The notes beneath the pieces are model-generated. The model was not told the origin of the DNA. It did no database searches and saw only the letters and a list, made by a program, of their open reading frames with translations. Shown in pieces: positions 1 to 64,000 of a stretch of 64,000 nt of DNA; position 1 is the stretch's first letter; every line of letters starts with the position of its first letter. The position numbers and the translations under genes are program-made. Source of the DNA: Owenia fusiformis (Eukaryota > Annelida > Polychaeta > Sabellida > Oweniidae). Location of the stretch: NCBI GenBank assembly GCA_903813345.2, contig CAIIXF020000005.1, positions 21,515,375 through 21,579,374 on the forward strand, written 5' to 3'.

Positions 1-1136
1 AAAAATCACATTGCTGTGTTTTCATTCGCATGAATTTAGGGTTTTTGAAAAGATATTTAGGACTCAATTTGTCCAAAAAGCACATCTGGAATGTGTAATA
101 ACAAGTTAACAGACTTATTGAACTATTGTTTTTATAAACACATAAGCAACGTCCTTGATTACAATTATAATCTTATTATTAAAATTAACATTGATATACT
201 CGGTAATTCAAATAAAATCTCAAACTACAGGTTTAACTTTCATTCTCGTGACTCTACAAGTCTTTGATGTCTAAGAAATAATAGAATCATGTCTGGACTA
301 TATTTTAACATATTGATTACATGTATTTGTATCCTTTTAATACAGCAGACACATCCTGTTATTTTCTTATTAGTCTTCTTATTAGTCTTATAATAAGATT
401 AGTCAGTTCAGTCAAAATAAGCTTCCCTTTAGAATAACAAATTTAAAATACTTTGTTTTATATACATGCAAACTTCTGATCTACCTAAATAGAAAAGTCA
501 AGCATCATTCATTTGACTCGGACCCTTATGTCATTTTACTGAAATATTTTGTAAAGATTAAACTGGTTAACCTCAGTCGAGTATAAAATGTATATGTGAT
601 CAAATTAACCCATCTCCCTATGCTTCAATCATACAACATTCTCATAGTTGCCACATGCATAATAGAATATTTGATAGAAGATGCATAAAACAATTTAGAA
701 TAACAGGTATAACAGACTTATCATGTACAGTAAATCCAAAAATATATTTAACAAACGTTAACCCTTTTAACCCCTATTAACAATTCAATATGGTAACCTT
801 AAATCATATTAAAGTTAATGTCCTGCTCCTCCATAGCTTCAGGAACACCCTAACCACACTTTCTCATTATGAGGAGAAACTATGGGGAGATATTTCTTGG
901 AAGTGTGGAAGAAATACCAGCGGGGGCCACACTTTTATGAGTGTCAAAACAGGTGACCACAACCACACTTAAACATATCTTGAGTGGTAAAAATGTGGTT
1001 AAAAAGGTCATTTTTTAACCACATGAGGAGAAAACAAGCGTTTTTTCTTAAGGGAAGTGAACAGGGGTAGAGATGCCAAACCAGGAAGTCTTTTTGTGTC
1101 AAAAAAATGATGAAAAAATGTATAATCTTTTAATTT
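1..1136. other. no gene seen (FAM184A intron 5 sequence)
   Basis: AT-rich sequence with no credible reading frame on either strand and no coiled-coil translation that would extend FAM184A. Around 870-1050 there are short imperfect inverted repeats rich in CCACA/TGTGG words. I assign it to the long intron 5. Confidence 0.5.
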
Positions 1137-1673
1137 CACTGGTGATCCACTCGATTACGCTGGTTACCAAAACGAACCGTTTTGGTAACAAAATGTCGGA
1201 ACGTCGAAGGCACGATTTTTCTTTTTTCCTTATTTCACGCGTTGTAGGCAGAATCCCCACGACGTTTTTTCTCACAACGTGCACCAGTATCATATGTTTT
1301 AGAAAATGTACATGTTTGCGAAAAAATAGCTCAGAGGACAACAGAATTGTCGATTTACTTCCTCACTTAAGTTACATAAACGATTTTTCGAAAAACAGTT
1401 AAGATCTGCACTTTTAACCCAAACCGTTTATGTAACTTAAGTGAGGAAGTAAATCTACCATTCTGTTGTCTTCTGAACTATTTCCTCGCAAATATGTACA
1501 CTTTCTTAAACATATGATACTGATACACGTTTGTGTTAAAAAATGTCGTGGGAATTCTGCCTACAACGTGTAAAATAAGGAAATGAGACAAATCGTACCT
1601 TCCGGATGTTCCGACATTTTGTTACCAAAACGAACCGTTTTGGTAACCGGCGTAATCGAGTGGATCACCAGTG
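1137..1673. mobile_element. 537-bp foldback MITE with 5-bp target duplication
   Basis: The ends are inverted copies, CACTGGTGATCCACTCG at the left and CGAGTGGATCACCAGTG at the right. Complementarity continues through both arms (about 260 bp each) to a centre near 1405. Direct repeats AATTT at 1132-1136 and 1674-1678 flank it. Both arms contain the internal palindrome AACGAACCGTTTTGG. The open frames here are shadows of the arms. It is non-autonomous, and the superfamily is not identifiable from the ends alone. Confidence 0.85.
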
Positions 1674-1678
1674 AATTT

Positions 1679-2241
1679 GAAGTCGGCTTGAACTTTATAT
1701 TTGCACATTTGATGTGATATACCATTTGTGTCATATTGTGATATCGATTCAGGTCATAGTATATTTTTGGTATTTTTGTGAAAATCAATAGAAACCATTG
1801 GAATCTGATGGTATCCACATGTTAAGTCAATAGAACACATCCAATGTCAAGTCAATATACCCTTGCTGAACTTAATGACCTCAACCTCAGCCCATGTGGG
1901 TCCAATTGCTTAAATATTTTCCAAAGTATTATGTGACATTCTTTATGTTACACCTAAAAATGATTCATTTTGTTCATGGGGAAAGTGCACTAGACCCTTT
2001 CAAGTCAAAATATACAAAATTGACCAAATTATTCAACTTTCTTACGGTGCTGTTTTTTTTTTGATAAGGTGATCTAGTATTTCAACACAGAACCCTGAAA
2101 GCCCTTTATGTGCTTGAAGTACAAAGTATTTATAGTATTATTGTTTGTATTATTAATCTCAATGTTTTTTCAACTGGCTAACTCAGTCAGTGAATACAGG
2201 ATTAAAAAACAACTCACATGAGTAATTCACCAAACCACGGC
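1679..2241. other. no gene seen
   Basis: Unremarkable AT-rich intronic sequence with a T-run near 2053. No repeat partner elsewhere in the window was noticed. Confidence 0.4.
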
Positions 2242-4056
2242 TGCATTTTCGTATACACGCAGGTGCAATACACCCACACAGCAGTTAATGAGCCTTATCA
2301 TGAAAACGATCAAAGGACCTCATGGTGTGAATTGCATGGTCGCATGTTTTTAACAAAAAATGACTCATTCAAGCGCACACAGACACCAAAGTTTGTGTCA
2401 ATGGAACCCCTGCGGTGCTCCAGCGATTGACCGGAACGAGCGTAACTGACAAAGTTGGCATAGCGGAATTAAAAGGTTTAACTCTTTTGACCAGTAATTA
2501 GCAAATTTGCTACATTGCTAGGATCAGTAATTAATTTCCTGAAAATTGTCTACTTTTGACCGATTTTATATTTCTAAACAGTCATAACTTTTTAACTTGC
2601 AAGTGCATGCTGTCAATATATTGTTCTACAATTTCAACCCATCAAAACATAAAAATTCTAGCGTATAGACTAGCAATTGATATCAATGAGATAAATAGAA
2701 TAAAATTAAATAATATTCTATGTAATAATAAAAATAAAATAATACCATCCAAAAATCTAAATTAAATCATAATTTTCACCACGTTTCATCAAGTATCGTT
2801 TTCACTGTCCAAATCATTGAATATTTGATCAAAATTGTCGTCAGTAGCCCTAATACATATGAGAGTTGAGCTCTAGCAGCAGCCATTTTAAATCCCTTTT
2901 CTTTATTTCAAATAATATTAGAGAAAACATTGGTTTATTTTATGAAAAAGTCACAAAGTATCATTAACTTCCTGTTACGTTTATGTTTTGTCCTGTACAA
3001 ACATAATCCACAAGGTTTGACATAGCCTGACATCTATAAATACAATGGAAAACTTATCAGCATAGTACGTGTATAAAAGTCGACTATAGTCGACGTCCTG
3101 TAGTTATCCCAACGAACGAAGTTCGTTAGGGATATAGTGAAGCCCTCCGTCCGTCCGTCTGTCCGTCAGTCAGTCAGTCAGTCAGTCAGTCAGTCCGTCC
3201 GTCTGTCCGGAAGATAACTCAAATACTAGTTGACAGATTTTCTTCATATTTAGTGGAAAGATGTATGGTGAATAGTTTTACGCAAAAAAAAAATTTTTCA
3301 AGATGGCCGCCGCTTTAATCGCAAAAATCATAAATTTTTCATTCTAAACCAAAGTAATTAATATTATTGTTTGAAATTTTGGTAGTGTATTCACAACATT
3401 TATCTATTTCAGATATATTCCGTGTTTTTCATCCTGACCCCCAGGGGCCATGTATGGGGGGACAGGAAAACAGAAATTTTCGCTAATTTTTAGATCTTTC
3501 TGAAGTATAGCTTTATTATACTCAAATGAAAGGCAATTAAGAGTAGATTGCAAATATTGTATCTTTTATCTGATTCGAGCCTTGTGGAATTCAAAATGGC
3601 CGTCTAATGTACGATTTCGCAATAATTTTTGGTCCCTTCAAAGTATGGCTATATTATACTCAAATTGAAGGAATTTTGGAGTAGATCACAATTATGGTAT
3701 TATTTTTCAGATTTGTACCTCAGAAAATTCAAAATGGCTGCTTTGCAGGAATTCACAATTCTAAAATCTAATTTTTTCATTTTCAACCAAAGTAATGAGT
3801 ATAATTGATTGGAATTCGGTAATTGATATTTTGTTCGTTGGGATTTGCTACTCCGCGGAGTTGCCATTATCTAGTTATCGATAGGATGAATTAGTCAACT
3901 TCCCGGTCAAAAGAGTTTGAATGAGCTGTTATTGTTGAAAACATGTGAGCATGTAATTTGCATCGCGGAGCTTTTTGTTCTTTTTTGTGATACCTGCTGA
4001 CAAGGCTCATTAAATGTTGTGCGGGTGGATTGCACCTGCTGGCATACGAAAATGCA
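2242..4056. mobile_element. degenerate inverted-repeat element hosting a Helentron-like insertion
   Basis: The segment 2242-2299 (TGCATTTTCGTATAC...GAGCCTTA) is the imperfect inverse of 4002-4056 (AAGGCTCAT...ACGAAAATGCA). Inner pieces also pair: AACTCTTTTGACC near 2478 with GGTCAAAAGAGTTTG near 3905. This suggests an old TIR element whose middle was later hit by the element at 3106-3874. No coding capacity was seen. Confidence 0.55.
3106..3874 (+). mobile_element. Helentron-like (HINE) non-autonomous element, copy 1
   Basis: It starts ATCCCAACGAACGAAGTTCG and ends with the inverse GTTCGTTGGGA, then a short hairpin (ACTCCGCGGAGT) 9 bases before a terminal CTAG followed by host T. Subterminal inverted repeats, a tetranucleotide microsatellite (GTCC/GTCA repeats at about 3147-3207), a 3' hairpin and a CTRR end are the layout expected of Helentron-associated elements. 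The body has AAAATGGC/GCCATTTT words shared with the copies at 4170, 17669 and 52755. No Rep/helicase gene is present. Confidence 0.72.
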
Positions 4057-4169
4057 CCCTAAATGTGCTGGTATTAATGTTATTGAAAAACATTGCCACC
4101 TTTTACACCACTTCTAAATTATTTCTGTACACATGCATTTTTAGAAGTTCATTTTTTCAAAAAACAAAA

Positions 4170-5557
4170 CCAGAACAACGGCAACGCCAAAGCGTAGCGA
4201 ATCCCATCGAACAGAAATGGCTGGCATTTTTACAAACGAAGCGCAAATATCATAAAACAACACACCAGAAAGGCCACCATTTTCAAAATGGTTGCTCACT
4301 AGCCAAGTTGTCATCAGAAGAAATAATATGCTTTTAAGTAGCCACCTCAAAAATTTTTTGAAAGATCGCACACGTACGTGTAAAATAACACACGTAAAAA
4401 TGGTGGCCATTTTTCAAAATGGCCGACTACTCCCCAAAGTTTTATTAGACAATGTGCAATGCTTAAAGTATTCACATATCAAATAAGAACAAAATCGCTC
4501 CACTTCTTTTCGAGTCATAGTAACATACGTTAAAATGGTGGCCATTTTTCAAAATGGCCACCTTCTACCAAAAGCGTCATTAGAAATAGACGGTGTTCCA
4601 TGCTTATAGTATTCACATACCAAATATGAACAAAATTGCTCCACTACTTTTCGAGTATTAGTAAAATACGTTAAAATGGCGGCCATTTTTCAAAATTGTT
4701 TTCAAAATGGCCGCCTTCTACCAAAAGTGTCATAGGACAGTGTGCCATGCTTATAGTATTCACATACCAAATATGAACAAAATCGCTCCACTACTTTTCG
4801 AGTTAAAGTAAAATACATTAAAATGGCGGCCATTTTTCAAAATTGTTTTCAAAATGGCCGACTTCTACCAGAAGTGTCATAGAACAGTGTGCCATGCTTA
4901 TAGTATAACACACGTAAAAATGGTGGCCATTTTTCAAAATGGCCGACTACTCCCCAAAGTTTTATTAGACAATGTGCAATGCTTAAAGTATTCACATATC
5001 AAATATGAACAAAATCGCTCCACTACTTTTCGAGTTATAGTAAAATACGTTAAAATGGCGGCCATTTTTCAAAATGGCCGCCTTCTACCAAAAGTGTCTT
5101 TAGACAATGTGCAATGCTTATAGTATTCACACACCAAATATGAACAAAATCGCTCCACTATTTTTAGAGTTACAGCAAAAATCGTAAAATGACGAGTAAA
5201 GGCCGCCATTTTTCAAGATGGCTGCCATGTGCTTTTTAATATCTACATTTTTAGCATTATTAATGTCCTTTATAAATTTTTTTACATTTAAAACATATTG
5301 CTATTACAGTTTTACATATTGCACCTAAATTACTGTAAAATCGTCACTAAAATGGCCGCCATTTTGAAATGAGAGGCCATTTTGAAAATCGGCTTTCGAG
5401 CAGAACTTCTACCCCCATAGGGTATATGTGTACGAAATATGAACAAAATCGGGCCAACGGTATTTGAGTTATTGCCCAGACGGACGGACAGACAGACGGA
5501 CGGACGGACGGACGGAGGCGTTCCCTATATCCCTCCGAACTTCGTTCGATGGGATAA
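4170..5557 (-). mobile_element. Helentron-like (HINE) element, copy 2
   Basis: Reverse orientation. It begins with the 3' terminus CCAGAACAACGGCAACGCC (CTGG on the element strand) and ends CTTCGTTCGATGGGAT next to TT of the host. The core is a tandem array of roughly 120-150 bp units, each with TATGAACAAAATCGCTCCAC, GCCATTTTTCAAAATGGC and ACCAAAAGTGTCAT, then a (GGAC)n tract at about 5478-5512. The GCCATTTT/AAAATGGC pairs make every unit a small hairpin. Reading frames across it are repeat shadows. Confidence 0.75.
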
Positions 5558-6054
5558 TTATGGAATCATTTATATATTCTACATGATGAGACACATGTTC
5601 AAGTACAATGTAACTTTGCATGAAAAATTGTAGAAAAAATGATGGATGATGGTAAAAATGACAAATGTATTTTCAAAAAAGCTTGTTAATATGGGTGGAT
5701 TAAACATGGATTATGAGATAATCCAATTGATCTTGAAATCATTCTTTGAACTTTTCTTGAAGATTATACATTGGCCTTTCATATACATTCATTTTTTATA
5801 GCCAGAAACTACTTACAAAAAAATAATCAACTGTCAAAAATCTGTTGCACTATCTTCCCTCCTCCTTTGATGATTTACATATAATAAAAAAATGACATCA
5901 ATGATGAATTATTCAAACTGATTCATGAAACAAGCTAATGTTAGAATATAATGACCTAGTTTTTCTCTAAATTTTAATTAGTGAGTTTTTTCTTGAAAAG
6001 ATCTGCAATCCTAGAGAAGTAAGATCTAAATGTAAAGTAAATGTTTTTACTTAC
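5558..6054. other. intronic sequence, no feature seen
   Basis: AT-rich spacer between the Helentron-like element and FAM184A exon 5. It includes the start of intron 5 just below the GTAAGT donor. No repeat or gene was recognised. Confidence 0.4.
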
Positions 6055-6261
6055 ATTTTTTAATTGTTCATACTTGAGACTTGATTCTTGTACAAGAACT
6101 TGCAGTTCATTCATGTGTTGTTTACTTTGTGTTTCTACTGATGTTTGATGGTCCATTATGAGCTGTTTTTCATGTTGTTTACCACGTTCCTCTACATTCA
6201 TCAGATCTCTCTCCAGCTTTTCTTTCATAGTTTGTTTCTCTATTGACATGTCTTCCAGAGC
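6055..6261 (-). CDS. FAM184A: FAM184A-like coiled-coil protein, exon 5 (last exon seen)
   Basis: 207-nt exon, 69 codons, phase 0 to phase 0, residues 440-508. It reads ALEDMSIEKQTMKEKLERDL and ends SSLKYEQLKN. It is highly charged coiled coil consistent with the region after the ELEKKV block of vertebrate FAM184A, but similarity here is by position and composition more than by identity. The acceptor is TTTACATTTTAG and the donor is an ideal GTAAGT. The vertebrate protein is about 1,140 residues, so roughly half the gene is still missing. No exon of 60 codons or more with this character occurs in 1-6054, so intron 5 is probably over 6 kb. Confidence 0.85.
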
Positions 6262-6472
6262 CTAAAATGTAAAATACAGTATGGTTCACACCTCTAATTT
6301 CATGGTGCAAAAGTTTTGGGATTTTTAGTTTTCGCAATTTTTCACGCGCTCACCGACTTCGGATCACTGTAACTTTGTAAATACTTAACAAAAAGTCATG
6401 AACTTTTTTTAAAATGTTTGTACAGACTTCAAGATTAAATAAATTGATAAATGCATTTTGATTATCGGTGGT

Positions 6473-6554
6473 CCCTTGGAGACCCCTTAGAACAAAATCG
6501 ATCATATATGATCGATTTTGCTTTATTGCTATTCTAAGGGGTCTCGAGGGTCCT
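6473..6554. repeat. imperfect hairpin with a 26-bp perfect palindromic core
   Basis: The arms CCCTTGGAGACCCCTTAGAA and TTCTAAGGGGTCTCGAGGG face each other. Between them is the perfect palindrome at 6494-6519, AAAATCGATCATA and its inverse. It lies in FAM184A intron 4, about 210 bp upstream of exon 5 on the transcript. It is probably a short foldback remnant. Confidence 0.7.
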
Positions 6555-7328
6555 CATTTCAATAAAACTGCAAGAATAATGCATTATCTAAAAGTATGGA
6601 CCAGTAGGAACATTTAAAAAAAAAGATTGTTTGAATCTGATGACTCTGTGCAAAGTTAGAGGCACTTGAATCTGACATGTGGCGAAAAAATATCGAAAAC
6701 GATAAAATCCCATGTTAAATCGCCATAGGGATTTTCCGAGGATCTGCAGTCTCGAAGTTCTAAAAAATTTATTTGTATGAGTTATGCCATGACACAAATA
6801 CCACTGGAATCAGCATAAAAAGATCTATAATTCTGCGTTTTCAGATTTTTAAATTGAAGTCTCAATAAAAAATTAAATGCTAAAATAATTTCATTTTAAA
6901 AAAAATCTAACTGCGCCATCTTGAATTATGACGTCACAATGACACTATCTCATTTGCATATTCACATTTTTTTCAAAAAACATAAAGTATGGGTATAGCC
7001 CTTCAAAATGATATATTACTTATTGGTTATTGCTTCCCTTTCTTGCTTCTGGAGCCATTTACATTTTAGTTTTATTTCTTTCCATTTTCCCCAAAATTTT
7101 CAGGCATGAGGGAGTTAAAAGGAAATGTTACCTGTAAATTTTGCCTACAGGCGAGAAAGAGGACATGCTGTCTTTCCCATCTGCCATTTTTTGTTATCAT
7201 TACTGCGAAATTTTGAAAATCGCCTTGACATAGCCTTCATGGTATAACAGAGTGATGTTACAAAATAACAAAAAGTTTCTCGTGTTGGGCAGATAATATT
7301 TTCTTTTATAGGACATATTTTCGTTTGT
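6555..7328. other. intron 4 sequence, no gene seen
   Basis: No convincing frame. A TGACGTCA-like word (ATGACGTCACAATG) occurs near 6930. Otherwise it is AT-rich intronic DNA with no repeat partner noticed in this window. Confidence 0.4.
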
Positions 7329-7593
7329 ATATTTATTTATTTTATTTATTTATTGATTTCTCAATTCACCCCTTATAGGGTATAAGAGTACAAAAGACAA
7401 ACTTAACTAATACAGTAACAAACATTATAATAACATTTATATACATGTAAGAACATTTTTTGCCCAGCCTCAATTAAAAATTTACAAAGTTTTATGAGTA
7501 TATTTTTGTTTGAATTCATTAATTTCTCAAACTTCTGTGTGTTTGGTCTTGTGGTATAACATTTAGGAAGGTATCTTTTTCTAATATAGCTTT
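7329..7593 (-). mobile_element. LINE 3' end with (AAAT)n tail
   Basis: On the minus strand this reads as the last codons of a LINE frame, a 3' untranslated stretch containing CCCTATAAGGGGTGAATTG, then an AAAT-rich tail (TTTATTTATTTATTG on the plus strand at about 7330-7360). It is the continuation of the frame at 8583-9278 after removing the intervening element. The simple-repeat tail is typical of several non-LTR clades. Confidence 0.7.
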
Positions 7594-8582
7594 CAGTCTA
7601 CGATTTCGTCTGTCGCACCTCGCCAAATGCGGAAATAAAACTGCTGGGGCGAAAATGAGCTAAAACAACTTGCCACACGTGTCTAGAACAAAATACCATT
7701 ATTGTGGCGACTTTTAGGCTATAACTTCTCAAAACATAAGATAAAGTGTTTACTTACCTTACAGATTCTTATTTTTCCAAAATAAAGTCTTAAAAACCGG
7801 CAATTTTCAGAGGGAGACATCTATTGAGAAAAATACTTGTAATTGCTTTCAATAAGCATACCCCCTTCAATAAAGTTTGCAGTTCCCATTTTACCATGTA
7901 GATTTGAAATAAAAAATAAAATCTTGGGGAGGGAAACTCTAAAACGCAACAGCTGCATAAAATAAGCAGGTTTACCTTTCACTTAGAGCCACTTAGGAAT
8001 GTTTATTATAGTGGGAAATTTAAATTTGAATGTTGAAACAGCATGATTGGTATTGGATATTGGTATATGATTGGTCTGATCACATGACTACCAATGTTTA
8101 TGTTCTCATAAGACAACATGTTTTCTCTGAATTGTTTGACTTGAAACATTCTTCTAAAGCTAATTCTGTGTACTTTTAAGTCAGAAAAATACTATTTTTT
8201 GAGGCAAATATATCTATGTCTATTATTCTGGAAAGAAGGATAGTCCTGTATGATTCAGTTCTTTTTATATCTTATTTTAATGTCATATTAAAGGGGGAAG
8301 GGTGGGGCATTGTTTAATTGCTCCCTGGACATGGGTTTAGTTGTGGGGAAGAAATTTCTGTCTTATCAGGTGCTTATCAATTCCATTCTTGAATTGATTT
8401 ATTTCTGTGGTGTCTATTACGGATTAGGGAAGATTGTTCCACGTAAGAGGTACCTGCGCTACCGCTGAGCTACACGGGTGGACTGCCCAAAACAGGACTA
8501 GTACAAATTTCATATGGCGAGAACTAATAATTTTTAGTAGTCATTCTTGGCAAGAATGCGCTGAAAACGAAATCGTAGACTG
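7594..8582. mobile_element. 989-bp non-autonomous element with 6-bp target duplication, inside a LINE
   Basis: The ends are CAGTCTACGATTTCGT and its inverse ACGAAATCGTAGACTG-like terminus, flanked by AGCTTT at 7588-7593 and 8583-8588. It splits a LINE reading frame, which resumes in frame on the other side when one AGCTTT is removed. It contains a tRNA-like fragment near 8452-8486. The CAG start and 6-bp duplication recall the CAGGGCTGTCAA family elsewhere in the window, but internal sequences differ. Confidence 0.82.
8452..8486 (-). other. tRNA 5'-half-like fragment
   Basis: The minus strand reads GTGTAGCTCAGCGGTAGCGC, a good tRNA A box/D arm (RNA polymerase III box A). No B box or anticodon arm follows, so this is a fragment, probably an old SINE head within the MITE. 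Confidence 0.45.
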
Positions 8583-9278
8583 AGCTTTGCATTCTAAAAT
8601 GACATGAAATTCATCACCTATTCCTTTACCACATAAATCACAAAACCTATTTTCCCTAGGCATATTTTTATAATGTCCTCTTTCAACTGGAAGTTTATTA
8701 TTACACAATCTGTACATAATTAGAACTTTTCTATATTTATCTGGCATACAGTCTAAATACTGTTCAAATGAAAATTCTGTTTTAAATATTTTATAGTTGT
8801 AACTTTTACTACTGACTTTCATGTCACTATTCCACTTTTGTAAAAACTGATCTTGCATCCTTACTTTTACTTTTTTGATAAACTCTGCATAACTAACTGA
8901 CTTTGGATTTATCCAAACATCTGACATGCCAAGATTGTTTAATGTGTTTTTCACATAAGTAAACCAATTTGAGGAAAATACATTCCTGTCATACATATTT
9001 TTACACAATTTGTACATTTTTTCACTCATCTTTAAACTGTCAGAGCTACTTGTTGCTAATTTATACCAAAATTTCAAGATACATGTGTTAGACTTTATAT
9101 ATAGAGGGAATCTACCAAGTTCCCCATAAACCATATAGTTTGGAGTTGTTTTCTTTACCTTAAGAATATATTTTAGAAATTTAAGATGTAGTTTTTCGAT
9201 CAGTTTGTTATTTGTCATACCCCATATCTCGGCACCATACATTAATATTGGCAGAACTAGGGTGTCAAATAAATGCAA
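8583..9278 (-). pseudogene. non-LTR retrotransposon ORF2 C-terminus (LINE relic)
   Basis: About 230 codons from the end of a LINE reverse transcriptase polyprotein. LFDTLVLPILMYGAEIWG is the conserved post-RT block. YGELGRFPLYI follows, and RFCDLCGKGIGDEFHVILEC is the C-terminal CCHC-like knuckle. The 5' part with endonuclease and RT palm is absent. The element at 7594-8582 cuts the frame just after ILECKA, and the last 12 codons before the stop at 8541 belong to that insert. The clade (CR1/L2-like or similar) cannot be settled from this fragment. It is in FAM184A intron 4 in the gene's orientation. Confidence 0.85.
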
Positions 9279-9461
9279 CTGTGTTTTAAGAGGTAATGCA
9301 AAGACACATAAGGATTCTATGAAAATTGATCCACTTTAACTGATAATATTCAATTCTAAGGGAACTTTCTTATATACCTGCCATGTAAATTAACCCGAAT
9401 CAATAAGATGAGAAGACAGAACTATTTGATGACCAGTTTAATATTTTGGTAGTTTCCTTAC

Positions 9462-9643
9462 CTGCTCTAAAGCCTTCAATTTGTTACTTGATTCTGAGAT
9501 CTGTGTTTGACTAAGGTCACTTAAAGATGATCTCTCTTGCTCCAACCATGATACTTTGTCACGCAGTTTATTCAGCTCTGACATAAGATCTTTAATTGTA
9601 GCCTCATTTTGGATTTTGGTTGCTTCTAGCTCACCAAACAAAG
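9462..9643 (-). CDS. FAM184A: FAM184A-like coiled-coil protein, exon 4
   Basis: 182-nt exon completing codon 379 and encoding residues 380-439. It contains NEATIKDLMSELNKLRDKVS then WLEQERSSL, aligning to the conserved vertebrate segment EVTIKDLESEKSRVNERLSQ. It is coiled coil throughout with no catalytic motif. The acceptor is TTTTTTAATTTCAG just above 9643, and the donor is CAG then GTAAGG, close to consensus. Exit phase is 0. Intron 4 (about 3.2 kb) carries a LINE relic in the same orientation with a MITE inside it. Confidence 0.92.
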
Positions 9644-9962
9644 CTGAAATTAAAAAAGGTTTTCCAGGAAATATTCATCAATCCCTGAACACACGAATCA
9701 AATAATGGGTCCCAAAAACATTTATTCAACACAGGGTTCTCCAGAAAACATTAATCAAATACAGCATTTTTCAAATAAAAAATCATCAAACACATGTTAT
9801 GCCAGAAAACATATATGTATCAAATAAGTGTTGAACTATATAATATCTATATATTAACATACTACAACTACAAACATACTGCAAACACAGGATGAGACTG
9901 AATTTTATAATCTATCATCCAATTATATTGTCGATTTAAGTATTTGAAAAACGGTCAAAGAT

Positions 9963-10464
9963 ACACCGGAATACCCGTTGTCACAAATGGTGACCACAGG
10001 TTCGTATTCGATTCGATTTTCATTAACTGCATTTTATTAGAGCACTTAGATTCAATTCCTTTGGTAGAATAATCAATCAAAATGTCTTTCTATTCATTGT
10101 ATAGTTCAATATGTTCTACCATCGAAGTAAAATCCTTAATTTTACCGATTAAAGTATGACATGGTGAAGGGACAACGGATACTGGTTCAGATCTATCCTT
10201 TCTCTGTTAATTATTTGAAATTCAGATTCCATTGTCATTGACGATATGGAAGACGGTATATTGTGGAGATTCACGACCACAATTAATTCATCAAAATTGG
10301 GATTTCATATAATACACCATCACAAGAGCTTAATACATGCACAGAATCAGCGATGATAAGGTCCCATGAAATGAGAACCAAGTGATTAAAAAGTTGAAGT
10401 GACGGTTACATTCACCATTTGTGACAATGGTATCTGACTTTACCGTTGTCAGGTTGTTCTGGTG
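9963..10464. mobile_element. 502-bp MITE, CACCGGAATA ends
   Basis: Left end ACACCGGAATACCCGTTGTC, right end GACTTTACCGTTGTCAGG...CTGGTGT. A second copy with the same interior lies at 32187-32575 plus 36594-36702. It shares TAGAGCACTTAGATTCAAT, TTCTACCATCGAAGTAAA and CAGATTCCATTGTCATTG. The left terminus here lacks about 20 bp present in the other copy. It fills most of FAM184A intron 3. Confidence 0.75.
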
Positions 10465-10496
10465 TGAAAGAAATGACTAATACAAGTAATACTGAC

Positions 10497-10617
10497 TTGA
10501 TCGTTTTAACATCTCTGCTGCCTGTTCTTTACACCTTTCTTGTAGACCTATCAACTCTGGTTCCAATTGGCGTAACTTCTCTAAAGCAGTGGCAGCTTCA
10601 GCCTGAGCCTGGGCAAG
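10497..10617 (-). CDS. FAM184A: FAM184A-like coiled-coil protein, exon 3
   Basis: 121-nt exon, residues 339-378 plus the first base of codon 379. It reads LAQAQAEAATALEKLRQLEP followed by ELIGLQERCKEQAAEMLKRS, and aligns to the vertebrate stretch ending in ARERLQQQASDLVLKAS. The acceptor is TAG at 10618-10620 and the donor GTCAGT is somewhat weak. Exit phase 1 fits the two-base start of exon 4 exactly, which supports both edges. A short MITE (9963-10464) ends about 30 bp past the donor in intron 3. Intron 2 upstream is about 9.4 kb. Confidence 0.88.
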
Positions 10618-10846
10618 CTAAAATAAATACATCAAATAGAAAAATATGTGAACATGATTTTTAAAATTCAAATTCTAGTGTAGGTTGTGATAATTATATA
10701 CTTAAAGAGCAGAAGTGGCCATATTATAGCTTTAAATCATACAATTGGGTACCCCATTACTCTCTTTGTTATTACAAAAGGTGTATACAAATACAGTTAT
10801 CTCCATCATGAGCAAATAATCTCCATTGAGGTACAGTACTGCATAC

Positions 10847-11351
10847 CGGCTTTGTATAAAAAACCTCCTACCTCATACCCACCTACCAACCTATGTGGGA
10901 CATGATACACTCATTGAAGGGTTCAATTTTAAAGATTTTTAAATCTTAAATAGCTCTAATTATTAACATTTCTACAATTCCGGCTTTATTTTATGACTAG
11001 ACGGATGACAGATCCATAAATAAAGGCATATGGGTGCATTGTAATGTGTAATGACCTGAGGGCGCCCCAAGGGAATAACTAACTAACGACCGCGAGCATA
11101 GGTCCAACAAGCCAGATAAAGAAATTGAAAAAAAGTGTGCTAAATTCGATACCCCGAGTGGGAATCGAACTCAGCTGGGCTGTAGTAGCAACTTGCTATC
11201 AAGAGTCGTTACAAATGCATCTATAAGTATAATTCATCATAAACTAAGATTTAATAAACTAAGATCTTTAAAATTGAACCCTTCAAAGACTGTATCATGT
11301 CCCACGTACGTGGGTAGGTGGGTATGAGGTAGGAGGTTTTTTATACAAAGC
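10847..11351. mobile_element. 505-bp long-TIR element with tRNA-like core and 9-bp target duplication
   Basis: The ends are CGGCTTTGTATAAAAAACC and GGTTTTTTATACAAAGC, with inverted arms of about 90 bp (CTCCTACCTCATACCCACC and inverse). They are flanked by ACTGCATAC at 10838-10846 and 11352-11360. A 9-bp duplication with long TIRs fits Mutator-like elements (established pattern, assignment inferred). The centre holds a tRNA B-box-like GAGTTCGATTCCCA on the minus strand near 11165. An inverted, partly rearranged copy lies at 61730-62250. Confidence 0.82.
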
Positions 11352-12423
11352 ACTGCATACAAAAAGAATACCCAATTGGTAGTTAAAGGGATGTACAGGG
11401 TGTCAAATGGCGTTGTGGACCCCATCCACAGCATAAACTAGGAAATGTACACACACATACATTATACAATATACCATTGGAAAGAGCATTTAATTTTTGT
11501 TAAAGTGTGGAAAGATGAAGAAGCATGAAAGAAAATAAGACATATTTTGAACAAACTTTTCAACGTGAGTATGACCATTTTAGGCAGCCTAAAGTCACGC
11601 CTAACCATCAACAACATACAGTGACAAAATATATTGTTGTACTCTTTAGATGTACGGTGTCACTATTAACTGATTTGAAGCAAAAACTATGATGTAGGTT
11701 TGATGTAGGTTTTAAGAAATTTAATCTAAGGAATACACAAAGGAATTCATGTTCAATTTTTTGTGAATTCGCTTGGGAAGACTTTTAGCTACCTGATTAT
11801 GTTAAAAGATTTTCCAGTGCTCGATTTTTTCTCTAAATTGCACAATAAAGGTCGGTTGAAGATTTAATAAATATTTACGTTTTGGCTACAATTTAAAAAA
11901 ATCATAAGTGTACGTTGTCAACTCGATGTATGTTGTCTGATTCAACTTACATATCTCAATTCACAGTTAACCCTAATGTAGACAAGTTATTAACATGACA
12001 AAATGTCACCACCTAGTTGCTCACAATATTATTAGTTCAATCTTAAGTCAGATTTGAATTTCTGAGAACTTGTGGATGATTTTGAAAAAATAAATTAGTC
12101 AATTTGAAGCAAGTTAAAAGAAACCCTTTTTGACCCTGAGAAGGTCATTGAAGGTGAAATCTCAAATCTAAAGTCAGATTTGAACTTCTGAGAACTTGTA
12201 GATGATTTTGAAAAAAATTGGTCAATTTGAAGCAAAATGAAAAAGACCTTTCTGACCTTGAGAAGGTCATTGACCTTGAGAATGTCATTGAAGGTCAAAT
12301 ATATATGAACTGTTGAGAACTTGTAGATGATTTTGAAAAAAAGGTTAATTTGAAACAAGTTGAAAAAAGACCTTTTTGACCATTTTTGAACTTGAAAAGG
12401 TCATAAAAGGTCAAATCTTATAT

Positions 12424-12847
12424 CAGAGATCACGATAGTTGAAAAAATTTGTTGTGGCTAATTCTTCCAAAAAATTTTTAGCCAACCAAAATATGATAAA
12501 TAATGACTGTTTTCCTTTTAAAAAATGGAATAAAATACTCACGGAATTTGCGTTTAAGATTGTTAGGCATTTTTTATGGCATTTTTGAAGGACACAACTA
12601 CCCCGGAGTGAATATACAGATACATGATGACGCGCCACAATACTGATTCATGAGTGACCAGAAATCTACTTTTCCGAAAAAGTTTTCTTCTGAAAAGTCA
12701 TTCAATTTCAACATTAATGAAGTTGTTTGGTGAGTAAACAGTAAAAAAAGGGAATTCGCCATAACTGCGAAATACCTTTACATATTTTTCGCCACCTCTT
12801 TCGAAAATTCGCGATTGGCGAATGGCGAACGTCTACCGTGATCTCTG
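12424..12847. mobile_element. 424-bp MITE with 7-bp target duplication
   Basis: Ends CAGAGATCACGATAG and CTACCGTGATCTCTG. Flanked by CTTATAT at 12417-12423 and 12848-12854. It is inserted in the minisatellite. No coding capacity. The interior includes ATTCGCCATAACTGCG-type words. Confidence 0.82.
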
Positions 12848-12952
12848 CTTATATTAAGTCAGATTTGAACTTCTGAAAACAATTAGATGATTTTGAAAAA
12901 ATTGAAGTTATTCTAGTTGAAAAAAGACCTTTTTGACCTTTTATGACCCTAG

Positions 12953-13456
12953 CAGGCCTGTCAACTGTCCCGCAATTTGCGTATTTGTCACGCATTTGCT
13001 GAAGAATTTGAAGTCACGCCAGTTTTTTTTGCGTGACAGAAAATGTCACGCAAATACGCATTTTACCTGGTAATTGTCACGCAAAAATATTACTGTAGAA
13101 TTTTTTTCGAAATATGTTTATGATACGGTAAAAATATGAACGTCGGAAAAAAAACCGAACGCAATTTGTTCGGATTTGTCACGCGAATCCCGTATATGTC
13201 ACGCATGTTCATTGGAAATTTTCGTCCCTCCCCCCCCCCCCCCCCCCCCCCCCCCCCCGTTGACGATATTGCGAGCGTAGCGAGCGCGAAAAATTTGAGG
13301 TGCTCAAAGTTTGGCAAAGGTGCTCAAACTTTGGCCAAAGGTGTTTAAAAGTTGGCCAAAGGTGTTCAAAATTTGGACAAAAGTGTTCAGATTTGGACTT
13401 AGGTGTCCAACATTTTGAAGTCACTCATATTAGGTGGTCCCAAGTTGACAGCCCTG
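12953..13456. mobile_element. CAGGGCTGTCAA-family element with 6-bp duplication, copy A
   Basis: Ends CAGGCCTGTCAACT and AGTTGACAGCCCTG, flanked by CCCTAG at 12947-12952 and 13457-13462. The left half carries TGTCACGCAAATACGC-type words. The centre is a C homopolymer of about 31 bases (13228-13258). The right half has six degenerate 21-22 bp repeats built on AGGTGCTCAAACTTTGGCC. A near-identical inverse copy is at 36831-37327. Confidence 0.88.
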
Positions 13457-13680
13457 CCCTAGGTCATAGAAGGTCAAATCTCAAATCTAGTAGATGATTT
13501 TGAAAAAAAACAATTGGTCAATTTGAAACAAGTTGAAAAAAGACCTTTTTGACCTTGAAAAGGTCATAGAAGGTCAAATCTTGTATATAAATACAGATTT
13601 GAACTTATGAAAACATGTAGATGATTTTGAAAAATATTGAAGTCAGTCTAAACAGTATTTGTTAAGTTATTGGAAGTTGT

Positions 13681-14737
13681 AAGAATTTGTTACAGACGCC
13701 AACTGCCAACCACCAACCACTGTCAAAAAACGGAGACCATAACAATGGAAAAGAAAAATGTATTTTTCATAACACTAACGGGCAGGGGGGTCAGATGCAT
13801 CTAAAATTGAAACTGAACAATTACAGTATTACTTCAACTTTATTGAACTATTGAACCTCTGCACTTTTTATAGCATAAACAGGATTTCAAAAAGTCGTCT
13901 TCGACTAGCCAGTATAGATCTCTCTGTGAACTTCTTCAGATTATTGAAATTCATAAAAGTGTCTTATTACCATTTGTGGTTGACAAATATATCAAATTAA
14001 TGATCTAAAGAATATACCAAACCCCTATAGATATACACGTAGCATGATCTTTACGTTATGGAGTAGTATGTCCATGTTACGTTAAACGCCAGTTATTACA
14101 GTAACATACAGACGCCAAATGATCAAGAGGTTGGAAGCTAACAGCCCATGGTCACCTATTGATCACCACACCAACACTTTCATAAAATAAAATACCATTC
14201 AACAAAATTTAATAAAGGACCCACGGTCCTGTGCTCGCACAGTGTAGAACCTTCAGAGGAATGTATATCCTGATTTTCAAACAAAATTATTGATTTTGAT
14301 TTGTAGTCTCGAACTTTGAGAAACTTAGATAGCACAGTTTGTGATCTAGTTTGAGGACCTTTGACCTTGAACATTTTACTTATTCAGAGCTCACGTAGGT
14401 CTTTTGTGATTAAGGTGACCAAAATTTACATCCAAAAAAAGTTGATTTTTCAAATTAATTATTTAATTACTCAGTACTCAGTTTCTCAAGTCAGATTTGC
14501 CTACAATTTGACTTTTTGACGTCAAAATCGGCAATTCCTCGGAAACCGGGCGAACTTGAGAAATGGCGATGATAGGTCAAATAGGCATTATGGATATGCA
14601 TAAAATGAATGTGGATATGACTCAATCCGAATAGCAGTTTTAATTTGTGCGGCCAATGTTGATGGACAAACGGACAGACCAACGGACGCCTGGTCGATCC
14701 CATAGGCTTACTGTGTGAGCCAAAAATCACATTTACC
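13681..14737. other. intron 2 sequence, no gene seen
   Basis: No credible frame. It includes minisatellite-like GACCTTTGACCTTGA near 14355 and a GGACAAACGGACAGACC stretch near 14664 recalling the GGAC microsatellites of the Helentron-like family. Confidence 0.4.
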
Positions 14738-14890
14738 GGAATGTACTAAAAACCCTTCGACCTACGACCCTTCGACCCTACGACTTACTGGGTGTCAAGA
14801 ATTTTTGGAATATATTTTATTGAAAAACCCTTCGACCTCTGATTTCCCAGTCCAGTTTACTAAATGATTACATATAGTTCCAACTTGAGC
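14738..14890 (+). repeat. CCTTCGACC repeat family, copy 1
   Basis: Begins GGAATGTACTAAAAACCCTT, then CGACCCTTCGACCCTACGAC, TTACTGGGTGTCAAGAATTT and AAAAACCCTTCGACCTCTGA. Other copies: 16683-16815 (minus), 33573-33670 (plus), 34886-35005 (minus), 45224-45385 and 45559-45720 (plus), 61300-61396 (minus). The 3' flank differs among copies, but the GAATGTACTAAAAACCCT start is constant, so this is a discrete short element. Confidence 0.8.
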
Positions 14891-15126
14891 TCCCTGTGCA
14901 CGCAAATACGCATTTTACCTGGTAATTGTCAAGCAAAAATGTTTCAGCAGAAAAATTTCTAAAAAAGTTCGTCTACACAGCAAAAATACGAACGCCGAAA
15001 AAAACGTACGCATTTCGTTCGGACTTTTCACGCGAATTACGTATATGTCACGCATTGCGTTCGAAATTTTTCGTCTTATTTTACTTTTTCACTAAAACTT
15101 GAAAAGTAGTTGAACGATTTTGAGAT

Positions 15127-16815
15127 CAAAAGTTCGATGGGATTTGCTCCACCTCGCGTTGCTGTTATCTAGTTCTGAAATGTTTCATATCTATGTCTAA
15201 TAAATATAGTTGTATAGATGTGTTTGTAATAACCTTTATGCCCTTAAAATGTATATATTCAGGGGGGGGGGACATTCGTGGGTTCAAGTGGACAACTCCA
15301 TTGGCCAAATATTCTCTCAAAATCAGTACAATTTTTCACGATTCTGAGCATTTTCAAGATTTCTGGGCCACTTGAAAATTGTCAAATGTTCACCCCTTGA
15401 TCCTTTTGAAAAACTTAAATTGGCAAAAGCTGGTTATACGAACCTGATATGACCTAGCTTGCAAGCTTTTTCTTGACGGTTTGTGTTTATTTTCCTTGTA
15501 CCCTTGCATGCTTTGGCTTTTGTAGGATGCAATACAAAGAATCTACTTATTTAGTTGGCGTTATAGATTCTTAACTATACAAATCCAAATTGAATCAAAG
15601 TTGATAAAATCAAAAGACGGTTCTCTTTAAGGTGACTGTTAACTTAATCGATTTTCAGAAAAAATTGAAAATGTCACAATTTTCAAACTCTTCCTGAGAA
15701 GTCGTTTTTATTATTTCACATATGCTTGTGCACTCTAATCATTACAAAGACATCAAAGAACAACAAAAAACTTTAGTTTGAGAAAAAAAGTGCCGTTTAA
15801 AGAATTTAAGAAGATTTTTTTCTAGGAGTAGCCCATGAAAAACCGCTGATTCAAAATATCTGAACATTTCAGAAAATATATTTCAAACATATATCAAAAA
15901 CGAAGGAGCAACGGAAATTTGAAAAATTACCCGATAAAAAAATTGGGATCAAAATAAGGAAAAAAGTACACTTCTCAAATTGTTTTTTCTATTTTTTTAA
16001 TTTGTATGAGGGATTTCAAAATTCTAAAGCTCCTTCCATTTTGGGCTATATTAAAGGGATGTTTCAGAGAAATTAGATTAGATTAAACTCAAATGCCATG
16101 TGCTTCCTGGTTTCGGCCATCTTGGATTTTTTGATTAAGTTATAAGTTACCTTAAACTATATAAAAAATTTGACCTCCTGAAAATATGCACGATGCGCCA
16201 CTGTTACAATGTGATGGGAAAAGCACAAATATTTTTACTGAGGAGGTAAGAAACGTTCACATTCGAATGTTCTTGAATACATTAAACCTGCACATCGCTC
16301 CAAAACGCAATATGTTGACATATATTGTTTTTACATTTTCAAGCTCTAATATAAAGTTTATGTAAATAAAAAAAAAATTATCTGCGTAATGTCAAAGAAC
16401 AATCATTTAGTTAAAAAAAATAAAAAGGCAAATGCGGGAGTCGAACCCGGGCCTACCGCGTGCTAAGCGAGCATTCTTCCGCTAGACCACCGCGATTTTA
16501 TGAATGGTGGAAGTAATTAAACACTACTTGTTTTGAATGCTATGATTCGGAAGTGACGTCACATTCTTCATTTAGAAACCTTTCCAAAATCATATCGCCG
16601 GCTCCGATCGAAGTGCAGCTTTAAATATCTTTAACTCTCTTGGGACAGATTCTTAAGTTCTATACACAAAGTAATATTTCCAGCAACTTCATATGGACTG
16701 AGAAATATCTAGAAGGTCGAAGGGTTTTTATAAAAATATATTTCAAAAATTCTTGACACGCTGTAAGTCGTAGGTCGCAGGGTCGAAGGGTCGAAGGGTT
16801 TTTAGTACATTCCAC
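15127..16815. repeat. long duplicated block, related to 60545-61396
   Basis: Starts with a Helentron-like 3' end (GTTCGATGGGATTTGCTCC...CTAG at 15131-15172), then AAATGTTTCATATCTATG, CACCCCTTGATCCTTTTG, GATGCGCCACTGTTACAATG and a CCTTCGACC-family repeat. The 60.5-kb copy keeps the same order in about half the length. The extra sequence here includes 16270-16640 with the tRNA-like gene, consistent with a later insertion. Confidence 0.75.
16427..16498 (-). tRNA. tRNA-like gene, Gly-type body with AGC anticodon (possible pseudogene)
   Basis: The minus strand reads GGTGGTCTAGCGGAAGAAT (A box/D arm), CTCGC-TTAGCAC-GCGGT (anticodon arm, loop TTAGCAC, anticodon AGC) and CCGGGTTCGACTCCCG (B box/T arm). 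A T-run (TTTTTATTTTTTTT) follows directly, as a Pol III terminator. Body words match metazoan tRNA-Gly, but the anticodon would read alanine. The acceptor stem pairs poorly (several mismatches) and the T stem has one C-C mismatch. That argues for a pseudogene or SINE head rather than a working tRNA. Confidence 0.5.
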
Positions 16816-17668
16816 ATTTACCTTATCTTTAGCAACATCTGTATTAGGGATACTTGAACATGTTCGTTGAACAAAACTTGTTACTCATTAAAAACCTGAA
16901 TGGATTTTGAAATAGAATCATTGCATTTTTTAATATTACATCTCCTGAATTTCAGTTACACTGACACCGTGCAGAGGAGTTGACGACGTACATTTCTGAT
17001 TTTTTTAAATTATACCCATTACATAATATTCATCAAATCTTCACTCATCCTAAATTGTGTAGTTTAGAGAAACATATTCTCATAAAAATAATCGACATTC
17101 TTAGGTGACGTGAAAAAATGATCAAAGGGAATGTGAAGAAAACAACATTTTCCAACCGATCAATTTTTGTGGGTACTAAAAAAAAATCAAGCACTGCTCG
17201 AAAATCTTTTAACATAATCAGAAAGCTAAAAGTCTTTCCGAGCGAATACACAAGAAATCCTTCATGAATTAATCAAATTAATTTTTTTAAATCTACATCA
17301 GACCTACATCATAGTTTTCGCTTCAAATCAGTTAATAGTGACACTGTACATCTAAAGTGTACATCGGTATATTTTGTCACTGTACATTGTCGATGGTTAG
17401 GCGTGAAAGTGACTAAGTCTAGCTGGATATGAAGTTAAAAGGGCATGGAAAAGAGCAGTGTCTTTCTCAAGACATCTCAATACTTTTTTGAGGTTCTTGT
17501 GCAGGGGATCTTTGGAATATCTGTATTCTGCAGCTTCAGCTTCCATACATTGGTCTGTTTTATCCATTAATATTAATTCAAAAATCAATATTTAAGCTTA
17601 CTTTTTAGTTACTTTAAATTAAACTTCTTTTTATATTCATGTATGTATAATTTTGGATGCTTGTATAA

Positions 17669-19998
17669 CCAGAACAACGGCAACGCCAAAGCGTAGCGAA
17701 TCCCATCGAACAGAAATGGATGGCATTTTTACAAACGAAGCGCAAATATCATAAAACAACACACCAGAAAGGCCACCATTTTCAAAATGGTTGCTCACTA
17801 GCCAAGTTGTCATCAGAAGAAATAATATGCTTTTAAGTAGCCACCTCTAAAATTTTTTGAGAAAACGCACACGTACTTGTAAAATAACACACATAAAAAT
17901 GGTGGCCATTTTTCAAAATGGCCGACTACTCCCCAAAGTTTTATTAGACAATGTGCCATGCTTAAAGTATACACATATCAAATATGAACAAAATCGCTCC
18001 ACTACTTTTCGAGTTATAGTAAAATACGTTAAAATGGCGGCCATTTTTCAAAATGGCCACCTTCTACCAAAAGCGTCATTAGAAATGAGTGTGGCAAATA
18101 AGAGGTCGCCAAACGCCAAAAACAGGTAGTGAAAAAAATTTGGCGATAGAAGTTGTTATCTATCTCGACAATTTTGGCGATTGGATGTTAGATCTATTAA
18201 ACTTCACAGTTTTTATCCCCGACATTCTTGAAAAATGAAGTTTCATAGTTGATCCTATTCCCATTCACAAAGCTTTTTATTCTACCTAAAACATGATCAG
18301 AATAGAAGAACATAAAGCCACCTACCTTAGAGAAGAACAATTTGAAGTAAAATAGCCAGATAATCATCAGTATTTAGAAAAAAACACTGAAAAATCATCT
18401 AAATTTTGCCGTGAGCAGGCAGGAAGTTAGCCTACTCAGAGGTAACAATTTTGGTATTGTATCTGTATTGATCGCACTGCCATCTTTATAACTTATGAAA
18501 AACTGTTGAAGTCAAAATTCATTTATAACAACCAGATACCTGTCTAGAACTCCTTGCACATTTGATTTCTTTATTTGTTTATCCTCATTAGACTAAAAAA
18601 AGTTCATGATGTTCATTTTAAAGAGGTTCAATTCAAAAGATGCTACATTTTCAAAATATTGGTCTCTCCAAACTCTGAAATAAAAGCTTCTTTGATGATA
18701 CTACATACTCTAGCAGTATAGCCTAATAACACAATTTTCTTTATCTATATTGTTAGTACATACAACTCTAGTATAGACATTTGATCAGCATGTTCTGTCT
18801 AATTTACCCTCAAAAAATTATGAGTAAGATTTTTCCAACCTACCTACCTGCCAATCCCAAATCTGAAATTTCATGGATCAGGAAACAGACATGTGTTGCC
18901 TTTCCACTTATTTTAAGCAGTTTAATTTACCATTCGCAATTCATGCACAGTTTAAGATGAGGGCAAAATTTATGCTGACTAGACAAAATTATGACCAGAC
19001 GAAAAATATTTTGGCGAGAGTGTTTCAAATGTCTCTGGACAAATTAGGCTATAGTGAAAAAATCCTTATTTGCCAGATGCTTATAGTATTCACATACCAA
19101 ATATGAACAAAATCGCTCCACTACTTTTCGAGTATTAGTAAAATACGTTAATGGCGGCCATTTTTCAAAATTGTTTTCAAAATGGCCGCCTTCTACCAAA
19201 AGTGTCATAGGACAGTTTGCCATGCGTATAGTATTCACATACCAAATATGAACAAAATCGTACACTACTTTTCGAGTTATAGTAAAATACATTAAAATGG
19301 CGGCCATTTTTCAAAATTGTTTTCAAAATGGCCGCCTTCTACCAAAAGTGTCATAGGACAGTGTGCCATGCTTATAGTATTCACATACCAAATATGAACA
19401 AAATCGCTCCACTACTTTTCGAGTTATAGTAAAATACGTTAAAATGGCGGCCATTTTTCAAAATGGCCGCCTTCTACCAAAAGTGTCTTTAGACACTCTG
19501 CAATGCTTATAGTATTCACACACCAAATATGAACAAAATCGCTCCACTATTTTTAGAATTACAGCAAAAATCGTAAAATGACGACTAAAGGCCGCCATTT
19601 TTCAAGATGGCTGCCATGTGCTTTTTAATATCTACATTTGTAGCATTATTAATGTCCTTCATAATTTTTTTTACATTTTAAACATATTGCTATTACAGTT
19701 TTACATATTGCACCTAAATTACTGTAAAATCGTCACTAAAATGGCCGCCATTTTGAAATGAGCGGCCATTTTGAAAATCGGCTTTCGTGCAGAACTTCTA
19801 CCCCCATAGGGTATATGTGTACGAAATATGAACAAAATCAGGCCAACGGTATTTGAGTTATTGCCCGGACGGACGGACGGACGGACAGACGGACGGACGG
19901 ACGTACGGACGGACGTACGGACGGACGTACGGACGTACGTACGGACGGACAGACGGAGGCGTTCCCTATATCCCTCCGAACTTCGTTCGATGGGATAA
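17669..19998 (-). mobile_element. Helentron-like (HINE) element, copy 3, abutting FAM184A exon 2
   Basis: Starts CCAGAACAACGGCAACGCC and ends CTTCGTTCGATGGGATAA. Tandem units as in copy 2 run 17760-18085 and 19079-19575, followed by a (GGAC)n/(GGACGTAC)n tract at about 19866-19951. An unrelated block (18088-19076) interrupts it. Its right edge is about 10 bp inside the intron from the exon 2 donor, so the splice site has element sequence immediately downstream. Confidence 0.78.
18088..19076. mobile_element. element inserted in Helentron-like copy 3
   Basis: It interrupts the repeat unit AGAAAT...GCCATGCTTATAG, which is continuous in the other copies. The ends share TGGCAAATAAG (18092) and CTTATTTGCCA (to 19075). 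No clear target duplication and no coding frame that I recognise. Confidence 0.55.
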
Positions 19999-20008
19999 TA
20001 AAGCATAC

Positions 20009-20881
20009 CTGTTTTGCAAGATTGCCAGATTCACTGTTTTGGTTTTTCAACAAAGATTGCAACTTCTCCAACTCTGCTTTGTATTTGGCACTTTCATCTT
20101 CACTGGAGCTTAACTGACCAATAAGATCATCAACACGTTTTTTATACTGCACTTGATTAAAAGAGAGATCTTTTTTCATGGTTTCAATTTGTGTAGTTAA
20201 CGTCCTTATTTTTTCCTCTGCTGAAGCATTTTGTCCATCTTTTAGAGCTTGTAATTCTTTTTCATAAAATGTTTGAGCTTTAGATAATTTGGATTCATAT
20301 TCCTCACTTATTGTCTTTTTATCTGTATTTAATTGATCACATTGTGTTTTTAAATCCTCAATTTCCTTGAAATATTTTTCTTCTAATTGTTTTTGAGCAC
20401 CTTCGATATCACCTTGTTGATTTCGTTGGGTTTTCATTAACTCTTCAATTTCTCGATGGTGTGCTTTTCTTAGGTCATCTAAAGCATTCTGTTTGTCCCT
20501 TTCAAATTCAGCTCTAACATCATCAAATTTTTTCAACTGATCTTCAAAGGTCCGCTTTGCTGCTAAAATATCTTTTGATAAAGCCAGCACATTTTGTGAA
20601 TGCTCTGTCTTTAGTTGAATTTCTCTCTCTTCTGTTTGCTTTTTGTAATCCTCAAACTCTCCAAGATATTGTTTTTTCTGTTTTTCATGGTCAGCTAAGG
20701 TTTGTTCCAAGGCTTCTATCCGCCTTTTATGTTCAACCTCACTGCCAATTTTATTTTTATAAAGTGAAACTTTGTCTTTGGTTTCTGCCAAGAGTTGCTG
20801 TATTTCTTCTTCATGCTGTTTCTTTGTGTTTTGTAGTATGGCATCATGCTCATCATTTTTGGTGTTAAGGGCATAAATCAC
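20009..20881 (-). CDS. FAM184A: FAM184A-like coiled-coil protein, exon 2 (FAM184 domain)
   Basis: Large 873-nt exon, 291 codons, phase 0 at both ends, residues 48-338. It opens VIYALNTKNDEH and continues with EEIQQLLAETKDKV, LEQTLADHEKQKKQ, DLRKAHHREIEEL and YESKLSKAQTFYEKELQALK. All of these align with the conserved N-terminal FAM184 domain of vertebrates. The whole exon is E/K/Q-rich with heptad spacing, so it should form coiled coil. The acceptor is a pyrimidine tract ending TTTCCAG at 20882-20883 and the donor is CAG then GTATGC. A Helentron-like element begins about 10 bp into the following intron. If intron 2 were retained, the frame would run on to about 19838 through a (GGAC)n microsatellite and add a PSVR-repeat tail. 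The 3' end NLAKQ joins LAQAQAEA of exon 3, matching the vertebrate junction. Confidence 0.95.
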
Positions 20882-20999
20882 CTGGAAAGAAAACACTTTC
20901 TTTTCACATTTTAGGCTACAAAAAAGGGTAAAAAGTGAGTAAACTTGATTACACCCTGACTTATTAGCTAGAATATAACAAGGTCCATGACATGAACGA
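20882..20999. other. 5' flank of exon 2: splice acceptor tract
   Basis: The end of intron 1 on the minus strand. The acceptor reads AGTGTTTTCTTTCCAG, with a good polypyrimidine run. Confidence 0.7.
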
Positions 21000-21231
21000 G
21001 ATCACACCATCAAAAATCTTTCAAAATGGTCGCCAGAAAAAATGGCTGCCCAGAAGTTAATCAGGTTTAGAACTTGATATCCTCTATCATGTGTGCGAAT
21101 TTGGAGACAATCTGACAAGCAGTTTTCCTGAAATGGCGATGACAAGATTTATCGGAAAACCTTTAAAATGGCTGCCAGAAAATAAGATGGCTGCCCAAAA
21201 GTTAATCAGCTCTACAACTTGATAAAGTTCA

Positions 21232-21480
21232 CAACTTGTTTCGGTTCTGTGGTATGAAGGTTAGCACACTGGACTCCCGATGCCAAGGTCCTGGGTTCAA
21301 TCCCAGCCTGCAGCGACAGGATCCAGCTTATACTAATTAGTACACCAGAGAATTGATTACTAGAGTGATACTAACTCGATAAAAGGCATGTGCTGGATTG
21401 AACTGTCTGTGGTCCTAGCCAGTTAAAGATACCCGTTCCTGTCAGATTAATTACGGGGAGCTGTTTCTACCTTGGGATAT
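21232..21480 (+). mobile_element. tRNA-derived SINE
   Basis: The head TGTGGTATGAAGGTTAGCAC (A box) and CCTGGGTTCAATCCCAGCC (B box) is spaced as in a tRNA, followed by about 170 bp of unrelated body. It is inserted in the minisatellite. The 3' end is uncertain because a foldback element follows directly. Confidence 0.6.
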
Positions 21481-21552
21481 CAAGTTACATTATCCTACCA
21501 CACGTATATGCCCTATGTTGTCTGTGTGAGATATAGAGGTTCTTATATGAGT

Positions 21553-21672
21553 ACCTGTGCAAAATCGTCCATTCTTGATGAGCTTTGATAATTCTTCTTT
21601 ATCGAGTCGCAGACGAGATAAAGAAACATTATCAAAGCGAGTCAAGAATGGACGATATTGCACAGGTACGAG
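21553..21672. repeat. 120-bp hairpin within a foldback
   Basis: CTGTGCAAAATCGTCCATTC and GAATGGACGATATTGCACAG face each other, and GCTTTGATAATTC pairs with the ATTATCAAAGC stretch. The loop is near AGTCGCAGACGAG. It sits between the SINE and the resumed minisatellite. Confidence 0.75.
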
Positions 21673-23847
21673 TACAAGAAAGTTTTTCTCATATGACTCT
21701 GAATTATGCCATATTTTCATCATTTTATAATAAAAATTAGCGAAAATAGCTTCAAATTAATGGAACTTCATCTTTCAATTGTTATGATGTCATAACAACG
21801 TTGTAGAAAACACATGGTTACGCGTGGCAACAAAGTCCGATTGTTATGACGTCACAACTTATTTTGTAGAATGAGCATGGATACTTATAGTAACGGTGTA
21901 TCCGTTGTCATGCTGATGATGTTTTTAAACCTGTAATGTCATAAGTAAATCTCATCTTGCACGTGTGCTTTTTAAGATGAAAGATGGCAATATCTTGCAC
22001 GGGATAAAGATGGCTGTATCTTTGTTAGTCATATGAGAAATATGTAACTCAAATGAAAATGAAAAAATATCCTCTATCATAAGTGCAAATTTGGAGAAAA
22101 ATCGACAAGCAGTTTTCCTGAAATGGCGATGACAAGATTTTCCGAAAAAAACTTCAAAAGTTAATCAGCTCCAGAACCTGATATCCTCTATGATGTGTGT
22201 GAATTTGGAGACAATCCGACAAGCGGTTTTCCTAAAATAGTGTTGACGAGAATTTCCGAAAAACCTTCAAAATGGCCACCAGAAAACACGATGCCGATGG
22301 GCGCCCAAAAGTTAATCAGCTCTAGAACTTGATATATCCTCTATCGTGTGTGCCAATTTGGAGAAAATCCAACAAGTGGTTTTCAGAAAAATCTCCAAAA
22401 TGGCGGACAGAAAACAAATCGATGGCCGGCTAAAAGTTAATCAGCTCTATAACTTGATATCCTCTATCATGTGTGCAAATTTGGAAAAAATCTGATGAGC
22501 GATTTTCCTGAAATGGCAATGACAAGATTTTCTGAGAAACCTTCACAATGGAAGCTCTAGAACTTTATATCCTCTATCATGTGTGTGAATTTGGAGAAAA
22601 TCTGATGAGCCGTTTTCTCGAAATGGCAATGACAAGATTTTCCTAAAAATCTTCAAAATGGCCGCCAGAAAACAAGATGGCCACCAAAAAGTTAATCAGC
22701 TCTAGAACTTGATATCCTCTATCATGTTTTTGAATTTGGAGAAAGTCGGATGAGTGCTTTTCCTGAAATGGTGATGACAAGATTTTCCGAAAAACCTTCA
22801 AAATAGCCACCAGAAAATAAGATGGCCGCAAAAAAGTTAATCAGCTCTTGAACTTGATATCCTCTATCATGTGTGCAAATTTAGAGAAAATCCTATGAGC
22901 GGTTATCCTGAAATGGCGATGACAAGATTTTCTGAAAAACCTTCAAAATGGCCACCAGAAAACAAGATGGTCGCTCAAAAGTTATCAGCGCTAGAAGCTA
23001 ATATCCTCCATCATGTGTGCGAATTTGGAGAAAATATATATATATATAGAAAAATCTCCAAAATGGCGGACAGAAAACAAATCGATGGCCGGCTAAAAGT
23101 TAATCAGCTCTATAACTTGATATCCTCTATCATGTGTGCAAATTTGGAAAAAATCTGATGAGCGATTTTCCTGAAATGGCAATGACAAGATTTTCTGAGA
23201 AACCTTCACAATGGAAGCTCTAGAACTTTATATCCTCTATCATGTGTGTGAATTTGGAGAAAATCTGATGAGCCGTTTTCTCGAAATGGCAATGACAAGA
23301 TTTTCCTAAAAATCTTCAAAATGGCCGCCAGAAAACAAGATGGCCACCAAAAAGTTAATCAGCTCTAGAACTTGATATCCTCTATCATGTTTGCGAATTT
23401 GGAGAAAATCGGATGAGTGTTTTCCTGAAATGGTGATGACAAGATTTTCCGAAAAACCTTCAAAATAGCCACCAGAAAATAAGATGGCCGCAAAAAAGTT
23501 AATCAGCTCTTGAACTTGATATCCTCTATCATGTGTGCAAATTTAGAGAAAATCCTATGAGCGGTTATCCTGAAATGGCGATGACAAGATTTTCTGAAAA
23601 ACCTTCAAAATGGCCGCCAGAAAACAAGATGGTCGCTCAAAAGTTATCAGCGCTAGAAGCTAATATCCTCCATCATGTGTGCGAATTTGGAGAAAATCTG
23701 ATGAGTGGTTTTCCTGAAATGGCGATGACAAAAAAAGCGGGATGATCACGATAACGACCACGATGCATCACTATATATCCCACCAATTGTGTGATAAAAA
23801 TAAGATTTAGCTACCAAATGGGACTCTCACTAATAATAATATTAAAA

Positions 23848-24396
23848 TAACGTCAACTCAATACGGTCCATGAACGTCATTATTGACGTCACGTTTTGAA
23901 GTGATTTCAAATCGAAAAAACGTTTCGACAACGTTAAATTTGAACGTTAACTATACGTCGGAAATGAACCGACTTAGTGAGAACACAAAGTTTTTGTCAT
24001 GTTTTTTTCCACCAACAAATATTTTGATATTAAAAGCCTGTTTTGACAACGTTGAATTTTAACGTTTGAGTTACTTCACATATGGACCAATGTAGTAAAA
24101 AATCAAACGTTCCTGTTTGTTATGTTTCCCACACTAATGAACTTTACGGACACGTTACAACAACGTTCTTTTTATACCATCAAAAGATGTCTCGTGTTTA
24201 CGTTATCTCGATGTGTATAGAAAGAAAATGTGCAACCAGACTTCTAGGAACTTAGATGCTACTTATGAGCAACGTGACATGGACGTCACTGTTTGCTGGA
24301 TCGATTACTTTAAAAAGTGCTCTGTCTCGTATAGGGTAAAAATATCGAACAGCAGTGCACTCGGTAGGCTAAGTCTGTCAAGTCAATTCGCTACTA
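23848..24396. repeat. dispersed repeat rich in AACGTT/ACGTCA words
   Basis: TTAAAATAACGTCAACTCAA, CGGTCCATGAACGTCATTAT and TGACGTCACGTTTTGA occur here and again at 28616-28720. The remainder has many AACGTT words. No coding frame that I trust. Confidence 0.6.
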
Positions 24397-25488
24397 CAGG
24401 GTGGTCCAAAAAAAATTTGAACATTTGTTAATTGAACACAAAACCTTTATTTTTCGTCTAAAATGCACCAAAATTTTACTGAGCATAGTTCGGTCACTTA
24501 TCTATCTGATGCTAAGTTTATAGGTGCAAACCACAAAGTTAATGCATTAAACTAGTCAATGTTTGATATGACCATCTTTTCTCAAATATACACTTGTCAA
24601 TTTCGTCGCTACTTTTTCAAGTTTTCTTTATTTCAACGCTTAAATGAACATGTTGATTGCACACATTTTATAAAATCATATTTAGTTGACAAGAGGTATT
24701 AACACCTATGGTTTACTAGAAAACTATTGTGTTATTGTTAAGTTAAGAATACCCCAAATCATTATTTAAGAGTAGGAAAGAAAGAACATGTAAGAGGTGA
24801 GTGATTGCATAACCCATACAGTTATTAAAGTGACAAAATCATTGTTTCCACTTTTCAGTGGAGGGGAACTGACCAGTTATTTACAAGGCTTTATTCAAGA
24901 CCACCTCTTAGCACATATAATATATCATTTGTGTTCTGGGAAACTCCTTTATGATATTGATATACATATATTGATAAATTCAATGAATATTATCCATATT
25001 AGAACAGGAAAGGGGGAGGGGGGCTCATTTACCAGTCAAAACAGACTGCCCTGGCCTCTTTCTTGAGAATATTCAATCAGTAATACACCTAACAATAGCC
25101 ATGAAAATATGCTTGATACCCATCAATTTGGGTAAAAAATGTTGAATGTGTTCACATATTTGATCTTCCAAGGCAAACATATAAGTAGTTTGTTCAAGCT
25201 GAATTTTTTAATCAAGATGGATTGGACAAAATCAAACGAACAGCAAGGTGAATGAATCATTTCAAAACTGAATCCCAGGCTTCAACTTGTAATTCAGGAG
25301 TTGAGGGGTCATATCAAACATTGTCTAGTTTAATGCATTAACTTTGTTGTTTACACCCATAAACTTTACATCAGATAAATAAGTGACTGAACTAGCCTAT
25401 GCTCAGTTTAAGTTTGGTGCATTTTAGAAGAAAAATAAAAGTTTTGCGTTCAATTATCAAATGTTCCAAATTTTTTTGGACCACCCTG
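24397..25488. mobile_element. 1.09-kb TA-flanked TIR element (Tc1/mariner-type MITE)
   Basis: Ends CAGGGTGGTCCAAAAAAA and TTTTTTTGGACCACCCTG, with TA on both sides. Inverted arms reach about 190 bp (CAAATTTGAACATTTG.., CGGTCACTTATCTATCTGAT and inverse). The interior has no transposase. A TA duplication plus CAGGGTG ends fits IS630-Tc1-mariner derivatives. Confidence 0.82.
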
Positions 25489-25539
25489 TATATATCGGGG
25501 GAAATGTGGAACTTTGAAAGTTGGTAACCCTGCTAGGAA

Positions 25540-25990
25540 CGTTAGGTACCCGGTCGACCGGGTACCCGGTTACCCGTTTTTTTACACAAACCCCTCTCAC
25601 TTACCTTCTAGAAGTTAAAACAAACTAATCAATGTAACCCTATCACCTTTATTTTCTCAATGATGAATCAAGCACAGTATTTGCAGAAACTAGTGTAAAT
25701 GCTTTTTAAACACGAAATAACGTATTGAACGTTGGACTTTACTTTGTTGATGTGTCAGCCAACCATGTCTACTGATGTGAAAAGTATAACAGTATTGAAA
25801 AATGTTTTGCATTCGTTTGCTGACAAATTTAGGATGGGACAGAGGATAGCCTGATAGAGTGCTGCAGCAGCCACGGGTTATTTACCTAGCTATATCAAGC
25901 TTTGAAGTAAGTATGAATGGGTCGTCTGCAGTAGGGTTACATTTGAAAGCGTTCTAACTTCTAGGAGGTAAGTGAGAGTCCCACCAGGGA
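25540..25990. repeat. truncated GGTACCCGG foldback end and a short inverted-repeat block
   Basis: GGTACCCGGTCGACCGGGTA (25546 on) resembles the termini of the foldback at 26909-27559. Next, CTCTCACTTACCTTCTAGAAG (25595) is the inverse of CTTCTAGGAGGTAAGTGAGAG (about 25957). No gene. Confidence 0.55.
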
Positions 25991-26022
25991 GTCCCATTTA
26001 TTACTGTTAATCTTATTTTTTA

Positions 26023-26175
26023 GGGGTCCGCGCATTATACCGAAACCCATTATACCGACGCACATTATACCGAAACCTATTATACCGCGTCCGACGTGCA
26101 ATTTACTGAAACCCATTATACCGATGCGCATTGCACCGAAAGGCGTTATACCTAATGCCATAATGTTGACACACA
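26023..26175. repeat. short tandem array of ATTATACCGAAACCC units
   Basis: About eight degenerate 15-18 bp units such as CATTATACCGAAACCC and CATTATACCGACGCA. A frame reading GIMGFGIMCVGIMGFG is a by-product. The inverse words (CGGTATAATGCG) recur at 39960-40000. Confidence 0.75.
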
Positions 26176-26499
26176 TTAAGTTTTCCTGCGTGTAACTATC
26201 TGCGTCTAACCTTTAAGAGACAATGCAAGCGTAACTTAATTGATAGATTTAGCGATCGAACACATATTTAAAGTTTATTTGGAGTAAAATACTGTAAAAC
26301 CGGTGATTTTGACACCGGGAAATTTTAGAGATTTTTCAATTTAATGGGGTTTTAGCGCGGGAAATTTTAGCGAAATGAAGATTAATCTTTAAAAAATCAA
26401 ATTAGTGAAATGCATTAGAAATTTTATCATTTATGGCAGAAGAATGAATAACGGACATGACAGAGGAATTATCAAAATGTAAGACTTCTAACGCACATG

Positions 26500-28271
26500 C
26501 AGAGCTGTCAAGTGTCCCGCGAATGGCGGGATTATCCCGCGAATTCGATCAAAATTAGGCTAATTCGCGTGTCCCGCAATGTCCCGCGAAGTCCCGCAAA
26601 TGTGGCTTTCGACCTCCGCGAATTTCCGAAATTGTTGCAATCCCCTATATGGTGATTATCTTATATAAGAAGCTAAGTTTTTGCACTTTTGAGGAGTAAA
26701 GATTACCTAATTTTAAGTACCTAGCATGCTGTTGTTTGGTATCAAAATAAAGAGGAAGGGTTCAACTTTCATTTTGATTACGACAATAGGATGTAGGTCA
26801 CAAATAGTTCCAACGTTGGCCTTTTTACTATCCGTGTGGCCTTCATCTCAGAACTGAGCAAATGTTAGCAAACGCGAGTTACAATAAATGGACGCTGGTA
26901 TCTAGAAAGGGTTTGTAGAAAAAACCGGGTACCGGGTAGTAAATCCTCCATGCTGGGTTCAAACTTGGTACCCGGTCAAAAAACGGGTACCCAAAAAATG
27001 AAAAATACGAATATACGAGTAAAACATAATTAGATTATCAGAAAAAATTTGTTTTGAATTTACAAAAATGTATGTAACATCCTTCAAAATTGAGCTAGAA
27101 GCTTCAAATAAAAAGCATATTTTAAGGCTCTTTTCTTCCTCTATCGTCATGCCCATATTTTCATTGGTTATGTTCACGTACCAACATACGAACTCATTGA
27201 AAATAGAGTAAAATTGATTTGTCTTGTTATTCAAATCGTCTTACAATGTCATTGGCGTAGCCAGGAGAGGGTGTGATGGTGCGATCGCACCCCCCCTTCA
27301 TTACCAATGGAAATATGACCATGATGATAGAGGAAGAAAAGAGGCTTAAAATGCTTTTTATTTGAAGCTTCTAGCTCAATTTTGAAGGAAGTTACATTTT
27401 TGTAAATTCAAAACAAATCTTACACGTTTTCTAATGATCTAATTATGTTGTATATTCGTATATTTCGTTTTTTTGGGTACCTGGTTTTTCGACCGGGTAC
27501 CAAGTTTGAACCCAGCATGGAGGATTTACTACCCGGTACCCGGTTTTTTCTACAAACCCTATCTAGAAAAGTAACCTCATTCCCTATAATTTGATGTAGA
27601 TTAATCGAACCCCTATATCATGGGCTTTCAATTGAAAGCCCATGCCTACAGTATGGTAGTAGTTGGTCACGACGCCAGAAGCAGAGAAGTGCAAAGTATT
27701 GTTCCAAATTTTTGAATTTCGTGTTAGATTACGATACTCACACCTCAAGCATGGTTTTTGTTTTTGATAAATTACATTAAAGTTTAATAATATTTCTATG
27801 CGTATTTTGTGAAATTTATGTTGACGTTTATTTAAGTTACAATGTAACGGTGCATTATATTTGATTAATCAGTATCTGAAAGTTTGATTCAAGTACTTTT
27901 ACACGCTTTTACATTAGTCCAAATCACGCAAATCCCTTGAATGTCCCGGGACATCCTGCAAATTTAGGTGGATGTCCCGCCAAATCCCGCAAATTTAGGG
28001 CACTTTTTCTAGAAAATCTGTCCCTCTATGAAGTTTTTGCTGGTAAACCTGTTAACTGTCCCGCAATTAGGGTGTTTTTCCCTCGAATGGTCCCGCGAAA
28101 TCCCGCGAATTTGATAAAAAAAATTGGCCTATAAGCGCAATCACGCAAATCCCTTAAATGTCCCGCGAAATCCCGCGAATTTAGTAGATGTCCCGCAAAA
28201 TCCCGCGAATTTTGGGCACTGGGTCTAAAAAATCTGTCCCGCGAGAAAATCTTTGGGGGTTGACAGTACTG
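26500..28271. mobile_element. CAGGGCTGTCAA-family element, copy with preserved empty site
   Basis: Ends CAGAGCTGTCAAGTGTCCCG and GTTGACAGTACTG, flanked by CACATG at 26494-26499 and 28272-28277. The left and right portions are made of TCCCGCGAAT/TCCCGCAAAT words (26515-26600 and 27945-28240). The interior includes the WYQNKEE repeat and a nested foldback (26909-27559). The same host sequence without insertion is at 28728-29111. Frames with repeated RDFAGH are shadows of the TCCCGCGAAT words. Confidence 0.85.
26909..27559. mobile_element. 651-bp foldback element with 10-bp target duplication (Mutator-like)
   Basis: Ends GGGTTTGTAGAAAAAACCGG and its inverse CCGGTTTTTTCTACAAACCC. Arms of about 270 bp include CTTGGTACCCGGTC and TGAGCTAGAAGCTTCAAATA with inverses. 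It is flanked by TATCTAGAAA at 26899-26908 and 27560-27569. The uninterrupted form at 34470-34490 confirms the target. Long TIRs with a 9-11 bp duplication are typical of Mutator-like elements. Confidence 0.88.
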
Positions 28272-28727
28272 CACATGGTATTGGTCCAAACTACTGTAAT
28301 CTCATCTGACTAATCATAAAATCACGGTAGCATTTAAAATTGTTGATTTTTCGGTCCAAACTACGATTTAAAAATATTTACCTTTTTCAAATTACAAATC
28401 GGAAGTCGAGCACTGAACGAAAAGCTCCTTAAAGGTGCAATAATTGGTGCAGAGGAGTCATTCAACGATTATGGACCAGTGTCAAAATATATTTAAGTTT
28501 GAATATTTCATCAAGACTAACAACCCCCTAGATAAACATTATTTTAGCTCACAGATATTTTGAAGCCATTTCCACAATGTTGAAATTCAACCATCCATCG
28601 ACATTTTGCTTAATATTAAAATAACGTCAGCTCAACACGGTCCATGAACGTCATTATTGACGTCACGTTTTGAGGTGATTTCAAATCGAAAAAACGTTTC
28701 GACAACGTTAAATTTTAACGATAAATC

Positions 28728-29111
28728 ATTAAAAAATCAAATTAGCGAAATGCATTAGAAATTTTATCATTTATGGCAGAAGAATGAATAACGGACATGA
28801 CAGAGGAATTATCAAAATGTAAGACTTCTAACGCACATGGTATTGGTCCAAACTACTGTAATCTCATCTGACTAATCATAAAATCACGGTAGCATTTAAA
28901 ATCGTTGATTTTTCGGTCCAAACTACGATTTAAAAATATTAACCTTTTTCAAATTACAAATCGGAAGTCGAGCACTGAACGAAAAGCTCCTTATAGGTGC
29001 AATAATTGGTGCAGAGGAGTCATTCAACGATTATGGACCAGTGTCAAAATATATTTAAGTTTGAATATTTCATCAAGACTAACAACCCCCTAGATAAACA
29101 TTATTTTAGCT
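28728..29111. repeat. paralogous copy carrying the empty insertion site
   Basis: AAATCAAATTAGCGAAATGC...TTCTAACGCACATGGTATTG runs without interruption. The same sequence at 26395-26499 and 28272-28549 is split by the 1.77-kb element. The sequences are otherwise nearly identical (for example CAACAACCCCCTAGATAAAC). Confidence 0.88.
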
Positions 29112-29364
29112 GATATTCCTCTTGAAACATGGTGGATCTTAAAAATATAAAAGTGGAAGTCCCCTTTTTGAAGCTTTGAACTGAATTTACACTTCTTAAT
29201 GCTGAAATTGATAATTTATCCATACATTTTAAGAAAATAGGTATGTCAAAGAAGATGTTAAACCAAATGTTGCCTTGATAGCTCAGAAAAAATGAAAAAA
29301 CTTTCCTATTTTCTCTACAGTCCTTATTGCCCCTTTAAATACATAGAGGTTATTTAATGGGAGG

Positions 29365-29510
29365 GATGGAATATGGATTTTATTCCGAGGGAAAATATGA
29401 TATTGGCCAAGGAAAATATCATATTGACCGAGGGCGATAGCCCGAGTGTCAATATGATATTTTCTGAGGCCAATATCATATTTTCTCAAGGAATAAATCC
29501 ATATTCCATC
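29365..29510. repeat. 146-bp palindromic element
   Basis: ATGGAATATGGATTT pairs with AAATCCATATTCCAT. Inside, AATATGATATTGGCC pairs with GGCCAATATCATATT around a GAGGGCGATAGCCCGAG centre. It is a hairpin-forming MITE downstream of the recombinase gene. Confidence 0.8.
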
Positions 29511-29802
29511 ACGACCATCAATAACCTATTTATTTCATAATATTTTTTTTCAATTTTTGTATGTCATCATCCAATGATTGTGACATAAAATTATACAATT
29601 TATCATATAACATTTTCAACTTTTATTATCAAGTTTTACTTAAAAATATAAATAATTTATAACAATAAAATGGCTCATAATATGGCAAAATAAACACAAT
29701 ATCATGAAACGTCTTAATGAAACATGTGGATGTAGAATGTGCCTACATGTATGTACTTTTCAAGAATGTCTACATCTTATTCCATACTGTACATATCAGT
29801 CA

Positions 29803-30200
29803 TTACTCTTGAGAACTGTCACTACTACTATATATAATTCTCCTGTACTTTCTGCTCTTTACAGGGGAATCTTCAATTGCATGTGCTCCACTTGCTGACC
29901 CAAAATGAAAATTGAATACACCCCTAGCATTTCCAAAGGAAGTGCTGGGTGCTGGCCCAGAACAAGCTGATGATGCCCTCTTTGTAGACTCTGGAGATTC
30001 TGAACGCTTCCCACTTGATATTGTGTTACTTATCTGTTCTTTCTTTTTCATTGACATTTTGCTATAATTGTTTACACTTAAAACATTCTTCCAACCCATG
30101 ACTTTCTTAATGTTGTTGATTTCAACGTCATTATCCACCATCGTTTGTGCGGCTGTTTTTCTAGCTGAATAGTTGGTGATCTTCTTGTCTTGGATTCCCA
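29803..30200 (-). CDS. Crypton-type tyrosine recombinase, exon 3 (catalytic domain, part 2; stop)
   Basis: Last exon, completing codon 288 and ending at a TAA (29803-29805), for a total of 419 residues. It holds KKITNYSARKTAAQTM (box II; R301 present, but the usual H of HxxR is Y298), then MGWKNVLSVNNYSK with W324 in the H/W position and Y333 as the predicted nucleophile. A serine-rich tail follows with GVFNFHFGSASG, resembling the short aromatic tail of related invertebrate proteins, and a basic patch KSRKYRR. The acceptor is TTGTTCATTGCAG. An AATAAA on this strand (TTTATT at 29622-29627) is a possible polyadenylation signal. It could be a mobile Crypton copy or a domesticated host gene. An intact frame plus two introns favours an expressed gene, which is my inference. 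Confidence 0.87.
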
Positions 30201-30460
30201 CTGCAATGAACAACGGCACTGTCGGGTTAATAACATTACGATATGGACAGATGAGATATTGTTGCAGATAATGGATATGGGATAAAAAAAAGTTGAGTGA
30301 TATTGGATAAAAATTATAAGGGATATGGGATATCAAGTACAGTGTCAAACCTTTAAATTGAAAACTACTAATTGTAACAAAAATACAATAATTCACCTAA
30401 TGAAACTTTTCAATAATGTCTACATCTATAATAGTACTCAAAGAAATTGGTAAAACTAAC

Positions 30461-30889
30461 CTTTAACAGCTGCATTACGCATGATAGAATCTATAGAGTT
30501 GTGTCCCATAGGCCTGGGGTAGAACCATTCATCACCCTCAGAGAAGTTATCTTTCTTTATCGGTTGTAGATAAAATGGCGCATCTGGATTCAACATTGTC
30601 CTATGTGAAGCATACTTCTCATATGCAGCTACAGGGCAACGATCACTACCTGGAATTTCAAACATTAGCGGAGGATCCTCTCTGATATTGCGCTCATCTT
30701 CACCCGTCCTTGTCTTCGTTTGTCGTTCAGTTAATCTTAGATATTTCTTTCCATTTACTGACACCAATTCCTCAATGTCACCCCAGCATAAGTTACGCGC
30801 TTCACGTCCTGTCCGCATTCCAAAGTGTGTTGTATTGTTATAATACACTGTTGTGAGAAGTGATGTTGGATTCTCTAATCCAAAGCCTC
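30461..30889 (-). CDS. Crypton-type tyrosine recombinase, exon 2 (catalytic domain, part 1)
   Basis: Middle exon, codons 145 (split) to 288 (split), phase 1 in and phase 1 out. It encodes NPTSLLTTVYYNNTTHFGMR, then LCWGDIEE, TKTRTGED, RCPVAAYEKYASHR and a PDAPFYLQP segment. R170 in HFGMR is the first catalytic arginine of tyrosine recombinases. The KTRTG segment is where the beta-hairpin lysine normally sits. The acceptor is TTGTTTTTGCAG and the donor is AAAG then GTTAGT. The spliced order matches KIAA1958-like proteins, and there is no frameshift or internal stop. The 260-bp intron 2 follows. Confidence 0.87.
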
Positions 30890-31048
30890 CTGCAAAAACA
30901 ATGTGATAAAAAACATGTAGATAAATTACATGATTATTTTAGATTTGATAATATCAAAAACATACATAATCTTTTAATCATGTGTCTTAACCTTCATTGC
31001 ATGTGAAACAATGACATAGAGTTTTAGTGACTTTAGTGCATGTCATCT

Positions 31049-31179
31049 ATGCCTGGGTCACAAATGCTGCGATTCGCCGGCCGATTGAGCATTCTGTTCA
31101 AAAATGTATTCAATTTTGAAGAAAATACTCAATCGGCTGGGCGCCGGCCGATGAATCACAGCATTTGTGACCCAGGCAT
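31049..31179. mobile_element. 131-bp palindromic MITE in recombinase intron 1
   Basis: ATGCCTGGGTCACAAATGCTG and CAGCATTTGTGACCCAGGCAT are exact inverses, and complementarity continues through GGCCGATTGAG / CTCAATCGGC. It lies 34 bp from the exon 1 donor of the recombinase gene. A target duplication is not clear. Confidence 0.82.
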
Positions 31180-31212
31180 TAGCGAGATTCCAATGTTGTT
31201 CATGGCATTTAC

Positions 31213-31645
31213 CTCTTGAATACAGGATATCGATTTCGTCATTGTCAAGGCTTGCTGCAGCAAACGGCTTATTTCCAAGACCTTGACTTTTCAAATTCTT
31301 CTGCTTTGATTTTAGAGCAGTTCGGCACTTATCAAATACGATGGACTTCAGCAAATCTTCCATGTATTCTTTATCCTTGAGATATCTTGCGATGCTGCTC
31401 ATAAAAGCTCTTAAGGTTGATGGTTGATATTCTGCACCATCCTCCTTTCTTATGTTAATGAAAAAATGTTTGAGGTGGTCATTAAGATCATGGGGATCTA
31501 TCTCCTCGATCGGTCTGAGTTCATTCCTCTCAATCCGTAAAAAATCTACTAGGATTTTTATGTCACTTTTAGTTTTCTTCGAAGTATTGATATTTTCTTG
31601 ACCTTTAATGAAGTCATCAACATCCTCTGTTGCATACCTAGACAT
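31213..31645 (-). CDS. Crypton-type tyrosine recombinase (DUF3504/KIAA1958-like), exon 1
   Basis: First exon, codons 1-144 plus one base. It encodes the N-terminal SAM-like core-binding part of the protein, with NTSKKTKSDIKILVDFLRIE, RPIEEIDPHDLNDHLKHFFI, STLRAFMSSIARYLKDK and GLGNKPFAAASLDNDEIDIL. These motifs are typical of the metazoan KIAA1958-like family derived from Crypton DNA transposons. The ATG at 31645 begins MSRYATEDVDDFI, a usual start for these proteins. The donor is AAGAG then GTAAAT. The following 323-bp intron carries a small palindromic MITE (31049-31179). The gene lies inside FAM184A intron 1, same strand. No promoter motif was recognised. An extra upstream non-coding exon cannot be excluded. 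Confidence 0.85.
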
Positions 31646-32186
31646 ATTTGTCACAGTAATAGACCTTTGTCACAGTAATAGACGTAAACTAGATGATAAT
31701 AATTTCAATAATTTCAATTTTCCAAACGATTTTTTTACTTCCTGTAGCTAGAGATGTGCTAGACGAAAAGCGTAAAACTCAAGAGAAATTACCGGGAATA
31801 TTTCTGATACGGGATCTGATACGGGATTTTTGCTGATACGGGATCCAATACGGGATCTGATACGGGATTATGGCTGATACGGGATCTGATACGGGATTTT
31901 TCAAATAACACTTTTATTCCCTGTTATTTTCCCAGGGAAAACATGTTATTATGGAATAATATATAGTATTCGTGTAGTTTCCCGGGAATTTGCAAATTTA
32001 AGCGCCCGGTTTATTTTAACCCCGGTTAATTTTAGCGAATTGAATTTTTAGCGAAACTATAGCGATCGCTAACAATCGCTAACAATTACCCCTCGCTAAC
32101 AATACCCGTTTTACAGTATTAGACAGTTTTTATTAAATTTTTATACATGATATTCATTAATTAGAATTGACGAAAATCCTTACAAA
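31646..32186. other. upstream flank of the recombinase gene with GATACGGGAT repeats
   Basis: Between 31800 and 31905 the word GATACGGGATCT/TTTT is repeated about seven times. Near 31990-32110 AATTTTAGCGAAACTATAGC-type words recur. A promoter for the minus-strand recombinase gene would lie here, but no clear TATA or initiator was found. Confidence 0.5.
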
Positions 32187-32844
32187 CGCACCCTGGAATA
32201 GCCTGACAACGGTAAAGTCAGATACCGTTGTCACAAATGGCAGACATAACCGTCACTTCAATTAGATTTTCATGAACTGTATGTTTAATAGAGCACCTAG
32301 ACTAAATTCCTTTGGAACAACAATCAATCAAAGTGTCTTTATAATCATTGTACAGTTAATAATGTTCTACCATCGAAATAAAGTCTTTAATTTAACCGAT
32401 CAAAATGAGGGACAACAGACACTGCAATTACCATACGCCCTTGTCTTTCTAAATTACTCAAATTCAGATTCCATTGTCATTGCCGATATCGAAGACGCTA
32501 TATTGTGGAAAATGGGATTTCATATGATACATTATCACAAGAGCTTAATGCATGCGCAGAATTAGCGACGATAAAATCGGTTATATATATTTTGCAAGTG
32601 GATTCAAGAGACCAAGTGGGCTAGTCAATTATTTTGCCGGGGTGGCATGATACATACATTTCAATTTTGTATAGTGAATTCCCAGCGATTGATTTCAGTA
32701 CAGTAAAACTATCATAATGAACATCTCTTTAGTGAAGATCTGTGCCCAGCGAACATATGAGTCTACTCTATTGAACACCTGTGTGTAAATGAACACCAAT
32801 TCCCAGCCAGTGATTTCAGTAACTTTTAGAGGGGATTGTACCTA

Positions 32845-33280
32845 CAGGGTAGGCCAAAAAACGCCACTTTTTTCCACACACTATAACTTTTTCATTTTCC
32901 AACCTACATACAGCAAATTTGGTTATTATATAGTGTCAGGGGTCCTAAGAAAAATAAAATAATATAACAATTCGCTCAACTTGGATTGTATTTGATCTGA
33001 AAGAGGAGTTCAATTAGTCTGCCAACCTCTTTGATAATATATATAGATATAGCAGTATCAATTAAATGTTGACTAAGTTTCTTTCAACCTGTCTTAATTG
33101 CCAGCTTTAGTTGAGTAATTTTTAAGATTGGGAACCTTTAAACTATCATCTTGAGATATTCCCGTACCCTATACTCACTGGGCTTTTTGCTCCGTGGTCA
33201 TCAGGCCGTATCAGTTTAGGTACTCTATGCAAATTCTGTTCATTTCTCATGGCACACCACATGTTTTTTGGCCCACCCTG
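32845..33280. mobile_element. 436-bp TA-flanked MITE (CAGGGTAGGCC ends)
   Basis: Left CAGGGTAGGCCAAAAAAC, right GTTTTTTGGCCCACCCTG, with TA on both sides. Same terminal style as 24397-25488 and 54378-54819 but a different interior. No gene. Confidence 0.8.
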
Positions 33281-33572
33281 TACATTAAGAACTGTCTAAT
33301 CCGAGGGACCAGCTAAAGGCGTTTGGATTAGGAGGTGTTTACATTTTGAGGTTTTGCATTTGCAAGATTTGGGATTTTGAAGAAATAGGAACAAATTCTC
33401 AATAAATATTTATAGTTCTTTTGACTACATAGATTTATGGCATTACAGTGACGTGAAAATCCGATTCAAATGAATTTAGTCATCCTAGAAAGCCCCACCA
33501 TGAGTGAGATCATCCAAGGTTTTTTCAAACATTTAAGCAATTTTTTATGGAACATGTGATATTTTAGGAATG

Positions 33573-33670
33573 TACTAAAAACCCTACGCCCCTTCGACCC
33601 TACGACCCTTCGACTACTGGGTGTCAAAAAATTTTTGGATATATTTTTATAAAAACCCTTCGACCTTGGA
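33573..33670 (+). repeat. CCTTCGACC repeat family copy
   Basis: GGAATGTACTAAAAACCCTA, CGCCCCTTCGACCCTACGAC, then CTACTGGGTGTCAAAAAATT and AAAACCCTTCGACCTTGG. Confidence 0.8.
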
Positions 33671-34120
33671 TTGTGTACTTATTCAGAGTACAACCAATAG
33701 ATCTACATGTACCAAGCAATACATTATACGTACTTGTAATTTTTAAAGTGCTTGTACAACTGATTGACTTTCTAACAAGATTTGATTTGACGCCGTTGAT
33801 AGCATAATCCACAAAATAGCCGGTCCCTATGCAGCTTGTCCACTGAACGAAACACGACCGTACTACCTGCGAATTTCCCGGATATTGTCATTTCCCTTGT
33901 TACAGGAGGAAGTTACAGGATCGAAGTAATACTACATGTAGATCTATATCTTAGCCTATATTCAAGAAACACGATTGAAATATGAACTTAGCAGAACACG
34001 ATGTTAACCCGTACATGTCTTATGTGATGACTGACTGATGATAAAATCAGTTATTTGTTCTACTAAAATGTTCACGAGTCCCGTCCATCTTGACCATGTT
34101 GAGGTATGAGGTTCCATATC

Positions 34121-34284
34121 CAGGCCTGTCAACTGTCCCGCAATTTGCGTATTTGTCACGCATTTGCTGAAGAATTTGAAGTCACGCCAGTTATTTTTGC
34201 GTGACAGAAAATGTCACGCAAATACGCATTTTATTTTCACGCGAATTACGGATGTGTCACGCATTCCGTTCGAAATTTTTTGGC
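34121..34284 (+). mobile_element. CAGGGCTGTCAA-family 5' fragment
   Basis: CAGGCCTGTCAACTGTCCCG, then TGTCACGCATTTGCTGAAG and GTCACGCAAATACGCATTTT. The right half is missing. It lies in a block otherwise shared with the repeat near 43.1-43.2 kb. Confidence 0.75.
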
Positions 34285-34645
34285 TTCTAGGGTACCTAGT
34301 ATGCCACTATTTGGTATCAAAATAAAGAGGAGGAGTTCAACTTTCATTTGAATTACGAAAATAGCGATGTAGGTCAAAAATACTTCCGAGTTGAGCATGT
34401 TTACTACGTGTTTGCCCATCATCTCAGAATTGAGGAAATGGTAGCAAACGCGAGTTACAATAAATGGACGCTGATATCTCAAAAAGTAACCTGACTCCCT
34501 ATAATTTGATGTAGATCAATCGAAACCCTATATGAACAGGTACATTTTGATATATAACACTATGGGGGGTAAGCGTTTTAAAGTTGATCACGAACGCCAT
34601 ATGTGCAAAGTATTGATATGAATTTTCGAATTTGGTGTTGGATTA
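34285..34645 (+). repeat. dispersed repeat with a shared reading frame (WYQNKEE repeat)
   Basis: GGGTACCTAGTATGCCACTA...GGTGTTGGATTACGGTACT. Copies at 42770-43145 (minus) and, broken, 26700-26898 plus 27570-27745. A frame of about 60 codons, starting WYQNKEE and ending ASYNKWTLISQKVT then stop, is open here and in the 42.9-kb copy but has a stop in the 26.7-kb copy. I do not recognise the peptide. Confidence 0.6.
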
Positions 34646-34885
34646 CGGTACTAATACCTTAACCTAAGTGACCCAGATTAGATACGCATGCGCAATTATC
34701 AAAAGTTTTAGGGACTGATCATTTTTATGTAGGGAAAAGAAATAAGGTAAACAGCGGGTAAACAGCTAAATAGCGTGTCATTTGGAGTCCAACTTACGCA
34801 AGAACACAGGGGAACCCGGAATAGAACTATACGTAACCATGTATTAACTAGAAAAACGGGACTGAAATAAAAAATCAAAGGTCGA

Positions 34886-35005
34886 AGGGTTTTTTCATAA
34901 TCCCGTTTCAAATCCATTGCAAAAATTTTTTGACACCCAGTAGTCGAAGGGTCGTAGGGTCGTAGGGTCGAAGGGGCGAAGGGTTTTTAGTACATTCCGA
35001 TATTT
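34886..35005 (-). repeat. CCTTCGACC repeat family copy
   Basis: Minus orientation: GGTCGAAGGGTTTTTTCATA, then GACACCCAGTAGTCGAAGGG, repeated GTCGTAGGGTCG words and a TTTTTAGTACATTCC end. Confidence 0.8.
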
Positions 35006-35464
35006 TATGAAAAGTGTTCAGATTAGATAGATTAATTTTTCAAACATTACTGTTCACTGTTAAAATTGGGAGGTGTTTGCATTTCAAGGTTTTTTATAAA
35101 ATTTGAGTCAATCGGAGGGAAAACGGGACCAAAAATGTTCAAATTAGGAAGTGTTCGGATTAGCCAAGTGTTCAGATATACAGGTTTTACTGTACTACAA
35201 TTGTTTCCAATCCTTTGGAGGAAAGTGTAAACATTCAAGAGAAATGACAAGTGACACACTGGCATGGGAACTGGTCATATCAGATGTTCCCACGCTTTAC
35301 GTCCAGAAGAGGTCATTTCCCAGGATTATATAGATGAACTCTTGGCCAATCAATGATATAGTTTACATAAGAGAAATATGACTGTATGAATTCTGGGATA
35401 TTCCTGTTTTGTTGAGACAGATGAGAATAAAAGTAACCCTTTGCAAAATTGATCAAAACTGCCT

Positions 35465-36475
35465 CCAATCACATACCTGCCAACCTTACCGTATTTTTAC
35501 GGGAATCTACCGTAAATGTACCTTATTTCTGCTGAAATTAACAGTATTTTTGTTCAAACTACCGTAAAATCTACCGTTACTATTTGGAAATTCTGAAAAA
35601 TTGAAGTCTTCCCGCATTGCCCTTGTAATATTCCATTACCAACCCGAAAATAAATAGGGTCTCGACAGGTCTATGACAGTGGTTATTGCGTGCTTAGTAA
35701 GAAACTAAGTAAGCTGGCGTGTAATCAGTCAAGACACTGGGAGTATTGTGATGCAAAAACACAGTGTTCAACTGAACTACCACATGTTCTAATGTAGTTA
35801 TAAAAACACTGAAGTGTTCAAATAGTCTGTTTATGAAAGAGTTCCATGAATGCTGTGTTAGAAAAACATACTAGTACTTTATTATTTATTCATTGAAGTG
35901 TGTCAAAATCTACGCAAAATCAGTTTTTTAATCTACCGCAAAAACTACCACATTTTTTCAAAATGTCCCGCAAAAACTACCGCATTTTTTAAATCTACAT
36001 GTAAAGTAAAAGTATCGCATTTTTCAAAATCTTCCGCAAAACTAGTTTTTTTCAAAATTCTTCTCTCAAAATCAACCGTGAAACTATCGCATTTTTCAAA
36101 ATCTTCGGCAAAACTAGTTTTTCAAAAATCTACCGCAAAAAACGACCATATTTTTCAAAATCTACTGGAAAACTACCGCATTTTACAAAATTTTCCACAA
36201 AACTACAGTTTTTTAAAAGATCTATCGCAGAACTACTACATTTTTTCAAAATCAACCGTAAAACTACTACATTTTCAAAAACTTCCAAAAAAATACAGTT
36301 TTTTCAAAAATCTATCGCAAAAACTACCGATTTTTTTCAAAATCTACCGTAAAACTACCGCATTTTTGTCGAAAAATACCGCGAAAACTACTGCAATTTG
36401 AAAAAATCTACCACAAAAATACCGCAATTCAAAAAAAGCTACCGCAAGTTTTTGGTCTTAGGTTGGCAGGTATGA
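35465..36475. mobile_element. TIR element with CTACCGCAAAA tandem core
   Basis: Ends CATACCTGCCAACCTTACCG and TAGGTTGGCAGGTATG. About 35880-36460 is a degenerate tandem of 30-60 bp units such as AAAATCTACCGCAAAAACTA and CCGCATTTTTTC. An open frame of 167 codons rich in KSTAK/FSKSS words is only the translation of these units. No clear target duplication. Confidence 0.75.
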
Positions 36476-36830
36476 ATAAGGCAATGTGAGTATGTGAAAA
36501 TTGATACATGTATATCCTGCCACCCCTGCAGAATAATGGACTTGCCCACTTGGTCTCTTGGATCCACTTGTAAAATATATATAACCGATTAAATCCCATG
36601 AAATGAGGAGCAAGTGATTAAACAGTTGAAGCGACGGTAATGTCCGCCATTTGTGACAACGGTATCTGACTTTACCGTAGTCAGGCTATTCCGGTGTGAA
36701 ACGAGAGAACATGTATTTTGAGACTAGAACATCCTGTCATCAGAGATAGAAATACCACCCATTCGTTTGTCTGTTTGTCCGTCTATTTATTCAGAAAACA
36801 ACTCAATAGTTTATAGGAATACGCCTAATG

Positions 36831-37327
36831 CAGGGCTGTCAACTTGGGACCACCTAATATGAGTGACTTCAAAATGTTGGACACCTAAGTCCAAATCTGA
36901 ACACTTTTGTCCAAATTTTGAACACCTTTGGCCAACTTTTAAACACCTTTGGCCAAAGTTTGAGCACCTTTGCCAAACTTTGATCACCTCAAATTTTTCG
37001 CGCTCGCTACACTCGCGATATCGTCAACGGGGGGGGGGGGGGGGGGGGGTAGGTACGAAAATTTCCAATGAACATGCGTGACATATACGGGATTCGCGTG
37101 ACAAATCCGAACAAGTTGCGTTCGGTTTTTTTTCCGACGTTCGTATTTTTACCGTATCATAAACATATTTCGAAAAAAATTCTACAGAAATATTTTTGCG
37201 TGACAATTACCAGGTAAAATGCGTATTTGCGTGACATTTTCTGTCACGCAAAAAAAACTGGCGTGACTTCAAATTCTTCAGCAAATGCGTGACAAATACG
37301 CAAATTGCGGGACAGTTGACAGGCCTG
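36831..37327. mobile_element. CAGGGCTGTCAA-family element with 6-bp duplication, copy B
   Basis: Ends CAGGGCTGTCAACTTGGG and AGTTGACAGGCCTG, flanked by CTAATG at 36825-36830 and 37328-37333. It is the inverse of 12953-13456 with very few differences. The homopolymer is about 21 G (37029-37049) against 31 C in copy A. Recent activity is likely. Confidence 0.88.
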
Positions 37328-37333
37328 CTAATG

Positions 37334-37882
37334 GCCATAGACTTCTGATTTCTAAAATGGAAGCGAATTAAAAAAAGTTGCCTCCACAATTCTAATAATA
37401 TTCATTCATTGTTGTCTAGCCTTTAATTCAAGGATCCCTTCTTGAGAGCAGAAAAATGGGATAAAAATGAAATAAGAAAATACAGTAAATTGAATTGAAA
37501 TTAAATGTAACGCATTGTGTAATAGATGATCAAATACTTTCACGAACTGACAACACACTACGTATATATTTTTATGATTTGGAATACCTAGCCACATATA
37601 AAACACCATTGCAAAGCTTATTAGTCTTGTCTTCTTTAGTCTCCTTTCTAACAGAAGTGAATCAACCGTTACGCATTGAACTTAATTAATGGATGACAAA
37701 ACATTTTTTGCTGACTGACAATGTTACATATGGTTTGAAATAGCGAACCACGTGTACATCAAACCATTGGAAAGCTTATTTGGTGTTCTTTAATCTCATT
37801 CATAACAAAATCGAATCAAATTTTCAGGGACTGGGAAATTAAGTGTTACGCACAGAACTTTAATAATAAATCATGAAATATC
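37334..37882. other. intron 1 sequence, no gene seen
   Basis: No credible frame. TTTAATTCAAGGATCCC and a few AT-rich words only. Confidence 0.4.
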
Positions 37883-38165
37883 CAGGCCTGTCAACTGTCC
37901 CGCAATTTGCGTATTTGTCACGCATTTGCTGAAGAATTTGAAGTCACGCCAGTTATTTTTGCGTGACAGAAAATGTCACGCAAATACGCATTTTACCTGG
38001 TAATTGTCAAGCAAAAATGTTTGTGTAGAAAAATTTCCAAAAAAGATCATCTACAGCAAAAATACGAACGCCGGAAAAAAATGTACGCATTTAGTTCGGT
38101 CTTTTCACGCGAATTACGTATATGTCACGCATTCCGTTCAAAATTTTTCGTACCTACGGAGCAGT
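37883..38165 (+). mobile_element. CAGGGCTGTCAA-family 5' fragment
   Basis: CAGGCCTGTCAACTGTCCCG then TGTCACGCAAATACGCATTT, continuing to ACGTATATGTCACGCATTCC. It is truncated before the homopolymer and the right end. It is preceded by ATATC like the 34121 copy. Confidence 0.75.
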
Positions 38166-38734
38166 TTTAACTGTGAACTACGTTAAGAATTTAAGATTCA
38201 AATTGTATCATTTAAAGGCACACTATACTTAATTTAGAAGAAGAAAAAAATAATAATCATTGAAACATGTTACTCGCACACTTGCTCAAATATGACACAA
38301 AGTTTGATTTGCTTTAATATTGGAACAAGAATCTTAAATCACTATGAGATAAATAAATTATGACAAGTAGTCTGGGAGATCTGGGGTAATGTTAATCTGA
38401 GATATAAAACGACTACTCTTTTAGCATTTTCGGAGGCTTGTACTGAAATCAACATAAATCAACATGGTGTAAACTCAACATAATATTTCTAATACGTTTT
38501 CGCCAAGGCGCCTTGGAATGTCACGTGTAGTGTAAATAGGGCAAATATGAATTTATTCGAAATAGTGTGCAGACATCCTGCATTCCGACAGATGTATAAC
38601 CTTTTACCACATAATATTACTGTATGTAAGATGATCCCAATACAGATTTATTTTGTAATTATTTGAAATTCATACCTCATTGTTTTGCATAGTCTAAAAA
38701 TATAAAAAAAAGTCTTGGTAAACGTGCTGCGCGG

Positions 38735-38893
38735 TAAAACCTGTATCAATGAACATCTTTCTCTAGTGAACACCTCTTCTTATCACATATTCCTCTGACT
38801 TCTGTATTAAATTTCCTCTATGGAGTGAACATCTACCAACTGGGAACACATTTTTGGGGCTCCATATGTTCACTGTACACATGTTTTACTGCA
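38735..38893. mobile_element. pogo-like 159-bp MITE
   Basis: GGTAAAACCTGTATCAATGA at the left and TGTACACATGTTTTACTGC at the right, with GAACATC/GTTCACT words inside. CAGTAAAACCT ends are typical of pogo-type Tc1/mariner derivatives. Related ends occur at 32699 and 35160-35193. Confidence 0.55.
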
Positions 38894-40171
38894 GTTACAT
38901 CAGATAACCATAACTCTTATTCAAATGAAGTACAATCTTAAAATCTAATTTTGCATTTTCGTATTTCAAGATACACTCCACTTACCTTTTGGAACGACTA
39001 TAGAGGGTAGAACAATCCACAGTTCATACCATTATATGTATTTAGCTTCATCTTCATCAAATAATTTCACTCCAAATAATCAAGTTACCGTAAAAATGAC
39101 CATCTCAGGTAATGGAACCACAGTAGGCACTACGAAAGGCAAATACCCTATACTGAAATGAAGCTGACTATCATTTTAATGAGTTACCATGCATAAGTTG
39201 GATTGCAGTACAAACTGAGAAAAAAGCTTAAAGAGTGGTCGTATATACATTCCAGAACTGAATGGTGTACTTTTATTACGTTTCATTTTTCAGAATACTT
39301 TACAAAAAGAAAGAGATTTGACACGTTCGCTCCTCTAAAATGTAGTTGTAAAAGATATATTATAAATCTTAAATTCTTAACGTATTTCAGATTAGAAACT
39401 GCTCCGTCATAGCGGACAAAAAATTTAAACATTATTTCTTATAAAAAAAATTAAAAATACCCAATACACCAAGATCTCATTAAAACAGTTATGCTGAAAA
39501 CATAAGTAAATATTATTGTTTCATTATATCGTAGCATTAAAAAGAAATAAAAGGTACATTTTGGAGTATGATACTCCGGCGCCGTTTTCAATAGCTTTTA
39601 CTCTTAGCGTTGTTGGACTTCAAACAGAAGTTAAGTTACCCGCAAATGATATATCCATTGCATGAAGTAGGTAATTTTCTTTGATATAGCGAAACATATG
39701 AGTAAAAAATTAATTGTGAGGATTTCCTAGTGTATCTATGCAAAATAGCACGCTCCGTCACAGCGGACAATTTTTTCGATACCAGCCTGTGATTGTAAAT
39801 CTATTTTGATCCAAACTAAACTTAAATAAGAAATAAGTGACATAGTCTTGCAGACTTACAACTTGTACATGAAGGTTTGACTTGGGCTGTGATTTTAGGG
39901 TGTTTGACGCATCTTGGTGTATTGGTTTTCAGTACAATGCGCGTCGGTTATTGGTTTTCAGTACAATGCGCATCGGTATAATGCGTGTCGGTATAATGAG
40001 GTGATCCCATTTTTTATATTCTAACCATTTAGTCAGGAGAATGGAGATGTAATCGAGTTTCATATGTATGTATGTTACAACAGTATATAGGCCTATAATA
40101 TCAAACTGCAAAAGATAGCTTATTGATACAATGGCTGGCATAACTTTCATATATTAGACTAAAAGTACGTG
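38894..40171. other. intron 1 sequence, no gene seen
   Basis: AT-rich. CTCCGTCATAGCGGACAA (39402) and CTCCGTCACAGCGGACAA (39750) form a spaced direct repeat. CGGTATAATGCGTGTCGG words near 39960-40000 echo the array at 26023. No gene was recognised. Confidence 0.45.
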
Positions 40172-41430
40172 CTATTTCCAATTAAATAAGAATGAAAAAT
40201 TCAAACTGAAATTGAATAGACCTAAGCTCACCCTATGCAGACAGAGCATGTGGGAAATATTTGGACGGCAGAAATGAGCGTCTGGTGCGGATGCAACGGT
40301 CATCCCTGACCTATATTTAGACCATGTCACTAACAGTTGACGTGGTCCAAGTACTCTAACAACACAAAATATCATAATATCCTCAAACGATAAAGTTCAG
40401 GCCCGTAGCCAGGGGGGGGCTCTGGGGGCTCGGACGAGCCCCCCCCCTGATATCTCCTGGAAAAAATATGGACCTACCTTTTTGCTTCCTTGAAGAAAAA
40501 CTTGCTCTTCCCCACATTCACTGGGCAATTAAGATTTTAAAACTGGCATTACTGTGCATTGTTTTTCGAATTTGGGCATTATTTTTCAAAAGTTGGCCCA
40601 ATTTTTTTGATGGACATATTTGTGCCCCTTCCCCAATTTTGGTTTTAGGGCCCTAAAAATTTTTACGTGCAGCCCTAGGATAGGCCCAGAAAAAAAATGT
40701 TGGACCAAAAATATTGTAGGGCCTCTTTAATTGAAAGCCCATGGTTGGGTTTTACTTTTTTGGGCCTTATTTTTTCAATTTTAGGCTAAATTTTCAAAAA
40801 CGGGCCATAAATCTTCAAAATATAGGCCCAAATTTGGGTTATAGGGCCCTAAAAAGAGTTCCACGCAGCCATAGGATGGGCCCAGAAAAAGGTGTTGGCC
40901 CAAAAATATTGTAGGGCCTTTTTAGTGGGCCTCTTTGGGCATTAATTGACCTTTTAGGGCTTTATTTTTGTTTTCGATTTAAGGCCAAATTTTCAAAAGA
41001 TGGGCCATAAAGTTTTAGGGCCCTTAAATTTTACGTTCGGCCCTAGGATGGGCCCATTGTTTATTGAGCTCTGCCGCACCAAATATTTAAGCTCATAGCG
41101 AATTTTTATAAAATCACACAGAAACTGTCAAAAAACAACAATTTTAAAATATATAGGTGGGGGATAGGTTTATGCATACTGTGTTGCTATACAATGAATT
41201 ACAGTACTATTTTCACAATCTTTTTAGGTGTTAACTACACATATATGGGTACTATATACTAGTAAAAAGTTAAAAAAGGGCACGGATATTAGTATATTTG
41301 AAGTCCCAAAATGGCTTAGTTTCAGAACTATCCCAAATTTTAATTCAAAAATGACCATTGCCTCCACACCAAACGCTCATTCCTGCCGAACCAAATATTT
41401 CCCATACACTCCGTCTGCATAGGGTTTACT
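40172..41430. mobile_element. inverted-repeat element around a GGGCCC-rich core
   Basis: Left CACCCTATGCAGACAGAGCA...GAGCGTCTGGTGCGGATG is the imperfect inverse of right CACACCAAACGCTCATTCC...CCGTCTGCATAGGG. The core at 40401-41060 has repeated GGGCCCTAAAAATTTTTACG, GCCCTAGGATAGGCCCAGAA words and a GTAGCCAGGGGGGG start. A relative of the core is at 56930-57235. Confidence 0.65.
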
Positions 41431-41459
41431 CACTTCGAGAGCCATGTTAGATTTTGAAA

Positions 41460-41995
41460 CTTATGGCTCTCAAACGGAGAAGTGAACAGCTGATCAATAG
41501 TGACCTTTGAAATTGAATTAAGTCGATCCGCGGCTTACTTTTGGTCTCTAACTGTGTCTTACATCAGTATCATCAATCCGTGTAAGTATTGGAGCGCTGG
41601 AGTACTTCTTTTTCGATCAAGACTTGTAAATTGTTCATCGAGTTAAAGTTTTACAGACCTATTTCCAATATGGCGGTTTGCTAGGTGCGAGATACGCAAC
41701 GAACGAAATGAATTTTGAGAATTAGTTAGGTTCGGACAACCTCCGGAGATTTACGAAAATGTCCGAGCAGAAACCGCCATATTGGAATTTGGCAGTAAAA
41801 CGATTCAATCGACTAACAATTACAAGTCTTGATCGAAAAAGAAGTACTCCAGCGCTCCAATACTTACACGGATTGATGATACACTGATGTAAGACACAGT
41901 TAGAGACCAAAAGTAAGCCGCGGATCGACTTAATTCGATTTCAAAGGTCACGATCATTGAGCTGTCCAAATGCTCCGTGGGAAAGCTATTATATC
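41460..41995. mobile_element. about 535-bp foldback element
   Basis: The arms (about 240 bp) are near-perfect inverses: GAATTAAGTCGATCCGCGGC with GCCGCGGATCGACTTAATTC, GTATTGGAGCGCTGGAGTAC with GTACTCCAGCGCTCCAATAC, and TTCCAATATGGCGGTTT with the inverse. The loop is near 41715. Confidence 0.85.
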
Positions 41996-42117
41996 AAAAT
42001 CCAAATAGCTTTCGCAGGAAGTAACATAGGGTGAAGCTTAGACTAAATCTACATGTACAGTAAAATTTTAAATGTTTTGAAGTACTTTGAATTTAGAAAA
42101 TACGGAGTGGCTCCAGG

Positions 42118-42273
42118 ACCGACAATTGTCGGTACTGGAGACTGTCCAGGGGTATTTGCTGGGGTACCGACAATTGTCGGCACTCTATCGTCACCTAGTA
42201 GTGCCAGATAGAGAACCGACAATTGTCGGTACGCAAGTGGCTGCTACGTGTTTTTGCTAGAGAGCCGACAATT
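42118..42273. repeat. phased array of the 16-bp palindrome ACCGACAATTGTCGGT
   Basis: Copies at 42118-42133, 42166-42181 (last base C), 42215-42230 and a half copy at 42264-42273. Start-to-start spacing is 48, 49 and 49 bp. It resumes at 43562-43672 after an inserted block. Confidence 0.9.
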
Positions 42274-43561
42274 TCATAAATAAAGGCACGACTTTTACAT
42301 AACAAATAACTTCATCACTGGTAGTCTAGTGGTTAGCAAGCACGACTCAAACACACTCGGTCCCGAGTTCGAATCCCGACAGGACCAATTTTTTTCTTTT
42401 GAGGGGGGGGGCATAGTGCTTCTTTTGCAGTATGGAATCGTACAGGCATTAACTTGTAGTGAGCCATAATTTATTTCGACAAAAAATGCTTCAACTTCCA
42501 TCAAAATTGTCCTACAAGCTTCAATTAAAAAACATTTAAAGCTCTTTTCTTGTTCTATCTAATGGGTCGATATATACAGTTAGGGGAGGGGATGCTTTCG
42601 CCCCCATCGACCTCTACCCTTACTACGCCATGGCACAGGAGAAATATCTCATTTGGAATATATCACTGTTTACTTTGCGTTTGGTAGCTCTCTCATGCGA
42701 GATGGAATCGTGGCCATTAACTAAGGGAGCCAAATGCAACTTCCATCAAAAATTGTGCTATAAGATATGAGTACCGTAATCCAACACCAAATTCGAAAAT
42801 TCATAACAATACTTTGCACATATGGCGTTCGTGACCAACTATGAAACGCTTACCCCCCATAGTGTTATATATCAAAATGCACCTGTCCATATAGGGGTTC
42901 GATTGGCCAATATCAAATTATAGGGAGTCAGGTTACTTTTTGAGATATCAGCGTCCGTTTATTGTAACTCGCGTTTGCTACCACTTCCTCAATTCTGATA
43001 TGACGGGCAAACGCGTAGTAAACATGCTCACGTTCGGAACTATTTTGACCTACATCGCTATTTTCGTAATTCAAATGAAAGTTGAACTCCTCTTTATTTT
43101 GATACCAAATAGTGGCATCAGTACTAGGTACCCTAGAAGCCAACTATGAGTTATTTAGAACGATACCACAGGTTTTTAAATGGACTATATACCTTTTGGC
43201 GGATGGATATGGAACCTCATACCATACGATAAGCTTCAAACAAAAAACATTCTAGCTATTTTCTTCTATCTAATGGGTAGCAAACGCCCCTTTCTACGCC
43301 TGATCGTCTCAGGAGAAATATCCTGTCTGTTTAGAATATATATAGCCGTTTACTCTGCATTAATAGCTCTCTAACGTCTTACTTGTTCATGTTTTTTATT
43401 GGGTTTGTTCCCGGGCTACCATTTTTTGACTGGGTTTGGTAATCCCCGGGTAACCGGGGCTAATGCCCTCCCCGGGTTTTGCACTTGTTCCCAAAATATC
43501 CGTATGATATCTGAAATATCCCCCGCGCATTGCGCATGCGCCAGAAAATTCGAAAATCATT
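42274..43561. mobile_element. block inserted in the palindrome array
   Basis: It splits a palindrome copy: CCGACAATT at the left and ATTGTCGGT at the right. It contains a tRNA-like segment (42318-42388), words related to the Mutator-like foldback arms (AAGCTTCAATTAAAAAACAT, GCTCTTTTCTTGTTCTATC), the WYQNKEE repeat (42770-43145) and a CCCCGGGTAACCGGGG stretch near 43445. No intact gene. Confidence 0.6.
42318..42388 (+). other. tRNA-like segment (SINE head or tRNA pseudogene)
   Basis: ACTGGTAGTCTAGTGGTTAG (A box) and CCCGAGTTCGAATCCCG (B box) at tRNA spacing, ending AGGACCA and a T-run. The anticodon arm does not fold and the acceptor stem is unpaired, so it is not a functional tRNA. Confidence 0.5.
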
Positions 43562-43672
43562 ATTGTCGGTCCTCTAGCGTGTAAACACAGCATATCTCCC
43601 GTACCGACAGTTTATTTGTCGGTCCTCTAGCGTGCCACCACATCAGAGTCTAGAGTACCGACAATTGTCGGT
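43562..43672. repeat. palindrome array, second part
   Basis: A half copy ATTGTCGGT at 43562-43570, a copy with an enlarged centre at 43603-43623 (ACCGACAGTTTATTTGTCGGT) and a perfect copy at 43657-43672. TCGGTCCTCTAGCGTG follows the first two. Confidence 0.85.
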
Positions 43673-43725
43673 AATCTAGCCTTTACGTAAAAAATAAGCA
43701 ATCAAATGACTATATTGCAAAAGAG

Positions 43726-43807
43726 AAAAACAAGAAAATTCAGTGAAAAAATTCTGAAAATTTTCAGAAAATGAGAAATTCTTTTCACTGAATTTTCTCG
43801 TTTTTTA
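43726..43807. repeat. AT-rich hairpin
   Basis: AAAACAAGAAAATTCAGTGA pairs with TCACTGAATTTTCTCGTTTT around a CTGAAAATTTTCAG centre. About 220 bp downstream of FAM184A exon 1. Confidence 0.7.
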
Positions 43808-44029
43808 TACATTTTACAAGACAAATCTTCTCTAACAAATGTGTGGAAGGAGTGATTCCTGTTTGAAAAATAAGTACAGCTGCAGCAACTGAGATCCCGC
43901 GGGTGTTTTATGTACCGATCTCAGTGGCTACAGATGTACCTTACTCGTATTTTCAATTTTGTTTTCGAAAAAAGAAAATAGATCTATGCAGATAATGAGA
44001 TAGAGGTACAACTACAGTAACGGCCATAC

Positions 44030-44170
44030 TTTTGTTAACTGTGCAATCTTTTTTGACATCTTAAGATGCATATCTTGTGTAATATCCATGTCTTTTCCCA
44101 TGTTTTGTGACAAGGTTCCATAATTTCCGTTCTTGTAATGGTTGTGAGACATTTTGGCACTGGCTGCCAT
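44030..44170 (-). CDS. FAM184A: FAM184A-like coiled-coil protein, exon 1 (start codon)
   Basis: First coding exon, 47 codons, phase-0 end. From memory of vertebrate FAM184A, the segment QDMHLKMSKKIAQLTK matches the vertebrate N-terminus almost residue for residue, and joining to exon 2 gives LTK-VIYALNTKNDEH, the conserved junction. The ATG at 44170 was chosen because its context (CCAACATGG) is good and MAASAKMSHNHYK resembles the vertebrate start in length and spacing. A second ATG lies six codons in. The exon ends AAA then GTATGG, a usable donor. FAM184A is a long, mostly coiled-coil protein of poorly defined function, and nothing enzymatic is visible. Intron 1 is about 23.1 kb and hosts the nested recombinase gene. 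An ancestral FAM184 predating the A/B split is equally possible. Confidence 0.9.
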
Positions 44171-44449
44171 GTTGGTTCTCCGCGGAAGCCTTGTCACACT
44201 GTCAAATGTGAAAACGGTTCATAACTACTCAGTATTCCTCACAAAATAATATTATCATAAATTCATGAATAATCACTTTTATATTACTTCGAATTTATTG
44301 GATTCTATTGAATAATTGAATGACAGAAGGAAAGAATTAAATTCATCAAATTTAGAATTACTCCGCGGAGTCCCGTTGCTAGAACAACATAAGTAAGTTC
44401 CTACTTGTTAGAATAGAATGTTTTCAGGCAGACTTCAAGTACATTTAGA
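44171..44449 (-). promoter_or_regulatory. putative 5' UTR and promoter region of FAM184A
   Basis: Immediately upstream of the chosen ATG. GACAAGGCTTCCGCGGAGAA is the most GC-rich part. No TATA box or clear initiator. Assigned from position only. The flank contains no element edge until 44450. Confidence 0.35.
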
Positions 44450-44965
44450 CAGGGCTGTCAACTTGGGACCATCTAACATGCGTGACTTCCAAATGTTGAA
44501 CACCTTCCCTTCAAACTTTGGACAGCTTCAGTGAAAACTGGTAGATTTTGGACACCTAATTTTTTTCCAGCTCGCTATTCAAGTCCGTCAAGGGGGGGAG
44601 GGAGGGGGGGAGGTGTAAATTTTTTTCGAAGCGATTGCGTGATATATACACATATTTTGTACAAAATGCGTGACATAAACGGCAATCGCGTGCAAAGACC
44701 GAACGGAATGCGTTCGCTTTTTTTCGCCGTTCGGTATTTTACCGTGTCGCGATTTCACAAAAACAATTTTTAAAAATTTCAGCAAAATGCGTGATTTCCG
44801 TTCGGTATTTTACCGTGTCGCGATTTCACAAAAAACAATTTTTAAAAATTTCAGCAAAATGCGTGATTTGCGTGATATTTGATCATACACGCTAAATTGA
44901 TGCGTGATTTCTATTTTTCCAGCAAGTTGACAATCACGCCTAATGCGAGAGGGTTGACAGGGCAG
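44450..44965. mobile_element. CAGGGCTGTCAA-family element, divergent copy
   Basis: Ends CAGGGCTGTCAACTTGGG and GGGTTGACAGGGCAG, flanked by TTTAGA/TTTAGG. The interior keeps the layout (GTGACTTCCAAATGTTG, a G-rich tract at 44594-44612, then GCGTGA words) but differs in sequence. GTATTTTACCGTGTCGCG is duplicated. It lies about 280 bp upstream of the FAM184A start codon. Confidence 0.8.
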
Positions 44966-45223
44966 TTTAGGCAAAACAGCAGAGTTTCAGATCCTCAACA
45001 ATACCATGGGCTTTATGAGTTTTTACTCCGTTTTTACTAGTATTTTCAAAAAATTACTTGTAATTGAAAGTAAATAACTTGTGCGAAAACTCCAAGGCCT
45101 GTACAGAGGACCCCCTTGGTTTAGGCCTTCAACTTCCTACTGACTCCCTGGACTGACACTTGCTGGCATTGACCTTTTTACTAGGAATTTTTCCATTTAC
45201 ATTTATAAACATCAATATTATTG

Positions 45224-45558
45224 GGAATGTACTAAAAACCCTTCGACCTATGACCCTTCGACCCTACGACTTACTGGGTGTCAAGAATTTTTGGAACATA
45301 TTTTTCTGAAAAACCCTTCGACCTCTGATTTCCCAGTCCAGTTTTCTAAATGATTATGTATAGTTCCAACTTGAGCTCCCCGTAGGATTTAATCTACCTA
45401 ATCGGAAAATGTTTTGTACGTACTCTTTCAATAGAAACATAGTTGGTACCCAGTCCTCTTGTTACCAACCCCACACACATTACAAATATGATGGTTATTA
45501 GACTTAGCCGAAATCGTGAGAACTCTAGAATCTCTGGTCATAAAAAGGAAATGTGTCC
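45224..45558 (+). repeat. 335-bp tandem duplication, first copy (intact)
   Basis: Made of a CCTTCGACC-family repeat, TTCCCAGTCCAGTTTTCTAA, GGAAAATGTTTTGTACGTAC, then TTGGTACCCAGTCCTCTTGT and AATCTCTGGTCATAAAAAGG. The second copy starts at 45559 and is cut at 45783 by a 4-kb element, resuming at 49791-49907. Confidence 0.85.
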
Positions 45559-45783
45559 TTATTGGGAATGTACTAAAAACCCTTCGACCTATGACCCTTC
45601 GACCCTACGACTTACTGGGTGTCAAGAATTTTTGGAACATATTTTTCTGAAAAACCCTTCGACCTCTGATTTCCCAGTCCAGTTTTCTAAATGATTATGT
45701 ATAGTTCCAACTTGAGCTCCCCGTAGGATTTAATCTACCTAATCGGAAAATGTTTTGTACGTACTCTTTCAATGGAAACATAG
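45559..45783 (+). repeat. tandem duplication, second copy, left part
   Basis: Nearly identical to 45224-45446. It ends GGAAACATAG where the element begins. The right part, GTTGGTACCCAGTCCTC and onward, is at 49791-49907. Confidence 0.85.
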
Positions 45784-48700
45784 TAGACCGGGTGCTTTTC
45801 TGCAAAAGGTCTCTCTGTAAAATGTGGTAGGCGTTTAGTGTTAAAAGTGTTCTGACAAATGTTTCTTATGTAACTTTTTATGCTGAATCCAAAAAAACAT
45901 GTTGGCAAGCTGAAATATGATTATTTAACCTTTAAAATACCATGTTAGTCCCCCTACCCCCAAAATTCACCCCTATCAGGGGGAAAAAATTCTTCAACTT
46001 AAAATAACTTTGATTTTATGGTTTTTGTAAGTGAAATACATGGACATTGTATAAAATAAACATTTGAAGTATGAATGATACGGATTACCCTTAAGAAATT
46101 TGAATAAAAGCAAAAAGTATGTACCCCAGGGGGCAAATTTATGACCCATTTTTTACTTTTCGTGTCATAACTTTTTTATTAGACAATGATGGATGCTAAA
46201 AAAATCCATGTAAAAGGCATAATACCTGGTCTACTAATCCTGCAAGAATCAAAGTAATTCCTTTGATAATTGCCTTGAAAAAAATTAGTGAATTTAAGAA
46301 AAAATGACATTTTAGCTGGGACTGATTTTATGTGTGACTATAACTGACCCCTATTGCTTTAACATTTATCCCTCTGTGTTCATATATTTAGCATTTTAGA
46401 ATAAATCTAAAATATAAAACTTATTTAGCAAAGTTTTATGAAGATTTAAGCTTTTTATCATGTTCAACTATTAAAAATTCATGAAATATGATGTCTAAAA
46501 TTGATAAGTTATATGTATACCCTTGGAAGACCCTTATAATTTCTTATTTATGAACATATTTGTACCAATATTAGTTTTCTAGCTTAGAGAAATGATGTAT
46601 GATATATCCTGGCTTGGCTTTCTTGTGGTTTGAACAATCTTTTAAGTGTTATCATTGAAAATTCATTCTTAAATCATAGGTCTGCAATCGATTAAATTCA
46701 TGTATACCATTAGTATCATTCTACTGGTATGAGCATAATTGAACTAGCTATGCTTTCATAGATTAGTTGTTTGATATATGACATATTCCAAGCTGACTTT
46801 CTGGTGATTTTAACCATCTAAGAGGCTTAATCATTGAAAACCATTATAAACAAAGGCCTAAACGGACAGTATTAAGGTAGACTATTAGAACACCCTTATT
46901 AATTCCAGGGTTAGAGTATATTGGTACCTACTACTGTCTCATAGCTCGGAGGTTTGATATATGACATATTCTGACTAGTTTTTCTGCAGATTTGAACCAC
47001 CTAACAGGTCTAATCATTGAATATACTTAATATACTAGGTCTAAAATTGAAGTATCCAATAGAACCCTCTATGATAAATTCAAAAAAGATTCAGAATGAC
47101 ATTAACCTCAACACTGGATCTGAATCAGGATTACTATTCTTCATAGAGCTGAACTAGGAAGACAAGGCTAATTTCATTCTAAGCAGCCTGACAATTGCAT
47201 GACGTGAGAGCAAAAGTACCAATGATTCATACAAATCATCATTTTATGGAGTTTTCTGAACAATGTTAAGTCATATTAAAAAATCCCCCCCCCCCCCCAA
47301 TTGTCCCCATTAACCATTTTTTTGTTACTCTTGGAGTTAAGGCAGAAATTCTTGACAAATGGCGTATACTCACTTTGACAACATTTTGAATAAGTGGGAT
47401 GTTTCAGTTAATGAGAGTTTTTGCAGAGTAGCAATTTTTGAAATTTAAATCCAATAGGACCATATATGGGAAATTCAAAAAAGATTCAGAATGACATTAA
47501 CCACAACATTGGATCTGGAAATCAAATAAAGCAACTGATTGATGTGATCTCGGATGACTCTTGTAAATCAGAATTACAATCCTTCATAGAGCTGAACAAG
47601 GAAGACAAGGATTACTTTTCATTCTGGTAGTAATACATGGACATGGTCCAAATCTTGATACGCTTCACCATAGCCCAAAGAAAGGGAAATTGGGAGCTTC
47701 ATCTCAATGTATTTCAATGCATGATCCCCTTTTTCATGAGATATGACCACCAAAAGTATGTAAGATGGGGCACAGTACACTTCACCGCTGAAGTTTTGCT
47801 TCCTTGAAGACTGTAGCCAAATCCTCAGACGTAGATGCAATTGATGCTAATTTGTAAGAAGGATCATATATTGGAAATATTACGGTTGGCATTTCAATAC
47901 CATTTCTTAAACAGTTAAGGAGTAGAGTACATTTGAGTTGGCTTGAATGTTTCATTCGTCAATGAGAGGGCTATTGGAAAGGCTCATGTTTCATGATTTC
48001 ATTGATGCCCACAGGTCTGTGGTTAGCTTCAGGCTATCAATTTTTTCAATTTTTCTTCAACATGTATTGTTATGACTTCAGTATGAATGAAATGTCCCTT
48101 GGTGTTCTGGTCCTGGATTGTGATATTGGTTCTCCATTGGAGGGGGGAGGGGGATGTTAGACATTGTTTCTTTTCACGTTAGATTATGGTTTTGGGATAT
48201 ATAGGGTCTACTTTTCTTATGACAGATTTGCACTTGCGGTTTGCTTTTCTTGTTGGGTTTCTTTAATGTTTTTAGTCACCCTTCCCTTTGGCATTTGTGC
48301 TTATATATCCATAGATTCTTGTTTTGATTTGCAAATTACCACCCCCTCCCCTCTATGGAATCTCAAAACGCAAGTCCAAACATCATTCTTGTTTGGACTC
48401 CCCATGTGTGACCTAAGATTATACCCCAGTGCCCATCTGTTCAATGCAGATATTGTCTTTGTGTTATGCCTACAATTCTGCTTCCCTTCTAACCAATACC
48501 ATACTGGCATAGGGGTCAATCAACTTGGTTGATTGAATTTGTAGAGCCTTTCACCACATAGTTCAATGCAAGAATCCTTGCTCAACTGCAGCAGGTACTA
48601 TATTCTAATAGTTAGTGCATTTCCTCTAAGTTTACTGTGCCACACCTTCCATAATTTTGGTGGTCATGAAATAAGGGATCGTGCATTGAAATGCATTGAA

Positions 48701-49790
48701 GTGAAGCTCCTAATTTCCCTTTCTTTGGGCTTGGATGAAGTATAGCAAGATTTGGACCAGGTCCATGTATCAACACCAGAATGAAGTTAGCCTTGTCTTC
48801 CCTGTTCAGCTCTATGAAGGATTTTACTAATCTATGAAATCATAGCTTGTTCAAGTTGATTATTTTGGTCAATCTTGCATATTTTGCTTTAATATTTCAG
48901 AATTATTTACTTCATTTAATGTGAATTTTGTTGTGAACATTTAATGATAATCTGCTTATAAAGTAAAAAACTACAGCATTTTACAACACATGCCCCATGT
49001 GGCCACCACTCCAGCCAACGAAGCTGTTGATGACTCTCCTACACATAGCCTATCCACTTAAAATTGAAGAACATCTGAGAATTTGTCTGACACAAGTTTT
49101 ACTTCTCTAGATAGATTTTAGTCACGCCATGGACAATTGAACAACTTCCTTTGCCAGATTTGATTGTGCATGTAGAGGAGAAGTGGCCACATTGGACATA
49201 TGTTGTAAAGTGCTGTAGTTTTACAAACAGGCATATTATCATGAAACTTTCACAACAAAACTCATATTGAATGAACTGAATAATTCTGAAGTTTTGAGGC
49301 AGAATATGCAGGATTGACAAAGTAAATTAACTTTTTTTCGGTCCTGTTTTTTGGACACCCTGTACCAGTAGAATGATACTAGGCTAATGGTATACTTGAA
49401 TTTAATCGATTGCAGACCTATGATTTAAGAATGAATTTTCAATGATAACACCTAAGATTGTTCAAACCACCAGAAAGCCAAGCCAGGATATATCATACAT
49501 TATTTGTCTAAGCTAGAAAACTAATATTTTATACAATGTCCATGTATTTCACTTACAAAAACCATAAAATCAAAGTTATTTTAGGTTAACGAATTTTTTC
49601 CCCCTGTTAGGGGTGAATTTTGGGGGTAGGGGGACTAACATGGTATTTTAAGGGTTAAATAATCATATTTCAGCTTGCCAACATGGTTTTTTGGATTCAG
49701 CATAAAAAGTTACATAAGAAACACTTGTCAGAACACTTTTAACACTAAACGCCTACCACATTTCCTCTAGATGAAAATGCACCTTGTCTA
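45784..49790. mobile_element. 4.0-kb TIR element with about 280-bp arms and inner inverted repeats
   Basis: Ends TAGACCGGGTGC and GCACCTTGTCTA, with TAG repeated on both sides (3-4 bp duplication). Arms: AAAATACCATGTTAGTCCCC, TAGGCGTTTAGTGTTAAAAG and inverses. Further pairs join 46540-46732 with 49367-49510, and 47560-47760 with 48650-48830 (CCCAAAGAAAGGGAAATTGG and inverse). An ACACCCTG terminus near 49366 marks another nested insertion. Short frames at 47619-47840 and 48164-48532 resemble no transposase I know. Confidence 0.75.
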
Positions 49791-49907
49791 TAGTTGGTAC
49801 CCAGTCCTCTTGTTACCAACCCCACACACATTACAAATATGATGGTTATTAGACTTAGCCGAAATCGTGAGAACTCTAGAATCTCTGGTCATAAAAGGAA
49901 ATGTAAC

Positions 49908-52754
49908 TATGACGATAAGGAAGGTTTGTACATGTCAAAACATTGTCACTTCAAAGAATTCATAATCTACTGTGAGCCTATCAATCAAAGGTGTGAATAG
50001 TGCAGCTGAATTGCGTAAGGAATATAAGAATCGCGCTGAAAAACACTCTTTTCAAATCTCTAGAAATATAAGACCAATTACTAAGTTTTATCATGGACTT
50101 CAAATAACTGGACTGCAATCGCCTTCCCCTTGACCAATGAAAACGCCGCATTAAGGGAATTCCAGTGGTTAGAAGTCCATGGTTTTATACACCATTAAAA
50201 AGCTTAAATCACCGATAATTTAAGAAATAGTTCTCATGATTAATGGATTGATGACTTTTACTCTATATTTGACCAGAAAGAACATGGATAACTGAAAATG
50301 AATGATTATCTTCTATGCCCATCGGCCGGAAATTAACAAACACACTAATTCAGACTAGGCCATAAGAATTAGATTATTTGTTTAAGTGCATTCCTTTGCT
50401 TGCAAGATTTTAAGCAAATCAGAAAAAACAATCACTTCCAAATAGCAACCCCAAGGGTCTGAACGTACCATCACGTTTCGTTCAATCAGAATCGGAAATA
50501 GCAGACAATTTGATGTGCGTCAAAATTCTAAGTTGCTGTAACTGGGAAGAGTAATAGGCTTTGGCATGATTTTTTATATTTAAAGGACAACTGAAATAGC
50601 TTTTCTCAACTTGCAGCTACAAAAATACGTTTTTTCCATTGTAAGCCCACCGTAGAGTTCTTGCGATAGCCATTATAAAATAAATGTTAGATAACTGCTA
50701 ACGGTCATAGCAGCTGGGCGGCCAAACCAAAATATGACGTCACGATTATCACTACGCGCCGGTGATTAAAAATTCTCGGCATACGTCCAGAATCTCCACT
50801 TCCCGAATAGATATTCTAATCCTGTAAAAACTACAGAATATTTACACTTTATACTTGGCAGAGACATAATGTATAGTTTCTTTTTACGATTTAAATAGGT
50901 TTCGATCACGCAACTTCAATATAAGTAGGGTAATTTGAACTTTCATTTCGAGCATTTTGAAGACCCCTTGAAACAATCGAATAAATACCACTAGTTCGGT
51001 AGGCAGTTTGACAGTTGTTTTCGACTTGTAACATGTATTTTCAGATTTCAAGGTGTAACTTTATAAGTTATGACGTGAGTGGTCTATGTCTCTTCATATA
51101 AGTGTGTCTGGATCTATATTAGACAGATTCGCTGGACATTAAGTTGAAATGAGCTGTCCTTATCGGGGCTGACTCGATTTGGAATCAGCTGAATGGCGAT
51201 TTTCCTTCTGACATTCGACGAGTTTAGTGAGCTCTTCAACCGATTTGTTCTTGGTAAATCGCTTGACCAACGAGATTAAAAGGAAGTCTAATCATATAGG
51301 AACTGCACATACCTTAAAACTGCATAACACGCGCGATTATTTGTATTTAATCGGCTCTTTACCGTCTCCTGATGTCTATTCTAGAGTGAGCAACTACATG
51401 TACTTGTCAAATACATTCCACAGGAGGTCAATGATACCGGTCACTGAGTACAGTGACCCAAAAGGCAAATTATAACAAACCGATTACTAGTAGTACCCGG
51501 TTACCATAGAAAATATAAATTCTATTGGTAAATGTAACTAAATCAGAAAACTCAGAAAATATAAAATAATAACGTTAATTTTGATTTTCAACTGAATATT
51601 ATATTGAAATTGGAATCTGAGAATGTTCAATGCTGGGGCATAAATAAGGAATGGCAATAATATATGGAAAAGTATATTCATAATGTACATGAATGACATT
51701 TGTATATCATTGCAAGAAGTTACATTTCTTCATTTATCACTGAAGGGGCTTAACTTGAGGCAACCATTGTCTAATTCATAAAAATATTGATCCAATCACT
51801 CCATTGTAGGCCTAAGTTTTTAATTGGTTGCTAATGGTAAAAATAGTAGCTTGAGAATGAGAATATAATTAAGAAATATAGACCGAAAAGCAGGGGTAAT
51901 ATTGTCGAATACACCCCGCGTGAAATGTTGACTTTGTTTACATTTTATAGAAGGCGTGAATACATTTGTGTTCGAATATAAAATTTAGCATAGAATTTAT
52001 GCCTGGACTGGAATAAAAGGAGACGTCGCCGTACGGAGAAAAGTCTCTTGGGCTCATAATTTTTTAATGAAAAATTTAGAAATATCACCCAAATTAAATC
52101 ATGAATATTCAAAAGAACACACTTAATTCTGCAAGATGTAAAAATATCACAATTGTTCGAAGCAGGGGTAACGTGCAGTAGACCGATTCAATAAAATACA
52201 ATTAGTCTAGATTTGGAGAAAGAAGTTCATCAGTTTACTGCACTCATAATTTATTTTTTTATGAAAAAATTTGAAATATCACCCAAATTAAATCTTTTCA
52301 AAAGAAGACATTCAAATCTAGCCTAAATAATGTAAAAGAATTGTGCAAAGCAGGGTAACGCTAGAGTGATGAACTTCGTTCTTCAAATCGAGAATACTCA
52401 TTTGTTGAAAATGTTATACCTAGCATTTGTAACAGAATTATGCCTGGTACATACTTTTGCTCTAATAATGCAATATTTAATGTTTTCATGCTGGGGATAT
52501 AATTGCAAATTTTGTAAAAATTATGCTAACAACAAATATGACACACTATGTTATAATTATTTTAAATATTATCAATAATTCACTTTATTTTCATGATATT
52601 CAATACAATTTATATAATATTGCATGTGTTCAATATAGCAGAACTTGATTGATACCTTCTAAACCATACTATAAGGGAACAAATTCATCATCATTCATAG
52701 GGAAGTGATTTTAAAGTGTGCCCCAATTTCAGACACAGATAGACATGATAGAAA
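49908..52754. other. intergenic, no gene accepted
   Basis: Upstream of FAM184A. An 82-codon frame at 51227-51475 (GTG start) has balanced composition, but no splice context or family was recognised. Between 51880 and 52360, AAATATCACCCAAATTAAAT and GCAGGGGTAAC recur about every 190 bp. GACGTCACGATTATCAC near 50733 is a TGACGTCA-type word. Confidence 0.4.
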
Positions 52755-53696
52755 CCAGAACAACGGCAATGCCAAAGCGTAGCGAATCCCATCGAACAGA
52801 AATGGCTGGCATTTTTACAAACGAATGCAAATATCATAAAACAACACACCAGAAAGGCCACCATTTTCAAAATGGTTGCTCACTAGCCAAGTTGTCATCA
52901 GGAGAAATAATATGCTTTTAAGTAGCCATCTCTAAAATTTTCGAAAAATCGCACACATACTTGTAAAATAACACACATAAAAATGGTGGCCATTTTTCAA
53001 AATGGCCAACTACTCCCCAAAGTTTAATTAGACAATGTGCCATGCTTAAAGTATTCACATATCAAATATGAACAAAATCGCTCCAATACTTTTCGAGTTA
53101 TAGTAAAATACGTTAAAATGGCGGCCATTTTTCAAAATGGCCACCTTCTACCAAAAGTGTCATTAGAAATAGACAGTGTGCCATGCTTATAATATTCACA
53201 TACCAAATATGAACAAAATTGCTCCACTACTTTTCGAGTTATAGTAAAATACATTAAAATTGGGGCCATTTTTCAAAATGGCCGCCTTCTACCAAAAGTG
53301 TCATAGGACAGTGTGCCATGCTTATAGTTTTCACATACCAAATATGAACAAAATCGCTCCACTACTTTTCGAGTTATAGTAAAATACGTTAAAATGGGGG
53401 CCATTTTTCAATTTTTTTTCAAAATGGCCGCCTTCTACCAAAAGTGTCATAGGACAGTGTGCCATGCTTATAGTTTTCACATACCAAATATGAACAAAAT
53501 CGCTCCACTACTTTTAGAGTTATAGTAAAATACGTTAAAATTGCGGCCATTTTTCAAAATGGCCGCCTTCTACCAAAAGTGTCTTTAGACAGTGTGCAAT
53601 GCTTATAGTATTCACATACCAAATATGAACAAAATCGCTCCACTATATTTTGAGTTACAGCAAAAATCGTAAAATGAACTTCGTTCGATGGGATAA
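52755..53696 (-). mobile_element. Helentron-like (HINE) element, copy 4 (microsatellite deleted)
   Basis: Begins CCAGAACAACGGCAATGCC and ends CTTCGTTCGATGGGAT with TT next to it on the element strand. It has four to five tandem units as in copies 2 and 3, but the GGAC tract and about 300 bp before the terminus are missing (join at AAATGAACTTCG). Confidence 0.78.
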
Positions 53697-54377
53697 TAAA
53701 TGTAGATCTAGACAGACAGGAAGTGTGTAATTGAAAAATTGACCAAATGACATTAAAACTTGATACATTTGACCAAGTTTTTGGAATGAGGATATTCTCA
53801 AAATTTCAGTTTTCATGAATCTCGTTCTAGCTTTTTAACAGAAAATAATAGGACAAGACAAAAACTAATAAATATCACTCTCAATGAGCATAGCACCAGT
53901 CGATTTGTATGAAGTTCTATCCTCCAGAGTTCCGAAAGTTCGTCAGCTATAGACTTTGAAGTTGTACATCAAAGTTGTACAAATTCAAATTGAATACCAT
54001 GAGTGGAAGACATTTTGATGACAAAATATATTTAAAAGGCCATGTGAAATAACTGATAGGTTGTTTTCTTGGTATTTTAATGACAAGATATATGTGGCAT
54101 CCATCCACCAGGTTGCATGCTGATTGAGCAGAAAATGAGAATAAAAACATGTAAAAAATTACAGTTAACATTTTTTAAAAATCATAATTTCATAATTCCA
54201 GCGACATATTTCTAACCCTTTTTCTCAACACAGCCCCTGTGAGGAGGGGGGGTCATGCCAAAAACTCACAGATTCAATGGATAGACAACCAAAATTTTAG
54301 ATAAGCAGAAATAATCATTAATTTGGTTAAAATGAAAAACTAAGATTTTAAAAACTATTTACCAATGTACCATTGTA
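53697..54377. other. intergenic, no gene seen
   Basis: No credible frame. ACTTTGAAGTTGTACATCAA near 53953 has a small internal repeat. A G-run is near 54246. Confidence 0.4.
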
Positions 54378-54819
54378 CAGGGTGTCCAGAAAGTATGGGA
54401 CCCCCTAGGCAGACATATACCAATGCCTTCACAGTATGTATTATATAACATTTTGAAGGTTATCAAGAATTACATTGACTTGTCCAGTATCATGATTCAA
54501 CTCTCAAATAGTGTTTGGCCAAGGTGAGGGTAGATACTCCATGGAAACTCTTTATTTCCTTAAAAATGTTTTAAGAGGATTTAAAATGCAACATGGCCAA
54601 GGAAAGACACACTACTACTAATTTAGTGTAAAACTGAACTTCAACTGTAGCCAGAAACTAAATTTTGAAAAATCTGTAACCTTTTTCCAATTTGGGAATT
54701 GACACATGATACTTTGCAAATCAATGTAACTTTGGATAAGCTTTAAAATCACATATGACACATACTATGGGGGCATTGGTACATTCTGCCTATGGAGGTC
54801 CCATACTTTTGGGACAGCC
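54378..54819. mobile_element. 442-bp TA-flanked MITE (CAGGGTGTCC ends)
   Basis: CAGGGTGTCCAGAAAGTATG and CATACTTTTGGGACAGCC, with TA duplicated outside. The arms extend (GGGACCCCCTAGGCAGA, TACCAATGCC and inverses). Tc1/mariner-type derivative by its ends. Confidence 0.8.
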
Positions 54820-55242
54820 TATAAATCTTTCCAGCAAATAGTATTTTCCAGAATATTTCCAATATTAGTATTTTCCAATATATCCTTATCTAATTTTGAA
54901 TCATAAATCATTACCTCAAAGAGTTGGAAGACAGGAGAATCAAATTGTCCCTGCTAACTGACTCTCTTTATAGTTCAATTTTCATGTCAACATCAAAGTC
55001 GTGTTATCATTCATTGTTATCATTTTGAGTATATAGTTCTTGGCATCTCGTTAACATTGCACAGTATCATTTTGTTTTCACCTTATCAATACTCTGCTGT
55101 TATGGACATGGTCTGGTCTTATAATCTCCATTGTGTTTCATCAGGAACGGAGTTTTTCAGATCAGACAAAGTTGATTTAACTGTACCATTAATAGGTGAT
55201 GGTGAATGGTGTAACGTTACGCCTTCATTTTTGTTGATTGAT

Positions 55243-55355
55243 TCATGTGAAGTTGTAAATCTGAGCTTGATATTGTTGATAAGTATCTAGTAACCTTTGA
55301 AGCCAGTCATTTTTGCACCTATGGCAGGGAACATCTTCAGCCAACACAAAAAAAT
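55243..55355 (-). CDS. candidate terminal exon of an unidentified gene
   Basis: The minus strand has a good acceptor (TTTTCTAATTTTTCAG) followed by about 37 codons reading FFVLAEDVPCHRCKNDWLQR then LLDTYQQYQAQIYNFT and a TGA at 55243-55245. The peptide looks natural (CxxC, then an amphipathic helix) but I do not recognise it. It does not splice in phase to the candidate exon at 57382-57461, so at least one more exon would be needed. It could be a chance frame. Confidence 0.3.
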
Positions 55356-56929
55356 CTGAAAAATTAGAAAAATACATGAATATTAATGTTATATTATAAG
55401 AAACTTGATAGGAAAAAATCATGTTTTCTGTAATCAATATGACAATATAACAATGGACTAGTTATTAGAAATAATCTTGATTTACACAATTCAAAGTTTT
55501 CAAAATTCAGTCAATGTGATATCATACTTGAAATCTACATATTACTTGTAAATAATATCTCTTCAAATGTTGCATTGTGGGTAATAATTCAAGAAGACAT
55601 TCCAGTAAAAAATATAATTTGTGGGAGAATGTTCACATTTATTATTGCCATAATTGTGATGAATTCCATTTTATATTAAATTATCAACATGTATGCAGAT
55701 GAGATAATCATGTTTTTATTTTTGAGTTAAATCATTCATGAAAAGTACAAAATAAGATTTTTCTTGGAATGTGTACAAGAAGCATTTTCTCCAATTTTTA
55801 AAACCCAAGGCAATACTTCCCTGTTGAAAGCCCATGACTAAAACTGATGAAAATTCAAGTTTATGGGGATCACTTTAGATTTTTTCAAAATTTTCAAAAT
55901 CAAGCATAATCGATTCCTCGGCTAGCGAGGGGAAATGGGAATCCCCGTTGAGTCACGCAAATGCCCACATGTGCCTTAAACCAGGCAGCCAATCAGGTTC
56001 ATGATCAACAAATTCAACAACCAATCAGGTAACAGGTGGATTTTCTGGTATATTCTAACTTCAGATTAAATTAATTACTGCGAAATTAATTAGATCTGTC
56101 TGTACAATTGCAAAATTAACACTGAAAGCTGGGGATTGGGGACTTTGGTAAGTATATATCTAGTGGTTGAATATGTGGTAGATTTCAATATACCCAATAG
56201 TATAATCTCCTTAAACTTTCAAAATAATCCAATGTTGATTAGCTTACTGTTTTAGGAAAAGAAGCAAATATTATGTTTTAAATATTGCTTCTACGAGGAA
56301 TATAATTTTAAAATGCATTTTTCTCTGAAACATTTTCATGACACACATGCATAGATAGTTCATTTCTTGCTTATTTATCAATAAATTTTTTAAAATAAAA
56401 ACCAAAGTTTTGTATATCTCATTTTAACAACTTTTGGTTAGACTACAAAATAAGGTTAAGTGTTTTAAACTTTATATGGGGCCTTTAAAACAGTCTGTTT
56501 AAAATTTTAGATGATATATACGGTATACCAACTTCAGTTAGTTACATGAAAACAAACAGTTTACCTAGTGTTCTCCATCAGAGGATTTGAACATAATTTC
56601 TGTTCTAGGTTGAGTCAAGGCATTGTTGTTGGTCCTCTATTCTACTTTTGCAAGGCATTTCCTGAAAAAGTTATATATATTTTTTATTAGGGCTGAAAAA
56701 GCTATTTTGATGGTAAAGGTCATTTTGACAATAACCATTGTGATCCTGGCCATGTAAATGATATATGGGAGTACTACAACTGACTGAAGATCAAAGCGGA
56801 ACTCAGTTATCTTACTTCATTCAAAAAACTTTAAAATAACATGATTATTTCATTTCCTGTTTGGTGTAAATTTCTGATAACTACCATGAGACCTTAATGT
56901 GACCATAATATAATTAATTAATCACTGGC
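55356..56929. other. intergenic or intronic, nothing firm
   Basis: A segment at about 56564-56661 has splice-like edges on the minus strand (CTTTTTCAG and TAG then GTAAAC), but all frames contain stops, so it could only be non-coding. GAAAGCCCATG near 55826 belongs to a dispersed palindrome. Confidence 0.35.
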
Positions 56930-57235
56930 GGATCTGGGGGGGGGGCTAAGGGCCGGGGCCTCGTCATATGGGTGGGCTCAGAAAAAAATGGGCCAAAATA
57001 AATTTTGGTCCAAAAAAGTCTTAAGGCCCCAGAAAGTGGGCTTTTTTGGTCATAATGGGGGCTTCTAAGGCCTTATTTTTTAATTTTAGGCCAAAGTTTC
57101 AACATAATGGGCCTCAAATGTCAAAACTTGGTTGTAGGGGTCCAAACATTTTTTTCGCTGAAGTTTTTTCTCAGACCAAAAACTTGCCCCCCCCCCCCCC
57201 CTTGTTGGTTCCCAGGCCCCTGCAGCCCTGTAAAT
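56930..57235. repeat. GGGCC-rich repeat related to 40401-41060
   Basis: CACTGGCGGATCTGGGGGGG, then TGGGCTCAGAAAAAAATGGG and repeated AAGGCCTTATTTTTTAATTT. It ends with a C-run (about 57186-57201) and CCCCTGCAGCCCTG. Confidence 0.6.
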
Positions 57236-57381
57236 GTTCGCTCGCCACTCAGGTCAAGAAACATTGTAAACATTTTACGGAACTACCTTGACTTTGTCGC
57301 AAACCAACAATATACACTGTTACTGTACAGCATTAATTTCTTGAATTTGCACAACACATGTAAGGTTACACCTATACTCAC

Positions 57382-57461
57382 ATAACAAGCAAATCTAGTT
57401 TTGGGAAGTCACAAATATGACTGAGGCATTCCTGTTCAGATTCAGAGAGGGAAGATGACAT
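57382..57461 (-). CDS. candidate first coding exon of an unidentified gene
   Basis: The ATG at 57461 opens MSSSLSESEQECLSHICDFP, followed by KLDLLV, and ends at an ideal donor GTGAGT (phase 2). An upstream in-frame stop (TGA) supports this start. The exon would begin at 57545 after the acceptor TTCTTTTGTGCATTTCCAG, and an upstream leader exon could end at 57888 with AA then GTAAGT. Splice signals are good and the peptide is plausible, but no downstream exon or family was identified. Confidence 0.35.
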
Positions 57462-57888
57462 TGAAATCCCCTGTGAAATCCACAAATTAAATCTGGTAGG
57501 CACATCGAAGCAGAGGCAGAATCAAGGAGTTCTGGAACCTGCTTTCTGGAAATGCACAAAAGAAATAGCTATATAGTTTGCGCATGCGCAATATGACCCA
57601 AAATATGGTCCCTAATTTTGAAACAACATGGGTCATTTGGAGGCGCTGACATCGAGCTTAACTCCAAGACCCTGATGCTATTTACATCAAATATACAATA
57701 TTTATTATCACATCAATGTGTGAGTAAATTTCTAGAATCCTATGTGCAATAAAAGATACTGAAATTTGATGAGATTGCCTCTAACTTTAAAAAATTTCAA
57801 AAATCAAAAATTACACCATCATTATTCAAATTAGAAAAAATCTATGTGTTTTCAAACTACGTTATCTAACAGAAATACTGAACTTACT

Positions 57889-59663
57889 TAAAAGCCGTGA
57901 ACTCCATCGTAATCACCTGGAATCCCTGAATCCTGTAAACATTATCGGTTGATCTAAATATCCATGAATCTACTAAAATCCGTTCAAATAGGCTGAGCCA
58001 GTTCAATTTGTTTTCAGCGCCATCGATACTTTAAAATTACGAACGAAAGGGAAAGACCCCTTGGAATCAACTAAAAAATGATAAAACAGTTAGCGATTAT
58101 TGTTTTGTTTGACATTCTCTCTTGATTTTAAGTACAGAAATGCCAAGTTGGTGCTCAAAGCCATCCACAAACAATTTATGAATGACCGATGTTGTTGTTT
58201 TGTGGCTGAAATGCAAAATTTAAAAAACAGGTCACGTGACCTGAGAAGGTCTTTTGGCATTTCAGCAATTTGGCGGATTCAAGAGTAGAAACCGCTCCAG
58301 ATGATGGCTTCAAATTGCCATAAGAACTTCGAATTGATGCACAATACGGCTGACTTATGCGTATTTAGATCATACGCATACGTTGAATTCAAGAATTAGT
58401 TGCTAAAAGGCTAAAAATACTGAAAACTTCGAGTCCGAAGACGACCCTCTTCAAAAGTCAGGGCTTCACCATTTTGGGTAATTTTGACACGACAATATGA
58501 CTGGACCGCAATTGATTCAAGTCTCCTAACAAAAGTACTTATCCAGGTATTTTTATATTTAGACACCATATGTATTTTAGACTACTTTTTATTTATCAAT
58601 AGATTTTTAACCACAGATCTGTAAGAAAAAAATTTGCCCAAAACATTCTGAACTAATGTTTCCTCAGAATTGTTTTTGTCATTTAGCTGATTTTCTGATC
58701 ACATATTTTTTTCGACGTGAAGAAATCAATTCCCAACAAAAACTTAATGCGGGGATTGGGAACTACACGTCAATTTTATCATCTACTGGTTATTTTGTAT
58801 CGGCTAACTACGGGTTTCATCCGAGATTGAGTGTTTACAACTTCAGGGGACCATGTCAAAATCGATCCCTGAGAATTAACATTTTTTTCTGAAAATCAAT
58901 TACTGCTGACTAAGTGGCTGATAACTCGAGAAATATATAAGAATGGGCAATAAAACGTTCAAATCACGTCCGCGAGTTAAGGGGGGTGCGTTTTGTACTA
59001 AAATCACATAAATAACTAATCTCAGAAAAAAATGCCCAAAACATGTATACGACCCCAATTTTCAAAATTATCGAAACCCAGTTTCAAAACTTTTCTCTTT
59101 GAGGTCTTCTTTCTCACCCACCATACCTTATTTTGCTTATTATTCGTCAAATATAGTTACATCCCGATATCTCCAAACGTTTCCCGAAATATCGGCCAAA
59201 ACCATTACGTTTATCGATATTAAAAGTCAATTTATGCACAGGTGTCATTTTATATGATTTTTGGAGGCGGGACTATATTCTGTAGAAAAGCACGATTTTC
59301 GCGTAGTTTTCAGGTTAATGCCGAATCACCGCGACAATTGATTTCTGGGTTTGGCTGCCCAGCTGTAGATAACGAAACAAAACTAACTGATAAATCAAAT
59401 TGGCCTCCGCGTGATTAGTAACGTCATATACAAAATATAGCTTTGATTTATTGGTTCCATAGTAATCACAACGTCACGGCAACCATAGATTGTTGTGTAA
59501 ACAAATAACAAAACATTTTGGCATTATGACGTCATGATCTAATGGACCAAAACGGGCCACGTGGGGACCAGTGAGAGATCACGTGGGGGCCAATAACGTC
59601 ACAAACAATTCGAATATTTCTATGTAAGTTCATCTCTCTGGTTAATATATCAGAAACAAGTCA
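57889..59663. other. intergenic; possible promoter region of the 57-kb candidate gene
   Basis: No coding frame accepted. Four CRE-like ACGTCA words lie within about 180 bp (near 59423, 59470, 59528 and 59596), and GGTCACGTGACC is at about 58231. No TATA box linked to a transcript start could be assigned. Confidence 0.35.
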
Positions 59664-59841
59664 AATTCTTTACTTCAGAGAATATTTTTAATTTATTGAG
59701 ACTTTCGACTAATATCCCTTAGTCTTTTTCAAAATATAACAGCATGTATACATTTATATTTTATGTTATATTTTGAAAAAGACTAAGGGATATTAGTCGA
59801 AAGTCTCAATAAATTAAAAATATTCTCTGAAGTAAAGAATT
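59664..59841. mobile_element. 178-bp near-perfect hairpin element
   Basis: AATTCTTTACTTCAGAGAAT and ATTCTCTGAAGTAAAGAATT are exact inverses, and the arms continue through GAGACTTTCGACTAATATCC and inverse. The loop is around GCATGTATACATTTATATT. Confidence 0.85.
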
Positions 59842-59921
59842 CGAATATTGCTTATGAAGCAGCTATAACGATCGTTAGAGTGAAATAGTTTTCACACTAC
59901 TGATAAGAAAACATGTCCAAA

Positions 59922-60180
59922 TACGAGGGTTGATCCAAAAGTTCCGAACCATTTGCTCTAAAAATCTTAATACTATATGAAAATTGTTCATATTTGGCCA
60001 CAACCACCCAATCAATACCAGTTTCATTTTGTGTAAAAAACATGCAATAAATTTGACCAGCAACACAGGTATCTGGTTACCATAGTAACATGACAACAGG
60101 GTCTGTGGAGCAAGAGTACGACATAACGTAGAGGTGGAAAAAAGTTGAATCTAAAAGAGGGTACAGGGTACCAAATTTCA
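59922..60180 (+). mobile_element. mariner-like 5' fragment
   Basis: TACGAGGGTTGATCCAAAAG then TTCCGAACCATTTG is the characteristic TIR of mariner elements. About 170 bp later a short frame MTTGSVEQEYDIT-like start is broken by a stop. The transposase body and the 3' TIR are absent. Confidence 0.5.
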
Positions 60181-60207
60181 AATGTGTCAGTCATGCCTGC
60201 CTATTAA

Positions 60208-60240
60208 CCATGGGCTTTCAACTCTAGTTGAAAGCCCATG
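60208..60240. repeat. ATGGGCTTTCAA palindrome
   Basis: ATGGGCTTTCAACT and AGTTGAAAGCCCAT around one or two bases. A perfect 24-bp form, ATGGGCTTTCAA and inverse, is at about 27629-27652. Half copies are near 40731 and 55824. Confidence 0.75.
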
Positions 60241-60333
60241 CTATTAACTAATTATTTTTTCAATTTGTCCATATTTCATTGTTAGTTCTTGATTTATTTC
60301 GCAAAACAGTCTCTTATCCCCTTATTTACACTT

Positions 60334-60402
60334 ATGTGTTTGATCAAAGGGTCAGCAGATATACTAAGTTAGTATATCTGCTGACCCTTTGATCAAACAC
60401 AT
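60334..60402. repeat. perfect 33-bp inverted repeat with 3-base loop
   Basis: ATGTGTTTGATCAAAGGGTC continues for 33 bases, then AGT, then the exact inverse ending GACCCTTTGATCAAACACAT. There are no mismatches. It is too perfect and too tight for a usual miRNA precursor. A very young foldback is likeliest. Confidence 0.9.
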
Positions 60403-60544
60403 CTTTAAATTTACCATTATCTGTCTCAGAAAGCCACTCAAGAACAGCAAGACTTAATTTAATGTTCAAAAGCATGTCTTGTCTTGCAATTTGTACTTCA
60501 GGTCACTATAAAGATAAACGTCAGAGGGAGGCATATATAGAGAG

Positions 60545-61396
60545 AAGGATGCAAGGGATTTGCTACACCTCTGCGTTGCTGTTGTTCTGAAATGTTTCAT
60601 ATCTATGTTTGATAAATATTATTGTATAGATGTGTTTGTAGTAACTAAACCTTTATGCCCTTAAAATGTATTTATTTGGGGGGAGGGGGCATTCGGGGGC
60701 TCAAGTGGACCACCCCCTTGGCCAAATATTCTCTCAAAATCAGTACAATTTTTCAAGATTCTGAGCATTTTCAAGTGAATCTGGGCCACTTGAAAATTGT
60801 CAAATGTTCACCCCTTGATCCTTTTGAAAAGTGAGCCCTTAAATTGGCAAAAGCTGGTTATACGAACCGGCCTGATATGACCTAGCTTGCAAGTTTGAAC
60901 TTTTCTTGAGTTTATTTTCCTTGTACCCTTGCGTGCTTTAGATTTTGTAGGACGCAAAACAAAGAATCTACTTCTTATGGCCCTACTTATTTAGTTGGCT
61001 TTAGATTCATAACTATACAAATCCAAATTGAATCAAAATTGATAAAATCAAAAGACAGTTCTTTTAAACTATATACATGTACATGTATAAAATTTAATTT
61101 GACCTCCTAAAAATATGCACGATGCGCCACTGTTACAATGTGATGGGAAAAGCACAAATATTTTTACTGAGGAGGTAAGAAACGTTCACATTCAAAATTA
61201 TGTGCTTGAATACAACAAATATCTTACACTCCCCAGGGACCGATTCTGAAGTTCTATAAACATAGTAATATTTCCAGCAACTTCATATGGACTGAGAAAT
61301 TGAAGGTCACAGGGTTTTTATAAAAATATATTCCAAAAATTCTTGACACCCTGTAAATCGTAGGTCGTAGGGTCGAAGGGTTTTTAGTACATTCCA
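60545..61396. repeat. duplicated block, related to 15127-16815
   Basis: GGGATTTGCTACACCTCTGC, AAATGTTTCATATCTATG, CACCCCTTGATCCTTTTG, GATGCGCCACTGTTACAATG, then CAACTTCATATGGACTGAGA and a CCTTCGACC repeat. It lacks the tRNA-like segment of the other copy. Confidence 0.75.
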
Positions 61397-61729
61397 TATT
61401 ATTGATGTGTGTCACATTTGTGCACAATATTATAATAAATATGTAATAGGCCTACATATTCACAATTGGGTTGAATTCTAAAAGAATTTCAATTTTTTGG
61501 CGCAAAGTTTCGACTAGTCCCCTAAACGGGCGGGGTTTAGTCTCCAACTGGTTCAAGCGCTCAGTAAAAAGGGTTTTAAGAGATCACGGATCCCAGAATT
61601 TCACCGCGGGACACTGCATAATGTGTGCGTACGGGATGCATTTACAATAAAGATTTTGCAGGCAACTTTTCCCCGGGGTTATATCCAGGCTTATATCATA
61701 TGTTTGCCAGGATGTTTGCACGGGAAATA

Positions 61730-62250
61730 CGGCTTTGTATAAAAAAACCTCCTACCTCATACCCACCTACCCACGTATGTTGGACAAGATACAGTCTTTG
61801 AAGGGTTCAATTTTAAAGATCTTAGTTTATTAAATCTTAGTTTATGATGAATTATAGATGCATTTGTAACGACCTTTGATAGCAAAGTGCTACTACAGCC
61901 CAGCTGGGTTCGATTCTCACTCGGGGCATCGAATTAAGCACACTTTCTTATCTGGCTTGTTGGACCTATGCTCGCGGTCGTTAGTTGGTTAGTATTCCCT
62001 TAAGGCGCCCTCGGGTCATTACATTACAATGCACCCATATGCCTTTATTTATGGATCTATCATCCGTCTAGTCATAAAATAAAGCCGGAATTGTAGAAAT
62101 GTTAATAATTAGAGCTATTTTGGGACTTAAAAAACTTTGAACCCTTCAATGACTGTATCATGTTAATAATTAGAGCTATTTTGGGACTTAAAAAACTTTG
62201 AACCCTTCAATGACTGTATCATGTCCCACGTAGGTGGGTAGGTAGGTATG
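61730..62250. mobile_element. tRNA-core long-TIR element, second copy with an internal duplication
   Basis: CGGCTTTGTATAAAAAAACC and the same arms as 10847-11351, in inverse orientation. CAGCTGGGTTCGATTCTCAC is the B-box-like core on the plus strand. A segment of about 60 bp (TTAATAATTAGAGCTATTTT...) is tandemly doubled at about 62102-62222. The right terminus is incomplete. Confidence 0.78.
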
Positions 62251-62254
62251 AGGT

Positions 62255-62880
62255 AGGTATGCCTTAAAACCGTAACTTTATCGAACTTTAACTTTTTTCA
62301 AGAAGAATGAATGAATTTTTATGTAGGTATTTTCAAAACACGTTACTTTGCCTTAAAAACGTAACTTTATTGGACTTTGACATTTCTACACGAACGATTG
62401 ATGAATTTTTATCTAGCCATTTTCAAAACACGTTACTTTGCCTTAAAAACGTAACTATTGGACTTTTTCTGCGAAGAATGGATGAATTTTTATGTAAGCA
62501 TTTTCAAAACACGTTACTTTGCCTTCAAAAAGTAACTTTATAAGACATTTCTACACGAACGATTGATGAATTTTTATCTAGCCATTTTCAAAACACGTTA
62601 CTTTGCCTTAAAAACGTAACTTTATTGGACTTATACCCTGTCAACGCAGCAAAGTCTAGAGTACCGACAATTGTCGGTACTCAAGCCTTATCCTCGTAGA
62701 ATAGCTGATTTTTCATGTAAGCATTTTCAAAACACGTTATTTTGCCTAAAAACGTAACTTTATTGGACTTAAACTTTTCGCCTAAACTTTTATCCATCGG
62801 AATAGGTGATTTTTCAGTAGAAATTTTCAAAACAAGTTACTTTGCCTTAAAAACGTAACTTTATTGGACTTAAAGGGGGC
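62255..62880. repeat. about 80-bp minisatellite
   Basis: Roughly seven units built on TTTTCAAAACACGTTACTTT, GCCTTAAAAACGTAACTTTA, TTGGACTT and ACGATTGATGAATTTTTATC. One unit is interrupted by CTAGAGTACCGACAATTGTC (62655-62678). A 78-codon frame across it is repeat-derived. Confidence 0.85.
62663..62678. repeat. ACCGACAATTGTCGGT palindrome, isolated copy
   Basis: Perfect 16-bp copy preceded by GTCTAGAGT, the same flank as the copy at 43657-43672. Confidence 0.9.
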
Positions 62881-63104
62881 CACCACCATGGTCACATGAT
62901 CAGTCGTGTGGAGGGAAGCTCCCAGTTGAAATAAGAGCACTGTCTTCCTTTGGTTTATGTGAAAAGTAGCTAATACCCTCATGTATTGGTCAGTTTGTGT
63001 GTCACACGACTAATCCACACCATATGCTTCATTCAACATATTTTATGCTATTAAGCTGCATATAAATACACTACTTTGCAGTAAAAACGTACTACTGGAT
63101 GAAC

Positions 63105-63512
63105 TAAGGTTAGGGTAATTAAATTAGTTGTTTCTCATTCTTGCCCGCGTGTGGCCCAATCCCCCTCCACCTTTTTTCTGCCATTTCAGAGAAAAAAACA
63201 CCGTACCTCGCGCGCATCCATGGCGTGTGAAACACTTTTTTTTTACTTTTTATGGATCAGGATAATTGACAATATCGTGGTACTGATATATGATCAAATA
63301 TGCCAGTAAAGTAGGCTAAATTCAACATATAAATTCAACATAAACTCAGTTTATTTCCTTCAAAATTAGTTATTTGTTTTTACAGTTATTTTAAAGAAAA
63401 AAATCATCCCGTCCCTCATCAGCATTTTAGATAGACAAAAAGGTAAACCGTCATTCCCGTATCAGTAAAAATAGAAGAAAGAGAAACAACTAATTTAATA
63501 ACCCTGGCCTAA
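63105..63512. mobile_element. about 408-bp TIR element
   Basis: TAAGGTTAGGGTAATTAAAT with AGTTGTTTCTC at the left. GAGAAACAACTAATTTAATA with ACCCTGGCCTAA at the right. No coding capacity, and the target duplication is unclear. Confidence 0.65.
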
Positions 63513-64000
63513 CATAAAATACAAAGCCACTAGCTAGCTCATTCAGTATACTTACCCCTTGCAAATTGTAATTTATTGAATTCACAGTAAACCCATCAAT
63601 ATAAAAAACAAAGAATATTGTTCTCATGAATCTATTATTCATGTTAAACTAACTATGAAAATATAAATATGAAATAATATGTTAGCTTGAAGTCATATAT
63701 AAGATGAAAATATATGTTCATGCATTTGCATTTTTCCAAAGGGAATATATTCCTATGTAAGTAAATACAGGTGCAATATATAATTTATATGTATATCTAT
63801 GTCATCTGTCTATACATGCGCGTATAGTGATATACATTTGAACAAGATGATGGTTCTGGAAAGAAATGAGCGTGGCAGATTTGCTAAAAAAGCCACAAAC
63901 ACCACAAAAGCAAGACCAATTTGAAAGTAAGTTCATTATTCTCAAGGGTACACTTCAAGTGAAAGCTACATTGCTACAGGGTGGCCTAATGAGACGAATG
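63513..64000. other. intergenic; left end of a TA-flanked element at the window edge
   Basis: AT-rich. At 63975 TA is followed by CAGGGTGGCCTAATGAG, the terminus type seen at 24397, 32845 and 54378. The rest of that element lies outside the window. Confidence 0.45.

Follow-up and report, generated by a model that had tools for sequence, protein, structure and literature searches.

An undamaged copy of a mobile Crypton-type element in an intron of an Owenia fusiformis FAM184A gene, with a left end predicted to fold on an inverted copy of its own joined ends

Introduction

A spliced tyrosine recombinase gene with an open frame, lying inside the intron of a host gene and carrying a tyrosine where the active-site histidine of the HxxR motif is expected, could be either a domesticated host gene or part of a mobile element. 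Such a gene is present in a 64,000-nucleotide stretch of the Owenia fusiformis assembly GCA_903813345.2 (contig CAIIXF020000005.1, positions 21,515,375 to 21,579,374), hereafter the window. A first-pass annotation, made from the sequence alone, described it as an intact three-exon Crypton-type recombinase gene in FAM184A intron 1 with the box II histidine replaced by tyrosine, and proposed either a domesticated DNA-binding protein or a recombinase tolerant of this change. We therefore asked which of the two it is, and how an element carrying it would move. Loci found in the assembly are numbered with the prefix L, and C followed by a number denotes a contig.

Results

The recombinase gene and its position in the host gene

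The gene as first described is real. Three exons with GT-AG introns give a frame of 1,260 nt, stop included, coding for 419 residues without an internal stop. Pfam DUF3504 (5.2e-19) and Phage_integrase (1.1e-8) matched the protein. In an alignment of eight family members R170, K203, R301 and Y333 are invariant, whereas position 298 is Tyr in three and His in five, so that the full R-H-R-Y tetrad is lacking here. A profile of these proteins matched QRICH1 (3.3e-13) and, weakly, XerA (5hxy, E 0.0023), whose HVLR histidine falls in the column of Y298. The only FAM184 match in the assembly lies on one side of the element and the preceding exon ends on the other, both on the minus strand, indicating that the element lies in that intron of a FAM184A gene and on the same strand; the name intron 1 rests on those two exons. 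The FAM184 exon frame runs on into a simple (VRPS)n repeat, and elsewhere in the window a 264-codon frame looks like the C-terminal part of a LINE-type reverse transcriptase (Table 1).

Table 1. Positions of the features within the 64,000-nucleotide window
Feature	Position	Strand	Basis or remark
Whole element (2,617 bp)	29343-31959	-	orientation given by the recombinase gene; same two ends in the C4 copy and in deleted copies; empty sites of two sister insertions
Exon 1 of the tyrosine recombinase	31213-31645	-	N-terminal part
Exon 2	30461-30889	-	R170, K203; most of DUF3504
Exon 3	29803-30200	-	Y298xxR301, W324, nucleophile Y333, stop
Codon of R170	30815-30813	-	
Codon of K203	30716-30714	-	
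Codon of Tyr298	30171-30169	-	HxxR histidine position
Codon of R301	30162-30160	-	
Codon of W324	30093-30091	-	
Codon of Y333	30066-30064	-	nucleophile
Left-end hairpin (predicted)	29347-29527		one long imperfect stem
Inverted copy of the circle junction	29503-29542		right end joined to left end; foot of the hairpin
Element spacer ATAGAGG	29343-29349		just inside the left joint
Shortest right end among 19 copies chosen by their left end	31796-31959		L096, 164 bp
GATACGGGATCT-type tandem repeats	31807-31917		inside the shortest right end kept
Subterminal inverted pair (15 nt, 87%)	29383-29397 / 31925-31939		
MITE-like inverted repeat	31049-31179		inside recombinase intron 1; shared with L001 and in part with L002
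FAM184 domain exon of the host gene	20252-20881	-	3' side of the intron that holds the element
End of the preceding FAM184A exon	44030-44053	-	KKIAQLTK, donor GT
(VRPS)n repeat	19838-20030		continuation of the FAM184 exon frame
Frame of 264 codons	8541-9335	-	LINE-type reverse transcriptase-like

The gene belongs to a mobile element

The frame sits inside a Crypton-type element, and the assembly (498 Mb, 525 contigs) holds many copies related to it. A tblastn search gave 102 matches, with 100 of 209 candidates scored. A copy on C4 is 99.2% identical over 2,623 bp and has the same ends, whereas others are internally deleted; 51 internally deleted copies were read. The right end alone gave 40 scored matches at 97-100% (500 candidates) and the left end 40 at 98-100% (1,481 candidates). 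The central part gave 4 matches, of which only two, the window and C4, were full. The C4 gene is frameshifted by a 2-bp deletion in exon 2 and differs in addition by 6 coding substitutions. The window thus holds the only undamaged copy found, although the assembly has gaps and others may have been missed. The three exon frames are the only frames of 90 codons or more in the element, and neither TIR nor target-site duplication was found, the subterminal inverted pair being the only such repeat at the ends.

To define the insertions, we searched with the joined flanks of deleted copies, which for two of them found high-copy host repeats without the element. In 5 of 5 sites for L011 and 5 of 5 for L013 the insertion is exact, with the gap always 3 nt and no base gained or lost apart from the element, while two candidate sites (L052, L053) for a third copy, L015, could not be aligned, giving ten of twelve candidate empty sites. 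L015 itself (C1:60418500-60421500) is a deleted copy that seems inserted in the head-to-tail junction of a related family, so junctions of relatives may serve as targets. The joined ends, TGTTATTATGGAATAA followed directly by ATAGAGGTTATTTAATGGG, occur head-to-tail at 36 places with up to 3 mismatches (6 exact; reversed control 0), which is consistent with excision as a circle. Two of these junctions, C5:21503882 and C5:21506238, lie 9-12 kb outside the left edge of the window.

Tyr298 is shared by the lineage

The first-pass annotation had named many copies with His and a single mutated copy as the finding that would point to a mobile family with one mutated member; this was not found, since 2 of 2 family copies that retain the box II region, the window and C4, have Tyr. 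Tyr is also present in three diverged relatives whose longer hits are 34-50% identical to the window protein: L021, with all exons open but Gln at the W324 place, L023, with exon 1 disturbed, and L022, which is degenerate. The L022 locus (C2:35408500-35418000) has a minisatellite of about 4.7 kb between exon 1 and exon 2 whose units match the start of exon 2, and repeated NYSARK-like units in place of exon 3. His is found in the sister families L016-L020 and L041 and in the more distant L024-L027, L029, L030, L032-L036, L038 and L040. The decayed L031 and L037, which hold stops, have Trp and Arg, and L028 and L039 do not cover the place.

Tyr298 therefore predates the recent burst. A tree of 17 rows, leaving out L017, L018, L022, L028, L031, L033, L034, L037, L038, L039 and L041 as near-copies or fragments, is compatible with one or two origins of Tyr (the Y label needs 2 changes; 16% of bootstrap trees need 1). 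However, intron 1 is in the same phase and place in the window gene and L021, while the hits of the His-type L016-L019 run through that place unbroken and that of L020 runs past it, which favours a single origin. A scan of viral contigs with the family alignment gave 11 pattern hits, none of which was confirmed.

Insertions join at one edge of a dyad target

We next compared the joints of 56 loci. Four had no pairable ends (L007, L008, L012, L102) and one of the 54 rows, the second of L074, was a false pairing, leaving 52 loci with 53 joint pairs. All 53 left joints carry the 7-nt spacer of the element (51 ATAGAGG, 1 ACAGAGG, 1 ATATAGG), whereas 50 right joints carry a target spacer and the other three run into another element. 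When the four rows that touch another element (two of L002, L009 and L112) are left out, 49 of 49 insertions show this arrangement, and because the anchors lay outside the spacer the search did not impose it. Across 48 of these targets (L074 also left out) the signal is A-4 T-3 A-2 and T8 A9 T10 T11, that is, inverted half-sites 8 nt apart with an unspecific spacer (AATA-N8-TATT), the joint being 1 nt into the spacer. Both half-sites fit within one mismatch each in 35 of 48 targets, against 0-3 at eight shifted positions.

A His-type family, which has the same core at its ends, agrees with this pattern. It is far larger, with 722 right-end and 1,026 left-end pattern places (reversed controls 5 and 10), many of them in tandem. 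Of 100 listed left joints 87 have exactly ATAGAGG, with 50 different flanks, and of 100 listed right joints 80 have a non-element spacer and 20 an element-like one. Its targets differ from those of the Tyr family at +11 (p 9e-5) and, less strongly, at +7, +9 and +10 (uncorrected), which speaks for separate enzymes.

The left end is predicted to fold on a copy of the circle junction

The first 201 nt of the element are predicted to fold as DNA into one long stem (-66.2 kcal/mol, z -15.6, 0 of 200 shuffles), whereas the last 201 nt are not (z -1.8, 9 of 200). The foot of this stem is the near reverse complement of the circle junction and is therefore complementary to both ends of the element. 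Two further families with unrelated end arms, the His-type L017/L018 (z -13.1) and the Tyr-type L021 (z -14.3), have the same arrangement, and in L021 29 nt of right end match without a mismatch; the ends of L019, L020 and L023 could not be settled. The junctions of the three families scored 59, 68 and 95 against their own inverted copies, but at most 25 against the copy of another family and at most 27 elsewhere in the element or in direct orientation. A 2-nt bulge in the spacer recurs in the predicted folds of the three families and in 8 of 15 relatives, while one relative has only a partial inverted copy and six show none. Covariation within close relatives, 82-91% identical to the window end, is weak: 6 of 78 pairs change on both sides (shuffle mean 3.7, maximum 6) and 657 of 675 cells are paired (shuffle maximum 652).

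In one deleted copy, L074 (C2:13703200-13704990), the hairpin foot reads as a perfect inverted copy of 125 bp of its own left flank plus the spacer, without a bulge there. We read this as fold-back copying primed at the hairpin, which shows that the end can fold in vivo but also that inverted copies can arise there as by-products, so that an inverted junction copy could have arisen in a circle or tandem rather than been selected.

The left end with its inverted copy is also kept by the deleted copies. Since right-end length in L060-L079 and left-end length in L094-L113 are biased by the query that found them, each was read only from the other set. In 32 of 32 deleted copies chosen by protein or by right end the inverted copy is retained: the left breakpoints (22 distinct) start at +200, where it ends, 16 fall within +200 to +283 and none falls between +35 and +199. 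L074, whose 191-bp left end is the inverted insertion, was entered as 29758. Hairpins can themselves attract deletion endpoints, so a requirement in cis is not the only possible cause. The shortest right end kept includes the GATACGGGATCT-type repeats, and a similar stretch in the opposite orientation lies in the His-type locus L020 (3236-3367).

Discussion

All these data indicate that the gene is part of a young Crypton-type DNA transposon. The two interpretations offered by the first-pass annotation fared differently, so that it was right only in part: domestication is not supported, whereas a recombinase tolerant of the change at box II fits better. The sequences themselves establish the precise ends, the absence of target duplication, the joining at one position of a dyad target, the head-to-tail copies with a circle-like junction, the dozens of internally deleted copies, the Tyr in this family and three relatives, and a left-end hairpin sequence that carries an inverted copy of the joined ends. 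The remainder of our model is inference from sequence alone, including recombination, folding and the activity of the protein. In this view, the element leaves or is copied as a circle, the recombinase (R-K-Y-R-W-Y) works with Tyr298 in place of His, the joined ends fold with the inverted copy into a hairpin site with a 2-nt bulge in the spacer, only one strand is exchanged with the double-stranded target, and replication finishes the reaction, as in the published scheme of integron cassette insertion (PMC8946536). We give this reading as a whole a probability of about 0.8. Its parts are not equally secure: that the element is a mobile Crypton is nearly certain, that the Tyr298 enzyme drove the burst is likely, exchange of one strand only is somewhat more likely than not, and the folded site as the true substrate stands at even odds.

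An argument for one-strand exchange is that a two-strand exchange across unmatched spacers should leave either spacer on either side, whereas only one outcome is seen. However, an exact joint without duplication, always at one edge, would also come from any blunt or single-nick insertion and does not prove a folded site. The His-type family has the same hairpin and one-sidedness, indicating that Tyr298 is not needed for them, and a His enzyme acting in trans is not excluded. Regarding the residue itself, Tyr or Gln at this place is reported for a small subset of tyrosine recombinases, and Cre with His289 changed still recombines, although Flp H305A is blocked after cleavage (PMC4381057), so that loss of this His is not always tolerated. 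The archaeal pNOB8-type integrases (R..YXXR..Y) also have Tyr at the HxxR histidine position in a natural mobile-element integrase (PMC8371274), a comparison made at this one residue only. A literature search for wording around replacement by tyrosine returned no paper.

Two alternatives, both doubtful, remain the strongest. In the first, the main rival for the role of the inverted copy, that copy is a splint like the internal complementary regions (ICRs) of DIRS1 retrotransposons, which in the published model are complementary to both ends and to the junction and involve no target duplication (PMC3266345); it would hold the ends of a linear single strand together to be joined into a circle, which would then integrate by an ordinary double-strand reaction. 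The complementarity in three families fits this. Nevertheless, the element has no reverse transcriptase-sized frame and so no obvious linear single strand, the complement sits next to one end inside one long hairpin, and the spacer is always on the left. In the second, integration is an ordinary double-strand reaction, the hairpin is a regulatory or replication feature, the inverted copy is a by-product of fold-back copying and one-sidedness comes from repair bias. A dyad target with an 8-nt spacer and a joint 1 nt inside is a loxP-like geometry of normal tyrosine recombinases, and L074 shows fold-back copying into the hairpin foot. Against this stand the 49 of 49 one-sided joints with unmatched spacers, the apparent 200-bp cis requirement that ends where the inverted copy ends, and the recurrent bulge, which is absent from the fresh copy in L074.

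It is less likely still that the Tyr298 protein is dead or weak and that the deleted copies were moved in trans by a His-type relative. The abundance of a His-type family with the same end core, and the single intact Tyr copy found in this family, would fit such a view, but end arms, hairpin and inverted copy are family-specific, target preferences differ, and Tyr is shared by diverged relatives, one of them (L021) with all three exons open. A mutation in a single copy is ruled out by the sharing of Tyr, a classical DDE transposon by the lack of TIR and TSD, and a Helitron, although the hairpin and lack of TSD would fit, by ends that are not TC...CTRR and by the tyrosine recombinase gene. Lastly, a domesticated DNA-binding host gene is very unlikely despite the clean frame and splice sites and the position in a conserved host gene's intron, given the mobile family with empty sites and deleted copies, the frameshifted near-identical copy, and the retention of R, K, R and Y, whereas the known domesticated DUF3504 genes lost the catalytic Tyr and second Arg (PMC3212892).

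By gene content and insertion behaviour the element is a Crypton, and it resembles the CryptonA and CryptonI elements of animals (PMC3212892) in being recombinase-only, with a DUF3504-type tyrosine recombinase, no target duplication and abundant internally deleted derivatives. It differs in the Tyr of box II, the three exons, the defined ends, target dyad and empty sites, and the hairpin with an inverted junction copy, where that paper reports no terminal repeats in animal Cryptons. With DIRS1-like retrotransposons it shares a tyrosine recombinase, an inverted internal copy of the joined ends, a circle model and the lack of target duplication, but it has no other frame of 90 codons or more in 2.6 kb for reverse transcriptase, RNase H or methyltransferase and no inverted terminal repeats, and its complement lies beside the left end in one hairpin. 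Integron attC sites (PMC8946536) are, like the fold predicted here, imperfect palindromes with bulged bases and a long variable stem, with one-strand exchange with a double-stranded target described there and inferred here; in the present case the genome is that of an animal, the full folded site would exist only after the two ends are joined, and the targets are dispersed and AT-rich. The strand-biased integrative elements, SEs (PMC9345347), have in common with it a tyrosine recombinase, a 6-bp spacer and exchange of one strand only, the last being inferred here, but are bacterial, and we found no such hairpin described for them. Among the titles and abstract openings listed in our literature searches, none described this end architecture for Cryptons.

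How animal Cryptons move is an open question, since the main survey cites a circle model made by analogy (PMC3212892). Here the ends, a target rule, empty sites, a predicted folding end kept by the deleted copies and a recombinase with Tyr in box II are found in one genome with one undamaged gene, so that excision, strand choice and the role of Tyr298 become directly testable. A further possibility, which we hold as tentative and slightly less likely than not, is that an animal DNA transposon integrates by single-strand site-specific recombination, its joined ends folding against an inverted copy of themselves stored in the left end to give a bulged hairpin from which the recombinase passes one strand into dispersed targets, with Tyr or His in box II. 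This would be an integron-like reaction in an animal and would tie Cryptons to DIRS retrotransposons through a shared internal complementary region. If the folded-site reading holds, single-strand site-specific recombination is not confined to bacteria and their phages, and the internal complementary regions of DIRS elements gain a likely source.
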